Assembly (NCBI GenBank): GCA_038874475.1
Contig: JAVZCJ010000002.1
Location: 138,964-202,963, forward strand
Direction of reading: 5' to 3'
Length of the DNA: 64,000 nucleotides
DNA from: Nitrososphaerota archaeon
GTDB lineage: Archaea > Thermoproteota > Nitrososphaeria_A > Caldarchaeales > JAVZCJ01
Each line of letters begins with the position of its first letter. Position 1 is the stretch's first letter. Positions 1-64,000 of this stretch are shown one piece after another. A program made the position numbers and the translations under genes. The notes below the pieces were generated by a model. It had not been told where the DNA came from. It searched no databases and saw only the letters and a list, made by a program, of their open reading frames with translations.

Positions 1-350
1 TTTTCAGGAATGAGCCAAGAATCTGGTGAATCAAGAGCATCTCCTTTAGTTCTAAAATAGTATTTATCACTCATTATCTCTACCCCTACAACTCTATGAG
101 TATAAACTCCACCTATAGGACTATAGAAAGAAATTATGGTGCCATTAGTAATATCTTTTGGATTAACGTTTTCAATTAAAATTATATCTCCCACGTTTAA
201 TGTAGGAGACATGCTGTTACCTTCAACTACTTGTATAGGATATGGATTATGAAGCATTATTTTAGCTATTTCCCAAGCATATAATGGAGAAATAGCAATT
301 AAGAAAAAAATTATTATTTCTATTATCGTTCCCTTATTTATTTTTTTCAT
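1..350 (-). CDS. signal peptidase I (archaeal S26B type), cut by window edge
   Basis: This is the N-terminal ~116 residues of a type I signal peptidase; the gene runs off the left edge. An N-terminal membrane helix (about residues 8-25) is followed by EGNSMSPTL, where S46 is the catalytic serine. GDIILIE follows, and then THRVVGV, where H85 takes the place of lysine as in archaeal/ER-type enzymes. It should cleave signal peptides on the outer face of the membrane. It lies upstream of, and in the same direction as, nothing else visible here, but close to three membrane-anchored secreted proteins. That neighbourhood recalls bacterial SipW-TasA and archaeal bundling-pilus loci, although a general housekeeping peptidase is equally possible. 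Confidence 0.85.
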   Translation of the reverse strand, partial: MKKINKGTIIEIIIFFLIAISPLYAWEIAKIMLHNPYPIQVVEGNSMSPTLNVGDIILIENVNPKDITNGTIISFYSPIGGVYTHRVVGVEIMSDKYYFRTKGDALDSPDSWLIPE

Positions 351-499
351 ATTTTTATTAACAAATTAATTTAAAACTATTTAAGTTTTTTCTAGAAAAT
401 TTGTTACGATTTTCGTAATCTTTAATATAAAAGATCATCAACGTTTTTAGAGTTTGAAAAAAGAAAACTTAAGAATTAAAATGATTATAAGAATAAATT

Positions 500-1090
500 T
501 TAACCTGGAGAAATGTTTAAGGAAACACTATCTTGAAAATTACTAGTAACTTCTGAATTTAAACTTACTTCAATTTTAATTTTCAATAAATTGTATTCTT
601 TAAAATTTAAAACATAGTATTCTGAAGGATTTTTAAGGTCTATAGAAAGAATATTTGTTCCATTTTCCAAAGATTCTCCAGTATAAAAATGAATTAAAAA
701 TATTGAAAAACTTTCTGGATTTTTTAATCCCTTAATAATAGATATTCTTAACCGTTCTCCACCAATTTGCTTATTTAAATGAATCGAATCATCTATAACT
801 ATTTTTATTTCTGGAATAGCATTTACTGAAATTATAAAATTACTTCTAAAAGGAGAATAAAAAATACTTTGAATAAGTCCAATTCTTTTAGCTTTTTCTA
901 AATCTTTTCCATCGCTATAATTAAAATAAACTATATTCATTAAAAGGAAAATAATTAAAAGAATTATAATGATATTTATAATAATGAGAAATCTTCTAAA
1001 TCTTTTTCTACTACTCTCTTTTCTTTCTTTTAATTCTTCTTTTTTATTTTTTAAAAAAAATTTAAATTTATCAACGAGATTCATTATCAT
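500..1090 (-). CDS. membrane-anchored secreted protein, paralogue of the next gene (TasA-like candidate)
   Basis: The 196-residue protein has a lysine/arginine-rich N-terminus (residues 1-32), one membrane helix (about 34-52) and an extracytoplasmic beta-rich remainder. Its last 110 residues align by eye with the product of 1137-1781: PEIKIVIDD with PELTVIIDD, IHFYTGE with LRFWDGT, and YNLLKIKIEVSLNS with YDMLKVQIIIQLTS. No enzyme motif is present. It follows the 1137-1781 gene by 46 bases on the same strand, so the two are probably co-transcribed. A small filament or surface subunit processed by the nearby signal peptidase is an inference from context. No database match was available. Confidence 0.7.
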   Translation of the reverse strand: MIMNLVDKFKFFLKNKKEELKERKESSRKRFRRFLIIINIIIILLIIFLLMNIVYFNYSDGKDLEKAKRIGLIQSIFYSPFRSNFIISVNAIPEIKIVIDDSIHLNKQIGGERLRISIIKGLKNPESFSIFLIHFYTGESLENGTNILSIDLKNPSEYYVLNFKEYNLLKIKIEVSLNSEVTSNFQDSVSLNISPG

Positions 1091-1136
1091 AGCTATTCCT
1101 ATTGTTTGTTATTTTTATATTTTTCTTGTTTGTTTA

Positions 1137-1781
1137 TTATAGTAGTGCTATATCAGTAAATCTTATTTGTACAGTAGCATAATCGGTTGTTAATGCATCT
1201 GAAGTTAATTGTATTATAATTTGTACTTTTAACATATCATAATCATCATCGATTGTCATCTCACTAGTTTTTGTACCCTGAGCATCCTCAAGATCGAGAA
1301 CTCCTTTGACTTGAGGATCACTATCACTAGTTGGTGGAGTAGTCCCATCCCAAAATCTAAGTTTTAGTGTAGTTATTTTATCAGTAGGTGTTTTTAATGA
1401 ACCACTTATAACTGTTGCTATTTCAACTTTAAAGCTTGCTATATTTGTTGTATTAACTACTCTAAATATATCGTCTATTATAACTGTTAATTCCGGAGAG
1501 CCTCTAACAGTTATTGAGAAATATGTTTTATTCGTTGAAAGACTCCATCCTGTTGCATATCCAAGACTAGAAGCTGTACCATAATCACCTCCCTGTTCCC
1601 ATAATAAAGGTGGTTTAACAACTCCTACAGTTATTGTTGAAGGGCTATAAATTAAGTTTACTCCAGTATATGTAATTAATGCTATTGAAAGCAATATAGC
1701 TATAAGAATAGCTATGAACCTTCTATGTTTTTTATCTTCTTCATCCCCTTTTATTACAATTATTTCCTCTTTATTTTCCAT
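1137..1781 (-). CDS. membrane-anchored secreted beta-rich protein (TasA/bundling-pilin-like candidate)
   Basis: The 214 residues have a charged N-terminus (1-21), a membrane helix (about 22-44), then IYSPSTITVGV and a threonine-rich, aspartate-rich extracytoplasmic domain that ends IRFTDIALL. The helix plus IYxxSTIxxGV junction recurs in the C-terminal part of the 4099-5820 product (IYPKSTINIGV), and its later part aligns with the 500-1090 product. TasA-type subunits are small secreted beta-sandwich proteins made next to a dedicated signal peptidase, which is the arrangement here. The functional link is inferred; the coding call is firm because of length, composition and paralogues. Confidence 0.72.
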   Translation of the reverse strand: MENKEEIIVIKGDEEDKKHRRFIAILIAILLSIALITYTGVNLIYSPSTITVGVVKPPLLWEQGGDYGTASSLGYATGWSLSTNKTYFSITVRGSPELTVIIDDIFRVVNTTNIASFKVEIATVISGSLKTPTDKITTLKLRFWDGTTPPTSDSDPQVKGVLDLEDAQGTKTSEMTIDDDYDMLKVQIIIQLTSDALTTDYATVQIRFTDIALL

Positions 1782-1920
1782 GTATTTTTTCTTTTTTTCA
1801 GAATATTTAAGCTTTTTTATCCTTTTTTTAATTTTTAATTAATACTCTTAACAAATTTTCTAAAGAAAAAGCTTAACAATAAAAGTAAAAAGTAATAAGT
1901 TAATAAGTTTAAATTATTTT

Positions 1921-2499
1921 ATGCGTTTTAATGATATTAGCTTTGATAAAAGAGTTTTTTTAGCAATATTATTATTAAAATTTTTTCCTACAATTGGTAG
2001 ATATACTTTAAAAGATATTTTAAATTTGTCTGAAGGAGTTATACGCAGTTTATTAAAAGACCTTTCTGAGAAAAATTTTTTAGAACCTAGTAAAGCAGGA
2101 AGCAAATTAACTATTAAAGGAGAAAAATTTTTCAAAAAATTAATTATTTCTTCTGGAATAATCGATATAAAAGAATTTAAGGAATTAAAACTTATTTCTA
2201 ATAAATATTGTTTTGGAATCCATGTAAAGCCATCTAAGAAAATTTTCTCTGAATTAGAATTAAGAGATGAAGCTATAAAAAAAGGAGCAAAAGGAGCTAT
2301 AACAATGATTTTTAAAAATAATAAATTAGAAATTCCAAGTTTATCAAAAGATTTTATTAAAAAATATTTAGAAGAATTGAAAAATATCGAATCAAGTTTT
2401 TCTTTAAATGAAGGAGATGTGATTATTCTATCTTTTGGAGATGATAAATGGCGTACTTTAGAAGGTGGAATTTCAGCAGCAATTTCATTAATTACTTAA
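1921..2499 (+). CDS. winged-helix protein with C-terminal ligand-type domain (DUF4443-like)
   Basis: Residues 1-75 form a winged helix: YTLKDILNLSEGVIRSLLKDL is the helix-turn-helix region and LTIKGEKFFKKL the wing and last helix. Residues 80-192 form an alpha/beta domain containing GIHVKPSKKIF, ELRDEAIKKGAKGAITMIF and ILSFGDDKWRTLEGG. This layout resembles archaeal regulators with a DUF4443-type domain; that name is given from memory and is tentative. It is divergent from the 1137-1781 gene, so it may regulate that secreted-protein locus. Its last 12 bases overlap the relic toxin on the other strand. Confidence 0.72.
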   Translation: MRFNDISFDKRVFLAILLLKFFPTIGRYTLKDILNLSEGVIRSLLKDLSEKNFLEPSKAGSKLTIKGEKFFKKLIISSGIIDIKEFKELKLISNKYCFGIHVKPSKKIFSELELRDEAIKKGAKGAITMIFKNNKLEIPSLSKDFIKKYLEELKNIESSFSLNEGDVIILSFGDDKWRTLEGGISAAISLIT

Positions 2500-2541
2500 T
2501 AGCCTTTCAAAATGTTTTGTTACTTTGATTTCGTATGGCAT
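2488..2541 (-). pseudogene. truncated RelE/ParE-type toxin remnant
   Basis: An ATG six bases after the stop of the broken antitoxin opens a 17-codon frame reading MPYEIKVTKHFERLLSN and then stops inside the 3' end of the neighbouring regulator gene. The MxYEIxxTxxFxRxL pattern is the usual N-terminus of a RelE/ParE toxin, and the rest (about 70 residues) is missing. An AAGGAGGG ribosome site precedes it. It is read as the stump of a toxin lost by deletion. Confidence 0.4.
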
Positions 2542-2546
2542 TTTGA

Positions 2547-2757
2547 TTAAAGTTTACCCTCCTTCTTTAATTCTTGCTCAAATTCATTCCAGCTTCTAAT
2601 TCTTCTCCTCTTAACATCCATTAATCCTTTACGAATTCCTTTAAGCTCCTTTAGGGTTACTAAGGACATCAATTGTTTCAGCAAGAGATTCTATAAGCAT
2701 TCTAAGATCCTTTACTTCTTTGTATATTGTTTCTAGAGATACTTCATTCACATTCAT
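2547..2757 (-). pseudogene. frameshifted RelB-like antitoxin
   Basis: From the ATG at 2757 the frame reads MNVNEVSLETIYKEVKDLR and on to TIDVLS before stopping after PKGA. A one-base shift near 2665-2680 restores VTLKELKGIRKGL and then IRSWNEFEQELKKEGKL to the stop at 2547. A helical N-terminus followed by a SWxEFxxEL tail is typical of small archaeal antitoxins that precede RelE. The frameshift and the truncated toxin downstream indicate a dead toxin-antitoxin pair. Confidence 0.5.
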
Positions 2758-2940
2758 TTGATAACACTAAAATTAAAAGAAAGATATAAGAATATAAACT
2801 TCTCTCGCACTTAATATCTTAATTTTAATTACCAACTCTTTTTCTAAATATTTCCCTTTAAAAGTTAATATCAATATCGTTTTATAATAAAGATTTATAT
2901 TTAAAACTAATATAATTATTATTGTATATGGTGATTTTAT

Positions 2941-3384
2941 TTGCCTATTAATAAGAAAGCATTAGATTGGATTTCAATGGCTGAAGAAGACCTTGAAGAT
3001 TCTGAATCAGATTATAGAGAAAAACGTTATGCAAGTTCAGTTTTTCATGCAGAATTATGTGCGCAAAAATTATTAAAAGGTATTATAGTAGCTTTAGGTT
3101 TTGAACCTGGTAAAACTCATAGGCCTAGCTTAGTTTTAAGGAATCTTATAATTTCTGGTTTAATCAATTTAAATGAAAAAATTATGAAAGATTTGGATAG
3201 AATAATATCACTTTCATTAGCTCTTGAAGATCAAGGTGTAACGCCTAGATATGGATGGGAAACTGTTAATAGAATAATTAAACCATCAGAGATTTATGAT
3301 GAAGAAAAAAATAGATTGCTTATAGAAAATGCGAAAGAAATTCTTAAAATAGTTAAAAAAGTAATTAGTGAATTAGATTGTTAA
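2941..3384 (+). CDS. HEPN domain protein (HEPN/MNT pair 1)
   Basis: The 147-residue all-helical protein carries the HEPN pattern: DWISMAEEDLEDSE near the start, then RYASSVFHAELCAQKLLKG (about residues 30-48), a THR turn near residue 60, and AKEILKIVKKVI at the end. HEPN proteins of this class pair with minimal nucleotidyltransferases as toxin (RNase-like) and antitoxin. The TTG start is supported by GGTGAT at 2930-2935. The gene overlaps the following MNT gene by 7 bases, so the two are co-translated. A canonical RX4-6H RNase motif near the C-terminus is not obvious, so toxicity is unproven. Confidence 0.85.
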   Translation: MPINKKALDWISMAEEDLEDSESDYREKRYASSVFHAELCAQKLLKGIIVALGFEPGKTHRPSLVLRNLIISGLINLNEKIMKDLDRIISLSLALEDQGVTPRYGWETVNRIIKPSEIYDEEKNRLLIENAKEILKIVKKVISELDC

Positions 3385-3827
3385 ATTCATTAACAATTAA
3401 AGATAAAAGATATTTAAATGATTTAAAAGAATACTTAGATATAATACTAAATGATAAAGATAAGAATGTGATTGCAGTATTGCTTTTTGGTTCTCTCTCT
3501 AAAAATCTTGCTAAACCTTATCCAGAAAGCGATATTGATTTATTAATTATAGCTAAAAATTTACCTAGAAAATTAATAGAAAGAAAGTTTCAAATTATTA
3601 AATTAAAAAAGTATCCCATGGCTATAGAAGATCTATGGCTTACACCTGAAGAATTAATGGAAGGAATAGAAGGTGGATGGGGAGTAATACTTGATGCTTT
3701 AAGCGATGGTATACCAATTTATGATCCGGAGAATATTTTAAAAAATGCAAAAGAAATTCTAAATAAAAAATATAAAAGAATTGGAAAAATCTGGGTTTTA
3801 AATGATAAATTACTTAAACATTATTAA
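3378..3827 (+). CDS. minimal nucleotidyltransferase (HEPN/MNT pair 1)
   Basis: This 149-residue nucleotidyltransferase has the pol-beta signature LLFGSLSKNLAKP followed by ESDIDLLIIAK (about residues 36-60), giving the GS...DxD metal and nucleotide site. In HEPN/MNT systems the MNT protein is the antitoxin, often by adding nucleotides to the HEPN partner. The TTG start lies inside the HEPN stop region (7-base overlap), which argues for a single transcript. The C-terminal part (GGWGVILDALSDGIPIYDP) is typical of these enzymes. Confidence 0.85.
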   Translation: MLNSLTIKDKRYLNDLKEYLDIILNDKDKNVIAVLLFGSLSKNLAKPYPESDIDLLIIAKNLPRKLIERKFQIIKLKKYPMAIEDLWLTPEELMEGIEGGWGVILDALSDGIPIYDPENILKNAKEILNKKYKRIGKIWVLNDKLLKHY

Positions 3828-4098
3828 AAATCTTTAATAACATGCATCCTATATGTAAAAGGATTGAAAGAATATAAATGCAAACATTCCATGAGTCAGA
3901 TTATAATATTTTATAATTCTACTATCCCTACATTACAATTTTAACAAAATAACCCCTTATGGATATTCAGCTATGTTTCTAATAGTTTTAAAAATCTTCT
4001 AAAAATAAGATCTCTATATCAAAAGGTTCTTTTGACATTTCTTTTATTAAAGAAAGCCTTCTTTTGCATTTAAATTTAAAAAATAATTCATATCTTTT
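3828..4098. other. intergenic stretch with a possible coding remnant
   Basis: No full gene is visible between two converging genes. On the minus strand a short open frame ends SKEPFDIEILFLEDF at about 3999 and could be the tail of a lost gene, but it has no recognisable family and no start region. Confidence 0.3.
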
Positions 4099-5820
4099 TT
4101 AATAAGTTACTATCGTTTTTATTTCTACATTTATAGAATCTCCAAAATTTGCAGTATTTGAACCATTTATTTCTAATCTAATCCACCATGTAACTCCAGC
4201 AGGAATGATGATAGAAGGGCTTTGTTTTGGAAGAGAATCTCCACTTATCCATGTAACACTTACTTTTTTTTCACCAATAGCATCTATTAAAGTTAAATTA
4301 AAGTAAGTTATTTTTGTTACATCACTTATACTATCAATAGAAAGAGCAATATTAATATCATCGCTAGCTGTATTTCTTATACCATAACTTGTATTAGCTA
4401 TAACATTTTTTACAGATCTGTAGAAAGTTTCACTTTCAGAGAAATAATTTGTAATAATACCATCTGGTTTAATATATACAATATTATTTGTTTCTTTTAC
4501 TCCAATATTAATTGTTGATTTAGGATATATTAAAGCTAAACTTGCATATGAAATTACTGAAATAGAAATTAAAATAATAATTGTTATAACAAAAAGTATT
4601 TTTCTTCTCTTTATAATATTAATTATCGATAAAAATGCTATAGGTAGTGATGTTATAATTGCTGCAATATGAACATAAATATGGAAAATATTATTAGAAG
4701 TAGCCCAAGGATTACAAATAATAGTTTCTACTTGGCCATCATAAGAAATACTTTTCCAAACTTCTCCTATTATAGAAGGAGATGGAGCTCCATCATATAC
4801 TACAACATTTAAAGTATTATTAGGTAAATTCATTAAAGTAACTTGACCAAAAGAATTTGTTATTCCTGTAGAAATTTTATTTTTCTCAATTTTATTAGTA
4901 GAATTAAATATTGTTACATTAGCTCCTACAAGATATCCACGATTATTATTATCTTTAACATTAAAAGTTACGTCATAAAGATTACATTTTACATCGATTG
5001 TTTTATCAGAATCAACATTTATTGTAAAAGTTCCATTTACCAAAAAACCATAATATTCTACTTTAATATCAGTGCTTCCAAAACTTGTGAAATTTGCCCA
5101 TCCATTAATATCGCTAAGCTTTGAAAATGTTCCAGTTGCATTTGTAATATAAACTCTTGCATTTTGTATATTATCTATTAAATCATAATCTTTAATATGT
5201 AAATCTAATCTATATTGAGGGATATAATAATCTATAACTACATATAATTGAGTACATCGAGCTTCCGATTTCTTTTCTAGATCACTTAGCATTATTCCAG
5301 CTTGTAAATTATTAATTTCATCCCAAGTCCAGGGTTGATTAGTAGCTGGATTATTAGAATATGATATTGAATAGAGAGTATATTTAGGGGCTAACCCAAA
5401 TGGGCCATATTCGAAATTATTTGAGTGTGTCCTTATGTATATATAAAGATTTGGAGACCCCCCTTCTTTTCTACAATAAGCATAAATAGTTACTGAATTG
5501 ATTGTTCCTATATTTATTGGAGAATCTTGAAGAGCATAAAGATCTAAAGAACCGCTATTGGTTATATTTGCAAAAACGTACGTAGTATCTCTATCTGGTG
5601 TTGTATCATTAACTTTATCCCAATTTTCTCCTGTTGATGGAAATTGATATAATTGAGTAGAATCTCCTGGTCCATTTGGACGAAGGATTATAGTAGCTGG
5701 ACTTGCTGAAACAGATGGAATATAATTATAGCGATTTAAATTATTTAAAAAGATATCACTAAATAAATAAGCTAATATTAAAAGCATTAAAATATTTGCA
5801 TATTTTTTTCTAAAATTCAT
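4099..5820 (-). CDS. large secreted multidomain protein ending in a TasA-like/pilin-like module
   Basis: The 573 residues begin with a signal sequence or anchor (about 5-25). Residues 40-205 form a beta-rich, galactose-binding-like region. Two Ig/carboxypeptidase-regulatory-type repeats follow: LDLHIKDYDLIDNIQNARVYI to the polar region near 270, and VTFNVKDNNNRGYLVGANVTI to about 360. Two membrane helices lie near 383-403 and 410-430, and then comes a C-terminal extracytoplasmic domain starting IYPKSTINIGV. That last part, a helix plus a beta domain with NTASDDINIALSID, mirrors the 214-residue protein at 1137-1781. It is probably surface-exposed; adhesion or filament anchoring is an inference. 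Confidence 0.72.
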   Translation of the reverse strand: MNFRKKYANILMLLILAYLFSDIFLNNLNRYNYIPSVSASPATIILRPNGPGDSTQLYQFPSTGENWDKVNDTTPDRDTTYVFANITNSGSLDLYALQDSPINIGTINSVTIYAYCRKEGGSPNLYIYIRTHSNNFEYGPFGLAPKYTLYSISYSNNPATNQPWTWDEINNLQAGIMLSDLEKKSEARCTQLYVVIDYYIPQYRLDLHIKDYDLIDNIQNARVYITNATGTFSKLSDINGWANFTSFGSTDIKVEYYGFLVNGTFTINVDSDKTIDVKCNLYDVTFNVKDNNNRGYLVGANVTIFNSTNKIEKNKISTGITNSFGQVTLMNLPNNTLNVVVYDGAPSPSIIGEVWKSISYDGQVETIICNPWATSNNIFHIYVHIAAIITSLPIAFLSIINIIKRRKILFVITIIILISISVISYASLALIYPKSTINIGVKETNNIVYIKPDGIITNYFSESETFYRSVKNVIANTSYGIRNTASDDINIALSIDSISDVTKITYFNLTLIDAIGEKKVSVTWISGDSLPKQSPSIIIPAGVTWWIRLEINGSNTANFGDSINVEIKTIVTY

Positions 5821-5986
5821 TCTATTCCTCTTTTCCTTTTCAATTTAATTTTTTGAAAATAATATTTAAATATTTTTTAACAAGAAAGTTATTAAAATTT
5901 GCTTCTTTTTATAAACATTTTTAAACAATTTTGAACGATTATAAATTTAATAATAAGTATTTTCATTCAATTTTCCATATTTGAAA

Positions 5987-6829
5987 ATGTCTAAAAAATA
6001 TGAAAATAATGAAATAATCGATAAGAAAAATCTTGCACCTTCTATAAAACTTATGAGAATATATGCTCCATTAATTTCAAAAAAAGCAAAACCAGGAAAT
6101 TTTATAATACTTAGAATTTATGAAAATGGTGAGCGTTTTCCATTAACAATTGTTGATAATGATAAAAATAATGGAATAATTACAATTATTTTCCAAGAAA
6201 TAGGCAAATCAACAAAACTTTTAGGAAATATGGAAATTGGTCAAAAAATTCTTGATATTATTGGTCCTCTTGGAAATCCTACAAATATAGAAGAATATGG
6301 TAATGTATGTTGCATAGGAGGAGGAGTTGGAGTAGCATGCATTTATCCAATTGCTAAAGCTTTAAAAGAAGCTGGAAATAAATTAATAACTATTATTGGT
6401 GCAAGAAATAGTAGTTTACTTATATTAGAAGAAGAATTGAAAAATATTTCTGATGAATTTTATGTTTGTACAGATGATGGTTCAAAAGGCTTTCATGGAT
6501 TTGTATCAGATATGTTAAAAAAATTATTAAATGAAAATAAAAAAATAGATATTGTTTATGCAGTTGGTCCAGCAATGATGATGAAAGTAATTTCTGATAT
6601 AACTAAACAATATAAGATAAAAACAATTGTTAGTTTAAATTCAATAATGGTTGATGGAACTGGAATGTGTGGAGCATGTAGAGTTGAAATAAATGGAGAA
6701 ACAAAATTTACATGTGTTCATGGCCCAGAATTTGATGGACATAAAGTTAATTTTGATATACTTTTAAAAAGATTAAAAATGTATGAAAAATATGAATTAG
6801 AAGCTTTATCTTCTTTAAGTGAAAAATAA
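5987..6829 (+). CDS. FAD/[2Fe-2S] oxidoreductase subunit (NfnA/SudB/PyrK-like)
   Basis: This is a ferredoxin reductase-type subunit of about 280 residues. GERFPLTI (about 48-55) is the flavin-binding R-x-F/Y-S/T motif, GGGVGVACIYPIAKAL (about 108-123) binds NAD(P), and the C-terminus has GTGMCGACRVEI followed by FTCVHGPEFDGH. These three Cys and one Asp hold a [2Fe-2S] cluster in the NADH-dependent ferredoxin:NADP oxidoreductase small subunit. The ATG at 5987 is preferred over a TTG two codons earlier. No GltA-like large subunit (NfnB) is adjacent, so the partner must be elsewhere or it serves another enzyme. Confidence 0.85.
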   Translation: MSKKYENNEIIDKKNLAPSIKLMRIYAPLISKKAKPGNFIILRIYENGERFPLTIVDNDKNNGIITIIFQEIGKSTKLLGNMEIGQKILDIIGPLGNPTNIEEYGNVCCIGGGVGVACIYPIAKALKEAGNKLITIIGARNSSLLILEEELKNISDEFYVCTDDGSKGFHGFVSDMLKKLLNENKKIDIVYAVGPAMMMKVISDITKQYKIKTIVSLNSIMVDGTGMCGACRVEINGETKFTCVHGPEFDGHKVNFDILLKRLKMYEKYELEALSSLSEK

Positions 6830-6955
6830 TTATTAATCCTCTTTAAAATGGATTTTCATCATTATTTTTATCAGAAATAAAAAAATTTTATTTAATTTTA
6901 ATAATACACCATAAATTTTATAAATATAATTTATATATAAAAAATAGGAGGAAAA

Positions 6956-7525
6956 ATGGCAAATAGGGAGAAAATATACGAATTATATAGAATAAGAAAG
7001 GGAGAAATAGAAAAAATATACGAATTATATAAAATAAAAAGAATAAAAAATAAAGCATACATAGAACAATTGGGAGAACGTATAATAACTATACGTGCTA
7101 AAACTCTTGTAAATTTACAAAAAGCTATGGAATCTACAATAGGTGAAGAAGAAGCTAAAGCTCTTCTATATGATGCATTCATAAATATGGGCAGAAGTAC
7201 AGCTAAAGTAATTTATAGAAAATGGAAAGAAAAAGGGAAAATTTTTCTAAAAAAATTAATGGAATTTTATGATTCAAGAGGATGTGGATGGTTTAAATTA
7301 GAAAATTTGGATATAGATTATGAAAAATTAGAAGGAAATATTCGAATAAGGCAATCATTCATTGCAGAAGAATATGGAAAATCAGAAAAACCTATATGCG
7401 ATCCTTTAGCAGGATATTTTGTAGGATTATTTGAAGAAATTTTTAAAAAAGAATTTATGTGTAAAGAAATAAAATGTATTGCAAAAGGAGATAAATATTG
7501 TGAATTTAAAATTAAAGCAATTTAA
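6956..7525 (+). CDS. V4R (4-vinyl reductase) domain protein
   Basis: The 189 residues carry a V4R domain from about 70 to the end: EEEAKALLYDAFINMGRS, RGCGWFKLE, then FIAEEYGKSEKPICDPLAGYFVGL and the cysteine-containing tail CKEIKCIAKGDKYCEFKI. V4R domains bind small hydrophobic ligands and occur in sensors. The N-terminal 30 residues contain a 14-residue duplication (EKIYELYRIRK / EKIYELYKIKR) backed by an identical 19-base DNA repeat at 6971-6989 and 7013-7031. An AGGAGG ribosome site supports the ATG at 6956. The ligand is unknown. Confidence 0.8.
   Translation: MANREKIYELYRIRKGEIEKIYELYKIKRIKNKAYIEQLGERIITIRAKTLVNLQKAMESTIGEEEAKALLYDAFINMGRSTAKVIYRKWKEKGKIFLKKLMEFYDSRGCGWFKLENLDIDYEKLEGNIRIRQSFIAEEYGKSEKPICDPLAGYFVGLFEEIFKKEFMCKEIKCIAKGDKYCEFKIKAI
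6971..7031 (+). repeat. 19-base direct repeat inside the V4R gene
   Basis: AAAATATACGAATTATATA occurs identically at 6971-6989 and 7013-7031, 42 bases (14 codons) apart and in the same frame. It duplicates EKIYELY in the protein and looks like a recent in-frame duplication. Confidence 0.85.
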
Positions 7526-7587
7526 GTTTTATCGTAAATAATTTATTATCCTATAAAATTGAAAAGGAAATATAGTAATAAAAAATT

Positions 7588-8094
7588 TTAATATTTTCTA
7601 AATATCTTAATCAAAATTGCTATGAATAGTATTATAAAAATAATTAATCCTTCGCTTGTAAATAACGGAGCATCTAATCTTGAAATTTTATAAAAATCAA
7701 TAGGGTTTTCAACTATTTTCATATCATAAGTAAAACTTAATGAACTATCAATATGAGCTATAAAATCTACTTTAATCCATAATGAATAATTATACAAAGG
7801 CCATAGAATTGGAGTATATCCAGAAAATAAATCTAAAATTAAATGTGATAGTATTCCTATAAATCCTAATAAGACATAATCTTGAAATTTTTTCTTTTTA
7901 TGAGCTATCCATAATAAAACTATTGTTCCAATTAATAATACGATAACGGAATGAGAAAATGATCTATGTATAAGAAATAAAGCGTCTAAATCTGGTAAAA
8001 GAGATAATAATGAAATAAGTAAAGCTTTTTTAAATTTAATATTAGCAAGAATTAATGCTGTAAATAGAATAATAAAATGGATTAATGGTTCCAT
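7588..8094 (-). CDS. membrane-bound metal-dependent hydrolase (YdjM/DUF457 family)
   Basis: The 168-residue membrane protein has about four helices and the metal-site motifs of the DUF457/YdjM family: LLPDLDAL (about 33-40), HRSFSHS (about 43-49) and GILSHLILDLFSGYTPILWP (about 79-98). These His/Asp residues are thought to bind a metal in family members of uncertain substrate. It is a single gene converging on the V4R gene, with nothing obviously functional in common. Confidence 0.8.
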   Translation of the reverse strand: MEPLIHFIILFTALILANIKFKKALLISLLSLLPDLDALFLIHRSFSHSVIVLLIGTIVLLWIAHKKKKFQDYVLLGFIGILSHLILDLFSGYTPILWPLYNYSLWIKVDFIAHIDSSLSFTYDMKIVENPIDFYKISRLDAPLFTSEGLIIFIILFIAILIKIFRKY

Positions 8095-8194
8095 ATACTC
8101 ACACTTTGATCATTATTCATATTTTAATTCGATTTGTTTTTAACTTCTTTATAAATTTAAAAATTATTATTGAAAGTGAAATACTAGTACCATA

Positions 8195-8236
8195 TAATGA
8201 AATAGAATGAAATAGAAAATAAAATAGAATTAGCTA
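8195..8236. repeat. short A/T-rich tandem-like repeat
   Basis: ATGAAATAGA occurs twice back to back and is followed by the degenerate copy AATAAAATAGAAT. It lies between two minus-strand genes, just beyond the stop of the MNT gene, and is too short to assign a role. Confidence 0.5.
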
Positions 8237-8246
8237 AAAAATGAAA

Positions 8247-8822
8247 TCAAATCCATACATATCTTATTGTATACTGAATATTTTTCTTATCAAGAAATTC
8301 TATTAAAGTTCTTAAATTGTTTAATGGAATCATTGCTACACCTCTTCCAACTTTATATCCACCAAGTTGTTGTATGAGTCCATCATACTTATACTTACGA
8401 TAAACTCTTCCCTCAAGTTTCTGAGCTATAAGGGCTCTTTCCTTTAAACTTAGATTTACTGTACTATAAGTTATGAGAGCATAGGGTTTGAATGAATTTT
8501 GTAATGCTTTTAATACATTTTCCCCGTAGTATATTTTTCCTTCTCGAAGTATAGATTCTAATAATGGTGAATATTTAATTTCATCTATTGTTAAACATAT
8601 AATTTGGAAGAAATAGTCACTTCTCGCACTTATGCTATATATTCTTTTCATACCATTCTTAAGTTCTTCTTTACTTCTAAATATTACTAGAAGATCAATA
8701 TCGCTTCCCTCATCAAAATCTCCTCTTGAGTAACTGCCAAAAAGCACTATAGCAAGAACTCCATCGATATTTTTTATACTCTCAGTAATATTTTGTATCT
8801 CTTCATAAACTTGAGATTGCAA
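8247..8822 (-). CDS. nucleotidyltransferase (HEPN/MNT pair 2)
   Basis: The 191-residue nucleotidyltransferase has VLFGSYSRGDFDEGSDIDLL (about 27-46), a complete GS-x-DxD active site, and a following acidic residue region. At ~190 residues it is longer than pair 1's MNT because of a C-terminal extension rich in basic and aromatic residues (YRKYKYDGLIQQLGGYKVGR). It starts 20 bases inside the HEPN gene, so the pair is translationally coupled. By family knowledge it is the antitoxin/modifier of the HEPN partner. Confidence 0.85.
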   Translation of the reverse strand: MQSQVYEEIQNITESIKNIDGVLAIVLFGSYSRGDFDEGSDIDLLVIFRSKEELKNGMKRIYSISARSDYFFQIICLTIDEIKYSPLLESILREGKIYYGENVLKALQNSFKPYALITYSTVNLSLKERALIAQKLEGRVYRKYKYDGLIQQLGGYKVGRGVAMIPLNNLRTLIEFLDKKNIQYTIRYVWI

Positions 8823-9177
8823 TTTTTTCCCTCCTACTTAATTCACTTAAACATTTCTTAAGAATAGCTAAAGCTTCTTGAGCTCTCTCGCCATTGGCTC
8901 CACCATATCCTAAAGCTCCATAGATGCCCCATAATTGATCCCAAAGCTCCAAAAGGTCTGGATGATGCGATTTCAACCAATTACGTCGATTTTTATGAGC
9001 TATTCTTGGCAGTTCATGAAAGTGTAAACCTTCTTTGGCTGCACAGGCTTCTATTGCTTGCTCTAATGCTCTTAAAGAGAGAATCCCTACATTAGAAAAT
9101 CTCTTTTTATTAAACTCTTCAATAGCGCCATTTAAATTTTCTTCAGCGATTTTTGCATGAAAATTAGTATTTCCCAT
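8803..9177 (-). CDS. HEPN domain protein (HEPN/MNT pair 2)
   Basis: This is a helical protein of about 124 residues: NFHAKIAEENLNGAIEEFNK, then ALEQAIEACAAKEGLHFHEL and AHKNRRNWLKSHHPDLLELW. It pairs with the downstream nucleotidyltransferase. The ATG at 9177 is chosen because a TATA box (TTTATATA, about 9209-9216) lies 30-40 bases upstream, which puts transcription start near 9186. A TTG ten codons earlier would fall before that point. The AHKNRRNWL/HH region is unlike pair 1, so the two systems are not recent duplicates. Confidence 0.8.
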   Translation of the reverse strand: MGNTNFHAKIAEENLNGAIEEFNKKRFSNVGILSLRALEQAIEACAAKEGLHFHELPRIAHKNRRNWLKSHHPDLLELWDQLWGIYGALGYGGANGERAQEALAILKKCLSELSRREKIAISSL

Positions 9178-9208
9178 AATTTCACTAATATTGTTAATTA
9201 TTAACAAC

Positions 9209-9216
9209 TATATAAA
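9209..9216 (-). promoter_or_regulatory. TATA box of HEPN/MNT pair 2
   Basis: TTTATATA on the minus strand sits about 35 bases before the ATG at 9177. This is normal archaeal promoter spacing for a transcript with a leader of under 10 bases. Confidence 0.5.
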
Positions 9217-9293
9217 CTTAGTTTTTTCAAGAATTATGGCAATAATTTTAATTAAATGTTTACTTAATCTTTTTCTAAGAAATTTATAGATTA

Positions 9294-9344
9294 AATTCTA
9301 GAAATTATTAGAATTATAAATTCTATATAAGAAATATTTATATA
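9294..9344 (+). promoter_or_regulatory. VapBC promoter with three inverted half-sites
   Basis: AATTCTA (9294-9300), TAGAATT (9309-9315) and AATTCTA (9319-9325) are exact alternating half-sites with spacers of 8 and 3 bases. They lie just upstream of the TATA box TTTATATA at 9337-9344. AbrB-type antitoxins bind such A/T-rich inverted repeats to autoregulate, so this is a likely VapB operator. The TATA position predicts transcription from about 9367. Confidence 0.55.
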
Positions 9345-9366
9345 GATGTGGTGTATTTTATTCCAT

Positions 9367-9654
9367 ATGGTAGAAAATATGGAAAATATACTAAAGATTG
9401 ATAAACAAGGCAGAATTGTTCTCCCTGCAAATATTCGAAAAGCTATAGGAATAAAGGAAGGAGAAGAATTATTGGTTAGACTTGATGGTTCAAGAATAAT
9501 ACTTGAGCCTTTTTCAAAGGATCTAAAAAAAAGTATTGAAGAATGGATTAAATTAGTACGAAACTCTAAGCTAGAAGTTTTTACAGAAAGCATTGAAGAA
9601 AGCTGGAAGTGGATAAGTTATGAATATGCTAAAAGAAAGCTTGGCTTATCCTGA
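9367..9654 (+). CDS. vapB: SpoVT/AbrB-type antitoxin (VapB)
   Basis: The swapped-hairpin AbrB domain is at the N-terminus: ILKIDKQGRIVLPANIRKAI, then EELLVRLDGSRIILEP. The C-terminal ~45 helical residues would wrap the toxin. The ATG at 9367 is placed where a transcript from the TATA box at 9337-9344 should begin (leaderless); the ATG at 9379 is an alternative. It overlaps the PIN-domain gene by 35 bases, the usual antitoxin-toxin arrangement. Confidence 0.85.
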   Translation: MVENMENILKIDKQGRIVLPANIRKAIGIKEGEELLVRLDGSRIILEPFSKDLKKSIEEWIKLVRNSKLEVFTESIEESWKWISYEYAKRKLGLS

Positions 9655-10117
9655 AGGAGTAGTAGATGTAAGTATAGTAGTTGTTACATGTTTTGATAAT
9701 CCCCTTAAAGAATATAGTATAACTTTTCTTTATGATGTGCTTACTCAAAAAAGACGAGCTGTCCTTCCAATTTCATCTATAATTGGAGCTTACCATATAG
9801 CTACTAGGTACTTAAAAGTATCAAGAATTTCTGTAGAGAAAATTTTGGAAAGCTTATTAGCTATAAAATCCTTAGCATTTTATCCACAAATTACTACCCA
9901 ATTGGCAATAGATGCTCTTGAATATGCAACGTATTATAATATTGAATCTTGGGATGGATACTTAATATCTTTAGCAAAAAGTTTAGGGACTTCAATAATA
10001 TACTCACTTGATAAAGAACTTGAAAAGGTAAAGGAAATAACAGTAGTTAATCCATTTCCAGAAGAAGCTGTTAAACAATATCACGAATTTATGAAAAAAA
10101 TTTTTGAATCTCAATAA
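9620..10117 (+). CDS. vapC: PIN-domain ribonuclease toxin (VapC-like)
   Basis: This is a PIN domain of 165 residues. VVDVSIVVVT (about 14-23) holds the first Asp; SWDGYLISLAKSLG (about 113-126) and IYSLDKEL (about 129-136) hold the later acidic residues. The usual second acidic position (xxExx after the third strand) reads SSIIGAYHIA, without a glutamate, as in a subfamily of archaeal PIN proteins. With VapB it forms a toxin-antitoxin pair in which the PIN protein cleaves RNA. Whether this atypical site is active cannot be told from the sequence. Confidence 0.82.
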   Translation: MNMLKESLAYPEGVVDVSIVVVTCFDNPLKEYSITFLYDVLTQKRRAVLPISSIIGAYHIATRYLKVSRISVEKILESLLAIKSLAFYPQITTQLAIDALEYATYYNIESWDGYLISLAKSLGTSIIYSLDKELEKVKEITVVNPFPEEAVKQYHEFMKKIFESQ

Positions 10118-10163
10118 GAATAATTTAATCCTTTTTAAAATATCAATTTGCTTATTTCAAGAT

Positions 10164-10970
10164 TTATTTTATATCATTTATTATTATTTTTAGGATCTTG
10201 TTTTTTACTTCATTTATAGCTTTTATTACAGGTGATGATGGAGAATGATCTATTAAGGGTTTTCTAACAATATCTGCATAAGCTACTTCTTTATCAAATG
10301 GTATAACACCCAATAATGGAATATTAATTTTATTCATTTCTTTTAAAATAAATTCCTCTTCATTTTCATTAGAAACTTTATTTGTTATTGCAAAAATTTT
10401 TTTAATACCTATATCATTTGCCAATTTTTTTATCCTTAAAGCAGTTTCAATAGATTTATAACTTGGCTCAATTACTATAAGCATTATATCTACTCCTTTA
10501 GCTGTTCCACGTGCTAAATGTTCTATGCCAGCTTCCATATCAATAATAACAAATTCTTTTCTTTTAATTAATATATATTGTATCAATGTTCTAAGAAAAG
10601 CATTTTCTGGACATAAGCATCCTTCTCCACCTTTTCTAACAGTACCTATAATTAAAAGAGAAACATTATCTGGTCCAATTATCCCAAACTTATCTACTAT
10701 ATCATCTACTTTTGGATATAATTTAAAAAATCCTGCTAAAGAAGCTTCAGGAGATATGCTTGTTCTTTCTTTTATTAATTCTTCATTTTCAGCTAATGGA
10801 ATAATTTTAGATAATTGTTCTTCATTAAATCCTAAAGAATATCCTAGATTAAGATTTGGATCAGCATCTATAGCTAAAACTTTATAACCATCTCTAGCTA
10901 AAAGTCTTGAAAGAGTAGCAGCTACAAGAGTTTTTCCAACTCCTCCTTTACCAGTTAAAGCTATTTTCAT
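10164..10970 (-). CDS. cooC: CO dehydrogenase maturation ATPase (CooC/AcsF type)
   Basis: This MinD/ParA-type P-loop ATPase has GKGGVGKT at residues 7-14, DADPNLNLG near 35-43 and the CooC signature GEGCLCPENAFLR (CxC, about 113-125). The CxC pair in CooC dimers binds nickel or zinc for insertion into CO dehydrogenase. IDMEAGIEHLARGTAKGVD is the switch region. The ATG at 10970 is chosen because MKIALTGKGG is the family's normal N-terminus. CO dehydrogenase genes are not in this window, but the gene fits an archaeon with the H4MPT methyl branch found further right. Confidence 0.87.
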   Translation of the reverse strand: MKIALTGKGGVGKTLVAATLSRLLARDGYKVLAIDADPNLNLGYSLGFNEEQLSKIIPLAENEELIKERTSISPEASLAGFFKLYPKVDDIVDKFGIIGPDNVSLLIIGTVRKGGEGCLCPENAFLRTLIQYILIKRKEFVIIDMEAGIEHLARGTAKGVDIMLIVIEPSYKSIETALRIKKLANDIGIKKIFAITNKVSNENEEEFILKEMNKINIPLLGVIPFDKEVAYADIVRKPLIDHSPSSPVIKAINEVKNKILKIIINDIK

Positions 10971-11210
10971 ATAAAATCTCTCCATTTTTTAAGAGATATA
11001 GCTATACGTTCTAATTATACTTTTTAGTAATTTTATTTAAGAATAAAAAAGAAATTCCTTTATTTTCAAAAAAAGAGTATTTTTAATTATTTTAGTAATC
11101 AATTTCTCATATTATTGAAAAAATATAATATTAAGAGTTATTTGAATATTACTTAAAAAATTTTTAAATATGTAAGAAAATATTTAATAAATATTTTACC
11201 TCACTTTTTT

Positions 11211-11283
11211 GAGCTCATTAGGGACGCCTATTATTGGTGAAAAAATGGAAGATTTTTTAATTTCTTCCATCCCTAGTGGGCTC
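11211..11283 (+). ncRNA. candidate structured RNA with a three-way junction
   Basis: GAGCTCATTAGGGA (11211-11224) pairs fully with 11270-11283 as 14 RNA base pairs, three of them G-U. Inside, CGCC (11225-11228) pairs with GGTG (11236-11239) around a 7-base loop. TGGAAGA (11246-11252) pairs with TCTTCCA (11263-11269), and six A residues link the two hairpins. A T-run (11287-11294) follows as a terminator-like end, and A/T-rich promoter-like sequence precedes. It may be a small RNA or the leader of the gene at 11362. No known RNA family was recognised. Confidence 0.5.
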
Positions 11284-11361
11284 TAATTTTTTTTATTTCT
11301 TTTAAATATTTAATTAAACTTATTAAAAATAAATTATATTATTTTTGAGGTATATTAAAAA

Positions 11362-12618
11362 ATGAAAATACTGCGTATAGAAAGAACTCTTGCAAATCTT
11401 TTAATTATTAGTTTTACCATTAAATTTATTTTCTTCTTATTTGGTATTGAAGGTATAAGAATAAATTTTCCTCTCTCTATTTTTGAAGCTTGGAGAGATT
11501 ATATTTATGCTTATATTCCTACGGTTCAAGCTTTTAAAAATGGATATTTGCCATATAAAGATTTTTACCATGCATACCCTCCGCTTTTCCTTTATATTTT
11601 AACATTATTTTCTTTTATACCTTGTTTTTGGTCTATAGCTTTACCATTAGTTATATTTGATGCTTTAACACTTATTCCACTTTATTTTATAAGTAATCAT
11701 TTCTTTAGTAGTGATAAAGCCTTTTTTATATCACTTATATTTGCATTAGCTCCGATCAATTTATTTTATATCGATTTCCTTTGGTTAAATCCATCATTAA
11801 CAACATTTTTCTTATTATTATCAATTTATTTCTTCATTAAAGAAAAATATGATATTTCAGCAATTAATTTTGCAATATCTATAGGTTTTAAGCAAACATC
11901 TTTACTAGCTTTACCAATAATGTTATTATTTTTATTAAAGAAAAAATCTTTTAAATATGCTTTAAAATATTTCATAATTGTTTTATCAATTTGCTTTTTA
12001 TTCTCAATCCCTTATATCTTTCTCGAACCTAGGCTTTATCTTTTTTCAATATTTCGGATCCCTTTTAATATTGAAGAATTGCCTAAAAATTATTTTCAAT
12101 TAGGTTTTTTTACAGAGCCTTTTGAATATGATACAATTAATACAGCTACTTTAAAATGGTACGAATTAAAAATGATGAAATATGTTCCGTTTAATGCTCC
12201 AATTAATCTTTTCTTACCTATTTTTATATTTATTTTGCCTGAAAATTTTTCAAATTTATATTTCTCAATCGATTATGTAATGAGATTTTTCTTTTTCATA
12301 ACTTATATTTTGCTTTTATATAATATTCATAAAAAGAAGCAATTTCAAGATAATTTCTTAATTAAAAGTGTTTTGTATAGCTTACTTATTTTCTTCATAT
12401 TTAATCCAATTTATAAATATTATGTTGCAGGAATAACTCCTTTATTAATTTTATTAAATCAAAAAAAGAAAAACTTTGTTATTTTTGAAATTTTCAATAT
12501 AGCTTTAATACTTATTCCAAGAATATTTACTTCGTATCTTTTACTTCTTCTATTTTTATTGCTTCTGAAATTTCAATCAAATAATTTAAATTTAGAAAAA
12601 AGAATTGATAAAAAATGA
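11362..12618 (+). CDS. polytopic membrane protein, GT-C glycosyltransferase-like
   Basis: The 418 residues have ten or more hydrophobic helices and no soluble catalytic domain. The first loop reads AWRDYIYAYIPTVQAF and then YKDFYHAYPPLFLYILTL (about 44-83). The D-x-Y pattern and the YPPL motif are typical of GT-C/DUF2029-like glycosyltransferases that use lipid-linked sugars. The end is polar and lysine-rich. It overlaps the following CofE-like gene by 4 bases (ATGA), so the two act together or are at least co-translated. The specific donor and acceptor cannot be told. Confidence 0.7.
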   Translation: MKILRIERTLANLLIISFTIKFIFFLFGIEGIRINFPLSIFEAWRDYIYAYIPTVQAFKNGYLPYKDFYHAYPPLFLYILTLFSFIPCFWSIALPLVIFDALTLIPLYFISNHFFSSDKAFFISLIFALAPINLFYIDFLWLNPSLTTFFLLLSIYFFIKEKYDISAINFAISIGFKQTSLLALPIMLLFLLKKKSFKYALKYFIIVLSICFLFSIPYIFLEPRLYLFSIFRIPFNIEELPKNYFQLGFFTEPFEYDTINTATLKWYELKMMKYVPFNAPINLFLPIFIFILPENFSNLYFSIDYVMRFFFFITYILLLYNIHKKKQFQDNFLIKSVLYSLLIFFIFNPIYKYYVAGITPLLILLNQKKKNFVIFEIFNIALILIPRIFTSYLLLLLFLLLLKFQSNNLNLEKRIDKK

Positions 12619-13469
12619 AATTTAAAAATTCCTATAAATTCATTAGTATTAATACAAATTATTGGCGTCCAGGAATAAATCTCTTAAAAACTATTATTGA
12701 TAATTTAGATAATAAGCTTTATGATGAAGATATCATAATTTTTTCTGAAAAAGCTCTTTCTATTGCATTAGGTAGAATAATTGATGAAAAGAATATAAAA
12801 CCAAGCTTGTTAGCTAAATTTTTAGCTCGAGTTTGGATGAGAATTGTATGGGGATATTTTTTAAGTATTGTATGTTTTTTAAAAAAGAAGAATATCTTGA
12901 GACTTAGAAATTATCCAATTGAATATGGTGCATATCATAAACAAGTAGCTTTAAGTTATGTAGGTTTTATAGAATCTTTAAGACATTTTTCAGAAGGCGG
13001 AATTGATGCAAGTAATTTACCTTATACATATGTTTCTCTTCCATTAAGGAATCCTGATAAATTAACTAATAAAATTAAAGAAGAAATATTTAAAAAAACT
13101 GGAAAAAATATAGGAGTAATTATTATTGATGGTGATAGCACATTCAATTTTAAAAATTTTTATTTCTCTCCTAGAAAAACTAAAATTAAAAATTTAAAAT
13201 ATTTTACTGGATTTTTTAGTTTTATAATTGGTAGATTTTTCAAATTAGAAAGACATGCAACTCCTTTAGCTATTTCAAATGTAAATTTAGATTTTAATGT
13301 TATTATAAAAATTGTTGATAAAGCTAATAAATTAATGGGTCATGGAGCTGGAGAAACTGTTTGGGATATGGCTAAAAAATTTAAAGTTAAACCATATGAA
13401 ATAACATGGGAAATGCTTGAAAAAGTAAAGCATAAACCAATAATAATATGTAGATTTAAGAGAAAATAA
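12615..13469 (+). CDS. CofE-like (coenzyme F420-0:L-glutamate ligase family) protein, divergent
   Basis: The 284-residue protein retains COG1478 features: DEDIIIFSEKALSIALGRI (about 37-55), EGGIDASNLP (about 117-126; CofE has AGIDxSN), NIGVIIIDGDSTF (about 160-172) and a C-terminal MGHGAGETVWD. It differs from F420 ligases in two hydrophobic insertions (about 75-95 and 195-212) that could contact the membrane, and the GRPFR-type metal/phosphate segment is replaced. Coupling to a GT-C membrane protein suggests a role other than F420 synthesis, perhaps ligating an amino acid to a lipid- or wall-linked acceptor. That is inference. Confidence 0.62.
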   Translation: MKFKNSYKFISINTNYWRPGINLLKTIIDNLDNKLYDEDIIIFSEKALSIALGRIIDEKNIKPSLLAKFLARVWMRIVWGYFLSIVCFLKKKNILRLRNYPIEYGAYHKQVALSYVGFIESLRHFSEGGIDASNLPYTYVSLPLRNPDKLTNKIKEEIFKKTGKNIGVIIIDGDSTFNFKNFYFSPRKTKIKNLKYFTGFFSFIIGRFFKLERHATPLAISNVNLDFNVIIKIVDKANKLMGHGAGETVWDMAKKFKVKPYEITWEMLEKVKHKPIIICRFKRK

Positions 13470-13515
13470 ATTATTTTTTATTTTCCAAAAAATTAAATAG
13501 ATAAAAAAAGGGGAA

Positions 13516-14547
13516 TTACATGAGTTTTGCTCCACAATTTGGGCAAAATCTAGCTCCAGGTTGAACATCAGCCTTACATTGTGGACATTTATTAATTGAT
13601 TGTAATTGGTTTCCGCAATTAATACAAAATCTTGCTCCAGCTGGATTCAATGTTCCACATTTTGGACAATTAATACCTGGTGCTATTTGTAATGGTGCAC
13701 CACAATTATTACAAAACTTTGCTGTTTGCGGATTTTGAAAACCACATTTTGGACAAATTACCATTGCTTGTGCTGGAGCTGCTGGTTGTTGAAATAGGGG
13801 TGGAATTACTGCTATTCCTGCTCCAACTGCTGCTCCTGGACTTTTAGATAAACTTTCAGCTGTTTTTTCAACTGTTTGCATTCTAAGAACCTCTGCTGCA
13901 CTTACTCCTGTTCTTATATAGAATAACCTATCTCTCCATTCTGGTGTAGTATCTATTCCTTCAAATTTTAAATCTATCAATTCTAGTCCTATTCTTGAAA
14001 AAGCATCAAAAAGAACATTTTTTACTAATAAACTTGTTTCATCAAGTTTACCATAAACATCTGCAAGAGAATATTGGCTTAAAGTATCAATAAGCTTTTC
14101 ATTAAGATATCCTCTAAGAAAGTTTTGTAAATTCTCAGTTGTATATACTCCTTGTCCACCTACAACTTCATTAACAAAAAGATTTGGATCTTCTGCTCTA
14201 AACCAAAAGCTTCCAAAGAATTTAAGAGGTGCTAATTCTTTTGTTTGTCCTTGTGCTCCAAATTTTCCTTGAAATTGTTTTAATGAAATGAAGAAAATTG
14301 ATGCTCTAAAAGGAACTTTATCATATCCTGCAATTTTTGAAAGGATTTTGGTTAATAATGGAAGGTTTGCTGTTGTTAAAACATGCCTTCCCGCTTTAAA
14401 AACATCATATGCTTTTCCATCTCTGAAGAAGACTGCAGCTTCATATTCATGAACTATTAAAACATCTCCCCATGTAATTTCTTCGCTTGGATATTTCCAA
14501 ACTATATCGCTTTCTTTTACTCCAACCCATTCAATAACTTTTGGCAT
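13516..14547 (-). CDS. SPFH/band-7 domain protein with C-terminal zinc ribbons
   Basis: Residues ~25-235 form an SPFH-like domain (VHEYEAAVFFRDGKAYDVF to AFSRIGLELIDLKFEGID). A proline/alanine linker follows, then three zinc ribbons with CPKCG...CNNCG, CPKCG...CINCG and CPQCK...CPNCG from about 265 to the end. This architecture matches a bacterial/archaeal family (virion core protein-like SPFH) with unknown function, possibly membrane stress or protein quality control. A strong GGAGGG ribosome site precedes the ATG. It is the last gene of a three-gene operon. Confidence 0.82.
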   Translation of the reverse strand: MPKVIEWVGVKESDIVWKYPSEEITWGDVLIVHEYEAAVFFRDGKAYDVFKAGRHVLTTANLPLLTKILSKIAGYDKVPFRASIFFISLKQFQGKFGAQGQTKELAPLKFFGSFWFRAEDPNLFVNEVVGGQGVYTTENLQNFLRGYLNEKLIDTLSQYSLADVYGKLDETSLLVKNVLFDAFSRIGLELIDLKFEGIDTTPEWRDRLFYIRTGVSAAEVLRMQTVEKTAESLSKSPGAAVGAGIAVIPPLFQQPAAPAQAMVICPKCGFQNPQTAKFCNNCGAPLQIAPGINCPKCGTLNPAGARFCINCGNQLQSINKCPQCKADVQPGARFCPNCGAKLM

Positions 14548-14579
14548 TTAATTATCCCTCCATTTTTTAATACATAAAA

Positions 14580-15116
14580 TCATTTTACTAAACCTCTAAG
14601 AATTTCTGACCTTTTATTAATAAAATCATCTATTTCTTCAATTTTTGATATTAATTCATCCATGCTATTTCTCCATTCATTTTCTCCAGGTTCCATTGAA
14701 ATTATTTTTTCAGTATCTGCTTTTAATGATTCAGTTTTTTCTATTAAATTTAGATCATATTGAATAATATCATCAAGCTTATCTTCTTTAACTTTAATTG
14801 CATCAAAAATTCCTGCATATCCTGCAACTGCTTTATCTATTCTTTGAGTAACTCTATCAAGACGAGACATTAACGTTTCAAGTCTCCATGAATCTTCATT
14901 TGAAAGTTTTTGAATAACTGTTGGATTTGCAAATTTTCTTCTGATAGTATTCTTTGTAGCTTTAAGCCTATTTACAACTTCCATTCTTACAAGACGATCA
15001 CTCTCTCTTCTTATTTCCTTTTCTTTATATCCTCTATAACCTGGAATGTAGCTAATAATTTTTTCAAAAAGCCCCATTTCTTTTTTTATTTTTTCTGTAT
15101 ATTCTTTTTCATTCAT
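14580..15116 (-). CDS. coiled-coil protein of the SPFH operon
   Basis: The 178 residues are nearly all helical. A short N-terminal IPGYRGYKEKEIRRESDRLV (about 24-43) is followed by long heptad-like stretches (LMSRLDRVTQRIDKAVAGYA; LISKIEEIDDFINKRSEIL). There is no membrane helix and no catalytic motif. The GYxGYKEKExRRxxDxL motif recurs in proteins encoded beside SPFH genes in other prokaryotes, as far as I recall. It overlaps the upstream membrane-protein gene by 4 bases, so the three products probably form one complex. Confidence 0.72.
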   Translation of the reverse strand: MNEKEYTEKIKKEMGLFEKIISYIPGYRGYKEKEIRRESDRLVRMEVVNRLKATKNTIRRKFANPTVIQKLSNEDSWRLETLMSRLDRVTQRIDKAVAGYAGIFDAIKVKEDKLDDIIQYDLNLIEKTESLKADTEKIISMEPGENEWRNSMDELISKIEEIDDFINKRSEILRGLVK

Positions 15117-15469
15117 ACTTTTCTCCTCAAATAAGCAATTATTCCCACAATTGCTATAACAATTAAAAGTATACCAAATACTATAAAAATATTTACTATA
15201 TTATATAAAGCAGAAGCAATAGCCACAGCGAACATCATAATACCCCAAATTGAATAATACAACATATCTTTTTTAATGATTAATGAATAAATGATAGTAT
15301 AAATTCCGAGAGGCCCAAATATCCATGCTGGCAAATTAAGTGGATCAAAATAAACAAATCCTCCACCATATACTATTGCAAGAAAACCTATAGACATAGC
15401 AAGAATAGCAACAGCTCCTATACCATAATTAAAAGATTTATTATGAGTTTTACCTTCTTTACCTTCCAT
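15113..15469 (-). CDS. small four-helix membrane protein of the SPFH operon
   Basis: The 118 residues have four predicted membrane helices (about 15-37, 44-62, 70-88, 92-112), a short charged N-terminus and YLRRKV at the C-terminus. There is no motif of known function. It is first in the operon and overlaps the coiled-coil gene by 4 bases. It is probably the membrane anchor for the coiled-coil and SPFH proteins, inferred from gene order only. Confidence 0.7.
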   Translation of the reverse strand: MEGKEGKTHNKSFNYGIGAVAILAMSIGFLAIVYGGGFVYFDPLNLPAWIFGPLGIYTIIYSLIIKKDMLYYSIWGIMMFAVAIASALYNIVNIFIVFGILLIVIAIVGIIAYLRRKV

Positions 15470-15547
15470 TATTAACCAATTTATATTTTCTCAATGCTAT
15501 ATTTAAGTTTTTGTTATGAGTAAATTTCCTTTTTTTCTTAATTTAAA

Positions 15548-15952
15548 TTAAGTAATCAATTCTATTTCATATTCAGGCTTTATTTCATACTCAAATATCG
15601 CATCTACAGGACAAGTTTGAATAGTCTTTTTCCATATTGTTTCAATAATTTCTTTATCTGCATTTGATTTTACTAAGGCTTTAATTTTCACAAATGATAA
15701 CTTAGGTGATTTTACTTCTTTTTCAGCATTAGCTATAACTTCTAAGCTTTCTATTGGAATCTTACTATTTTTAGCTATAAGAGCAAAAATTGTTGTTATA
15801 CATCCTGCTAAACTCATAATTGCTAATTCTAATGCTGTTGGGCCTAAGTCATCTCCTCCATTTTCTTTAGGTAAATCTAATATTACACTATGTCCTCTGC
15901 CATTCTCTGCAATGGAACGTAGATTTTCAATCAATTTACATTTGATATTCAT
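15548..15952 (-). CDS. OsmC-like protein
   Basis: The 134-residue OsmC fold has LPKENGGDDLGPTALELAIM and SLAGCITTIFALIAKNSKIP (about 28-67), with the first reactive Cys in AGC. The second Cys is in WKKTIQTCPVDAIF (about 107-120). The two cysteines reduce peroxides in OsmC/Ohr proteins, or act on sulfur species in the archaeal SufE-like relatives. It stands alone, with A/T-rich sequence upstream. Confidence 0.83.
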   Translation of the reverse strand: MNIKCKLIENLRSIAENGRGHSVILDLPKENGGDDLGPTALELAIMSLAGCITTIFALIAKNSKIPIESLEVIANAEKEVKSPKLSFVKIKALVKSNADKEIIETIWKKTIQTCPVDAIFEYEIKPEYEIELIT

Positions 15953-16123
15953 ATTTCTACACCTTTTTAGTAATTTTAAATATAAGTTTTAATATTTAAA
16001 TTTTAAATAGTGATCATTTTTTATGAAAATAAAAAGGGGTCAACATTAAATAAATATTCTAAAACAATATATCGTAAAAATTTTTAAAAAAATACTATAC
16101 CATTAAGTTAAAGAATTTAAAAA

Positions 16124-16376
16124 TTATTCTTTCTTTTGTTCGTATTCCCTCAATTTTGCTTCTACTACTGCAAGTCTTTGTATAATATCTAATCGTTTCT
16201 CAAAAGAATCTATCCTTTCATCTAGTCTCTTTATTCTGAATGTATTACTTTTAGTTCTCCATGAATTTCGCCTATCTGTCCAAGTAATTCTCCTTTTATT
16301 CCCTTGATTTCTCCTTCTATAGAGCTTAGTTTAGGTAATAATAATTTTTCAAGCCATCTTGGAACTTTTCAACCAT
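16124..16376 (-). pseudogene. coiled-coil protein gene broken by two frameshifts
   Basis: From the ATG at 16376 a one-base loss in an A-run after the third codon hides the frame KVPRWLEKLLLPKLSSIEG. This continues as EIKGIKGELLGQIGEI to a stop after VIHSE. A second shift near 16240 restores RIKRLDERIDSFEKRLDII and then AVVEAKLREYEQKKE to the stop at 16124. The PRWLExLxLPKLS start and ERID/EKRLDIxQRL coiled coil resemble a family common in thermophilic Thermoproteota. The rest of the 15953-16596 gap shows nothing else. Confidence 0.55.
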
Positions 16377-16596
16377 TAATAAAATTACATCAAAAATATG
16401 ATATGAGTTCTCATATACAAGTTTTAACTAATATCATCATCTTAAAACTCTTAATGATTTTATCTATTTTTAAGAAAATTTTTGTTTTATTATTGAAAAA
16501 AAATACGTTGAATTGTTTTACTCGCTTCATAATTCATTAATCCTACTTTGATAGAAAAATTTAAGTTAAAGAGAAAAATATAGAATTCGAGTGTAA

Positions 16597-16989
16597 ATGT
16601 ACGTTACAAATGTAAAAAATGTGAAAGAATATGAATTAAAAGGTAATGGAATGAAGGGTGTTAAAGTTAAGTATTTGCTTCATGCAGGAATTGGAGCAAA
16701 AAGAATACAGCTCAGATTATTTACTATAGATGTAGGTGGTCATACTCCTTTAGAAAAACATGAGCATGAACATGAAGTTTTTATTTTAAAAGGTAAAGGG
16801 ATTCTTAGAGGTGAAGAAAAAGAATTTGAAATAAAGCCGGGAGATGTAATATTTATACAATCAAATGAATTGCATCAAATAGTTAATATAGGTAATGAAC
16901 CTCTTCAATTTTTATGTACTAAGGAAACATCTGAAGTACCAGAAGCAATTATTAAAGATATTGAATCTACAGAAGTTAAATCTTGTTAG
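16597..16989 (+). CDS. cupin-domain protein
   Basis: This is a single small cupin barrel. Motif 1 is HEHEHEVFILKGKGIL (about 53-68, with the metal ligands H-x-H-x3-E in the form EKHEHEHE). Motif 2 is KPGDVIFIQSNELHQIVN (about 83-100, with the last ligand His). Such proteins are sugar or small-molecule isomerases, or sensors. It ends near the convergent alcohol dehydrogenase gene of the sugar island, a weak hint of a carbohydrate role. The substrate is unknown. Confidence 0.85.
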   Translation: MYVTNVKNVKEYELKGNGMKGVKVKYLLHAGIGAKRIQLRLFTIDVGGHTPLEKHEHEHEVFILKGKGILRGEEKEFEIKPGDVIFIQSNELHQIVNIGNEPLQFLCTKETSEVPEAIIKDIESTEVKSC

Positions 16990-17047
16990 GGGAAAATAAA
17001 CCTCTTAATTTTAATATTCGCTATGTCGCTATATATTATTTTGATTA

Positions 17048-18094
17048 TTATGGATTTATGGCAATTTTAAGATCTTTTTTTGAAGTTAATAATATTTCAA
17101 AAGCTTCCTTTATATTGTCTAAATTCATTTTTCTAGTTATTAAAGGCTTAACTTTTACTGCACCTGAAGATATCATATCTAATGCTATTTCAAAATCATG
17201 CGGATTAGCATGAAATGTTCCTAATAATGTTATTTCTCCATAATGTAATAGTTCTGTTTCAACTTCTATTTTTGTTTCTGGGGGGCATCCTCCAAATTCT
17301 AATACTGTTCCACCTTTTTTAACTAATTTAAGAGCTTGTTCCCATGTTTTAGGTATTCCAACAGCTTCTATTACAACATCTACTCCTCTACCATTTGTTA
17401 ATTTTTTCACGCTTTCTATCACGTCCTCTTTTCCGGAATTTATTATTTCATCTGCTCCAAGTTTTTTAGCAACATCCAATCTTTCATCTACTAAATCTGT
17501 TACTATAACTTTCTTTGCACCCATTATTTTAGTTACTTGTAAATGTAATATTCCTATTGCACCAGAACCAATTATAACTACAGTATCTCCAATTTTTATT
17601 CCTGCTTTTTTATCTCCATGAATAACACATGCTAATGGTTCTGTTATTGCTGCCTCTTCAAAACTTAAATGTGAAGGTATTTCTTGCATATTATATTTCA
17701 CAATTTCTTCAGGAACTTTAATATACTCACCGTATGCTCCCCATAACCATGTTCTATTTTCACATAAATTATATTTTTCTTCTTTACAAGATGGGCAAGT
17801 AAAACATGGTGCAGAATTTCCAGCTCTTATTCTCATTCCTTTCTTAAATTTTTCAACTTTTTCTCCTACTTCAACTATTTCTCCAGCCCATTCATGACCA
17901 AATAATTGAGGATATTTAACAAATCCTATACTAACATAACCTCTTTGATATATTTTTAAATCTGTACCACATGTTGTTGCTGCTTTTACTTTAACTAATA
18001 CTTCTTTTTCTCCAATTTCTGGTACATCTATGTATTCTAATCTTAAATCTTTAATTCCATATAATAATGCTGCTTTCATTTTTCCTTTTGACAT
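17048..18094 (-). CDS. zinc-dependent medium-chain alcohol (polyol) dehydrogenase 1
   Basis: This ~348-residue MDR enzyme has catalytic-zinc residues TTCGTD and GHEWAGEI (His/Glu), and four structural-zinc cysteines in CFTCPSCKEEKYNLC. The Rossmann motif is GSGAIGILHLQ, with the NAD-binding acidic residue in VTDLVDERL. It resembles threonine/sorbitol dehydrogenases. GTGAGGT just upstream acts as the ribosome site for the ATG at 18094; an in-frame GTG at 18112 is part of that site. It follows the second dehydrogenase by 23 bases and is the last gene of the sugar island. It probably oxidises a polyol to a ketose (inference). Confidence 0.86.
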   Translation of the reverse strand: MSKGKMKAALLYGIKDLRLEYIDVPEIGEKEVLVKVKAATTCGTDLKIYQRGYVSIGFVKYPQLFGHEWAGEIVEVGEKVEKFKKGMRIRAGNSAPCFTCPSCKEEKYNLCENRTWLWGAYGEYIKVPEEIVKYNMQEIPSHLSFEEAAITEPLACVIHGDKKAGIKIGDTVVIIGSGAIGILHLQVTKIMGAKKVIVTDLVDERLDVAKKLGADEIINSGKEDVIESVKKLTNGRGVDVVIEAVGIPKTWEQALKLVKKGGTVLEFGGCPPETKIEVETELLHYGEITLLGTFHANPHDFEIALDMISSGAVKVKPLITRKMNLDNIKEAFEILLTSKKDLKIAINP

Positions 18095-18117
18095 ATTATT
18101 TTTTAACCTCACTTACT

Positions 18118-19146
18118 CTACTTCTCATTTAATATAACTATTTTTAAACATTCTTTATTTTCTTTAGCTAATTTTATAGCTTCTTTAACTTGACTTAATT
18201 TAAATTTATGAGTTATAAGTTCTTTTGTTTTTATTTTATTTGATAATATAAGATTTAAAGCCATCCTTGTTTCTATATGAGAAGTTGAATAGGATGGTAT
18301 TAATGATATTTCTGAAAAAAACATATTATGAATGGATAATTGTAAAAATTCATTTGGATTTATTGGAGCAAAAGCTAAAATCATTCCACCTTTTCTACAT
18401 ATTTTAAATGCTTCTGAATAAGCATTTATATTTGGAGCTGTAACTATTACAACATCTGCTCCTCTGTTATCACTATTTTCTTTTATAATTTTTATAGGGT
18501 CTTCTTCATGATAATTTATAATAATATCAGCACCAAATTTTTTAGCAATTTCTAATCTATATTTAATAGAATCAATTACTATAATTTTACTAACATTATA
18601 AATTTTTGATAATTGTGTAAAAATAATTCCGCTTGGTCCTGCACCAATTATTGCTATTATATCTCCTGGTTTAATATTACATTTCATCATCCCTTTTATG
18701 CAGCATGCTATAGGTTCTATTAATGTAGCTTCTTCAAAAGATAAATTATTTGGAATTTTAATAGTATCTATTTCTAAATTTTCTGCTGGGACTCTAAAAT
18801 ATTCTGCAAAACCTCCTGGATCTATATGAGTTTCCCTAAATTTTGGACATACTGTAAAGCTTCCATGAGTACAATAATGGCATGTTAAACATGAAACATG
18901 GTGGTGAACAAAAACTTTATCATATAATTGAAATTTTTTAACTTTATCTCCTATCTCAACTATTATCCCTGCAGGTTCATGCCCTAAAACTAAAGGTGCC
19001 CTTTTTTCAAGATACCAATCCATTAGGTCCGAGCCACATAAACCACATGCTTTCATTTCAATTAATACTTCATTTTCTTTTATAATTGGTTTAGAATAAT
19101 CTTCATAACGAATATCATTTGAACCATAATATATAGCTACTTTCAT
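18118..19146 (-). CDS. zinc-dependent medium-chain alcohol (polyol) dehydrogenase 2
   Basis: This 342-residue MDR enzyme has CGLCGSD and GHEPAGII as catalytic-zinc motifs and CLTCHYCTHGSFTVC as the structural-zinc lobe. GAGPSGIIF is the nucleotide-binding loop, with VIDSIKYRL after it, which suggests NAD. It is clearly distinct from dehydrogenase 1, so this is not a tandem duplication. A TATA-like TTTATAAA at about 19170 and a GGTGAAAA ribosome site precede the ATG, so the pair of dehydrogenases has its own promoter separate from the kinase-aldolase genes. Confidence 0.86.
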   Translation of the reverse strand: MKVAIYYGSNDIRYEDYSKPIIKENEVLIEMKACGLCGSDLMDWYLEKRAPLVLGHEPAGIIVEIGDKVKKFQLYDKVFVHHHVSCLTCHYCTHGSFTVCPKFRETHIDPGGFAEYFRVPAENLEIDTIKIPNNLSFEEATLIEPIACCIKGMMKCNIKPGDIIAIIGAGPSGIIFTQLSKIYNVSKIIVIDSIKYRLEIAKKFGADIIINYHEEDPIKIIKENSDNRGADVVIVTAPNINAYSEAFKICRKGGMILAFAPINPNEFLQLSIHNMFFSEISLIPSYSTSHIETRMALNLILSNKIKTKELITHKFKLSQVKEAIKLAKENKECLKIVILNEK

Positions 19147-19333
19147 TTTTTCACCCTCATTCTTATTAAAAAGCTTATTTATAAAAAGTTATTATCTTTT
19201 TTGAAGAAAAAGTTTAAAAAGGTTGCTATAAAGCTTAAAATAATGGAAATATATCTTAATTTATCTAAAAGGATTAAGGATATATAAAGAGGATAGTATG
19301 TTATATTTTTCTTGATCTTTATTCCTCTTAACT

Positions 19334-20899
19334 TTATGTTCCAGCAGCTTTCCACATGGGATGTACTAAACCTTCTTTAACCATTTCCAGACAATGAGCA
19401 TATATTTTCAACCATTTATCATAAAAAGTCGTGTATTTTTTATGAGTATCTTGATTTGGTTCGTACACTTTTTCAAATTTAACAAGTTCTTTGACAGCAC
19501 TCGAGAGCTCCTTATAAAATCCTGCTCCTATTCCAGCAAAGAGAGCTGCTCCTAAAGCTGTCGACTCCTTTACTACCGGAACATGTATTTTTACATTTAA
19601 AACATCTGCCAGAATTTGTGGCCAGAGAGAACCTTTTGAGGCTCCACCAGTAAACACGATTTCTTTAAATTTCCTTTGTGTTAATTCTTCTATTATTTTT
19701 ACATGGCCATAAGATACATAAGCAGCGTTTTCCTCAATTGCACGAATACATTCCTTCTTACCAGAAGCTAAAGGATTAGTAACATCGAATTGAATAAAGG
19801 CTGGAGAAGCGTGGATCCATTGTTTTGCATTCATCAAATTAGAAAATATAGCTACCACTCCATTTGATCCGGGAGGAACAGACATGGCTTGTTTTTCCAT
19901 CAAAGAATATGGATCAACACCCAATTTTTCTGCTTGTTCCTTTTCATATTGACAGAAAGCATCCCTGAACCAACGCATTACGATTCCACAGTAGAATCCT
20001 ATTCCCTCCATCATCCATTGGTTAGGAATAGCATGACACAGAGTTCTAAGTCTGATTTTAGGATCAATGAGAGGTTTATCTAGTATAATGGTATGTTGCC
20101 AGAAACTGCCGCCAATTATTGTAAGACGGTGTGGTGTTATTGTACCAATTCCTACAAGCCCTAATTGTGTATCGGCACCACCTAATACAACGGGGGTCCC
20201 CTCCTTCAATCCTGTTTCTATAGATGCGTTATGGGTTATTTCGCCTATTACTGTACCAGGTTCGTAAACATCCGGAAAAATTTCAGGTGGTAATCCACAA
20301 ATTTCTATAATTTCTTTCGACCATTTTCTTTTCTTTAAGTCAAACATATTTGAACTAGATCCTATTGAAGGATCTGTTACATATCGGCCAGTAAGTTTAT
20401 AGAGTATCCAGTCGCTTATCATCGTGACATGCGCGATTTTTTTGAATATCTTGGGCTCATGTTTTTTTATCCATAAAAATCTTGCAGGAGCAGTTATAGA
20501 AACCCAATCACCAGCTTTAAAGTAAATTTTTCTTGCTAAACCACGCTTAACAAGGTAACGAGCTTCTTCATCTGCCCTTGAGTCAACATTTGGACAAGCC
20601 CATATCTCTTTCCCATCGCAGTCATATAAAACCATGCCTTCTCGCATACTTGTGCTACTTACAGCCCTAATTTGACTTGGAGAAATTTGTCCTTTTTTCA
20701 TAGCTTCCTTTATACATAATAGAATATAGCTCCAGTTCGTTTGAGTATCAAAAACTTGTGAACCTGGATACTGAGGTAAAGTGGGATGAGACCATTCTTT
20801 TTGAGCTATAGATTTTTGATTTCCATAACGATCAAATATTACTGCACGACAACTGCCTGTGCCTGCATCAATGGCCATAACATAATCTTCTTTTATCAT
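19334..20899 (-). CDS. FGGY-family sugar kinase, LsrK (autoinducer-2 kinase)-like
   Basis: This FGGY kinase of about 521 residues has DAGTGSCRAVIFD at the N-terminus, SSTSMREGMVLYD, GGADTQLGLVGIG near 240, MRWFRDAFC near 310, and the second phosphate motif FTGGASKGSLWPQILADVL near 420. Its length, MRWFRDAFC and the C-terminal LVHPMWKAAGT recall bacterial LsrK rather than xylulokinase or glycerol kinase. It would phosphorylate a ketose or ketose-like substrate. GGGTG precedes the ATG at 20899. The gene is visibly richer in G and C than its neighbours, a sign of transfer. It follows the aldolase gene by 16-25 bases. Confidence 0.82.
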   Translation of the reverse strand: MIKEDYVMAIDAGTGSCRAVIFDRYGNQKSIAQKEWSHPTLPQYPGSQVFDTQTNWSYILLCIKEAMKKGQISPSQIRAVSSTSMREGMVLYDCDGKEIWACPNVDSRADEEARYLVKRGLARKIYFKAGDWVSITAPARFLWIKKHEPKIFKKIAHVTMISDWILYKLTGRYVTDPSIGSSSNMFDLKKRKWSKEIIEICGLPPEIFPDVYEPGTVIGEITHNASIETGLKEGTPVVLGGADTQLGLVGIGTITPHRLTIIGGSFWQHTIILDKPLIDPKIRLRTLCHAIPNQWMMEGIGFYCGIVMRWFRDAFCQYEKEQAEKLGVDPYSLMEKQAMSVPPGSNGVVAIFSNLMNAKQWIHASPAFIQFDVTNPLASGKKECIRAIEENAAYVSYGHVKIIEELTQRKFKEIVFTGGASKGSLWPQILADVLNVKIHVPVVKESTALGAALFAGIGAGFYKELSSAVKELVKFEKVYEPNQDTHKKYTTFYDKWLKIYAHCLEMVKEGLVHPMWKAAGT

Positions 20900-20924
20900 A
20901 ATCTTCACACCCTATTTTTTAGAT

Positions 20925-21638
20925 TTAAGTAACACCTGGTTTCTGTCCATATCGTGTTTTCTTAAAATTTTGTATAAAATATATCTCCTCCGTCGTAAAT
21001 TCTAATGGTTTACCAAGTATTAATGAATAGATAGTCATTGCTGCTACATCTTCAACAATTATGGCATTATCCAAAGCTTCCTCTGGTGTCGATCCAATTA
21101 CAACTACACCATGTTTCCTCAAAAGAACTGCTTTACATCTCATTAATGCTTTAACTATTTCTTCAAGTTCCTCTAATTTTGTGGTACCAGGAAATGAATA
21201 TTTCTTAACTATAGGAACTTGCCCTCCTAACATAAAAGCCTGTTCAGCAGATACACATGGAATATCTCTTTCTGCTATTGCAAAAGCTGTCGCTAAAGGC
21301 GAATGAGTATGAATAACACAATTTGCTTCAGGTATTTTTTGATGTATATATAAATGCATCGATGTTTCTACTGAAGGTCTAAATTTTCCCAATATAACAT
21401 TTCCTTCAAAATCAACAACTATCAAATTTTCAGTAGAAACTTTTTCCTTACTAAACCCACTAGGAGTTATAATGACATAATTAGTTTCGGGTAGTCGTAC
21501 GCTTACTACACCGAATGTACTTTTAACCAAACCTGTTTCAAATAACTTTTTTGATACATATACAATTTTTTCACTAAAATATTCCAAAGTATATTTCTCC
21601 ATTTTATTAAAATTCATTTTTCTATAATCAACCCCCAT
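20925..21638 (-). CDS. class II aldolase/epimerase (L-fuculose-phosphate aldolase family)
   Basis: The 237 residues include the zinc site HTHSP (about 111-115) and the third histidine in RKHGVVVIG (about 171-179). A conserved Glu lies in PSVETSMHLYIH (about 89-100), and TPSGF is the phosphate-binding turn. Family members cleave a phosphorylated ketose to dihydroxyacetone phosphate plus an aldehyde. Placement directly before the FGGY kinase gives a kinase-aldolase pair. A TATA-like TTTATATAA at 21661-21669 suggests a nearly leaderless start at 21638; the internal ATGs at codons 8 and 13 are alternatives. Confidence 0.85.
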   Translation of the reverse strand: MGVDYRKMNFNKMEKYTLEYFSEKIVYVSKKLFETGLVKSTFGVVSVRLPETNYVIITPSGFSKEKVSTENLIVVDFEGNVILGKFRPSVETSMHLYIHQKIPEANCVIHTHSPLATAFAIAERDIPCVSAEQAFMLGGQVPIVKKYSFPGTTKLEELEEIVKALMRCKAVLLRKHGVVVIGSTPEEALDNAIIVEDVAAMTIYSLILGKPLEFTTEEIYFIQNFKKTRYGQKPGVT

Positions 21639-21767
21639 ACTATAAAAATTTATATTTAATTTATATAAAAAGATTTCCTCAATTTATTCATAGTTTTCAT
21701 CTTGATTAGTTTGATGGAAAAATTAGACCACCAATTCAATATTAGAGTTGCATGATATATAAATTAT

Positions 21768-22862
21768 TTATATTAAAAGGTTGCCGGTCGAGGGATCAAA
21801 TAAAACTATTTTTTCTTTTGGAATAGCTATTTGAACAAAGTCGCCAGGATTTACAGCGAACTCTTCTGGGACTCTAACTTTAAGTATCTCATTATAAAAC
21901 TCTACATGTAGAATAACTCTGTTTCCAATGTACTCACTCTGAATACATTTTGCTTTTACTCCTTCTCTTACATTCACTAGAATATGTTCTGGTCTAATGC
22001 CTAAGATAATTTTATGTAGAGGGCCAAACTTTCTTAATTCATTAGCTACGAATGTTATATCATATTTAAAGCCTCCATCAGTTATCAAGTACATCTTATT
22101 ATCTTCTTCTAAAACATCACATAATATTTTGTTCATTCCAGGATTACCTATAAACCACCCCACGAATATGTTTTTAGGTCTATTGTATAGATTTTCAGGG
22201 GTATCATACTGTAAAACTTTACCTTTATCCATAATAGCTATTTTTTCTGATAAAGTTAATGCTTCTGTTTGATCATGAGTAACATAAACCATGGACTTCT
22301 TTAAACCAAATTGTATTTGTTTAAGCTTAGTTCTTATTACGATTCTTGACTTAGGATCAAGTATGGTTAAAGGTTCATCTAAAAGAAAAATTGTTGGATC
22401 CCTAATTAATGTTTTTGCTAAAGTAATCTTCTGCTTAGTTGCCACATCTAATTGGAGAGGTTTCATATTTAGATATTGAGTTACCCCAACAATCTCAGCA
22501 ACTTCCTTAACTTTTTCCTTTACAGTATTTTCTGGGATTTTAGCAGCCTTAAGCGGTAATGCTATGTTCTCGTACACGGTTATGGATGGATAAAGAACTG
22601 GAAACTGAAAGATCATGGCTATATTTCTACGTTTCGGTTCCCAATTTGTTACATCTTCATCATCAAAGTAAACTTTTCCTTTTGTTGGTTTCTCGAGTCC
22701 AGCTAATATTCTAAGAGTTGTAGTTTTACCACATCCAGATGGTCCCAGCAATCCAACAAATGTCCCCTCAGGTATTTCTAGAGATAAATCGTCTACTGCA
22801 ACCACTTTTTTCTCTTTATCTCCATAAATCTTAGTTATATGATCTAATAAAACTCTAGACAT
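21768..22862 (-). CDS. ABC transporter ATPase of the GlpT/GlpS polyol class with atypical signature
   Basis: Its 364 residues have Walker A GPSGCGKTT (about 39-47), the Q-loop in IFQFPVLYP, Walker B FLLDEPLTILDP and the H-loop VTHDQTEA, and then a TOBE-type C-terminal domain (GIRPEHI). The LSGGQ signature is replaced by LDVATKQKITLAKTLI, and FVGWFIGNPGMN follows. Both traits are shared, as I recall, by one of the two ATPases of the Rhizobium glycerol importer GlpSTPQV. It would heterodimerise with the next ATPase, and it overlaps that gene by 8 bases. Confidence 0.85.
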   Translation of the reverse strand: MSRVLLDHITKIYGDKEKKVVAVDDLSLEIPEGTFVGLLGPSGCGKTTTLRILAGLEKPTKGKVYFDDEDVTNWEPKRRNIAMIFQFPVLYPSITVYENIALPLKAAKIPENTVKEKVKEVAEIVGVTQYLNMKPLQLDVATKQKITLAKTLIRDPTIFLLDEPLTILDPKSRIVIRTKLKQIQFGLKKSMVYVTHDQTEALTLSEKIAIMDKGKVLQYDTPENLYNRPKNIFVGWFIGNPGMNKILCDVLEEDNKMYLITDGGFKYDITFVANELRKFGPLHKIILGIRPEHILVNVREGVKAKCIQSEYIGNRVILHVEFYNEILKVRVPEEFAVNPGDFVQIAIPKEKIVLFDPSTGNLLI

Positions 22863-23955
22863 TTAGATCACTTCCCCTAGCCAAAAATTCCCCATCAGAG
22901 GAAAATATATATACGTCTCTTATATTAAAACCTATCTTAATTTCTTTGCTTAAATTCTTATAAATAGCTGGAATAAAAACTCGGAAGTACTCGTTTAAGC
23001 CTAAATCCAAATGAATTATGGTATCCGAACCTATAACCTCTGTTAGTACTACCTTTGCCTTGAAATTTATATCTGTAGGACTTGCTAATTCAGTAATAAA
23101 TAAATGTTCAGGTCTTATCCCTACTTTAATCCTTTCTGCCTTTAGCTTCTCATTAAATGGGAGTTCTATTTTAAACGGTTTAGTCTCTAATACTATCTTT
23201 CCACTATCACGGAAAACTTTATCTACGTCTAGAATATTCATTTCAACTGCCCCGAAATACCTCCCAACGAAAATGTTTAAAGGTCTCTCATAAATTTCTT
23301 TTCTGGTTCCTGTTTGAATTACTTTACCTGAAATCATTATGGCAATTTCTTCTGCAAGAGACATAGCATCTATCGGATCACTACTTATTAATATCACATT
23401 TTTGCCGATCTCTTTTTGGAGTTTGTATAATTCTCCTCTCATATCTTCTCTGATCTTATAGTCCAATCTGATTAATGGTTCATCCAAAAGTATGACCTCC
23501 GCATCCTTTGCTAAAGCTCTAGCTATAGCCACTCTCTGAAGCTCACCACCGCTTAATTCGCTTGGAAAATGTGTTAATCTATGGTCTATCTTTAATAATT
23601 TTGCAACCTCTTCAACTTTTTTTCTAACTTCATTTATGGAAAAACCTTTTATTTTTAATGGACTCGCAATGTTATCAAATGCACTTAAATGAGGGTATAA
23701 CGCAAAATCTTGGAAAACTACCGCTACATTTCTTTCATTAGGTCCTAAATCAGTTACATCTTTTTCATCGAACAAAATTCTTCCTTTATCTGGGACATCT
23801 AAACCAGCTATAAGTCTCATCAGCATGGATTTGCCCGAAGCGGGAGGACCCAAAATACAGTATAGAGACTTATCAGGTATTCTGAGACTTACATCCTGTA
23901 CTATAGTTTTTCCGTATGCTGTTTTAGTAACATTATCAAGTATTACTTCAGGCAT
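22855..23955 (-). CDS. ABC transporter ATPase, canonical partner
   Basis: This MalK/UgpC-type ATPase has GPPASGKSM as Walker A, VFQDFALYPHLS at the Q-loop, a standard LSGGELQRVAIARAL signature, VILLDEPLIRLD as Walker B, and a TOBE-like domain with GIRPEHLFI. Ser at the H-loop (ISSDPIDA) replaces the usual His, so this subunit lacks the switch histidine while its partner lacks LSGGQ. The heterodimer would have one complete composite site. The ATG at 23955 (MPEVILDNVTK) is the likeliest start; an upstream ATG at 23976 overlaps the permease gene. Confidence 0.85.
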   Translation of the reverse strand: MPEVILDNVTKTAYGKTIVQDVSLRIPDKSLYCILGPPASGKSMLMRLIAGLDVPDKGRILFDEKDVTDLGPNERNVAVVFQDFALYPHLSAFDNIASPLKIKGFSINEVRKKVEEVAKLLKIDHRLTHFPSELSGGELQRVAIARALAKDAEVILLDEPLIRLDYKIREDMRGELYKLQKEIGKNVILISSDPIDAMSLAEEIAIMISGKVIQTGTRKEIYERPLNIFVGRYFGAVEMNILDVDKVFRDSGKIVLETKPFKIELPFNEKLKAERIKVGIRPEHLFITELASPTDINFKAKVVLTEVIGSDTIIHLDLGLNEYFRVFIPAIYKNLSKEIKIGFNIRDVYIFSSDGEFLARGSDLNV

Positions 23956-23962
23956 ATTCCCA

Positions 23963-24781
23963 TCACTTAAGGACATATAATCTTGTTATGTGTTTTCTGA
24001 ATGCTAAAAGTATTAAAATCGGTGGAATTACAGATATTAGCCCCATTGCCCCATATACATTCCACATGATTCTTTCTGCGTGTCTTAGTTGTGGTAATTT
24101 AACAGTATAAGTCACTACTTTTCCACCCGCTATTTTTAAAGCAAAAAGAAACTCATTCCAGAGAAATAACCAAGTTAGAGCTAAAGTTGCAGCTATTCCT
24201 GTCATCAACAAAGGTAATATCAATTTTCTAAAGGTTAAAGTAAAATTATAGCCATCTACTCTTGCTGCATCCTCAACTCTTTTTGGGATATCATCTATAA
24301 ATCCTTTTAAAAGCCAAGTGCTCAAGGGTATTGAAAAGACAGTGTAAGTCCAGATAAGGGCAGGATAAGTATCTACTAATCCAAGCATTGACCAATAGGT
24401 TAGTATTGGTAAGGCTACAGCGAATGGCGGAACCATTCTCAATGTGAGAAGTTGAAAGAACGATCCTGGGGTATTCATTGAGGCATGTGGAAATCTTGAG
24501 AATCCATAAGCAGACAAAATAGAAACAATCATGGCAATTAATGTAGCTGTTGAGGCTATTATTAGACTATTAATGAATGTGCCACCTATATCTGTAGAAA
24601 ATATTTTGTAGTATGCATCCAAAGTCAATTGAAATTCTATGAAAGGAATTAGTTTCGGTGGTGTTGTAAAAACATCATTTAAATCTTTAAAACCTGAAAT
24701 AAACGTAACATATAGAGGTCCTATTATGAATATGCCCCAAAGCGCGATTATAATTAATGAAAATATTTTTATTAAATTCAT
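23963..24781 (-). CDS. sugar/polyol ABC transporter permease, MalG type
   Basis: The 272-residue membrane protein has six helices. The cytoplasmic EAA-like loop reads DDIPKRVEDAARVDGYNFTL (about 161-180), which docks the ATPases. It belongs to the MalFG family of CUT1 importers. It overlaps the neighbouring permease gene at 24778-24781 and ends just before the first ATPase gene, so it is part of a tightly packed operon. Confidence 0.87.
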   Translation of the reverse strand: MNLIKIFSLIIIALWGIFIIGPLYVTFISGFKDLNDVFTTPPKLIPFIEFQLTLDAYYKIFSTDIGGTFINSLIIASTATLIAMIVSILSAYGFSRFPHASMNTPGSFFQLLTLRMVPPFAVALPILTYWSMLGLVDTYPALIWTYTVFSIPLSTWLLKGFIDDIPKRVEDAARVDGYNFTLTFRKLILPLLMTGIAATLALTWLFLWNEFLFALKIAGGKVVTYTVKLPQLRHAERIMWNVYGAMGLISVIPPILILLAFRKHITRLYVLK

Positions 24782-25653
24782 ACTCTACCCAACCTCATAA
24801 ATTTCCAAAAAACGTAAGTAAGTACACCTATGATTATTAAGGTTATTAGTGATAATGTGGCAGAATATCCAGATGCTCCATATTGAAAAGATTGAAGGTA
24901 AATATAAAATCCGAGAATTTCACTTGCAAAACCTGGCCCGCCATATGTTAAAACAATTATTTTGTCAATATAAATGTTCATAAATATTAATCTGAGGAGG
25001 AACGAAACAGCTACAGCGCTTTTTATATGGGGCCAAGTAACTACTCTAAAGGTTTGCCATGAAGATAATCTTTCCAAATTAGCATACTCATAAAATTCCT
25101 TAGGAATTGAAGATCTACTAGCATATATTAGTAGGAGAGGCAGAGATGTCCACTGCCATATGTCTGCAATCATGATTGTTGTAAGAGCCATTTCAGTTCC
25201 TAACCAATTAATCCGAGGGAGATTAAAGGTCCTTAATAATGAATTTATGTATCCTGCGGGATTGACAAGTAATAACCACATATTGGCAACTATTGCTTCT
25301 GAAAACATCATAGGTATTAGAAAAAGTAGAAGAACTCCAAACCTGACTTTTTCATTTTTTATGGCATTTACAAGAGCTAAAGCTATTATCATGCCTAAAA
25401 AAACTTCTGTGGTGGCTCCTGCACCACTGTAATATGCCGTTCTTAGTAAGCTTTCATATACTCTTTTATCACTAAAAAGCTTAAAGTAATTATTTAAACC
25501 TACAAATACAAATCCTTTACCTGGAATAGAAGAATGGAAGGATGCATATATAAGCCATGGAAGAACGAAAGCAACTAATGACCAAATAATAATTGTTGCT
25601 GGTAATTGTAAAAAAATAGGGAGGGAAATTCTGGGCTTTTTCTTGCCCATCAT
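24778..25653 (-). CDS. sugar/polyol ABC transporter permease, MalF type
   Basis: This permease of about 291 residues has six helices and the EAA-type loop KEFYEYANLERLSSWQTFRV. The start is placed at the ATG at 25653, immediately after the stop of the binding-protein gene; an upstream in-frame start inside that gene would add a non-membrane leader not expected in the family. It pairs with the MalG-type permease to form the channel. Confidence 0.86.
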   Translation of the reverse strand: MMGKKKPRISLPIFLQLPATIIIWSLVAFVLPWLIYASFHSSIPGKGFVFVGLNNYFKLFSDKRVYESLLRTAYYSGAGATTEVFLGMIIALALVNAIKNEKVRFGVLLLFLIPMMFSEAIVANMWLLLVNPAGYINSLLRTFNLPRINWLGTEMALTTIMIADIWQWTSLPLLLIYASRSSIPKEFYEYANLERLSSWQTFRVVTWPHIKSAVAVSFLLRLIFMNIYIDKIIVLTYGGPGFASEILGFYIYLQSFQYGASGYSATLSLITLIIIGVLTYVFWKFMRLGRV

Positions 25654-25654
25654 T

Positions 25655-27343
25655 TTAAATATACCCTTGCTCAACCATTTTATTGTAAAAATCTCTCCAC
25701 ATTCCAAGATATTTGTCTCTACCGATATCAGCGAAATATTTATCTCGAATGTCTATCCATGATGCAGAAGCATCTTTTATTGCATCTCTTGGACTTTTGT
25801 TACCAGCAAGCACTTGTTGTACTTCTCTGGATAAAGCCTCCATATATTCGAATGCTCCTACTAATGTAATTTGTGGAAATCCAGCAGACATATTGGCCAA
25901 ACCCCCTTCAAGATGCTTTTTGGCAGCTTCAAACTCAGGCCAAACTGATACAGTGCTTGGCCACTCCGGACTAGGCTTCTTATAAGGATTTGGTATGGTA
26001 TAATAATAGGCACCAATGTCGCTATAATGAATGTACATGAATGGATCTAAACCAGCGTCTGAGTCGGCCAGACTTGCAAGACTATAATGCCAATGTGAAA
26101 GATGATACGCGCAATAAAATGCTGCGAGCTTAGTTTTTTCATCAAAATATTTCGGAATAACCCAAATACGTCCAACAGGCATTAAAGCTCTATGGACTAC
26201 TTTGCCCTTTTCTGGAGAAGCATACCCAGGCATAAGACCATTCCTAAGTAATCCCTTTAAAGGTCCTCTTTGTCCATATTCATTGATGTCTATCCACCAT
26301 ATCTGTGAAATCGCTTTTCCTTCAACCCAAAATTCTACAGTCTCAGAGCCTCCAAAGTTTTCAACTCCTTCTGGTAAATATTCAGAAAGTTTACGCCAAA
26401 ATTCCAAAGCTTCTATAGCTTTATCTTGAGGATACAAAGGAGTCTCCATGTTTTTATCAAAGTAATTCACACCCATGCTTGCCGCAGTGTTATAATACAT
26501 GCTCCAACTCCACGGTGGGGCTCCCCAAACCATGGCAGGCCATAATACTTCTACGCCTGGTATAGTTTTATCATCTGGCAAAACCTTCTCTGCAAAGAAT
26601 TTACATTGCATATACCAATCTTCCCATGTCTCGGGTGGTGCAGTAAGTTCTTTTCTATTAGGATGCCACTCCTTATAAGCGGATCTGATTTTTTCACTTT
26701 CATAGAATGGAGCTACGTAAGCCCACACATGTAGATCTCCATCCATCGGCAAACCATAATATTTTCCTTCCCACTTCATATAAAATTCTCGATAAGTAGG
26801 CATAACTTGCATCAAGTATTCATCTGATCCATAGAACATATTAAGATAACCATCTAAAGGTTCTAATTTGTCTCGTAAGACCCAGTCACCAAGATAGTTT
26901 GGAATTGTCTGTATTAGTGGAAAATCTTTAGATTCTGTTTCTAGTGCACTTAAAACTTCAGAATAATTTAGTGCAAAGTCAATAACCTTCGCTTTTTCTA
27001 CTTCAACTCCTACTTCTTTGTTTAATAAATCTGCATACCACTCAAGTATTCGGCCGTTATATGTATCTTCAAGCATTCGAAGCTTAGCACCTTTAAGTCT
27101 ATCATATAGCCAAGGGTTCTTTTCTCCTGGTGGCAGGAGAGGTATTTTAGGTAATGTGACAACTGAAGGTGTCGATGGCGCTGTAACAGTTACTGTCTTC
27201 TCTGCACCTGGTGCTGTTACTGTTTTCTCTACCACTTCTGCTGGTTTAGCTAAATAACCTAAAGCTCCACCAACAACTAAACCACCAATTGCAGCACCTG
27301 TATATTTAAGATAATCTCTTCTATTAACTTTTTTCTCAGACAT
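25655..27343 (-). CDS. polyol/sugar ABC transporter substrate-binding protein, Tat-type signal
   Basis: The 562-residue binding protein begins with a twin-arginine signal (NRRDYLKYTGAAIGGLVVGG), followed by a Thr/Val-rich linker (about 40-68) that tethers it outside the membrane. The mature part has the layout of family-1 solute-binding proteins but is ~100 residues longer than MalE types, as in the GlpV glycerol-binding class. It is the first gene of the transporter operon, with a TATA box at about 27373-27383. The substrate is probably a polyol or small sugar (inference from the ATPase class and neighbouring enzymes). Confidence 0.83.
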   Translation of the reverse strand: MSEKKVNRRDYLKYTGAAIGGLVVGGALGYLAKPAEVVEKTVTAPGAEKTVTVTAPSTPSVVTLPKIPLLPPGEKNPWLYDRLKGAKLRMLEDTYNGRILEWYADLLNKEVGVEVEKAKVIDFALNYSEVLSALETESKDFPLIQTIPNYLGDWVLRDKLEPLDGYLNMFYGSDEYLMQVMPTYREFYMKWEGKYYGLPMDGDLHVWAYVAPFYESEKIRSAYKEWHPNRKELTAPPETWEDWYMQCKFFAEKVLPDDKTIPGVEVLWPAMVWGAPPWSWSMYYNTAASMGVNYFDKNMETPLYPQDKAIEALEFWRKLSEYLPEGVENFGGSETVEFWVEGKAISQIWWIDINEYGQRGPLKGLLRNGLMPGYASPEKGKVVHRALMPVGRIWVIPKYFDEKTKLAAFYCAYHLSHWHYSLASLADSDAGLDPFMYIHYSDIGAYYYTIPNPYKKPSPEWPSTVSVWPEFEAAKKHLEGGLANMSAGFPQITLVGAFEYMEALSREVQQVLAGNKSPRDAIKDASASWIDIRDKYFADIGRDKYLGMWRDFYNKMVEQGYI

Positions 27344-27372
27344 TTTTCTTCGGAAAGAAGGAATATAGGGCT

Positions 27373-27383
27373 GCTATATAAGC
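27373..27383 (-). promoter_or_regulatory. TATA box of the transporter operon
   Basis: GCTTATATAGC on the minus strand lies about 35 bases before the ATG of the binding protein. This gives a short leader and a single promoter for the five transporter genes. No operator is evident. Confidence 0.45.
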
Positions 27384-27621
27384 TTTTTTGCTTTTTAAAA
27401 AAAGAGCGCCAAGATTTTTAATTACAAAAATTTCGTGAATATTTAAATTTAAAATATTAAAATTTAAAGAAATTATAATTTAAAGCTAGTAATATAAGAA
27501 AATATTTAGAATCCATCATATATGAACAAATCTTGAGTACTCTCTAGGCATTAATATTCACAGTATAATTTTTCACAAAAGAAAAATATAAATCAAACCA
27601 TAAAAACATTTTTAAAAGAAA

Positions 27622-28650
27622 ATGTCTATAATTAAAGTTGAAACTTTAAAAAATGAAGAATATGCTTCTTATGGCCTTTCTAAAGAAAAATTAAAAGATA
27701 TGCTTAGAAAAATTTTGCTTATAAGATATTTTGAAGAAAAAGTTGAGGAGCTTTTTCTTGTAAAAGGACTACTTATAGGTCCTGCTCATCTTTGTTTTGG
27801 TGGAGAAGCTTCAGCTGTAGGAATAATTTCAGCTTTAGATGAAGAAGATATCATTTTAAGTAATCATAGAGGCCATGGTCATGCATTAGCTAAGGGAATT
27901 TCTCCAAAAAATATTATGGCTGAACTTTTTGGTAAAATAACTGGCACTTGCAAAGGTTTAAGCGGTTCTATGCATGTTTGTATAGATATTAATAAAGGTG
28001 CTTTATATTCTTCAGCAATTGTTGCAAGTAATATTCCTATTGCTGTTGGAGTTGGGTATGCTTTAAAAAGAATGAATGATAATCGTATTGTTGCATGCTT
28101 TTTTGGAGATGGGGGAACAAATACTGGAGCATTTCATGAAGGCTTGAATATGGCAAGCATACTTAAAGTTCCAGTAATTTTTGTATGTGAAAATAATCAA
28201 TATGGAATGTCTGTTCCTATTTCTCAAGTTTTAGCCGCTAAAAATATAGCTGAAAGAGTTTATTATGGATATGGAATTAAAACATATGTTGCTGATGGAA
28301 TGGATGTATTAGCAACTTATAAAGCTGCTAAATTATCTATTGAATATACTCGTAAAGAAAAAAAGCCATCTTTTATTGAAACTATAATTTATCGTTTAAA
28401 AGGACATGGAGTATATGATAAAGCTGAATATAGACCCAAGGGAGAAGCTGAGAAATGGTGGGAAAGAGATCCTGTTAAATTATTTTCAAAAAGATTAATA
28501 AATGAAAATATTATTTCAGAAAAAGAAATAAAAGAAATGAATGAAAATATAAAAAAAGAAGTTGAAGAAGCAATAGTTTTTTCATTAAGAAGTGATGTTT
28601 TTCCATTTGATGAATTATATAAATTAGTTTATTCAGGTGGATATAAATGA
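27622..28650 (+). CDS. 2-oxoacid (pyruvate/acetoin) dehydrogenase E1 alpha
   Basis: The 342-residue thiamin-diphosphate subunit has SNHRGHGHALAKG (about 91-103) and GDGGTNTGAFHEGLNMA followed by VIFVCENNQYGMSVP, the GDG-x-NN thiamin-diphosphate/Mg motif (about 165-201). The last third is EEAIVFSLRSDVFPFDEL. It pairs with the next gene's beta subunit to decarboxylate a 2-oxoacid or acetoin. Archaea rarely use such complexes in central metabolism. It overlaps E1 beta by 4 bases. The substrate is undecided; acetoin and pyruvate types look alike. Confidence 0.88.
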   Translation: MSIIKVETLKNEEYASYGLSKEKLKDMLRKILLIRYFEEKVEELFLVKGLLIGPAHLCFGGEASAVGIISALDEEDIILSNHRGHGHALAKGISPKNIMAELFGKITGTCKGLSGSMHVCIDINKGALYSSAIVASNIPIAVGVGYALKRMNDNRIVACFFGDGGTNTGAFHEGLNMASILKVPVIFVCENNQYGMSVPISQVLAAKNIAERVYYGYGIKTYVADGMDVLATYKAAKLSIEYTRKEKKPSFIETIIYRLKGHGVYDKAEYRPKGEAEKWWERDPVKLFSKRLINENIISEKEIKEMNENIKKEVEEAIVFSLRSDVFPFDELYKLVYSGGYK

Positions 28651-29630
28651 GAGAATTATCATATGCAGAAGCTTTAAGAGAAGCTATTAGAGAAGAAATG
28701 CTAAAAGATCCAAGAGTAATTATTTTTGGAGAAGATATTGGAAAATATGGTGGAGCATATAAAGTTACTAATGGATTATTAGAAGAATTTGGACCTGAAC
28801 GTGTTATAGACACTCCTATTTCTGAAGCTGCAATTTTAGGATTTGGAATAGGCTTAGCAACAATGGGATTTAAACCAATAGCTGAAATAATGTATATGGA
28901 TTTTCTTCCTATTGCTACTGAACAAATATTAAATCATGCTGCAAAAATGCATTTTATGAGTGGTGGACAATTAAAAGTTCCATTAATTATTAGAACACAA
29001 TACAGTTTAGGAAGAGCTCATGGTTCTCAACATTCTCAATTCTTCCCATCATGGTTTATGAACATTCCAGGCTTATTAGTAGCTTTACCATCTACGCCTT
29101 ATGATGCAAAAGGGTTATTAAAAACTGCTATAAGATTAGAAGATCCGGTTTTATTTATAGAATGTTGTCTATTGTATCATAGACTTAAAGGTTTTGTACC
29201 AGAAGAAGAATATACCATACCTTTTGGAAAAGCAGATATAAAAAGAGAAGGAAAAGATTTAACAATTGTAGCTATTTCAAGAATGGTACATGAAGCTTTA
29301 ATTGCTGCAGAAAAATTAAGTGAAGAAGGAATTAGTATTGAAGTTATAGATCCAAGAACATTAAATCCATTTGATAAAGAAACTATAATTAATTCTATTA
29401 AAAAAACTGGTAGATTAATAATTGCTTCAGATGATCATAAAAGAGCTGGAGTAAGTAGTGAAATAGCTGCTATTATAGCTGAAGAAGCAATAGATTATCT
29501 CGATGCCCCTATAATTAGAGTATGCTCTCCAGATATTCCTATTCCTTTCTCTCCTCAACTTGAGAAAAAGTTTATGAGAAGCAGTGAAGATATAATTTTT
29601 GCTACTAAGAGAATACTTAGTGAAATTTAA
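28647..29630 (+). CDS. 2-oxoacid (pyruvate/acetoin) dehydrogenase E1 beta
   Basis: The 327 residues follow the E1 beta layout: GEDIGKYGGAYKVTNGL and RVIDTPISEAAILGFGIGLA (about 28-70), YMDFLPIATEQILNHAAK, the K/P-rich turn and a transketolase C-terminal domain (VIDPRTLNPFDKE). It forms the alpha2beta2 E1 with the upstream gene. Its stop overlaps the start of the next small gene (TAATG), so translation continues into that gene. Confidence 0.88.
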   Translation: MRELSYAEALREAIREEMLKDPRVIIFGEDIGKYGGAYKVTNGLLEEFGPERVIDTPISEAAILGFGIGLATMGFKPIAEIMYMDFLPIATEQILNHAAKMHFMSGGQLKVPLIIRTQYSLGRAHGSQHSQFFPSWFMNIPGLLVALPSTPYDAKGLLKTAIRLEDPVLFIECCLLYHRLKGFVPEEEYTIPFGKADIKREGKDLTIVAISRMVHEALIAAEKLSEEGISIEVIDPRTLNPFDKETIINSIKKTGRLIIASDDHKRAGVSSEIAAIIAEEAIDYLDAPIIRVCSPDIPIPFSPQLEKKFMRSSEDIIFATKRILSEI

Positions 29631-30109
29631 TGAAGAAGAGTATTGTCTATAGTGCTTTATTATTAATAATATTTATAATAATTGTGGCATTCATTCTATT
29701 CTTCTATAAAAAACCTGAATTAGAATTAAAGCCAGAATTAGAAATGGAATATTTAGGAAGGAAAATAGATACAACAGGATGGATATCTGCAAATCCATCA
29801 AGCATGGGCTTCAGCATGCTCATTTCAAAAGATAATTTTAATGTAAAACCTGGAGATGAAATAGAAATAAAGATACATGCTTGGATTTTCCAACATGTAA
29901 AAGGAGAAACTAAAATTTTCACTTTTGAAATATATAAAGAATCTAGTAAAATAGGGGAGTTCAGTTTTCCAATAGAACATGAAGGAATTTATTACGAAGG
30001 AGCATTTAAATTAATAATAAAAGCACCCTCAATAGAAGGAGAATATAATTATAGCATAGTTTGGATGAAAGATGTGAGAGCTAATTTTAAAATAATAGTT
30101 AAAAAATAA
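29630..30109 (+). CDS. single-helix membrane-anchored protein inside the dehydrogenase operon
   Basis: The 159 residues have an N-terminal helix (about 6-26), then an extracytoplasmic beta-rich domain (GWISANPSSMGFSMLISKDN; KPGDEIEIKIHAWIF) resembling an Ig/fibronectin fold. A short LELKPELEME repeat follows the helix. It starts on the last base of E1 beta and ends 24 bases before E2, so it is co-expressed with cytoplasmic enzymes although its domain should lie outside the membrane. No known component of 2-oxoacid dehydrogenases looks like this. The function is unknown. Confidence 0.75.
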   Translation: MKKSIVYSALLLIIFIIIVAFILFFYKKPELELKPELEMEYLGRKIDTTGWISANPSSMGFSMLISKDNFNVKPGDEIEIKIHAWIFQHVKGETKIFTFEIYKESSKIGEFSFPIEHEGIYYEGAFKLIIKAPSIEGEYNYSIVWMKDVRANFKIIVKK

Positions 30110-30133
30110 TTAAAAAATTGGAGTTGCAATAAT

Positions 30134-31246
30134 ATGGAAAAAATATATCTTCCAAGATTTGATGCAGTAATGGAAAATGGTATAATTGAATGGATTAAGA
30201 AAGAAGGAGATAAAGTTAGAAAAGATGAACCTATTGCTCGTGTAGAAGGAGAAAAAACAATTTTTGAAATAAAATCTCCTATAGATGGAATAATTTATAA
30301 AATATTTTTTCCAAATAAAGCTGTAGTTCCAGTAGGAGAAGTTATTGCAATAATTGCTAAACCAGATGAAAAAATTATTGAAGAGGAATATATTGAAAAA
30401 AGAGAAGAAGTAATTAAAGCTACTCCAAAAGCTAAAAAAATTGCTAAACAATATAACATAGATTTATCTAAAATAATTGGAACAGGACCTGAAGGTAGAA
30501 TAACAGAATCTGATGTTTTAAAATTTATTGAAGAATCTAAAGTTAAACCATCTATTAAATTTGCTCCAAAAATTTTAGAAAAAATTCCGTTAAAAGGCAT
30601 TAGAAAAGCTGTTTCTGAAAGACTTACTTATAGTTATAAGAATATTCCTTCAGCTTCCTTGATTATGGATATTGAAGTAGATAATTTATTAAGATTTCAT
30701 GAAGAATTTGAAAAAAAGCATGGAAAAGAAATTTCATTTACAGCAATAATTACTAAAGCTGTAGCTGAAGCATTAAAAAAACATAGAATATTAAATTCTT
30801 CATTTGAAGAAAATGAAATAAAAATTTTTGAAGATATAAATATATCAATAGCAATTGATACTCCAAATGGATTACTTGCTCCAACAGTATTAAATGCTGA
30901 TAAAAAAAATATTATAGAACTATCTAACGAAATTAGAAAATTAATAGATAAAGCTATTAAAGGAGAACTATCTCCTGAAGAAGCTTTTGGAGGGACTTTT
31001 ACGATATCAAATTTAGGACCTTATGGTATAGATGTTTTTACTCCTATAATAAACCCTCCGCAATCAGCTATTTTAGGAATAGGGAAAATTATAAAAAAAC
31101 CAATAATTGAAAATAATGAAATAGTAATAAAATCCATTATGTCTTTATGTTTAGTATTTGATCATAGAATAATAGATGGAGCTCCTGCTGCTAATTTCTT
31201 AAAAACTCTTAAAGAATATTTAGAGAATCCACATCTATTATCTTAA
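30134..31246 (+). CDS. 2-oxoacid dehydrogenase E2 (dihydrolipoyl acyltransferase)
   Basis: The 370 residues contain a lipoyl domain (about 1-78, with the lipoyl Lys in VEGEKTIFEIKSP), a peripheral subunit-binding domain (ATPKAKKIAKQYNIDLSKII to ITESDV, about 98-135), and a catalytic acyltransferase domain. The domain includes NIPSASLIMDIEVD and the C-terminal active-site DHRIIDGAPA (His and Asp). It transfers the acyl group from E1 to CoA. The lipoyl turn is GEKT rather than the common DKA. No lipoamide dehydrogenase (E3) gene or lipoate ligase follows, so E3 must be elsewhere. Confidence 0.88.
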   Translation: MEKIYLPRFDAVMENGIIEWIKKEGDKVRKDEPIARVEGEKTIFEIKSPIDGIIYKIFFPNKAVVPVGEVIAIIAKPDEKIIEEEYIEKREEVIKATPKAKKIAKQYNIDLSKIIGTGPEGRITESDVLKFIEESKVKPSIKFAPKILEKIPLKGIRKAVSERLTYSYKNIPSASLIMDIEVDNLLRFHEEFEKKHGKEISFTAIITKAVAEALKKHRILNSSFEENEIKIFEDINISIAIDTPNGLLAPTVLNADKKNIIELSNEIRKLIDKAIKGELSPEEAFGGTFTISNLGPYGIDVFTPIINPPQSAILGIGKIIKKPIIENNEIVIKSIMSLCLVFDHRIIDGAPAANFLKTLKEYLENPHLLS

Positions 31247-31271
31247 ATTTTTCTTTTTTATAAATGTCTTT

Positions 31272-32138
31272 TTAATAGCTACCTAATTTTTCTGCAATTT
31301 GTTTTAATCTAGCAATTCTTTTTTCAATAGATGGATGAGTTGAGAAAATTTCTACTATGTCTCTTCCGCTTAATGGATTAACTATCCATAAATGACTTGT
31401 AGCAGGATTTAATTCTACTCCTCTTGGAAGTCTAGCTAAACTTTGAATTCTTAATAATGCATTTGCTAATGAAAGTGGTTTTCCAGTTATATATGCTGCT
31501 GACTCGTCAGCTTTATATTCTCTACTTCTTGATATTGAAAGCTGGATTATCGTTGCTGCTATAGGAATTAATATTAATGAAAGTAATGCTAATAAAGCAT
31601 TTCCTTCTCTATCTCTATCTCTTGAACTGCCAAGTATTAATCCCCATCTACCCATATATGCAATATAGCTTATAGCTCCAGCTATTGTTGCAGCCATTGC
31701 TGAAATTAAAGTATCTCTATTTTTAATATGTGATAATTCATGCCCAATCACTCCTTCTATTTCATCATCGCTCAAGTTATTAAGCAGGGATTTTGTTACT
31801 GCTACAACTCCATTTTTTGGATTTCTACCAGTTGCAAATGCATTTGGAATAGGTAAATTCACTATTGCAACTTTAGGCTTTGGTATTCCTGCTTTAGAAG
31901 CAGCTCTTTCAACTATCTCATGTAGTTTAGGGGCTTCATTTGGAGAAACTATTTTTGCTCCTGTCATTAATAATACTATTTTATCTGAGAAGTAATATGT
32001 TAAAAAATTGGATATAAGTGATAGTATCAAAGCTCCTTGCATAAATAATATTGGGTTTCCAAAGTAGCTACCTGTTGCAAATCCTATTGCTAATAATAAT
32101 AATGTCATTAATGTCATTAAACCTAATTCACGAAGCAT
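31272..32138 (-). CDS. htpX: HtpX-family membrane metalloprotease (M48)
   Basis: The 288 residues have two N-terminal helices, the zinc motif GHELSHIKNRD (HExxH, near residue 130), two more helices, and a third ligand in SREYKADESAAYITGKP. HtpX degrades misfolded membrane proteins with its active site facing the cytoplasm. NAFATGRNPKNGVVAVT is a typical HtpX stretch. It is single and convergent with E2. Confidence 0.9.
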   Translation of the reverse strand: MLRELGLMTLMTLLLLAIGFATGSYFGNPILFMQGALILSLISNFLTYYFSDKIVLLMTGAKIVSPNEAPKLHEIVERAASKAGIPKPKVAIVNLPIPNAFATGRNPKNGVVAVTKSLLNNLSDDEIEGVIGHELSHIKNRDTLISAMAATIAGAISYIAYMGRWGLILGSSRDRDREGNALLALLSLILIPIAATIIQLSISRSREYKADESAAYITGKPLSLANALLRIQSLARLPRGVELNPATSHLWIVNPLSGRDIVEIFSTHPSIEKRIARLKQIAEKLGSY

Positions 32139-32382
32139 TTTTTCACCCTAAAGGAAACATTAATATCAAAGCTAATATATAAACTTTAAAATTTCATAAT
32201 ATTTCAATTTATTCAATTTTTCCAAGAAAAGTAAATAATCAAATTATGCGAAGTAAAAAAATTTAAAATATTCTCATCTAGGAATAAAGTCCACTTCTTT
32301 CCTTGAGATTTTTTAAAACAAAAAATGTTAAATTATTCGAATATAATAAAATATAATGTAAAAATAGGGTGGTCTAGTATAT

Positions 32383-33282
32383 ATGTTTAGAATAAATAAT
32401 GTTGAAATAGAAGATACTTTTGCAGAAATGTTTCCTATGTGGGCTTCAAGAATATTAATAACTGCTAAAAATGAGAACTGGGCTTTAACCTCTGCAAGAG
32501 CTGCTACAGGGTTTGGGACATCTATAATAATGTCTCCTGCTGAAGCTGGAATTGAAAGAATAGTTAAGCCTAATGAAACGCCTGATGGAAGACCTGGAGT
32601 AATAATTCAAATTTATCATAGAACTAGAGTTGAATTGAAAGCTCAGATAATTTTTAGAATTGGGCAATGTGTTTTAACATGTCCAACAACTAGAGCGTTT
32701 GATGCTTTACCTGATGCAAAAAGAAAATTGAAAATAGGTTCAGCTGTTAGAAAATTTGGAGATGGTTTTGAAGTTAGAGATAAATTTAATGGAAGAGAAG
32801 TTTGGAGAATACCTGTAATGGAAGGAGAATTTATGATTGAAAACCTTTTTGGAGCAACTAAAGCAGTTGCTGGAGGGAATTTCTTAATTCTTGCAGAAGA
32901 TGGTGAAAGTGGATTAGAAGCAGCTGAAAAATCTGTTGAAGCAATAAATAATTCAGGAGCAAAAGTCATTTTATCCTTTCCAGGAGGAATATGTAGATCT
33001 GGCTCTAAAGTTGGTTCTTTAAAATATAAATTGCCAGCTTCAACAAATCATTTATTCTGTCCAGCTATAAAAGATAAAGTTAAAGAAACGATGCTTCCTA
33101 AAAATGTTAATTCTGTATATGAAATTGTTATAAATGGTTTAACTCTTGATGATATAAAGAAAGCTATGGCTGAAGGAATTAAAGCTGCTATAAAAGTTCC
33201 TGGAGTAGTAAGAATTACTGCTGCTAATTATGGTGGAAAACTTGGACCTTATAAAGCAGTTTTAAAAGAAATACTTTCCTAA
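32383..33282 (+). CDS. ftr: formylmethanofuran:tetrahydromethanopterin formyltransferase
   Basis: At 299 residues it has normal Ftr length. It begins VEIEDTFAEMFPMWASRILI, has GFGTSIIMSPAEAGIE (about 48-63), RIGQCVLTCPTTRAFDALP and SFPGGICRSGSKVGS (about 201-215). It transfers the formyl group between formyl-methanofuran and H4MPT. It stands apart from the mtd-fwd-mch operon at 47.7-53.8 kb but fills that pathway's missing step. GGGTGG about 12 bases upstream serves as the ribosome site, and a TATA-like AATATAATAAAATATA lies about 35-45 bases further up. Confidence 0.93.
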   Translation: MFRINNVEIEDTFAEMFPMWASRILITAKNENWALTSARAATGFGTSIIMSPAEAGIERIVKPNETPDGRPGVIIQIYHRTRVELKAQIIFRIGQCVLTCPTTRAFDALPDAKRKLKIGSAVRKFGDGFEVRDKFNGREVWRIPVMEGEFMIENLFGATKAVAGGNFLILAEDGESGLEAAEKSVEAINNSGAKVILSFPGGICRSGSKVGSLKYKLPASTNHLFCPAIKDKVKETMLPKNVNSVYEIVINGLTLDDIKKAMAEGIKAAIKVPGVVRITAANYGGKLGPYKAVLKEILS

Positions 33283-33286
33283 TTTT

Positions 33287-34255
33287 TTATTTTATTTCTT
33301 TTAAAATTTGCTTTGTTGCTATTTTTACAGCTTCTCTGCTATTATACTTTGGTTTCCATCCCAATTTTTTTATTTTTGAAATATCTAAAAGCATAGTTTT
33401 AACATCTCCTATCCATCCTCTTCCTCCATTAACTCCTCCAGTATAAATAAATTCTACATTTCTCAAATTCATTTCATTTACTACAATTTCAGCAATTTCT
33501 TTTACTGTAATATAATCTTCTGAACCTATATTATAAATTTCAATTTTTTCATAAGTTTTCTCTAAACCAATAAGTATAGCCTCTGTACATTCATCTACTA
33601 ATAAATATGACTTTTTTTGAGTACCATCACCTAAAATTTCAAGTTTTCTTGGATTATTTTTAAGTTTATTTATAAAATCCCATATTACTCCATGTTTACA
33701 TCTTGATCCAATTATATTTGCTAAACGATAAATTATCCCTTTTAAATTAAACATATTACAATATGCTGAAATCAATGCTTCACATGCAAGTTTTGAGCTA
33801 CCGTACATTGAAATTGGTATTAATGGAGCATAATCTTCAGAAGTAGGAATTTTTTTAGCTTCTCCATAAATTGTTGATGTTGATGTAAAAACAATTGTTT
33901 TAATTGTTTTACTTTTTCTTGCTTCTTCTAAAATATTGTATGTTGCAACAATGTTTTGTTTAAAATCTATGCTTGTATCGATTACTCCAACTCTTACTTC
34001 CGGATTTGCTGCTAAATGAAAAATTATTTCACAATCTTTTATAGCTTTTTTTATATCTTCTTTATTTAGACAATCTCCTTTAATAAAATTAAATTTTGGA
34101 TTTTTAATCCATTTAGAAATATTTTCCATGCAACCTTTACTAAGATTATCTAAAACATTTATTATTGCGCCCTTTTCCATTAATTTATCTACTAAATGGC
34201 TTCCAATAAATCCTGCTCCACCTGTAATTGCAATTTTAATATTTTGATAACTCAT
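33287..34255 (-). CDS. NAD-dependent sugar-nucleotide epimerase/dehydratase
   Basis: The 322-residue extended SDR has GGAGFIGSHL (about 12-21) for NAD binding, TSTSTIYGEA (catalytic Ser/Thr) and the YGSSKLACE active site (Y-x3-K, about 154-162). It resembles UDP-glucose 4-epimerase or dTDP-glucose dehydratase-like enzymes used for surface glycans. The product sugar cannot be told from the sequence. It converges on ftr with only 4 bases between the stops. Confidence 0.86.
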   Translation of the reverse strand: MSYQNIKIAITGGAGFIGSHLVDKLMEKGAIINVLDNLSKGCMENISKWIKNPKFNFIKGDCLNKEDIKKAIKDCEIIFHLAANPEVRVGVIDTSIDFKQNIVATYNILEEARKSKTIKTIVFTSTSTIYGEAKKIPTSEDYAPLIPISMYGSSKLACEALISAYCNMFNLKGIIYRLANIIGSRCKHGVIWDFINKLKNNPRKLEILGDGTQKKSYLLVDECTEAILIGLEKTYEKIEIYNIGSEDYITVKEIAEIVVNEMNLRNVEFIYTGGVNGGRGWIGDVKTMLLDISKIKKLGWKPKYNSREAVKIATKQILKEIK

Positions 34256-34401
34256 TTCATTTCTCTTTATTAGAAATAGATTATTTAAAATTTAAATTTT
34301 TATGTTTTATGTTGGTTAATTTAAAAAAATATTTTATTAGAAATTTTCATTTTTAGAACAATAAACTTTATAAGTTATTCTTTAAATAATCTTATCGAAA
34401 T

Positions 34402-35595
34402 ATGAGGCATAATGTTGAATATGAAATTGGAATATTAAAGAAAATTATTCCAATAAATACAAATGCTTTAGAGAAAATTAATTATAAAAAATGTGCTGAA
34501 ATAATTATAGAAGAAGCTAAAAAAATTGGATTGAAAACAGATGTTTATGATTCTATAGAATTGGCTGGAGATAATATTTCTAGACCGAATATAGTTGCTT
34601 CTCTCGATTTTGGAGCTGATAGAACACTTGGATTAATAGCACATTATGATATTGTTCCACCTGGTTTAGGATGGAAATATAATCCTTTTGAAGCAACAAT
34701 TCTAGAAAATAAAATTTTTGGAAGAGGGGCTTCAGATAATAAAGGAGCAATTGCTATAATGTTAGGGGTAGCAAAAAAATTATTAGAAGAAAATGAAAAA
34801 TCTAAATTTGATATTAAATTGCTTATCTCTCCTGAAGAAGAAGTTGGTGGAGAGCTAGGAATAGGATATTTAATGGATAATATAAAAATTAGATTTGATG
34901 AAGCTTTAATAGTTGATGCTGGACCAGATGCTATATATGTTGGAGCAAGTGGAGTTGTTTCAGGACAAATAAGAGTTAAAGGATTACAAGGACATGCAGG
35001 ATATCCTCATCTTGCAAAAAATGCTATTAATGAAATTGTTAAATTTTTAAATAAATTTTTATATTTTAGCGATTTAAGATCTAAAAAACTTTCTAAACTC
35101 CCTGCTCCACCAGATTCTCCTTATAAAAATGTTTGGGGTAGATTCTCAATAACAGTATTAAATGCAGGTGAAAAAACAAATGTTATTCCAGGTGAAGCTA
35201 TTGCAAAATTTGATTTAAGAATTTTACCAGATGAAGATCTTGAAGAAGCATTAAACGAATTAAAAGAATTTTTTGAAAAAACTAAAAAAGAAACTGGAGT
35301 AGATGCTATATTAGAAGATATCAAAGGTGGAGGAAATTATTATACTGATCCAGAACATAGGTTGGTAAAAGATTTTCAAAAAGCTGCTTCTAAAGCATAT
35401 GGAGAAAAAATTCCAATTGCTGCTGAACTTGGAGGAAATGATGGAAAATTCGTTTCTAAATATGGAATACCTGTTATATGCTTTGGTCCTATAAGAAAAG
35501 ATTGTAATTTTCATGGTGCAAATGAATTTGTATACATAGAAGATATAGTAAAAGTAAGAGATGCTATCATTAATTATTGCTTAGGAAAATCTTAA
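34402..35595 (+). CDS. M20-family metallopeptidase (ArgE/DapE/CPG2-like)
   Basis: The 397 residues follow the M20 pattern. LIAHYDIVPPG (His/Asp, about 77-87) and GRGASDNKGA (Asp, about 110-119) are metal sites, and SPEEEVGGELGIG holds the catalytic Glu pair. Later metal ligands are in LIVDAGPDAIYVG and in NFHGANEFVYIED (His). The dimerisation domain lies in between (GLQGHAGYPHLAKNAINE). It would cleave an N-acyl amino acid or peptide. The exact substrate is unknown. Confidence 0.86.
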   Translation: MRHNVEYEIGILKKIIPINTNALEKINYKKCAEIIIEEAKKIGLKTDVYDSIELAGDNISRPNIVASLDFGADRTLGLIAHYDIVPPGLGWKYNPFEATILENKIFGRGASDNKGAIAIMLGVAKKLLEENEKSKFDIKLLISPEEEVGGELGIGYLMDNIKIRFDEALIVDAGPDAIYVGASGVVSGQIRVKGLQGHAGYPHLAKNAINEIVKFLNKFLYFSDLRSKKLSKLPAPPDSPYKNVWGRFSITVLNAGEKTNVIPGEAIAKFDLRILPDEDLEEALNELKEFFEKTKKETGVDAILEDIKGGGNYYTDPEHRLVKDFQKAASKAYGEKIPIAAELGGNDGKFVSKYGIPVICFGPIRKDCNFHGANEFVYIEDIVKVRDAIINYCLGKS

Positions 35596-35625
35596 TGGAT
35601 AAAATTTATTTATTTTAAAATATTT

Positions 35626-36651
35626 TTATTCTATAATCATAAAATCTTTTATGTCTTCACCTATAACTAGTTGATAATATTCTTCATTTTTTGAAGAAAC
35701 TTTTTCTATTCTTCCTTGTGCAATAATTTTCTCTCCCTTTTTAGCTTGCTCACAAAATCTCCCCCTATATGAAATTATTTGTTTTAATGGTTTATAATTT
35801 GAATTATCCATATATTCAACTTCATCTATTATGTAACAACAAGGAGTAAAGATAGAATCGCTATCATCTATAATTTTTGCTTTTAAATACGTATACCCTA
35901 TAGGCGTAAAAGTTTTATCTCCATATTTCTCATTAATTTCATTAAATTCTTTAATGAATCTTATGAAATAATCTCTATCCTTAAATTTTCCTTGAAAAAT
36001 TTTCCTTTTTTCAACTTTTAAGAAGTCTTCAAAAGAAATATTTGTATCTTTTACTCTAAAATCATGCAATTTTTTAAGATCTTCATTAGAATATCTTTTG
36101 ATAAAATCGTTTTTTTCAATAATTCTATTTAATGCTTCATAAACTTTAAAACAATTTTCTTTTCCATAAATTACCAAATCTATATCTGAAAAATTATTAT
36201 ATAAATTCACTAAAATTGAACCTGAAATTCCTATATTTTTTAACGATATATTGGCTTCATCTATTATAAGCAAAACCATTTCTAATGTTTCTCTCTCAAT
36301 TTTATCTAAAACAGGGAATTTTTGATATATTTCTTTTAATCTTTCTATAGGCTTGTAATGTTCAGAAATATTTTCTAAAGGAACACTTTCAATAATTCTA
36401 TTAAAATATGGATCAAAATAGAGATAATGTGGATAATTCTTTTTCAAGAAAGAATCTCTTTCATTTAAAGAATATATTTTTTTATATTTTTTTCCATTTC
36501 TTTCTCTATCACCATTAGGGTCTTCTGTGTATCTTACATATGCAATAACTCTATCTGGAGGATGTATTAACCCTTTTACATCAAATATTAAATTATCAAT
36601 TGTTTCTATAAAATCTCCTTCTCTTACATTCATGAAATTTTTAGGGGTCAT
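35626..36651 (-). CDS. archaeal nucleotidyltransferase-fold protein (COG2413-like), copy 1
   Basis: The 341 residues have three parts. The N-terminal domain (FIETIDNLIFDVKGLIHPPD) is followed by a pol-beta nucleotidyltransferase core with GISGSILVNLYNNFSDIDLV (about 155-174). The C-terminal part (SYRGRFCEQAKKGEKIIAQG) resembles an OB-like region. The paralogue at 46588-47667 shares all three. The ATG shares its last base with the stop of the upstream wHTH-PfkB gene (TAATG), so the two are co-translated. Substrate unknown; COG2413 is my recollection of the nearest family. Confidence 0.72.
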   Translation of the reverse strand: MTPKNFMNVREGDFIETIDNLIFDVKGLIHPPDRVIAYVRYTEDPNGDRERNGKKYKKIYSLNERDSFLKKNYPHYLYFDPYFNRIIESVPLENISEHYKPIERLKEIYQKFPVLDKIERETLEMVLLIIDEANISLKNIGISGSILVNLYNNFSDIDLVIYGKENCFKVYEALNRIIEKNDFIKRYSNEDLKKLHDFRVKDTNISFEDFLKVEKRKIFQGKFKDRDYFIRFIKEFNEINEKYGDKTFTPIGYTYLKAKIIDDSDSIFTPCCYIIDEVEYMDNSNYKPLKQIISYRGRFCEQAKKGEKIIAQGRIEKVSSKNEEYYQLVIGEDIKDFMIIE

Positions 36652-38024
36652 TAAAGATTCGCCTTTAAAAATTCTATTAATTCTTTTTTATCTGGCATTC
36701 CTTCTCTACATCCTCCTTTAGAAATTGTTATTGCTGCTGCATAAATACCTTGAGTAACAGATTCTTTAATATTTTTTCCTTCTAAATAAGCTGAAATAAA
36801 TCCAGCTGTGAAAGCATCTTTTCCGCACAAATCTTCTTTAACTTTTATTTCTAATGGTTTTATTAAATATTTTTCTTCATTTTCATAAATAATACATTCA
36901 TTTGCTCCATGTGTAATAACAATATTTTTACATAATTGTTTAATATCGTATCCGTTCTTCTCTATTTCTTCTTTTTCTTCTTCACCTAAAATCAAAGCAT
37001 CTATATTTTTACATAATTCGATTATTTTTTCAGTATTTATAATAACTTGTGGATAAGAAGGTCTATAGAAAATTTTTATATTGTTTTTTAAACTATATTT
37101 AATTAATTCTTCAGCTACTTCTATAAAACTTTCACAAATAACTATTGCTTTAGCTTTTTTAACCAAATCCCAATCTATTTCTTTTGGAGTAATAGACAAT
37201 GCTCTATCTTTTCCATCGATATAAATAATTTTTTTATTTCCATTTTTAGATAGAAAAACAATTGATATAGGATTTTTCATTTTTTTATCTATTAAAATAT
37301 TTCTGCATATGACTTTTCTTTTTAATAAATCTTCAATTAAAAATCTTGTAAAATTATCTACACCTATTTTTGTAGCTAAAGCTGTTTTTAATCCAAGTTT
37401 TGAAAGAAATACTGCAACATTTGCTCCAGCTCCACCAGGTCTAATTTCTAAATTTTCTGTATAGATTTTTTCATTTTCAATATTAGAACGTAAAATAAAA
37501 TCTATAGTATTTGTTCCAAATACTATTATATCAGCTATTTTATTTTTTTCTTTAATTAAATAATCTTCTATCCAAGAATATTCAATATTTTCATAGAATT
37601 TTTCTAGTGGGATTCTAAAATTTTTACAAAAATATTTTAATCCAAGTGAATAAAAATATGTTAATTCATTTAAAATTTTTCCAAATTCTTTTTTATCGAT
37701 TTCTTTTTCATTTATTAAAAAATAATGAAGCCATTTTCCTACGTCTGTCAATTTATACCATTTAACCCAATATGCTACTCCTTCTTTAACGATTTTTTCT
37801 TCATGTTCTTCCAAAATTCCCATTTTTACCATTTTCTTTAATTGATTAATAATTGTTTTATTAGAAAAATTGAGTTTTTTGATAATTTCATTTTGATAAT
37901 TTTTTTCATCTCTTTTCATAGATTTTAAAATTTTTAAAGCTGCTTCAGATTTAAATAATGTTTTCATAACTTCTACTCTTTCATATGATGGTGGAAGAGA
38001 AAAAATATATGGCCATAAGCTCAA
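36651..38024 (-). CDS. winged-helix/PfkB sugar kinase fusion
   Basis: Residues ~20-105 are a winged helix (NEIIKKLNFSNKTIINQLKK, MGILEEHEEK, KLTDVGKWLHYF), with a helical linker to about 160. Residues ~165-457 are a PfkB kinase: GGAGANVAVFLSKLG (substrate loop) and the C-terminal LCGKDAFTAGF. The last is the anion-hole/catalytic Asp region, in which the common GAGD reads CGKD. The Asp is kept. This would be a DNA-binding sugar or nucleoside kinase, so substrate may directly tune transcription. It overlaps the nucleotidyltransferase gene by one base. Confidence 0.8.
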   Translation of the reverse strand: MSLWPYIFSLPPSYERVEVMKTLFKSEAALKILKSMKRDEKNYQNEIIKKLNFSNKTIINQLKKMVKMGILEEHEEKIVKEGVAYWVKWYKLTDVGKWLHYFLINEKEIDKKEFGKILNELTYFYSLGLKYFCKNFRIPLEKFYENIEYSWIEDYLIKEKNKIADIIVFGTNTIDFILRSNIENEKIYTENLEIRPGGAGANVAVFLSKLGLKTALATKIGVDNFTRFLIEDLLKRKVICRNILIDKKMKNPISIVFLSKNGNKKIIYIDGKDRALSITPKEIDWDLVKKAKAIVICESFIEVAEELIKYSLKNNIKIFYRPSYPQVIINTEKIIELCKNIDALILGEEEKEEIEKNGYDIKQLCKNIVITHGANECIIYENEEKYLIKPLEIKVKEDLCGKDAFTAGFISAYLEGKNIKESVTQGIYAAAITISKGGCREGMPDKKELIEFLKANL

Positions 38025-38093
38025 TTTAAATCATTAATATAAAAATATTACTTAATGAAAAAGTTTTTCTAAAATAAATTTTTTATAGAAAAG

Positions 38094-38129
38094 TTTATAT
38101 AGCCTAGTGTAGTTGACTACACTAGGCTA
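38094..38129 (+). promoter_or_regulatory. TATA box and perfect palindromic operator of the ECF gene
   Basis: TTTATATA (38094-38101) is followed by a perfect inverted repeat at 38100-38129: TAGCCTAGTGTAGT, two central bases TG, and the exact reverse complement of the first arm. The palindrome ends one base before the ATG at 38131. Transcription should start about 38122-38126, inside the repeat, so a bound repressor would block polymerase. The regulator is not identified. As RNA it could also form a hairpin, but a leaderless start would remove most of it from the transcript. Confidence 0.7.
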
Positions 38130-38130
38130 A

Positions 38131-38895
38131 ATGAGAATGATTAATAAAAAAGGGAAAAATTTAAGTATAAAAGTTGCTACAATAGCTTTATTTTCAGCTC
38201 TTTATATGGCTATTTCATTTCAACCATTAGGTATACCAATTATAGGCATTGGTGGAGAAATTGCTCCAGAAGCATCATTAGGACCAGTATATGGTATTCT
38301 TTTAGGACCAATAATAGGACCTTTATCTACTTTAATAGGTGTTTTAGGAGCAATTTTTATACCAAATCCATTTACAGGTAAAGTTGGTACAAGCCCTTTT
38401 GGATTGTTAACAATACCAAGTCCAGTTCTAGGATCGATAGTAGCAGGATTGCTGTCAAAGAAAAGTAAAAAGAGGTTGATAGCATCAATAATTATATTCA
38501 TTGCTTTATTAACCCTTTGGTTTTTATCTCCAGTAGGTTTAAAACTTTATTACTTAGTGATACCTCACATTATTGCTTTATTATTAGCAGTTACTCTAAA
38601 CATTTCTATGAAAGAAGATTATCACAAATTAAATTATAAAAAATTAATTTTAGCAACTTCCATTTTAATTTTCCTTGGAGTAATGATTGATCATATATGG
38701 GGTTCAACTATGTTTGCATATACTGCTGAATTACTCTTTGGCCTTAGCATTGAAAAAGTTTTAGCAGCATTTATTGCGATCACACTTATTTTTATCATTG
38801 AAAGACTTTTCATGACTTTTGTGGGAATAATACTTACGATTGCTTTAATTTCAGCACTTAAAAGGTCGGGATTTTATGAAAAAATCATAGAATAG
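38131..38895 (+). CDS. ECF-transporter S-component-like membrane protein 1
   Basis: The 254 residues have about six helices. The first, VATIALFSALYMAISF (about 16-31), carries the alanine-rich A-x3-A-like motif used by S components to dock the T subunit. Glycine-rich loops (GEIAPEASLGPVYGILLGPI) suit vitamin-binding S components. No EcfA or EcfT gene is in the window, so it must share a module encoded elsewhere. The strong operator in front suggests tight control by its vitamin or cofactor. Ligand not assigned. Confidence 0.68.
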   Translation: MRMINKKGKNLSIKVATIALFSALYMAISFQPLGIPIIGIGGEIAPEASLGPVYGILLGPIIGPLSTLIGVLGAIFIPNPFTGKVGTSPFGLLTIPSPVLGSIVAGLLSKKSKKRLIASIIIFIALLTLWFLSPVGLKLYYLVIPHIIALLLAVTLNISMKEDYHKLNYKKLILATSILIFLGVMIDHIWGSTMFAYTAELLFGLSIEKVLAAFIAITLIFIIERLFMTFVGIILTIALISALKRSGFYEKIIE

Positions 38896-38998
38896 CTAAC
38901 ATTCTTTATACATTATTTTTAACGTAAAAAGCAAGGTCTCCATTATGTATAATTTAAGGATTAGTTTAAAAAAAATATTTTTGTACCGAGGAATTTAA

Positions 38999-40003
38999 AT
39001 GAAGGCTAAGGAGTTATTGGAACATATAAGATTTTCTGCAGAACTTGCAGCAACTTTAGAAGTAAGCGGCTGGCCTAAACCTGGAAATGTTCATAGATCA
39101 AGAAATTATTCTGCTACACATTATGAACATTTTTTGGCAGGTTCAATAAGTTTAGGCTATTCGATCGAATCTGCAGCTTTAAAAGGATTTATGGTTGCTA
39201 AAAATCGATTAGACATTTCAAAAATTGGAATAGGTAAACTTATAAAAAAAGCTATTTTAAATATAAAAAAATCTCATAAAGGGGGCAATACTCATTTAGG
39301 TATTTGTCTTCTTTTTATTCCTTTAGCAGCAGCTGCAGCAAAAACTTATATTGAAATTGGGAATTTATCTTTAAGCATTTTACAAAATAATGTAAAGAAA
39401 ATTATTCGATCAACTACACCAAAGGATGCTATTTCAGTTTATGAAGCAATATCACTTGTTAGTTCTCCTCATGAATTAGGAAAAGTTAATAGTGTGGGGG
39501 CTCCTGATATATATGATAAAAAAGCATATATGAAAATTTTGAAAAATAAAATTTCGCTTTTTGATGCTATGAAAGAATCTTCATCTTATGATACTATTGC
39601 AAAAGAATTGGTTACTGGAATGAAAATTTCTTTTAATATAGGATATAAAGAATTAATTGAAACATTTAACCATACAAAAGATATAAACATAGCTACTGTT
39701 CATACATTTCTTAAAATATTATCAAAAGTGCCTGATACATTCATTGCTAGAAAAATTGGACTTAAAAAAGTAAGCAATATAAAAGAAGCAGTTAAAATAG
39801 GCATAGAAGAAACCATGTGGATATCAGAAACAGCTGAGAAAATTTTGAATTTAGGTGGATTAACAACAGAAAAAGGTACAAAATTATTATGGGATTTTGA
39901 TCATAAACTACAAAACCTTGGAGAAAATTATAATCCTGGAACCACTGCTGATTTAACTGCAAATTCATTATTTATTGCATTATTACATGGATTAAAATTT
40001 TAG
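38999..40003 (+). CDS. triphosphoribosyl-dephospho-CoA synthase family protein (CitG/MdcB-like)
   Basis: The 334 residues carry family motifs: SGWPKPGNVHRSR (about 23-35), HYEHFLAGS, KSHKGGNTHLGICLL (about 91-105) and NYNPGTTADLTANSLFIAL (about 312-330). CitG/MdcB make the prosthetic group of citrate lyase or malonate decarboxylase, but neither enzyme is in the window. Archaeal members occur without those enzymes, so a different ATP-dependent (phospho)ribosyl reaction is plausible. It sits between an ECF component and FdhD, hinting at cofactor metabolism. Confidence 0.8.
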   Translation: MKAKELLEHIRFSAELAATLEVSGWPKPGNVHRSRNYSATHYEHFLAGSISLGYSIESAALKGFMVAKNRLDISKIGIGKLIKKAILNIKKSHKGGNTHLGICLLFIPLAAAAAKTYIEIGNLSLSILQNNVKKIIRSTTPKDAISVYEAISLVSSPHELGKVNSVGAPDIYDKKAYMKILKNKISLFDAMKESSSYDTIAKELVTGMKISFNIGYKELIETFNHTKDINIATVHTFLKILSKVPDTFIARKIGLKKVSNIKEAVKIGIEETMWISETAEKILNLGGLTTEKGTKLLWDFDHKLQNLGENYNPGTTADLTANSLFIALLHGLKF

Positions 40004-40065
40004 TATTTTAAAAATTAAGAATTTCATGATAAAAAGTTAAAAATCACTTTTATACTATTTTATAT

Positions 40066-40863
40066 ATGTCTTTCAATAACTTAGCATATTCTTCAAAAAG
40101 GATTATAAAATTTAGTTTAGAACATGGTCCTAAAGAATTTTATGATATTATTGTTAAAGAAGAACCTATTAATATATTCATTAATAATGAACATTATGTA
40201 ACTCTTCTTTCTACTCCATATATGATTAAAGAACTTGTTGTAGGTCATCTTTTGTCTGAAGGAATTATAAATTCTTTTAAAGAAATAAATGAAATAAATA
40301 TAATAAAAAATAATGTAATGGTTCATATTTCTAAAGAGAAAAATATTAAATTAGAATTATCTAAAAAAATAAAGTTAATAACAAGTGCATGTGGAGATTT
40401 AGAGGATTTTTATAAACTTCTTGATAATCTATATATAAAGCCTTTATCTTTAGATTTTAAAATTAATTTTGAAAAAATATTATTAGCATTTAAAAAATTA
40501 AATGAAGAAACTTTAATATACAGAAAAACAGGCGGCACTCATGCTGCAGCATTGTTCAATGAATTAGCTGAGCTTATTTATTTAGCTGAAGATGTAGGGA
40601 GACATAATGCGATAGATAAAGTTATTGGAAAAGCGGCTATTGATAATTTAAATTATGAGAAAGTTTTCCTTGCTACTACTGGAAGACAAACAATCGAAAT
40701 GATTTTAAAAGCAATTAGAGTAAGAATACCAATAGTTGCGTCAATTTCAGCTCCTACTGAAAAAAGTATAGAAATAGCTGATAAGTATGGTTTAACACTT
40801 ATATGCTTTGTGAGAGGTAATAGATTTAATATATATACACATGATGAAAGAATACTATTCTAA
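40066..40863 (+). CDS. fdhD: FdhD sulfurtransferase for molybdenum/tungsten enzymes
   Basis: The 265-residue FdhD protein has FINNEHYVTLLSTPYMIKEL, GHLLSEGII, the reactive Cys in ITSACGDLE (about 106-114), YRKTGGTHAAAL (about 145-156) and EDVGRHNAIDKVIGKA. FdhD moves sulfur from a cysteine desulfurase to the bis-MGD cofactor of formate dehydrogenase. No formate dehydrogenase lies nearby. The formate-dehydrogenase-like FwdB at 51.2-52.5 kb is a plausible client in this genome (inference). Confidence 0.88.
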   Translation: MSFNNLAYSSKRIIKFSLEHGPKEFYDIIVKEEPINIFINNEHYVTLLSTPYMIKELVVGHLLSEGIINSFKEINEINIIKNNVMVHISKEKNIKLELSKKIKLITSACGDLEDFYKLLDNLYIKPLSLDFKINFEKILLAFKKLNEETLIYRKTGGTHAAALFNELAELIYLAEDVGRHNAIDKVIGKAAIDNLNYEKVFLATTGRQTIEMILKAIRVRIPIVASISAPTEKSIEIADKYGLTLICFVRGNRFNIYTHDERILF

Positions 40864-40882
40864 TATAGAATATGAAGATATT

Positions 40883-41560
40883 TTAAATTTTTATCTCTTT
40901 TAAAAATTTAATTAATGGAATACCTAAAATTACCGTGGCTATGATGCTTAGAATTGCTTCTAATGGAGTTTGTATTGCTCCTGCAATCCATATAGGTGTT
41001 AAAGCTTCTTCTGGAATGCCCATTAATGAATAAAAGCCGACAGGTATTAATATGAAAATTCTTACTAAAGCATCTGCTTCTACTCCTATGAATGAAGTTA
41101 ATGCAAGTAAAAATACAAGTTTTTTGGAATTAGTTATTTCTTTAAAATTCTTTAAAAATAATGGTGAAATAAATGTTAAAATAAAAGCTATATAAGTATT
41201 CCATAAACACCAGGCAGGCAAAATTCTTCCTAATGGATGAATAAAATATCCTGCCAAAAGAATAATGTATATTAAAAATACGTATTTCCATTTTTTTCTA
41301 AAAAATAAAGCTGCAGTTAATGCTCCAATAGGTTCAGCTGTAATTCCAAAAATTGGTAATAATCCTTCCATTGGTCTTATAACTCTTCCAACTATACTGC
41401 CTAATAATGCAGAAAAGAAACCTCCGTAAACGCCTAATATAATTCCCTCTAAAGGTTGTATAATAACCATAAAACTCCTAAAAGGTAATGGTATGAGAAC
41501 AAAAATTGCATGTAAAGCACTAAATAAAGAAATAAGCGTTAAAAATCTACTTTTTCTCAA
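40883..41560 (-). CDS. ECF-transporter S-component-like membrane protein 2
   Basis: The 225 residues have about six helices. The N-terminal SRFLTLISLFSALHAIFVLI and EGIILGVYGGFFSALLGSIV are typical of S components; FGITAEPIGALTAALFF and VEADALVRIFILIPVGFYS follow. It is unlike component 1 in detail, so it probably binds another ligand. GGTGATT precedes the ATG. It converges on fdhD and has no palindrome in its promoter. Confidence 0.65.
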   Translation of the reverse strand: MRKSRFLTLISLFSALHAIFVLIPLPFRSFMVIIQPLEGIILGVYGGFFSALLGSIVGRVIRPMEGLLPIFGITAEPIGALTAALFFRKKWKYVFLIYIILLAGYFIHPLGRILPAWCLWNTYIAFILTFISPLFLKNFKEITNSKKLVFLLALTSFIGVEADALVRIFILIPVGFYSLMGIPEEALTPIWIAGAIQTPLEAILSIIATVILGIPLIKFLKEIKI

Positions 41561-41710
41561 TTAATCACCTTATTTTTTATTTTAAAAAAGAAAATAGATA
41601 TATAAAAATTTCCTTTATTAATAAGATTTTATTCCATAATGATTTTCCAGAATATTATTAAAAAATTTTGCGGAAAAACTTATTAATCAAATCTGAGCAA
41701 AAAATAATTA

Positions 41711-42532
41711 ATGAATAATTCATTTGAAAATGAAATACTTGAAATTTTAGAAGATGCATTAAATAATGCTAGAAAAGAAGTATTTAAAATTCTTGGAAAA
41801 GAAGAAGCTAAAAGAATTATTAGTAAACATTTTGGAGATATAACAACTTTAATTGATGATGTTGCTGAAAAAGCTATTTTTCATACTATTAAAGAGAAAA
41901 TGTCTAATGCTATTTTAATAAGTGAAGAAGCTGGTTTAGTAAAATTTGGTAATAATGGAAAATATATTTTTATTATAGATCCTCTTGATGGATCAACAAA
42001 TGCTATAAGAGGATATAATTGCTTTTCAGGTTCCATTGCTATTTCATATGATTGGAATTCATCAAGTATTTTTGCAGGAATGGTAATGAATTATGTAACA
42101 GGAGATATTTTTTCAGCAAAGAAAAATGAAGGTGCTTATTTAAATAATAAAAAAGTTCATCCTTCTAATATTAAAAAAGTTGAAGAAGCAATGATTGCTC
42201 TAGATTTAAATGTAAGAAAGAAAATTCCTGGATATGCGAAAAGAATATCTCCCATAATTGAAAATTCCAAATATATTAGATTTCTTGGAACGGACGCATT
42301 AGAAATATCTTTTGTTTCAGCTGGAATATGTGATGCATTCATAGATTTAAGAGGTTTTTTAAGATTAACAGATTTTGCTGCTGCAGCATTTATTGTTAAA
42401 GAAGCTGGTGGAGTAGTTTTAAATGATAAAAAAGAACCTTTAAATATAAATATTAGTAGAGACACTAGAAGTTCTATAATAGCTGCTTCAACCATTGATC
42501 TTTATAACGATATTTTGAATTATATTGCTTAA
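41711..42532 (+). CDS. inositol monophosphatase/fructose-1,6-bisphosphatase family phosphatase
   Basis: The 273 residues contain the metal-binding motifs of the IMPase superfamily: ISEEAG (about 76-81), IDPLDGSTNAIRGYNCFS (DPxDG[ST], about 91-108) and LRLTDFAAAAFIVKEAGG (WD-like third site, about 219-236). In thermophilic archaea such enzymes act on inositol-1-phosphate and fructose-1,6-bisphosphate. The substrate cannot be separated by sequence alone. It is followed on the same strand by the epimerase and LysE genes. Confidence 0.87.
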   Translation: MNNSFENEILEILEDALNNARKEVFKILGKEEAKRIISKHFGDITTLIDDVAEKAIFHTIKEKMSNAILISEEAGLVKFGNNGKYIFIIDPLDGSTNAIRGYNCFSGSIAISYDWNSSSIFAGMVMNYVTGDIFSAKKNEGAYLNNKKVHPSNIKKVEEAMIALDLNVRKKIPGYAKRISPIIENSKYIRFLGTDALEISFVSAGICDAFIDLRGFLRLTDFAAAAFIVKEAGGVVLNDKKEPLNINISRDTRSSIIAASTIDLYNDILNYIA

Positions 42533-42581
42533 TTAAACCATAAAGTATAAATTTATATTTTTAATTAATTCTTTAATAAAA

Positions 42582-43409
42582 ATGAAGTTATCAGTTTCCA
42601 CAGCTATTTTTAAAGCAAGTTTTCTTAATACTTTTGAAGAAGATAGTTATGAAAATATGTTTAAAAAAGTAATTCAAAGTGGATACGATAGAATTGAGTT
42701 TATGCCTTATAATCCAAATGAAGTTAATTTAAAAAGTATATCGAATTTTATAAAAAATGATTTTGAAATATGCGCAATAGCTACTGGGCCAATATCTTTT
42801 TATCATAAAGTAAGCTATTTAGATCCTAATGAAGAAAATAGAATGAAAAGTATTAAATTAACTAAAGATTATATTGACCTTGCATACAAACTTGAATCTC
42901 CAATAGTAATTATAGGTACTGCGAGGGGAAAAATAACTGAAAATATATCTTTAGAAAATGCTTTTGAATGGTTTATTGAATGTATGGAAAAAATCGATGA
43001 ATATGCAGAAAAAAGAAATATTAAAATCGTTATAGAACCAATAAATAGATATGAAACAAATTTTATAAATAAATTAGAAGAAGCGATTAAAATAATCGAT
43101 CAATATTCATTAAGAAGTACTTATGTTATGGCTGATACGTTTCATATGAATATTGAAGAACCTATAATAGAAGAATCTCTTAGAAATAGTAAAGGGAAAA
43201 TATTGCATATACACATTGCAGATAGTAATAGATGGCCTCCTGGTTATGGACATATAAATTTTAAATCTATAATTGAAACTTTAAAAAATATTAATTATAA
43301 AGGTTTTTTATCAATCGAATGCTTACCTAAACCTGATATAAATACTGCTTTAAATAATAGTATAAAATATTTAAAATCAATATTAGAAAATATGAATTTC
43401 GATGAGTAA
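42582..43409 (+). CDS. sugar phosphate isomerase/epimerase (xylose isomerase-like TIM barrel)
   Basis: The 275-residue TIM barrel has metal ligands recognisable as IEPINRYETNF (Glu, about 148-158), MADTFHMNIEE (Asp and His, about 184-194), HIHIADSNRWPPGYGHINF (His, about 207-225) and SIECLPKP (Glu). These four sites match the tagatose/psicose 3-epimerase and hydroxypyruvate isomerase group. It could act on ketoses from the sugar island, but it sits far from it. It lies 50 bases after the phosphatase and 3 bases before the LysE gene. Confidence 0.8.
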   Translation: MKLSVSTAIFKASFLNTFEEDSYENMFKKVIQSGYDRIEFMPYNPNEVNLKSISNFIKNDFEICAIATGPISFYHKVSYLDPNEENRMKSIKLTKDYIDLAYKLESPIVIIGTARGKITENISLENAFEWFIECMEKIDEYAEKRNIKIVIEPINRYETNFINKLEEAIKIIDQYSLRSTYVMADTFHMNIEEPIIEESLRNSKGKILHIHIADSNRWPPGYGHINFKSIIETLKNINYKGFLSIECLPKPDINTALNNSIKYLKSILENMNFDE

Positions 43410-43412
43410 AAA

Positions 43413-44057
43413 ATGAGTTTAATAGATTTCTTAATTGAAGTTGAAGTAATTTCAGCATCTGGAGCTTTATCTCCTGGTCCTTTAACTTTTGCTGTAATAA
43501 ATGAAAGTTTTAAGAAAAATTGGAAAGTAGGATTAAATGCTGCTTTAGGACATGCTTTGATAGAATTTCCAATAATTTTATTAGTTTCATTAGGTGTATT
43601 AACAGTATTTGAAAATGTTTTTTTAAAAATATTTATTGGATTTTGTGGAGGAATTGTTTTAATAATTTTTGGTATTATGCAATTTTTTGAAGCAAAGAAA
43701 ATTAGTAAAGAAAATATTAAGAAAGGTGAAAAAAGTGGATTGTTTATTGGATTAATTATGTCTGGTTTAAATCCATATTTTATAATATGGTGGTTAACAG
43801 TAGGAGCTAAACTTGTATATGATGCATTAAATCTTTTATCAATTTATGGAATAATAATAATGTATTTTTCACATGTTTGGATGGATTTTGCATGGTTAAT
43901 AATTGTTTCCTATGCTGCTTTTAAAGGAAAAGAATTTCTTTCAACAAAATTTTATAAATTCATATTTATAATTTTAAGTATCCTATTAATATATTTTGGC
44001 ATACTATTTTTAATAGACGCCATAAATTCTTTTAATGTTAATTTAAGATTTCATTAG
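43413..44057 (+). CDS. LysE-family exporter
   Basis: The 214 residues have six helices. The N-terminal SASGALSPGPLTFAVINESF (about 14-33) and GLNAALGHALIEFPIIL are the family's Gly/Pro-rich motif. GLIMSGLNPYFIIWWLTVGA is the second half. LysE/RhtB proteins export amino acids or other small molecules. It starts 3 bases after the epimerase gene, so co-transcription is likely, with no obvious functional link. Confidence 0.84.
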   Translation: MSLIDFLIEVEVISASGALSPGPLTFAVINESFKKNWKVGLNAALGHALIEFPIILLVSLGVLTVFENVFLKIFIGFCGGIVLIIFGIMQFFEAKKISKENIKKGEKSGLFIGLIMSGLNPYFIIWWLTVGAKLVYDALNLLSIYGIIIMYFSHVWMDFAWLIIVSYAAFKGKEFLSTKFYKFIFIILSILLIYFGILFLIDAINSFNVNLRFH

Positions 44058-44185
44058 AATGAATTTTTAATAAAAAATCTTTTATAAAAGAGAAAAAGAA
44101 TAAATTTATATTATATAAAATAAAATGCAGTTTATCATAAGAGAGTTGAAGCTATGGTAAAATTGATATATCCTCGTGATAAAAA

Positions 44186-46066
44186 ATGAAAATAATACTA
44201 GAACCTATTGGTAAAAATGTTAATGCTAGAAAATATGAAGATTTATTAAAAGTTTGTCGTAAAGCTGGGATTAATATTTTATCTGAATGTGGTGGAATAG
44301 GTGTTTGTGGTAAATGCAGAATAATCATCAAAGATCAAGAATTTGTTTCTAAGCATACTGAAGCAGAGAAGCATCATTTTTCTAAAGAAGAAATTAATGA
44401 AGGTTATCGTCTTGCATGCCAAACAAAAGTTCTTTCTACTGATGGTATTTTAAAAATTATAATTCCAAAAGAAAGTATTTCTAAAAAAAGGAAAATACAA
44501 AGCATTGGTTTTGAAAGGGAAATTCAAATAGAGCCTTTAATAAGGAAATTTCATTTAATTTTAGATAAACCTTCTCTTTTTGATTTAAGGTCTGATTCTC
44601 AAAGAATTATTGGTTCTATAATGGAGAAATATAAAATACATAATTTAGAAATCGATTTTGATATTTTAGGGAATATTCCTAACTTATTGAGAGAGTGTGA
44701 TTGGGATGTAACAGCTGTATTATGGAATAATAAAATAATAGGTATCGAGAAAGGTGATACGTCTAAATTAATTTATGGTTTAGCTATAGATATAGGCACA
44801 TCTAAAATTGTATGCCAATTAATAGATTTAATTAATGGAGAAACTATAGATATTACTTCCGATGAAAACCCTCAAATTCCATATGGAGAAGACATTATGT
44901 CTAGAATTACATACATAATTACTAATGAAAATGGTTTAAAAGAATTATCTTTTCTTATTAAAAAATACATTAATAAACTTATAGAAAAAATTTGTTTAGA
45001 AAAAAATATAGATCATGAGAATATATATGAAGCTGTTATTGTCGGAAATACTGCTATGCATCATATTTTTTTAGAAATACAACCTAAATACTTAGCTTTA
45101 GCACCATATGTTCCAGTTATTTCTGAATCAATAAATATTTCATCAAAGAAAATTGGGTTGAATATAAATAAAAATGCTAATATTCATATTCTTCCAGTAA
45201 TTGGAGGATTTGTTGGAGCAGATGCAGTAGCTGATGTTTTAGCTACTGGTATTCATGAATTAGATGAAATATGCTTATTAATAGACATTGGAACTAATAG
45301 TGAAGTTTTCCTTGGAAATAAGAATGGAATATTAGCTGCTTCATGTGCTTCTGGTCCTGCATTTGAAGGAATGCAAATAAAATATGGAATGAAAGCCATT
45401 TCAGGTGCAATAGAAGAAGTTTCAATAAATGCTAATGGAGATGTTATTTATAAAACTATAGATGATTTAAAACCTATTGGAATATGCGGCTCAGGTGCTG
45501 TTGATATAGTTGCTGAATTATTCATAAATGGTTTTATAGATAATAGAGGTAGATTTATAAATATAAAAAATCCTAGAATTATAAAAACTGATAAAGGTTA
45601 TGCATATATTATAGCATGGAAAAATGAAACAGCTACAAATGAGGATATATTTTTTAGCCAAGAAGATATAAATGCTATTCAATTAGCAAAATCAGCTATT
45701 CATACTGCATGCGTTTTATTAATGAAGAAAATGAATATAAAAGAAGAAGATATAGATAAATTATTTATTGCTGGAGCATTTGGGAATTATCTTAATCCAA
45801 TAAGTTCAATAAATATTGGTTTAATACCTGACATTCCAATAGAACATATTTCTTTTGTAGGAAATACTGCTATTTCAGGAGCAAAAATGTGTCTTTTATC
45901 CAAAAAAATAAGAGAAGAAGCATCTCTTATTACTAAAAAAATTAAGTTTATTGAATTAGCTACAGATCCAGAATTTCCCAAAGAATTGGCTAATTCAATG
46001 TATCTTCCATATAAAGATTTATCCAAGTATCGTTCTATTGAAGAAAAATTAAAAAATAAAAAATAA
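44186..46066 (+). CDS. corrinoid-protein reductive activator (RACo/RamA-like, DUF4445)
   Basis: The 626 residues start with a ferredoxin-like iron-sulfur domain (SECGGIGVCGKCRI and a later LACQTKV, about 33-88), a linker domain to about 195, and an ASKHA ATPase domain. The latter begins YGLAIDIGTSKIVCQLID and has VIVGNTAMHHIFLEI, LLIDIGTNSEVFLG, ASGPAFEGMQIKYGM and IAGAFGNYLNP. RACo proteins use ATP to reduce inactive Co(II) corrinoid to Co(I) in methyltransferases or the CODH/ACS corrinoid protein. It fits the MtrH and UroD-like genes in this window. Confidence 0.87.
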   Translation: MKIILEPIGKNVNARKYEDLLKVCRKAGINILSECGGIGVCGKCRIIIKDQEFVSKHTEAEKHHFSKEEINEGYRLACQTKVLSTDGILKIIIPKESISKKRKIQSIGFEREIQIEPLIRKFHLILDKPSLFDLRSDSQRIIGSIMEKYKIHNLEIDFDILGNIPNLLRECDWDVTAVLWNNKIIGIEKGDTSKLIYGLAIDIGTSKIVCQLIDLINGETIDITSDENPQIPYGEDIMSRITYIITNENGLKELSFLIKKYINKLIEKICLEKNIDHENIYEAVIVGNTAMHHIFLEIQPKYLALAPYVPVISESINISSKKIGLNINKNANIHILPVIGGFVGADAVADVLATGIHELDEICLLIDIGTNSEVFLGNKNGILAASCASGPAFEGMQIKYGMKAISGAIEEVSINANGDVIYKTIDDLKPIGICGSGAVDIVAELFINGFIDNRGRFINIKNPRIIKTDKGYAYIIAWKNETATNEDIFFSQEDINAIQLAKSAIHTACVLLMKKMNIKEEDIDKLFIAGAFGNYLNPISSINIGLIPDIPIEHISFVGNTAISGAKMCLLSKKIREEASLITKKIKFIELATDPEFPKELANSMYLPYKDLSKYRSIEEKLKNKK

Positions 46067-46121
46067 TTAATTTTTCTTATTTTAATAAGTTTTTGCACTC
46101 CTTACTTTTAAGAAAAGGTTT

Positions 46122-46442
46122 TTAAGATTTATTTTCTAATAACTCTTCAATTAAATCAAAATCAATGAATTCTTCTTTAACAGTATAATAATTTCCCTCA
46201 TCTTTTATAAAACGAACAGAACAAATAATATCTTCTTTAGAACGTTTATACATTGTTAAGAATGAAATTTCATCATTCAAATCGAAATAATTTAATTTTA
46301 CTCCAAATTTTATTTTAATATCTTTTAGTTTAAATCCAATCAATGAATTTTTTATTTTTTCTATTTCTTCGATTTTTGGCTTAATAATATATTTATACCT
46401 ATATCTTTTCCATTTTCTCTTTTTTTTCTGTACCGTATTCAT
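46122..46442 (-). CDS. small basic protein of unknown function
   Basis: The 106 residues have a very basic N-terminus (KKKRKWKRYRYKYIIKPK) and an acidic C-terminus (FIDFDLIEELLENKS), with a beta-rich middle (FKLKDIKIKFGVKLNYFDLN). It is not recognised. The charge pattern could suit RNA or DNA contact. It stands alone between the corrinoid activator and the second nucleotidyltransferase paralogue. Confidence 0.6.
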   Translation of the reverse strand: MNTVQKKKRKWKRYRYKYIIKPKIEEIEKIKNSLIGFKLKDIKIKFGVKLNYFDLNDEISFLTMYKRSKEDIICSVRFIKDEGNYYTVKEEFIDFDLIEELLENKS

Positions 46443-46587
46443 CCCCCTTTTTTTTAAAAAATTTTAATATATTCCTTATATTTTTCCTTCTGAATTAATA
46501 TCTATATTATTAACTTCATTATTATAAACTATAATATAAAAGCATTTCTTTTAAAACTTATAATTTAAAAAAATCTATAGTAAAAAG

Positions 46588-47667
46588 TTATTCTAGTAAC
46601 CATCTTAAAGGTTTTATATAATCTTTTCCTTTCGCTTCTATCGAGCCTATTTGTACTCTATAATACTTTAAATTATTACCGATATCTATTACTTCTTCAA
46701 GTTTTCCATATGCAACTATTTCTTCTTCATTTTCTGCTATATCTGAATATAAACCCTCATAACTTACAATTTCTTTTATATCATTAACTTTTAATCCCTC
46801 AATTACTTCAACATTTTTAATTTTATACTTGCATGGTAAGAATATTGCTTCTTTACAATCTTCAACTGTACATTTTATTTTTATGAATCCCTTTGGAACA
46901 TATCTTATTTTTCCATAAACTTCATTTACTTCTTTTTCATTTTTTACTGGATGAATAGAAAATTGTCTTTCTCCAAAAAGAATTCTATTCCATTTTTCAC
47001 TATACAATTTGTAGGCTTCTTTAAAACTTAATGGATGAATTTTAATTATATCTTTTGCCCATGATTCAAGGATTTTTCCTTTAGGAGAATGTATTCCATA
47101 TTTTTCTTCTAAAAGAATTTTTTTAATAGTTTCTTTAACTTTTATTGAATTTTCATATCCATAAATTATTAAATCAATATCTGAAAATTCAATATTATGA
47201 ATTTTTAATAAAATTGAGCCTGAAATTCCAATCGAATCATATGAAACATTACTTTCATTTGATATTATTTTAACTAATTCTATAGCAATTTCTTCAAGTT
47301 TATCTCTATTTTTTTCTATTAATAATTCTCTTAATTTTTCTTCTGGTTTAAAATGATTTTTTATCATTTTTATAGGAACGCCTGTATACTCAATATTCAA
47401 ATATTCATCAAAATATACATATTCTGGAAATTTTTTCTTTAAATAATCTTTTGTAAAAGAAGTACCTAATGCGCTATAATGTGGGAGTATTCTACTATAT
47501 GTTTTTCCTTCTTTACTCCATTTAATTCTAGTGGCTTCTTTTTCTATTTTTGGAATATATTTTAAATATGAAATCACTCTATCTGATGGATGAACATTTC
47601 CAATAACGCAAAAGAACATTCCATTAAAATCCTCTATGAAATCTTTATCTCTAAAGCTCCTTCGCAT
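46588..47667 (-). CDS. archaeal nucleotidyltransferase-fold protein (COG2413-like), copy 2
   Basis: The 359-residue paralogue of the 35626-36651 product shares FIEDFNGMFFCVIGNVHPSD at the N-terminus, YDSIGISGSILLKI followed by FSDIDLIIYG in the core, and SYEGLYSDIAENEEEIVAYG near the end. The DxD motif is kept. The middle region diverges, so the two copies probably have separate substrates. It lies just downstream of the mtd-fwd-mch operon on the same strand, with 90 bases between. Function unknown. Confidence 0.72.
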   Translation of the reverse strand: MRRSFRDKDFIEDFNGMFFCVIGNVHPSDRVISYLKYIPKIEKEATRIKWSKEGKTYSRILPHYSALGTSFTKDYLKKKFPEYVYFDEYLNIEYTGVPIKMIKNHFKPEEKLRELLIEKNRDKLEEIAIELVKIISNESNVSYDSIGISGSILLKIHNIEFSDIDLIIYGYENSIKVKETIKKILLEEKYGIHSPKGKILESWAKDIIKIHPLSFKEAYKLYSEKWNRILFGERQFSIHPVKNEKEVNEVYGKIRYVPKGFIKIKCTVEDCKEAIFLPCKYKIKNVEVIEGLKVNDIKEIVSYEGLYSDIAENEEEIVAYGKLEEVIDIGNNLKYYRVQIGSIEAKGKDYIKPLRWLLE

Positions 47668-47757
47668 ATGGAATCATATAATTTTTTAATATTTAAATAA
47701 TTTAAAAATTAAATTTAATAAATGCATTTTAAAAAGGAAAAAAAAGATATGGGTTTT

Positions 47758-48708
47758 TTACATCATTATTGAAAGTTTTAAAACTTCTGGATTTAATTTA
47801 CCAGCACTATATGTTTTTCCACTTTTCCCATTTGTAATAGTAACATGACCAGTAGCAAAGAAAGCTGGATCAAGTTTTGACCAATCAAATCCAACAGCTT
47901 TAAGAATCTCATAAGATGGTTTGCCATAATCTTTTGAAATTACTGCAGGAGCTTTTTCAATAATTTCTTTAATTTTTTCATCATCTTCATCTACGATATA
48001 ATGTGTTACACCACCATAAACTAAAGCATCTTCTTGTTTTGCTACAGCTATTCCAGAATCAGGATGGACCGGCATTATAGGAGCATAACCTGTCCCATGA
48101 AGAACTTTAAGTGGATTAAAGCCAAGATAATCAAGTCTATAAAGACCTGTTTCAACAACTCTGCCAGAAACTTGAACAGATCCTGCTATAGAAGTTGTTG
48201 AAGTTAGAACCAAATAAAGATTTTCAGGATTTACATTACAAGCTTTGCTTATTTCCTTAGCTACATCATCTGTTGGTTTTTCTTTAGTTTCTAATAAAAG
48301 TATTGCTGAATCATATTCATCACGATAGTTTATTTTTTCAAAAACTTTTTTTGGCTTTAAAGCGAGAGCTCTAGCAGGACCTGAACCCATAGCAAAGAAA
48401 CCTCCAACTTTTATAGTCCAGCCTGCAAGTTGACTTCCTAATAAAGATATTGCAGGATGGTCTGTTGTTACAACAACTATTGGTAATTTTAAATCATCAT
48501 AAGTCATAAAAGAAATTGAAGCTTTACCAAGGCCACCCATAGCTATTTCTGTTATTCTCAATCCAGCAAGATATCCTCCTTGTGCTTCTAATCCAGTATC
48601 AATTACAGTAGTTCCTGAAGCGAGTTTTTCTACTTTTATACCATATAGCTCAGCATTATCTAAAAGGTCTTTTACAATTTTTAAAGTTTCTTTATTTATA
48701 CTTACCAT
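47758..48708 (-). CDS. mch: methenyl-H4MPT cyclohydrolase
   Basis: The 316 residues match Mch: ASGTTVIDTGLEAQGGYLAG (about 27-46), VTTDHPAISLLGSQLAGW, GGFFAMGSGPARAL (about 101-114), STTSIAGSVQVSGRVVETG and GTGYAPIMPVHPDSGIA. It interconverts formyl-H4MPT and methenyl-H4MPT. It is the last of six genes transcribed together from mtd. GGTGAA precedes its ATG. Together with Ftr and Mtd it joins formyl-methanofuran to methylene-H4MPT. Confidence 0.93.
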   Translation of the reverse strand: MVSINKETLKIVKDLLDNAELYGIKVEKLASGTTVIDTGLEAQGGYLAGLRITEIAMGGLGKASISFMTYDDLKLPIVVVTTDHPAISLLGSQLAGWTIKVGGFFAMGSGPARALALKPKKVFEKINYRDEYDSAILLLETKEKPTDDVAKEISKACNVNPENLYLVLTSTTSIAGSVQVSGRVVETGLYRLDYLGFNPLKVLHGTGYAPIMPVHPDSGIAVAKQEDALVYGGVTHYIVDEDDEKIKEIIEKAPAVISKDYGKPSYEILKAVGFDWSKLDPAFFATGHVTITNGKSGKTYSAGKLNPEVLKLSIMM

Positions 48709-48720
48709 ATTTTCACCATT

Positions 48721-49551
48721 CTATTCAATATATTTTTCATAAAATTTTAAATGTGTATTATTTAAAGTTGAAATGAATATTTTTCCTGAGCCTTCCTCAT
48801 TTAAATCTCCCGTAAAAACATAGAACGGTCCATCGATTTTTTCTCCATTAGCTTTTACGCTACTTCTTATTTCTTCAAATGTAAAACTAGAAAGCACTGT
48901 TGGAACTTTTCCTAAAATAATTACTTTTCCCCCTTTCATTAATGCTCCACATCTCCCTTCAGTATTTCCATAAACTACTATTGTTCCATTTTTCATATGT
49001 ATTCCAGGGAATAATCCGCAATTTCCTCTAACTTTTATTAAGCCACCTATCATCCAACAACCTATTTCATTCCCAGCATTTCCATGAATTATTATTGTTC
49101 CTCCTTTCATTCCTTTTGTTTCCCCTCTGTATGGTGCTCCTATAAAGTCTCCTGCGTTACCATGTACTTCAATTACTCCCCCTTTCATTTTTGAACCTAG
49201 CCATGAATCTGCATTCCTTTCTACTAATATTTTACCCCCATTCATTTTTTCTCCTAAATGAAATCCTACAGAACCTTTAATAATTATTTCCCCATCGCTC
49301 ATATTAGATCCTATTCTTCTAACTTTTGAAAAATCTCCTTCGAGTATTATTTTTATGTTTTTTACTTCTGAACTTGTGCTACCTTCTACGATGAATAATT
49401 CCCCTATTGTTTTTTCTTTATTTCCTTCCCAAACTTTAATAGCTTTTATTTCTTCTAAAGTTTTTCCAGAAAATTCATTTGGAGAAATGGCACTCGCATC
49501 TATTGGAACTTTAAAATCATATTTTGGTTTTATAAAAATTTCACTACTCAT
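48721..49551 (-). CDS. fwdC: formylmethanofuran dehydrogenase subunit C
   Basis: The 276 residues are dominated by a right-handed beta-helix of the GXGXG glutamate-synthase type. Repeated turns such as GGVIEVHGNAGDFIGA, GGTIIIHGNAGNEIGC and GGLIKVRGNCGLFPG lie at about 120-200. In Fwd/Fmd this subunit scaffolds the complex. It starts 11 bases after fwdA with a GAGGAG ribosome site, and the order D-B-A-C matches methanogen operons. Confidence 0.92.
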   Translation of the reverse strand: MSSEIFIKPKYDFKVPIDASAISPNEFSGKTLEEIKAIKVWEGNKEKTIGELFIVEGSTSSEVKNIKIILEGDFSKVRRIGSNMSDGEIIIKGSVGFHLGEKMNGGKILVERNADSWLGSKMKGGVIEVHGNAGDFIGAPYRGETKGMKGGTIIIHGNAGNEIGCWMIGGLIKVRGNCGLFPGIHMKNGTIVVYGNTEGRCGALMKGGKVIILGKVPTVLSSFTFEEIRSSVKANGEKIDGPFYVFTGDLNEEGSGKIFISTLNNTHLKFYEKYIE

Positions 49552-49561
49552 GTTCTTCTCC

Positions 49562-51253
49562 TCATAAATTTGAATTTATTTTTAAAGGGGCACTTTTAAG
49601 TAACTCATTCTCATGAATTGCATAATTCTCCATTTTGACAGTATAGTATTCTTCAAATTTTTCTTTTACTTCAGAAATTGTTGATATAAGTAAATCTTTA
49701 GGAATGTCTACGTTTACCCAATAAGTTTTTCCAGAAATATTCTCAACTACTTCTCCATTTTTACATACTATTTTACCATCTTTTATTGTATATGCTGCTT
49801 TTCTAAATGCTCTTCTAACTTTTTTATAATCCTTTGATGGATCTATTTCTTTTGGATTTAAATCATAGATTGCTACATCCGCATCAGCACCTATTCCCAA
49901 GTGACCTTTATTTTTAAGTCCCAAAGCTTTTGCTGTTCCAGCCCTTGTTATTATTGCTATTTCATAAAATGTATACTCTCTTTCTAAAGTTGGTAAAATC
50001 ATTTTACTTTTAGCTCTTTTATTTACTTTTTTAAGAATTTTTTCACGAGCTTTTTTGCTCATTAACCATGCTATTAATTTTGGATATGAAGTGAATAAAC
50101 CTGCATTTGGATGGTCTGTAGTAAGGAAAATTCTCCAAGGATCTTTTACTAATAATGTAAGTTCAAGACCAATACTCCATTGAATAGCATTCACATAATT
50201 TTTCTTTTTAAATCTATAAGGAACTATTCCAGCACTTGTTTCAGCTTCTACATCTGCATTAATCCATTTATTTTTACTTAATGAATATAGTATATATTGG
50301 AATGGCCCATCTGCAGTCATTGTTGTTGCATCTCCAAAAACGATTTGTCCAAGGTCTAATGTAACATATTTATTTTCATTAACAAATTTTGCTATTTCAC
50401 TTGCTCCTGAAGAGAGAGTTATCCATGAGTATCCTTTATATCCACAGAATTGGACATGTGTAACATGCAAGACTATGGATCCATTGCTAAGGTCGCTAAC
50501 ACATTTCATAGATTCTATTAATGTTCTATAATTTCCAGGAGTTCCAAGATTATTTGTATGAAGATGAATTGTGTGAGGAAGATTTAGCATTTTATTAATT
50601 TTACAAAGCCCTCTAATTATTTCTCTTGGAGTTATATTGAATGGGGGTACTTGGTCATCTATTGTTTTAACATTTTTCCCCCATCCCCATAATTCTACTC
50701 CACCAGGATTAACAATTTTTATTCCGTATCCTTTTATAGCATTCAAAATCCATCCTATGAATGCAGCACATTTTTCTAATTCGTTCTTACTTAAATAATC
50801 TAAAACTATCCAATTATTATCTAAAACAGATAAACATGCTTTATCTACCATGGGTATATCGTTTAATTCTTCATGAGTATGTCTTGTTTTTAATGGGGGA
50901 GTAGCTGCTTCCATAACTGTTGTATATCCCATTTCAGAATATCTATATCCTGTTGTGAATGTTGAAGGAACAGTATACCCAACTCCTGATCTCTTTATAT
51001 TTGTTTTCTTTTCTACATCTTTATAATGATCTTCCGGTCTGAGAAGCCTTCCAGCATTAACCTTAGAACCTGCAATATGCGAGTGTAAATCCACTCCACC
51101 TGGCATAACGATCATATTTTTAGCATCTATTTCTTTTACTTCTCCGCTTACAGATTCTACTATTTTTCCATTTTCTATAGCAATATCCATTATTTCTCCA
51201 TCTATTTTATTTAAAGGATCGTAAACATATCCATTTTTTATTAAAATTTTCAT
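49562..51253 (-). CDS. fwdA: formylmethanofuran dehydrogenase subunit A (amidohydrolase)
   Basis: The 563-residue amidohydrolase-fold protein has the metal motif GGVDLHSHIAGSKVNAGR (about 52-69), HTIHLHTNNLGTPGNYR (about 227-243), VLHVTHVQFCGY and the catalytic Asp in LTTDHPNAGLF (about 385-395). FwdA hydrolyses formyl-methanofuran to formate and methanofuran (or the reverse) at a dinuclear zinc site. GAGGTGATT precedes the ATG and overlaps the end of fwdB. The length is normal. Confidence 0.93.
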   Translation of the reverse strand: MKILIKNGYVYDPLNKIDGEIMDIAIENGKIVESVSGEVKEIDAKNMIVMPGGVDLHSHIAGSKVNAGRLLRPEDHYKDVEKKTNIKRSGVGYTVPSTFTTGYRYSEMGYTTVMEAATPPLKTRHTHEELNDIPMVDKACLSVLDNNWIVLDYLSKNELEKCAAFIGWILNAIKGYGIKIVNPGGVELWGWGKNVKTIDDQVPPFNITPREIIRGLCKINKMLNLPHTIHLHTNNLGTPGNYRTLIESMKCVSDLSNGSIVLHVTHVQFCGYKGYSWITLSSGASEIAKFVNENKYVTLDLGQIVFGDATTMTADGPFQYILYSLSKNKWINADVEAETSAGIVPYRFKKKNYVNAIQWSIGLELTLLVKDPWRIFLTTDHPNAGLFTSYPKLIAWLMSKKAREKILKKVNKRAKSKMILPTLEREYTFYEIAIITRAGTAKALGLKNKGHLGIGADADVAIYDLNPKEIDPSKDYKKVRRAFRKAAYTIKDGKIVCKNGEVVENISGKTYWVNVDIPKDLLISTISEVKEKFEEYYTVKMENYAIHENELLKSAPLKINSNL

Positions 51254-51255
51254 TT

Positions 51256-52545
51256 TTAATCACCTCTCAACTTTGATAAAATCATTTTAAGTATTTCCTC
51301 ATCAGAAATTATTCCATCAGGTGGATCAACAATTTTCTTCAATCTTAAAGGTACCCCATCCATTCTATAAGCAGTACCTTCATATTCTATTCCTACATAA
51401 CTTGATGGGATAACTACTTTTGAAATTTTTGTTGTGGGTGTTTCATGGGGATCTATTGTTACTATTGGTATTTTAGACAATTTTCTTGCAGATTCTATTG
51501 GTAAATGAGATATAGGATCTGAAGCAACAATTAAAGCTGCATCACATTCTCCACGAGCAATTATATCAGCAATTGTAGTTTCTCCTGGATTATAGTATGG
51601 ATAACCTTTACTAAAATCTACTGCAAATGGATAACCAGTTGTCCAACATGTTACATTGTTAGCTCCAGTAACATTGTAATGCCCACGCATTGGAAGAATA
51701 ACGAATTTTGTATATTTATTTAAATCTGTTACTAAAGCTATTGCAGCTTCAATATTCCTATGTTTTCCAGGAGACATCGTTAATCCTAATCCAAACATTA
51801 AAGCACCAAATTTGCAGCTTATCATCATTTCAGCTAATTCTTCTATTTTTTCAACAGGAACTCCTGCAACTTCATTTTGTTCTATTTCTCCATTATTTAC
51901 AGCATATCTTAAAGCTGAAAGTAATTCGTAATCTGAATTAGGCTTTATTTGAATAAAAATATCTGCAATGCTTGCTGTAGCAGTTTTTCTTACGTCTACT
52001 ACAACTATCTTCCTTTCTTTACGTGTTTTAACGAATCTTCCTTTAGATAAAGCAGTATATCTTGATAAATGTCTTGGATGTGCATGTAAAGGATTTGAAC
52101 CCCAATAAATAATTAAATCTGCTCTATTCTTAACTTGACCAAGAGTTGAAGTGGATTCTCCAATATCTTGAACTCCTATAATAGTTGGACCATGACATAC
52201 AGAAGTAGTATTATCTATTACTCCTCCTATTAATTCAGCTATTTCCATACCAATTCTTAAAGCTTCATTAGAAGTATTGCTCCAACCATATATTATTGGA
52301 TAGCTTGCATTTGAAAGAATTTTAACACATTCATCTATTGCTTCTTCAAGTGAAACATTTACAAATTCTTTGCTTTTTCTTATTCTAGGTTTAAGGATCC
52401 TATGTTTATCATAATTAAGGAATTTTGATAATCCTAAACTACATGTATTTTTAACATTTACTATTTTATTATTTTCTATATTAACTTCTATATCATCACA
52501 TAAGCATCCACAAAAAGAGCATACAACATTATTTATTGTTTTCAT
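51256..52545 (-). CDS. fwdB: formylmethanofuran dehydrogenase subunit B (Mo/W catalytic)
   Basis: The 429 residues have an N-terminal [4Fe-4S] motif (CSFCGCLCDD, later CSLG), and TTSVCHGPTIIG (about 113-124), where Cys is the Mo/W ligand; it is cysteine, not selenocysteine. WGSNPLHAHPRHLSRY and MRGHYNVTGAN follow. It reduces CO2 to formate or oxidises formate at a molybdopterin site. It works with FwdA through a formate channel. The FdhD gene at 40 kb may supply its sulfurated cofactor (inference). Confidence 0.93.
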   Translation of the reverse strand: MKTINNVVCSFCGCLCDDIEVNIENNKIVNVKNTCSLGLSKFLNYDKHRILKPRIRKSKEFVNVSLEEAIDECVKILSNASYPIIYGWSNTSNEALRIGMEIAELIGGVIDNTTSVCHGPTIIGVQDIGESTSTLGQVKNRADLIIYWGSNPLHAHPRHLSRYTALSKGRFVKTRKERKIVVVDVRKTATASIADIFIQIKPNSDYELLSALRYAVNNGEIEQNEVAGVPVEKIEELAEMMISCKFGALMFGLGLTMSPGKHRNIEAAIALVTDLNKYTKFVILPMRGHYNVTGANNVTCWTTGYPFAVDFSKGYPYYNPGETTIADIIARGECDAALIVASDPISHLPIESARKLSKIPIVTIDPHETPTTKISKVVIPSSYVGIEYEGTAYRMDGVPLRLKKIVDPPDGIISDEEILKMILSKLRGD

Positions 52546-52938
52546 TTATATCACTCCAATTTTTTCTTCTAACAATTCATTTAAATCCATGATTTTTCCC
52601 TCTTTAACAATCTCAATATCTGCTTCGATCCCTTTAAAAGTTGGCATTCCACTACTATTTGTTGAAGAACCTAATAAAAGATTTGCCCACATACTATAAG
52701 GCATAAAAGCAATTCCTTTATGAGGTGCTTGTTTTGACTCTATTGCTTTAACTATTACTTCTCCATATTTTGTTTTTATTTTTACATTTTGGCCAGATTC
52801 TATGCCTAAGCTTTTTAAATCTTCTGGATCTAATTCACATATAGCGAGTTTTTCCATGTATTCTTTTGAAAATTTTCCAATAGATTTTGAAGTACCTTGA
52901 TCAAGGCTTCTTCCAGTTATTAGTATTACTTTAATCAT
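52546..52938 (-). CDS. fwdD: formylmethanofuran dehydrogenase subunit D
   Basis: The 130 residues form a molybdopterin-dinucleotide-binding domain. ITGRSLDQGTSKSIGKFSKE is the N-terminal loop, with GQNVKIKTKYGEVIVKA and HKGIAFMPYSMWANLLLGSS later (about 48-112). It completes the FwdB active-site fold. It starts 6 bases after mtd and abuts fwdB. The polyferredoxin subunits F, G and the E subunit are absent from the cluster. Confidence 0.92.
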   Translation of the reverse strand: MIKVILITGRSLDQGTSKSIGKFSKEYMEKLAICELDPEDLKSLGIESGQNVKIKTKYGEVIVKAIESKQAPHKGIAFMPYSMWANLLLGSSTNSSGMPTFKGIEADIEIVKEGKIMDLNELLEEKIGVI

Positions 52939-52944
52939 TTTACA

Positions 52945-53772
52945 TCATTTAGGTTTTTCGATTAATTTTCTTTTCTCAAGAATTGTACCATCATTAGCAT
53001 GTGGTTTTCTAATAACAGAATCTGAATATTTCTCTATTTCCCTAGCTTCTCCAGCTAATCTAGAAGCTTCTCCTATCATTTCATGAGCAGAAGAGCATAG
53101 GAAAGTATATTTTTCCCATTCTTTTATTTTAAAGCAAGCTTCTACAGTAATATCAGAAACTTTTTTAGCTATTTCCCATGCAGCAGCTGCTTTTGATGCA
53201 GCATATGGATTTGAAAATTTTGCTGCATTAATAGCAGCATCCCTATCTATAATTATTTTAGGTAATCTTGGTTCTTCCCCCTTTTTTAAAGAATCTATTA
53301 AACAATCTATTGCTTCATAAATTATATTAAACGCTCCTGTTATAGATAATACTTTTATTAAATCTGCATTAAATATTGCCATTTCTATTGGGTCTAAAAA
53401 TTCTCTTCTAGCACCAAGCATAGAATCTGCTTCAACAATTATATAGCCAAATCCTTTTTCTTCAAGTTCTTTAACAATTTTTTTTGCAGGTAAATCTGAA
53501 ACAACTATTGTTGGGATTTTTGCTTCCAGAAAAATTTCTCTAGCTTTTGTTGGACCTGGAAGAGAAGCATTTGGACTTGTAATTATTATTGCTTTTGGAG
53601 AAAAATCTAAAAGTTTTTTAGCTACTTCAATACTTTGCTCGCTACCTAATTTTGCACCTGCTCCAATAACTCTTACGTCTATATCTTCTCTTTCAGCCCT
53701 TTCATCTAATAATAGTTCGATAAGTGGAGCTGAAGCAATATTACCAAGTTTTAAAAAACCTATTTTTACCAT
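52945..53772 (-). CDS. mtd: F420-dependent methylene-H4MPT dehydrogenase
   Basis: This protein of about 275 residues begins MVKIGFLKLGNIASAPLIEL, has ITSPNASLPGPTKARE (about 73-88), SMLGARREFLDPIEMA (about 124-139), and FSNPYAASKAAAAWEIAKKV near 190-210. It reduces methenyl-H4MPT with reduced F420. The ATG at 53772 is chosen because GGGTGA sits just upstream; a start at 53793 would add a basic leader unlike the family. It heads the six-gene operon. Its need for F420 implies that the genome makes this cofactor. Confidence 0.92.
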   Translation of the reverse strand: MVKIGFLKLGNIASAPLIELLLDERAEREDIDVRVIGAGAKLGSEQSIEVAKKLLDFSPKAIIITSPNASLPGPTKAREIFLEAKIPTIVVSDLPAKKIVKELEEKGFGYIIVEADSMLGARREFLDPIEMAIFNADLIKVLSITGAFNIIYEAIDCLIDSLKKGEEPRLPKIIIDRDAAINAAKFSNPYAASKAAAAWEIAKKVSDITVEACFKIKEWEKYTFLCSSAHEMIGEASRLAGEAREIEKYSDSVIRKPHANDGTILEKRKLIEKPK

Positions 53773-53813
53773 TTTTTTCACCCTTAATCTCAATAAAAAT
53801 AATAAATTATTGG

Positions 53814-53823
53814 ATATATATAT
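53814..53823 (-). promoter_or_regulatory. TATA box of the mtd-fwd-mch operon
   Basis: TATATATATC-type sequence on the minus strand lies about 45 bases before the mtd ATG, so the transcript has a leader of about 20 bases containing GGGTGA at 53778-53783. No inverted repeat was seen. Confidence 0.4.
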
Positions 53824-53845
53824 TATTTAGGTCGTAAATTTATTT

Positions 53846-54988
53846 TTAAGAAATTGCTTTTATTGGGTATTTTCCATATTTTTTTGCTGCTTCATACATT
53901 ATTATAATATTTTTAGGTGGCACGTCTGCTTGAATATTATGTACTGGAGCTAAAACATATCCTCCTCCAGGGGCTAAATCTTCAATTCTTTTCTTCACTT
54001 CTTTTTCAACATCTTTTATAGAACCAAATGGTAAAACTTTTTGAGTATCTATAGCTCCCCAAAAACAAAGTTTATCACCAAATTTTTCTTTTAAAATTTT
54101 TGTATCCATATTTTTTGCAGAAACTTGAATAGGATTAACTATATCAATACCAATATCAATAAAATCTTCAAAGAAATAAGAAGCACTTCCGCAACAATGA
54201 ATAAATATTTTTACATTGGCTTTACTTTTTATAATATCAATTAATTTTTTATGTCTAGGTTTTATATATTTTCTATAAATATTTATTGGAATAATTGGCC
54301 CTTGTTGAAATGAAATATCATCAGTTATTGTTACAACATCTATATATTTCCCTATAATACTTAATGTTTCATTTAAAATTTTTATATAAAAATTCATTAT
54401 TATATCCATTATTTTACATGCAAAATTCGGATTTTTAATCAAATCTATAATAAATTCATTAAAACCTCTTAGCATCCATGATCTTTCAAAAATACTTGCT
54501 CCTGAATGATAAATAATTGCATAATTCGTTTTATTATGAAAATATTTAGAATTTTTTTCTACACTATGAATATTTGCTTCTATTATTTTTTCCGGATCGG
54601 GCCAATTATAATTTTCTATATCTTCTATTGAATTAATACTTTTTAAAGGTATTCCATTACTTGAAATATCATAATAATATTGAATTTTTACTCTTTTAAC
54701 TCCCCACATATCGATAGAATATTTTTCATTTAAAATTTTTGAATATGGATCTATGGTAAAATAAACATATCTAGTATCTATGTTGAATTTTTTCAAAATA
54801 TTTTCTTCAATTTTCGCAAGTTGTTGGGATTCATGAAAAATTAATGTTTCAGTTTTTATAGAATAAAAATTTTTAAGATTATCATATGCAATTTTATGAA
54901 TTCCGGTTACTATTCCACCTAAATCTAAAGGAATTCTATCAGGTTCGTTATGTTCCAATGTGGTATAAATCCTTTCTCTTGACCTCAT
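53846..54988 (-). CDS. uroporphyrinogen decarboxylase-like methyltransferase (MtaA/CmuA group)
   Basis: The 380-residue UroD-fold protein begins RERIYTTLEHNEPDRIPLDL. It has DDISFQQGPIIPINIYRKYI (about 233-252), a zinc-type motif IHCCGSASYF (H-x-C, about 274-283) and APVHNIQADVPPKNI near the end. Such UroD-like proteins move methyl groups between methoxy or methyl substrates, corrinoid proteins and cofactors; they do not decarboxylate porphyrin. It is transcribed toward mtd with its own promoter. No corrinoid-binding protein adjoins it. Confidence 0.82.
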   Translation of the reverse strand: MRSRERIYTTLEHNEPDRIPLDLGGIVTGIHKIAYDNLKNFYSIKTETLIFHESQQLAKIEENILKKFNIDTRYVYFTIDPYSKILNEKYSIDMWGVKRVKIQYYYDISSNGIPLKSINSIEDIENYNWPDPEKIIEANIHSVEKNSKYFHNKTNYAIIYHSGASIFERSWMLRGFNEFIIDLIKNPNFACKIMDIIMNFYIKILNETLSIIGKYIDVVTITDDISFQQGPIIPINIYRKYIKPRHKKLIDIIKSKANVKIFIHCCGSASYFFEDFIDIGIDIVNPIQVSAKNMDTKILKEKFGDKLCFWGAIDTQKVLPFGSIKDVEKEVKKRIEDLAPGGGYVLAPVHNIQADVPPKNIIIMYEAAKKYGKYPIKAIS

Positions 54989-55065
54989 ATCTTTATAAGA
55001 ACATATTAATAACGTTATTAAAGATAATGCTTTCTTAAATAATTAAACATAATCATTTTTTATAT

Positions 55066-55270
55066 CAGAAAAAGTATAGTGATCGAACTAAGAATGTTAT
55101 AGAAATTTATGAAAAATTAGATTTAACTATTTATGAAGTATTAAATGTAATTTATAAAAAACTTTAATATTGAAATAAATAAAGAAGATGCAAAAATCGT
55201 TTTTGAAGGTATTAAGGAAATCATAAAAGATTTAAATAAAAGAATTAATTATGTATTAAAAGGAGATTTA
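55066..55270 (+). pseudogene. decayed coding fragment with a one-base frameshift
   Basis: The frame QKKYSDRTKNVIEIYEKLDL continues as TIYEVLNVIYKKL and stops at 55167. After a one-base shift at the A-run 55156-55161, the frame FNIEINKEDAKIVFEGIKEI runs on to about 55270. The two halves are compositionally alike and read as one protein once shifted. The family is not recognised and no start is seen. Confidence 0.35.
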
Positions 55271-55536
55271 ATGAATTATAAGAAATTTTTAAAATTTTTA
55301 AAACCAACTAAGAAGAAGATTTTCATTTGGTTAGAATTATTTTTTGGTACAGGATATATGTGGTACATCTTTTTCTTCAACTTTTTGTGACACCCTTTTT
55401 TTGATTTCCAATTCATTTTTATCGTTTTGGAGGTTCTACTATGATGGAAGTTTTTGCTTCTCTGGAGTTCTATTTTCCCTTTTTTTATAATTAATGTTAT
55501 TTTCTGGTATTTCATTTCTTGTCTATTGGAAGAGTG
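55271..55536 (+). pseudogene. frameshifted small archaeal membrane protein
   Basis: From the ATG, MNYKKFLKFLKPTKKKIFIW continues for 39 codons and stops at 55390. One frame over, TLFLISNSFLSFWRFYYDGS runs on, and after another shift INVIFWYFISCLLEE ends at 55536. A FLKPTKKKI start and an FWYxxSCL end are typical of a small archaeal membrane protein family known to me only as hypothetical. At least two frame changes make it a pseudogene. The rest of the 54989-55748 gap shows no gene. Confidence 0.5.
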
Positions 55537-55748
55537 AATTATAAGAATATTTTAAACTTTATTTCATAAATCATTTTTCTAAATTTAATAAAGTAAATAA
55601 ATATGAAAAAATTGGAATAGGAATGGAATAATTTTTATTTAATGTATAATTTGAGTTCCTACATAAGCTTTAGCTTTAGAAAAACAATATTCTTAATTTC
55701 GTATTTATTAAATTTATTTATCAGCTTATGAGAATATAATTATAATTC

Positions 55749-56978
55749 TTAAATGAGAGCTTTAATATTTGTAATAATCCAATTAATATAATTCTTTAAC
55801 CATTCTTGAGCAATAGGATTGATTATCCAATCTTCAATCTTTGGATCTCCGTCCATTTTAGCTAATATGTCATTCTCCAATTTATTAATCGCATCATTAT
55901 AAGCACCTTCTTTAATCATTTTAATAATAGCATCAATTTTATTTAATAATGCTTTCTTCATTTGAGAAACATCTTGTTCTTTTGAGAAATATTCTGATGG
56001 TAATTCATTAATACATTCTTTTAATCCTTCTAACAATTTTAAAATCGATATTTTTATATTTTCTGGTTTTTCAACTTTAAGACATGCATGAACTTCTCCT
56101 ATAATATTTGTAGCAGAAACACTAAATGGATAACTTCCAATAGATGCATCATTTGGTACTTTTATTTTAAGCTTTACTTTAATTGTTTCTCCTGGTTTAA
56201 TTCTTATTGTTTCTTGATCAAAAGAATACCATTCTTTTTTAAGCCCCTCAAGATTAAGAGTATAATTTTTTTCTTCTTTATTAAAGTTTGTGATTATTAT
56301 TTCATAATATGTTGATCCACCTGGACAAACTACTAAAGCAACTGGAGAAATTAATATTGCTTTTGTAAGCATTAAATAAGTAACTGAGAAACTTGTCTCA
56401 CCATATACTTTTACACCTACAACTTTTATTGTAAAATTCTCTGGACTAGTAAGATTAGATATAGAGATCCATTCTCTTGTTACATTTGGTCCACTATATC
56501 TTGCATTAGGAATTTGTAAATCTATTTTATTAGTTTCATAGTTTAATCCAACATGTCTACCTTGAGAATCATATAAGTGCAAATCAAGATCACCTGCAAC
56601 ATAATCTAATGAGATTATTAAATCGCTTGCTCCAGGAGGAACATTTATTTGGTATGAAACAGATTCTCCTTCTTTAATTTCTCTAGAAAAGCTAGATGTA
56701 GACGTACTACTAATATATTTTTGAACATAAGTTGATATTGAAGTTTCATTTTTTGTAATAAAATAAGTTATTGTTTTAGTTTCTTTTTCCGTTTTTATAA
56801 TATAAGAAGTTAATATTTCAGTTTTATAAATAGTAGTAGGAATATAGGAAGTATAAGTGATTTCTTTTGGTTTTATAAAGAAATCATAATATAAAGAAGC
56901 TATTAATAATATTGCTAAAATAATTATTAAAATTAAAGTAATTTTTTCCTTCATTTTTCCTTCTAAAATCTTTATCAT
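55749..56978 (-). CDS. membrane-anchored secreted protein with PPC-like and Ig-like domains
   Basis: The 409 residues have an N-terminal helix (about 10-32), then a Thr/Ser/Tyr-rich stalk (about 38-98) and a PPC-type beta domain. In that domain, VSYQINVPPGASDLIISLDY, GDLDLHLYDSQGRHVG and WISISNLTSPENFTIKV span about 106-186. An Ig/NEW3-like domain follows (KPGETIKVKLKIKVPNDASI, about 260-280) and a helical C-terminus after 310. It should be outside the cell, bound to the membrane. No protease or other catalytic triad is visible, so a substrate- or surface-binding role is likely. The ATG at 56954 is an alternative start. Confidence 0.75.
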   Translation of the reverse strand: MIKILEGKMKEKITLILIIILAILLIASLYYDFFIKPKEITYTSYIPTTIYKTEILTSYIIKTEKETKTITYFITKNETSISTYVQKYISSTSTSSFSREIKEGESVSYQINVPPGASDLIISLDYVAGDLDLHLYDSQGRHVGLNYETNKIDLQIPNARYSGPNVTREWISISNLTSPENFTIKVVGVKVYGETSFSVTYLMLTKAILISPVALVVCPGGSTYYEIIITNFNKEEKNYTLNLEGLKKEWYSFDQETIRIKPGETIKVKLKIKVPNDASIGSYPFSVSATNIIGEVHACLKVEKPENIKISILKLLEGLKECINELPSEYFSKEQDVSQMKKALLNKIDAIIKMIKEGAYNDAINKLENDILAKMDGDPKIEDWIINPIAQEWLKNYINWIITNIKALI

Positions 56979-57446
56979 ATTTATATGAAAAACTTCTATA
57001 TATCCATTATATATAATAAAGATTGTTACTACAGTATATACAATAAGTCGAGAAATTTTTCTTTAACGAAGAAATTAAAGAAAAATGGATTTAGAATGAA
57101 AATAATCGAAAAAGCTAGAAGTACCTTTTTATATTGGTGCTTTACTCACTAAATATTTCCTAATTATTCCCTCTCCTATTTTAAGAATATTTATTAAAAT
57201 ATTTGCATTTTTTATTGGCAAAGAGAAATTAGAATTATAGCAAATTAAAAATTCTAAATCTAAATAAGAAAATTAATATGGATAATTGTATTTATCTTGC
57301 TGGTATTTCTTAATGAGAGGAGAAATTTTCTATGCTCTTTTCAGCAAGAGCATAAGTGACTTCCAAAGAGAGGCTAAACTATGGTAGGATGTTATTCTGG
57401 CATTTTTAGTTTCAACTTGTATTTAAAAATGTTTATCAAAATAAAA
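56979..57446. other. intergenic stretch with one hairpin
   Basis: No gene is supported. TATGCTCTT (57331-57339) and AAGAGCATA (57346-57354) form a perfect 9-bp stem with a 6-base loop, followed by no T-run. It may be part of a transcript leader or a small RNA. Nothing else is recognisable. Confidence 0.5.
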
Positions 57447-58217
57447 CTATTTCTTTTTCTTAGAAAGGAAAGCTGAAATTCTTTCATTTATGTCTTCTGT
57501 AGATTTAAGTATGCCAAAAGCTTCAGCTTCAATTAATTCTCCTATGTTTATTGGAACTTGATAGCTTAAATTTATTAATCTTTTTGCATATTTTAATGAA
57601 TTTGATGGTTTTTCAATTAATTTTTTACAAAGTAGAATAGCTTCTTCATGAAGCTTTTCAATAGGAACTATTTTATCTATTAAACCTATCCTTAAAGCCT
57701 CTTCAGCTTTAATTCTTTCTCCAAGCATAATTATTTTCTTTGCATTATTTATACCAATTATTCTTGTAAGTCTTTGTGTTCCACACCATCCTGGAATAAG
57801 ACCTAAATTTATTTCCGGGCTTCCAAATTCTGCATTTTCACTAGCAATTCTAAAATCGCATGCAAGTGCAAGTTCCAATCCACCTCCTAAGCAATATCCA
57901 TTTATAGCAGCTATGAACGGTTTTGAAGATTCCCCTATTTTACAGAAAATTTTTTGTCCTTTTCTTGCAAATTCTTCTGCCATTATCGGATTTAAAGATT
58001 GGAAAATGGAAATATCTGCTCCTGAGCAAAAAGATTTTTCCCCAAAACCAGTTATTATAATGCATCTAATTTCTAAATCTTTTTCAATTTTATCTAAAAC
58101 TGATGAAATTTCTTCAAGCATTTTCATTGAAAGAGCATTAAGTTTTTCTGGACGATTTAATATTATCCATGCAATATTATCCTTTTTTTCAAAAATTATT
58201 TCTTCATTTATATTCAT
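57447..58217 (-). CDS. enoyl-CoA hydratase/isomerase (crotonase family)
   Basis: The crotonase protein of about 256 residues has ITGFGEKSFCSGADISIFQS (oxyanion hole, about 54-73), AAINGYCLGGGLELALACDF (about 99-118) and PEINLGLIPGWCGTQRLTRI, with the catalytic Glu region (about 127-146). It hydrates crotonyl-type CoA esters. It starts within the last bases of the 3-hydroxyacyl-CoA dehydrogenase gene; the ATG at 58217 is preferred to one at 58232. The pair carries out two consecutive beta-oxidation or butyryl-CoA steps. Confidence 0.88.
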   Translation of the reverse strand: MNINEEIIFEKKDNIAWIILNRPEKLNALSMKMLEEISSVLDKIEKDLEIRCIIITGFGEKSFCSGADISIFQSLNPIMAEEFARKGQKIFCKIGESSKPFIAAINGYCLGGGLELALACDFRIASENAEFGSPEINLGLIPGWCGTQRLTRIIGINNAKKIIMLGERIKAEEALRIGLIDKIVPIEKLHEEAILLCKKLIEKPSNSLKYAKRLINLSYQVPINIGELIEAEAFGILKSTEDINERISAFLSKKKK

Positions 58218-59379
58218 AAAATCCTCTACCACTTTTTATTCCTAATCTTCCATTATCTATATAATCTTTTAATAATTTACATGGATTATACATTTCTTCA
58301 TTATATCTTTCATATAATCTTTTTAACTCGTTGAATATTTGGTCTATTCCTATTCTATCAGCTATTTCACATGGTCCTTCAGACCATCCAGCTCCAAGCT
58401 TCATTGCAATGTCTATATCGCTTGCATTTGATACATCTTCATAAATTAAATAAGCAGCTTCATTTACTATTATTGAATATAATCTTTTTACATCATATTC
58501 ACTACTTGTTATAATTTTTATTTCTGGTCTTCCTTTACTCCAATCATAGAAACCAATCATTGTTTTTCTACCCAATTTTTCCTCTTTTACATAATCTTTT
58601 ATTATTGGACAAACTTTTGCTCTTAAGCCATAAGCTTTTTCTAATATTTCTGAAACATTAAGCACAATATCTAATCCAATATAATCAGCAAGTTCAAATG
58701 CACCCATTGGAAACTTTGCTATGTATTTTACTACCGAATCAATTTCTTCAATTGTTGTTTCTTTTCTATATACTGACCAAAATGCCTCATTAAGAAATTG
58801 ATGAAGGATTCTATTTACTATAAATCCTCTAACATCTTTTTTAACTAAGATTGGTTTCTTTCCTATTTTTTCACATAATTCAATAGTATATTTAATTGTT
58901 TCTTCACTTGTATTTTTTCCTTTAATAACTTCAACTAACTTCATTAATTGAGGGGGATTAAAAAAATGCATACCAATTACTTTTTCGGGTCTTTTTGTTA
59001 CTTCAGAAATTTCTGTTATACTTAAACTAGAAGTATTTGTTGCTAAAATTGCATGCTTAGGAGCATTTTCATCTAATATTTTAAATATTTGTTTTTTAAG
59101 ATCAATTTTTTCAGGAACAGCTTCAACTATAAAATCTGAATTTTTAGCAGCTTCTTCAATACTTGTAAGAGTTTTTATTCTTGAAAGAATTTTATTAATT
59201 TCTTCTTCTTTTATTATTTTTTTCTCTGAAAATTTTTTAAGACTCCACCGAATTTGTTCAATTGCTTTTTTAAGAGCTTCTTTATTTATATCAACTAAAA
59301 AAACATTAAAATTATTCATAGCAAATATTTGAGCAATTCCATGTCCCATCACTCCAGCTCCTATAATTGATATATTCAT
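58204..59379 (-). CDS. 3-hydroxyacyl-CoA dehydrogenase
   Basis: The 391 residues have a Rossmann N-terminus (IIGAGVMGHGIAQIFAMN, then LVDINKEAL), NTSSLSITEISEVTKRPEKV and MHFFNPPQLMKLVEVIKG (His, about 140-158), and two copies of the C-terminal helical domain. The first is in VNRILHQFLNEAFWSVYRKE, the second in YSIIVNEAAYLIYEDVSNAS. It oxidises 3-hydroxyacyl-CoA with NAD. The duplicated C-terminus makes it longer than the ~290-residue bacterial type, as in many archaea. No thiolase or acyl-CoA dehydrogenase follows. Confidence 0.88.
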   Translation of the reverse strand: MNISIIGAGVMGHGIAQIFAMNNFNVFLVDINKEALKKAIEQIRWSLKKFSEKKIIKEEEINKILSRIKTLTSIEEAAKNSDFIVEAVPEKIDLKKQIFKILDENAPKHAILATNTSSLSITEISEVTKRPEKVIGMHFFNPPQLMKLVEVIKGKNTSEETIKYTIELCEKIGKKPILVKKDVRGFIVNRILHQFLNEAFWSVYRKETTIEEIDSVVKYIAKFPMGAFELADYIGLDIVLNVSEILEKAYGLRAKVCPIIKDYVKEEKLGRKTMIGFYDWSKGRPEIKIITSSEYDVKRLYSIIVNEAAYLIYEDVSNASDIDIAMKLGAGWSEGPCEIADRIGIDQIFNELKRLYERYNEEMYNPCKLLKDYIDNGRLGIKSGRGFYEYK

Positions 59380-59539
59380 TTTTTATCTTCCTCTGTTAAT
59401 ACCTTTTATTAAATTTTTACTTATATCCATCATATTTTATTTCTCATACTTCTTTTATGGATATTAAAACTTTTTAATGCCTTTATAAAATATAAAGTTA
59501 CTAATTAAAAAAGGCTTTATAAAGGAAATAGAAAAATTA

Positions 59540-59665
59540 TTATACAAATTTGAATTTTCCATTTTTCATATTAAGTAGAATGCCAAGTTTTTCTAAAGTT
59601 GAAATTCCTGCTAATGGTTTTTCTTGACCTTTTAGAATTACTGCTTCAACTTCTTCACTTCTTTA
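59540..59665 (-). pseudogene. C-terminal remnant of a retropepsin-like aspartic protease family protein
   Basis: A frame without its 5' end reads EVEEVEAVILKGQEKPLAGI and STLEKLGILLNMKNGKFKFV before the stop at 59540. The GQEKPLxGxxTLExLG pattern recalls the tail of small archaeal aspartyl-protease-like proteins. The catalytic half is missing. The remainder of the 59380-59677 gap holds no gene. Confidence 0.4.
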
Positions 59666-59677
59666 ATGTGCTAGGCT

Positions 59678-60079
59678 TCATTTTATCACCTTCTTAATTT
59701 CTCTTTCTTCAAAACTTTTAGAAAAATAAATCCAATCATCATATAACTTAATAACTTTAAGCTTATCCTCAAAAAAATCTTCTTTATCTTTGCAAAATAT
59801 TACTTTACCTTTTGTTAAAATATCATATTTTAAACTAAAAGGGGAAAAATTAAGTATGATAACATCTATATTAGCAATATTCAAATCCTTCACGAAGCTT
59901 TTCAAGAAATTAAAAACTTCGCTTTCTTTTAAATTAGTAACTTTTATTGCTAAATCTATGTCACTTTCACCTTTAATAAATCTTTTATCGATTAATGAAC
60001 CGAAAACTATAGCATAGGCTATTCTATATTTTTCAGAGAGTATTTTTATCTTTTCAGTAAGCGTATTTATATTAAACAT
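59678..60079 (-). CDS. solitary minimal nucleotidyltransferase (MNT)
   Basis: The 133 residues carry YAIVFGSLIDKRFIKGESDI followed by DLAIKV (about 22-47), a complete GS...DxD pol-beta site. The tail is typical of MNT antitoxins (FEDKLKVIKLYDDWIYFSKS). Unlike the two pairs at 3 and 9 kb, no HEPN gene precedes or follows; a decayed unrelated gene lies downstream. It may act on a distant partner, or its toxin has been lost. Confidence 0.8.
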   Translation of the reverse strand: MFNINTLTEKIKILSEKYRIAYAIVFGSLIDKRFIKGESDIDLAIKVTNLKESEVFNFLKSFVKDLNIANIDVIILNFSPFSLKYDILTKGKVIFCKDKEDFFEDKLKVIKLYDDWIYFSKSFEEREIKKVIK

Positions 60080-60177
60080 TATTTCACATAAGAAAGTAAT
60101 TATTCTAAATATTTAAGTGTTTAAATTATAAAAAAATGAAATGTATTATAAAAATAAAGATCGACTATTCATTTTTA

Positions 60178-61092
60178 TTAAAATATTTTATAAAGAGGGT
60201 GATTCTTTATTTTAGGTCTTATTCCATGCCATCTATTCCTATAAGCTATTATTGCATCTATCATTGCTGCTACAGGAAAAACTATTTTAGATTTCTCTAT
60301 TGGACCATAAAGTATAAAATCTGCACCAGCACATTTAAGAGCTGTTAAAGATCCTCCTGAACAAAGGTTTTTTGCTTGTTCTCCAAGTTCAACAACTTTT
60401 TTCCATTCTAATACTGCATTTAATGGAGCTCCACCACATGGTAAACCTAATTCATTTTTAATTAAACTTATTGCTTCCAATGAAATTCCTATGCTTGGAA
60501 CATCTAATACAGCCACATCTATTAAAGGTTTCTCTATACCATTTTCTTCAACTTTTTTAAGTAATCCATTTCCCTGCTCTCCAATTAAAAGAGAAAGTTT
60601 TCCGCTTGCTCTTACATCTCTTGGATTGAATGCTAATATAATAGCAGATTTTACTCCCAATTCTTTTAAAGTATTTAATTCTTCAGTTTTTACATTATGT
60701 GAAATAGAATTATAAACTATTCTATCTAATAAACCTATTTCTGCACAATGTTTTACACCAGCTATTTTAATTTCTGCGAAACTACTATCTATAAGTATTG
60801 GTGAATTGGTTTTTTCAGAAACAAAATCTATGTATTTTATCATTGCATTAGATGTCAATCCTACAATATCGATCATTGATGGGCAACCAGTTTTTTCAGA
60901 AAATTCTTCTTGCTCATTAATTAATTCTTCAGCTTTTGCTTTATCAAAAATTCCTTCTTCAGCATTACTAACAATCTTATGCCCCTCATAAAATATTGTT
61001 CCTATTAAAACTGTAGGTAATTCGCCTGGTTTTCCACCTATTTCTACATTTCCAATTCTAAAAATTTTTTGTTCTTTTTTAAAATCAAACAT
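60178..61092 (-). CDS. mtrH: MtrH-like tetrahydromethanopterin methyltransferase subunit
   Basis: The 304 residues match MtrH: KEQKIFRIGNVEIGGKPGEL near the start, LIGTIFYEGHKIV, MIDIVGLTSNAMIKYIDFVS, NSISHNVKTEEL, LAFNPRDVRASGKLSLL and NELGLPCGGAPLNAVLEWKK. In methanogens MtrH moves the methyl group from H4MPT to the corrinoid of the MtrA-H complex. Here no MtrA-G genes adjoin it, so it is an orphan as in non-methanogenic methyl-corrinoid systems. It may link an external methyl donor or CODH/ACS to H4MPT (inference). Confidence 0.85.
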   Translation of the reverse strand: MFDFKKEQKIFRIGNVEIGGKPGELPTVLIGTIFYEGHKIVSNAEEGIFDKAKAEELINEQEEFSEKTGCPSMIDIVGLTSNAMIKYIDFVSEKTNSPILIDSSFAEIKIAGVKHCAEIGLLDRIVYNSISHNVKTEELNTLKELGVKSAIILAFNPRDVRASGKLSLLIGEQGNGLLKKVEENGIEKPLIDVAVLDVPSIGISLEAISLIKNELGLPCGGAPLNAVLEWKKVVELGEQAKNLCSGGSLTALKCAGADFILYGPIEKSKIVFPVAAMIDAIIAYRNRWHGIRPKIKNHPLYKIF

Positions 61093-61573
61093 TTAATTCA
61101 CCTAAAATTATTATTTAAGGAAAACATCATTCTCATTTTTAAACATCTTAAATTTCTAAATTAAAATATAAGGTTTTTTACATCATAAAAAATTGTGATG
61201 AGTATACTTTCCTTTATAATATTGTAAAAAATATTACAAAAAATTTAAAAATGAATGATGAAATAACTTTATTAAATTTTCAGCATTATTTAATAAATAA
61301 AAGTTTATTACATTTTATATAGATTTCTAAACTTAAAGATTTTTTCACTTTCAGAATAATTTTTAATAGTTTTTAAGCTATTTTTAGCATGCTTAGTAAA
61401 AATAGAAAACAGCCTTCCAAGATATTATTCAAGCTATTGGAAATTTACAAAAAATTGGTTAGAAAAGTTGGGATGATACAATAATAATTTAAATGAAATC
61501 TATTCTAATGATATAGATTTTGATAAAATTCCAGAGATTAAAAGAATTCTTTAGAAAGAAAAAATGCTAAAAA
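61093..61573. other. intergenic stretch, possible coding remnants
   Basis: This is A/T-rich sequence with no supported gene. A plus-strand frame near 61400-61470 reads PRYYSSYWKFTKNWLEKLG before stopping and may be the trace of a lost gene. No RNA structure was recognised. Confidence 0.35.
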
Positions 61574-62491
61574 TCATTTGGAAATAAACTCTACTTTTGG
61601 ACTTGCAACTTTAAGCCTTTCTTCAATTAATTCCCTTTTAGGAAGATTAGATAATCCAATTGTTTCAATTTTTAATGAAGCTGCACAAGAAGCAAATAAA
61701 GCTGATTTTATCGGATCCTTATTTTTAATATATTCTATTAAAAAGCTAGCCATATATGTATCTCCTGCTCCAGTAGCATCAATAATTTTCCTTACTGGAA
61801 TTGCAGGAATTTTAACAATTTTATCTTCATAATAAAGAATTGAGCCTTTTCTCTCCATTGTTACTATAACTATTTCTGGACCAAAATCTTTTATTTTTTT
61901 AGCTGCCTCTATAGGATCTTTTTCATTTACTACAAGATTTGCTTCAATATCATCAGATCTATAAATATTGAAAAATCTTAATACCTTTTTAGCATCTTTC
62001 CATGCACATTGCTCAATTTTATTCTCACTAATTTTTCTTCTACAATATCCTTGAGGATCAATCGAAGTTATTTTTTTCTTTTCCTTTAATATTTCTGCTA
62101 TTTCATATGGTATTTCATTAAATAATGGTCCAAAATGAAAACATTTTGCATTAAAATATTCTTTTGGGATATCTTCTAAATTAATATTTTTTGCTTTACT
62201 CAATAAATATTGAGTTCTTTTTCCATTTATATCATAACAATTCATAAATGAAGTAGTTTTTTCACCTTTTATTTTTAGACCTTTTAAATCAATTCCAGAA
62301 TTTTCAAGTATTTCCATATATTCTTTTTTAAAATCTTTTCCAACTATAGATACTATTCCAACTTTAGCATTTAAATTAGAAGCTATAATAGAAGCATAAG
62401 CAGCTGTTCCGCCTAAAGATTCAAATTTTCTTCTTTGAGGATCAATTATAATATCATGAGATAAGTACCCTAAAACAATTAAATCATACAT
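61574..62491 (-). CDS. PfkB/ribokinase-family sugar or nucleoside kinase
   Basis: The 305 residues have the PfkB layout. LGYLSHDIIIDPQRRK and ESLGGTAAYASIIASNLNAK (about 28-47) form the substrate lid and first motif. DATGAGDTYMASFLIEYIK (about 237-255) is the second, with catalytic Asp after GAG. Unlike the wHTH fusion at 36.6 kb, the GAGD is canonical and there is no DNA-binding domain. It likely phosphorylates a sugar or nucleoside; the substrate is unknown. A single gene. Confidence 0.86.
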   Translation of the reverse strand: MYDLIVLGYLSHDIIIDPQRRKFESLGGTAAYASIIASNLNAKVGIVSIVGKDFKKEYMEILENSGIDLKGLKIKGEKTTSFMNCYDINGKRTQYLLSKAKNINLEDIPKEYFNAKCFHFGPLFNEIPYEIAEILKEKKKITSIDPQGYCRRKISENKIEQCAWKDAKKVLRFFNIYRSDDIEANLVVNEKDPIEAAKKIKDFGPEIVIVTMERKGSILYYEDKIVKIPAIPVRKIIDATGAGDTYMASFLIEYIKNKDPIKSALFASCAASLKIETIGLSNLPKRELIEERLKVASPKVEFISK

Positions 62492-62697
62492 ATTTAAAAA
62501 GAAGAAAAATTAATGAAATAAAAAGCTTTATTTTTGTGAAAAGAAAGATTAGAACACCTATAAAAAGACTAGGAGAAAATTAAAGCTCAGAAATATTAAA
62601 TTTGTCAAAGAATTTCTAATGGGAATTATGAAAAATGCATTAAAAAATACAATGCAAAAACAATAGTTTAAATTTTAAAATGAAGGAGTAATTTTAA

Positions 62698-62940
62698 TTA
62701 AATAAGTTCACTTATTTTTCTTTTTTTCCTTCTTAAAATCTTCATTATCGCATTTCTTATGATTTCTTCAAGATAATCTGGATTATTATTTAATAATTTT
62801 TCTATTATTGCCATAAGTTCTTCATGCGTATCAGCATTTAATTCAAGCATTATTTCTTTTTCGATTTCAAATCCTTCTTCCTCACTCATTTCAGGTAATT
62901 CTATCCCAAGTTTTTTTGAAGCAATAATCCAACAAGGCAT
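62698..62940 (-). CDS. small acidic protein of unknown function
   Basis: About 80 residues starting MPCWIIASKKLGIELPEMSE, then an acidic helix (EEEGFEIEKEIMLEL), and ending in a basic tail (KILRRKKRKISELI). The ATG at 62940 has GGAG about ten bases upstream; a TTG at 62949 is too close to that site. No family was recognised. It is placed between the PfkB and MptN-like genes but on the minus strand, with no shared operon. Confidence 0.55.
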   Translation of the reverse strand: MPCWIIASKKLGIELPEMSEEEGFEIEKEIMLELNADTHEELMAIIEKLLNNNPDYLEEIIRNAIMKILRRKKRKISELI

Positions 62941-63096
62941 ATAAATCAATCTCCTTTAAAACTTTCTTCTCCTAATACTTAAAGCTTTTTATTAAAAATT
63001 TTTAGTAATTTAATATTCTTCATAAATTAAAGTTAGTAAATAAAACAATATAAAAAGGTTTTTATTCTTTGAAAAATAGATTGGAGTGGATACTAA

Positions 63097-63975
63097 TTGA
63101 AAATTGGAATATTAACAAGAAATCCTGACGCATGGTGCTCTATGCAACTTCAATCTGCTTCTATAAAAATGGGTTACGAGCCTATTTGCATAAGTTTTCC
63201 AAGATTGGTTGCAAAAATTGGTTTAGAACCTATTTTAGAATTTTCTGGAATAAATATTCTAAAAGAACTTTCAGCTATAATTGTTAGACCTATTGGAAGA
63301 GGTTCTTTAGATGAATGCATTTTTAGAATGGATATTCTTCATAGACTTATTAGAAATGGATTTATCGTTATAAATCATCCATCAGCAATAGAAAAATGTA
63401 TTGATAAATTTTATGCAATTTCTCTTTTGCAAGAAAATGGAATACCTGTACCTAAAACAATCGTGACTGAAAATTCTGAAGAAGCATTAAAAGCATTTTA
63501 TGAACTTGGAGAAGATGTAGTGATAAAACCATTATTTGGTTCTAGAGGTATAGGAATAACAAGAGTAACAGACCCTGAAATTGCAACAAGAATTTTTAGA
63601 ACATTACAATTTATGAATAATGTTTTATATATTCAAGAATTTATTCCACATGGAAAAAGAGATATTAGAGCATTTGTAATAGGAGATAAAGTTATAGCTT
63701 CTATGTATAGAGAAGCTGAAAGTTGGAAAACAAATGTAGCTCAAGGAGCTAGACCTAAATCTATGAAACTTTCAGAAGAATTGGAAGATCTAGTTTTAAA
63801 AGCAGCAAAAATTGTAGGATGCGAAATTGCTGGAATAGATATTCTTGAAGGAGAAAATGGCCATGTTATAAATGAAATAAATAGTCAACCAGGTTTTCGA
63901 GGTCTTCAATCTGTAACAAAAATAAATATTGCTGAAGGAATAATAAAATATGTTATTGGAAAAATTAGGAAATAA
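63097..63975 (+). CDS. mptN: RimK-type ATP-grasp ligase, H4MPT:glutamate ligase-like (MptN)
   Basis: The 292-residue ATP-grasp protein has VINHPSAIEKCIDKFYAISL (about 89-108), VVIKPLFGSRGIGITRV (about 141-157, ATP loop), YIQEFIPHGKRDIRAFVIGD and the metal motif GIDILEGENGHVINEINSQP (about 241-260). This is the RimK/MptN/CofF group. MptN adds glutamate to H4MPT to give tetrahydrosarcinapterin. The presence of the H4MPT pathway favours MptN, although CofF (F420 polyglutamate) or lysine-biosynthesis LysX-like roles cannot be ruled out. TTG start, as the frame opens there. Confidence 0.72.
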   Translation: MKIGILTRNPDAWCSMQLQSASIKMGYEPICISFPRLVAKIGLEPILEFSGINILKELSAIIVRPIGRGSLDECIFRMDILHRLIRNGFIVINHPSAIEKCIDKFYAISLLQENGIPVPKTIVTENSEEALKAFYELGEDVVIKPLFGSRGIGITRVTDPEIATRIFRTLQFMNNVLYIQEFIPHGKRDIRAFVIGDKVIASMYREAESWKTNVAQGARPKSMKLSEELEDLVLKAAKIVGCEIAGIDILEGENGHVINEINSQPGFRGLQSVTKINIAEGIIKYVIGKIRK

Positions 63976-64000
63976 AAAAATAAAAAATAAATTTTTATGC

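Follow-up and report, generated by a model that had tools for sequence, protein, structure and literature searches.

The window, a 64,000-nucleotide stretch from a Nitrososphaerota archaeon with a G+C content of 27.6%, contains a gene-free gap of 376 bases (10986-11361) between two oppositely pointing genes. Both genes point away from the gap, which makes it a divergent promoter region, where a shared terminator would not be expected. The original prediction had described a single gene at 11362-13469 to the right of the gap; its GT-C assignment stood, and the stretch was resolved into two genes. The features of the locus are listed below, together with the changes seen in G001, the one same-genus genome in which the element was found.

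10164-10985, minus strand: ParA/CooC-like ATPase gene, bordering the gap on the left
11162-11171, plus strand: TATA-like stretch TTTTTAAATA, a weak candidate promoter read from sequence only; the transcription start would fall near 11190-11197
11197-11203, plus strand: TACCTCA, anti-Shine-Dalgarno strand, complementary to 11346-11352; weakened in G001
11211-11223, plus strand: 5' arm of the closing stem P1 in the predicted fold, GAGCTCATTAGGG; no change in G001
11225-11239, plus strand: hairpin P2, CGCC-TATTATT-GGTG (arms 11225-11228 and 11236-11239); GGCG in G001 (G-U to G-C)
11240-11245, plus strand: A6 junction linker between P2 and P3, its last A able to pair in P3
11245-11270, plus strand: hairpin P3, ATGGAAG-N12-CTTCCAT (arms 11245-11251 and 11264-11270); the same seven pairs in G001, one loop change
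11271-11283, plus strand: 3' arm of P1, CCCTAGTGGGCTC; CCCTAATGAGCTC in G001, where two U-G pairs of the window are U-A
11287-11294, plus strand: T8 run, candidate archaeal U-tract terminator
11346-11352, plus strand: TGAGGTA, Shine-Dalgarno site of the GT-C gene, predicted to be masked by 11197-11203
11362-12618, plus strand: GT-C-like membrane protein gene (ALG3/GT87-like; Pfam ALG3), with its ATG at 11362
12615-13469, plus strand: F420-0 ligase-like gene (PF01996), overlapping the GT-C-like gene

The 73 bases at 11211-11283 were predicted to fold as an RNA three-way junction with a minimum free energy (MFE) of -35.3 kcal/mol, and are followed 3' of P1 by TAA and then T8. The structure, its position, the A6 linker, the T-run and the gene-free gap of the original prediction were all borne out by the sequence and the fold. 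Its closing stem was likewise found, not quite as the fully paired 14-bp stem with three G-U pairs described there: P1 has 13 certain pairs, the fourteenth (A11224-T11270) competing with A11245-T11270 of P3, and only two of the G-U pairs lie in P1 (T11215-G11279, T11218-G11276), the third being in P2 (G11226-T11238).

The fold was far more stable than chance would give, with shuffled sequences averaging -15.4 +/- 2.8 kcal/mol (z -7.0) and none of 200 shuffles reaching as low an energy. It ranked first among 12,784 80-base segments covering both strands of the 64 kb, the runner-up being 7.8 kcal/mol weaker at -27.5. The G+C content was 39.7% in the 73 bases compared to 12.9% before and 6.4% after them, and the tRNAs of the same genome have 58-73%. 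The same bases folded on the minus strand to -23.1 kcal/mol compared to -35.3 on the plus strand, the difference arising because each G-U becomes A-C there. This much weaker minus-strand fold in the window favours an RNA made from the plus strand, on modest evidence. A stable plus-strand structure beyond chance, as looked for in an independent archaeal small RNA, was therefore present at the locus. Elsewhere in the window, a long, perfect 13-bp hairpin at 38090-38130 (AGCCTAGTGTAGT ... ACTACACTAGGCT), in a 106-base intergenic gap and with TTTATATA before it, ranks second in stability among the intergenic folds (about -26 to -27 kcal/mol).

In G001 the element occupies the equivalent position, flanked by the same genes, and is 94.5% identical over 73 bases. 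Three of the four differences from the window fall in stems and one in the P3 loop; the stem differences interchange U-G and U-A twice (P1) and G-U and G-C once (P2), and all 24 pairs hold in both sequences. Across the two sequences this amounts to no two-sided change, three one-sided changes that preserve pairing and none that breaks it. When four random substitutions were introduced with the observed transition bias, the fold was as good as that of the real partner in 5.8% of cases from G001 towards the window and in 2.9% in the other direction. The conservation rests on two sequences about 94% alike, and the compensatory changes sought by the original prediction were not seen between them. 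The 134 bases upstream of the RNA were 97.0% identical, compared to 94.5% for the RNA itself. The original interpretation was supported in part, by a fold far beyond chance, its retention in a relative that shares the gene order, the uniformly pairing-preserving changes, the favoured plus strand and the lack of an Rfam match. The T-run of G001 reads T6, then T7. As a separate observation, the upstream stretch (window 11061-11194) has about 13% G+C and no long ORF, its 97% identity being on a par with that of the adjoining ATPase gene.

No family reached its gathering threshold in a covariance search of the window against Rfam 15, in agreement with the description of the RNA as undescribed; RNase P RNA of the same genome scored above the cut-off of the archaeal model, identifying the genome as archaeal. 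The best sub-threshold match, SpF39_sRNA (RF02434; E 0.53, 25.4 bits against a cut-off of 60), shares an AT-rich hairpin match and nothing meaningful with the candidate, and differs in lying on the minus strand, in having no three-way junction and in being streptococcal. ARAGORN found no tRNA or tmRNA in the window. There was no Rfam guide-RNA match, and by reading there were no RUGAUGA/CUGA boxes of C/D guide RNAs and no ACA of the H/ACA type after the closing stem (UAAUUUU). A covariance model built from the two sequences (window and G001) matched nothing besides these two in 44 genomes of the order and class, and gave only apparent chance matches (E 0.002-0.08) in 398 genomes of the phylum, so that the wider archaeal search proposed at the outset yielded no homologue outside the genus. 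The two best extra-genus matches (L062, L063) lie inside an RNA polymerase subunit D-like gene and the third lies within a gene and lacks most of the closing stem; the other three, scoring no higher than a search of that size would be expected to give, were taken as chance on score alone. A second match in the own genome (22 bits) falls inside a transporter permease gene. Homologues of the flanking genes in the order are all distant, so synteny cannot extend the search there. As far as can be searched, the RNA candidate appears restricted to one genus.

Our leading reading, to which we give a probability of roughly 45%, is that the locus encodes a small, genus-restricted, structured RNA that is free and made from the plus strand. 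The transcript would be about 90-100 nt long, beginning some 15-20 bases ahead of 11211 and finishing within the T8 run (11287-11294). Its two ends would be held together by the closing stem of 13-14 bp, which lies directly before the U-tract, and its body would be stable. The 5' end would be short, unpaired and pyrimidine-rich (UUUUACCUCACUUUUUU) and would carry the anti-Shine-Dalgarno word, with which the RNA could base-pair close to start sites, either in cis or in trans. Evidence from the TATA-like promoter is weak, since such words are common at 27.6% G+C and the upstream regions of tRNAs gave no usable motif (a promoter model from 26 such regions showed no clear one). Archaeal intergenic small RNAs are independent transcripts with U-rich 3' ends. 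The candidate resembles them, in general features and not by sequence comparison, in being short, structured and intergenic with a 3' U-tract; it differs in having no Rfam sequence or covariance match, in its confinement to one genus and in being a putative transcript. The U8 tract right after the closing stem counts for a free RNA, as termination in archaea relies on U-tracts and usually needs no hairpin (PMC8716108). The persistence of the RNA in G001 despite a truncated GT-C gene counts for it too. Counted against it were the use of two similar sequences, the lack of a double compensatory change, the more conserved 134 bases upstream and the lack of an extra-genus homologue.

The element occupies the same place in both genus members, and the adjoining GT-C gene is a remnant in one of them. 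That gene in G001 is a deletion remnant with an in-frame stop and about 970 bp missing (window 11550-12522), although the deletion may be an assembly error. The G001 locus (C27; L028, reverse complement about 747-950) retains an N-terminal part of the GT-C gene and a short remnant of its C-terminal end, with the RNA and the F420-ligase-like gene intact.

A cis-acting 5' leader of the GT-C/F420-ligase-like gene pair is a possible, if doubtful, alternative. The three-way junction would then be a domain that senses a ligand, a protein or temperature, and either the TACCTCA/TGAGGTA helix would keep translation off pending a rearrangement of the leader or the U8 tract would act as an attenuator. 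The GT-C gene has a good Shine-Dalgarno site and starts 68 bases past the T-run, and the MFE structure of 11193-11391 contains a 7-bp anti-Shine-Dalgarno:Shine-Dalgarno helix (P about 0.64) that encloses the junction. When the upstream gap was shuffled by dinucleotides, only 3% of the shuffles contained ACCTC; the match was, however, noticed after the fact. In G001 one change in the anti-Shine-Dalgarno strand gives G-U, one pair is lost and the helix is absent from the predicted fold, which decay of a leader after gene loss would explain and chance would explain equally. A U8 tract between junction and gene would also normally terminate transcription. The link to the GT-C gene made in the original prediction is weakened because that gene is truncated in the relative, the junction being kept beside a deletion remnant. 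The link is not disproved, since the F420-ligase-like gene too lies downstream of the RNA and an anti-Shine-Dalgarno helix occurs in the window.

Translation-masking riboswitches and leaders include the three-way-junction purine riboswitch leaders. The candidate is like them in placing a three-way junction before a gene, with an anti-Shine-Dalgarno strand that in the window could mask the Shine-Dalgarno site. It is unlike them in having no Rfam match, no demonstrable conserved ligand core, a U8 tract between junction and gene and a masking helix that is weakened in G001. We consider it quite unlikely that the junction and the strand masking the start of the GT-C glycosyltransferase make up a lineage-specific translational riboswitch or thermosensor, which would be a new archaeal RNA regulator.

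Improbable, too, is an element acting as DNA, in which the inverted repeat would be a protein-binding site or cruciform in the divergent promoter, or a mobile-element relic, and the RNA fold a by-product. Its position between divergent genes would suit such an element, as would the outer arms in G001, which form a perfect DNA inverted repeat. In the window, however, the breaks in symmetry fall precisely at positions that still pair in RNA as G-U, and two extra nested hairpins are unexpected in a binding site. Its own genome carries a single copy of the element, a point against a mobile repeat; a degenerate core DNA pattern had no matches in IMG/VR, and phage and plasmid scans gave none to the element. 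Clostridial matches to the core pattern in GTDB contigs proved to be a different TTTCGCCC...GGGCGAAA hairpin. A hairpin with the core TTTCGCCCATTAGGGACGCCC(T)nGGGCGAAA was seen in three Clostridia or Bacillota MAGs (L068 4422-4456; L069 61-95; L070 at 1341 and about 7300, hence twice in one) and is possibly a dispersed repeat. Scarcely credible is translation of the locus as a small ORF or leader peptide, MEDFLISSIPSGL (ATG 11245 to TAA 11286), whose frame is open from TTG 11209 and ends just past the stem and whose ATG has an SD-like GGTG five bases upstream, as each of the three G001 changes within its 13 codons is an amino-acid replacement (S to P, S to N, G to E) and the SD-like word becomes GGCG with every base pair kept. 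The probability left after these readings belongs to the absence of any function.

The locus is best described as a strongly structured, plus-strand-biased and undescribed new RNA candidate of one genus, for which roles as a small RNA or a gene leader are plausible but unproven. Structured regulatory RNAs of uncultivated archaea are poorly catalogued, and the present locus provides a strong single candidate whose fold and strand are defined and whose ends can be tested, for now an orphan of one genus. Because the neighbouring gene is truncated in the sister species, the choice between a free RNA and a leader is directly testable.
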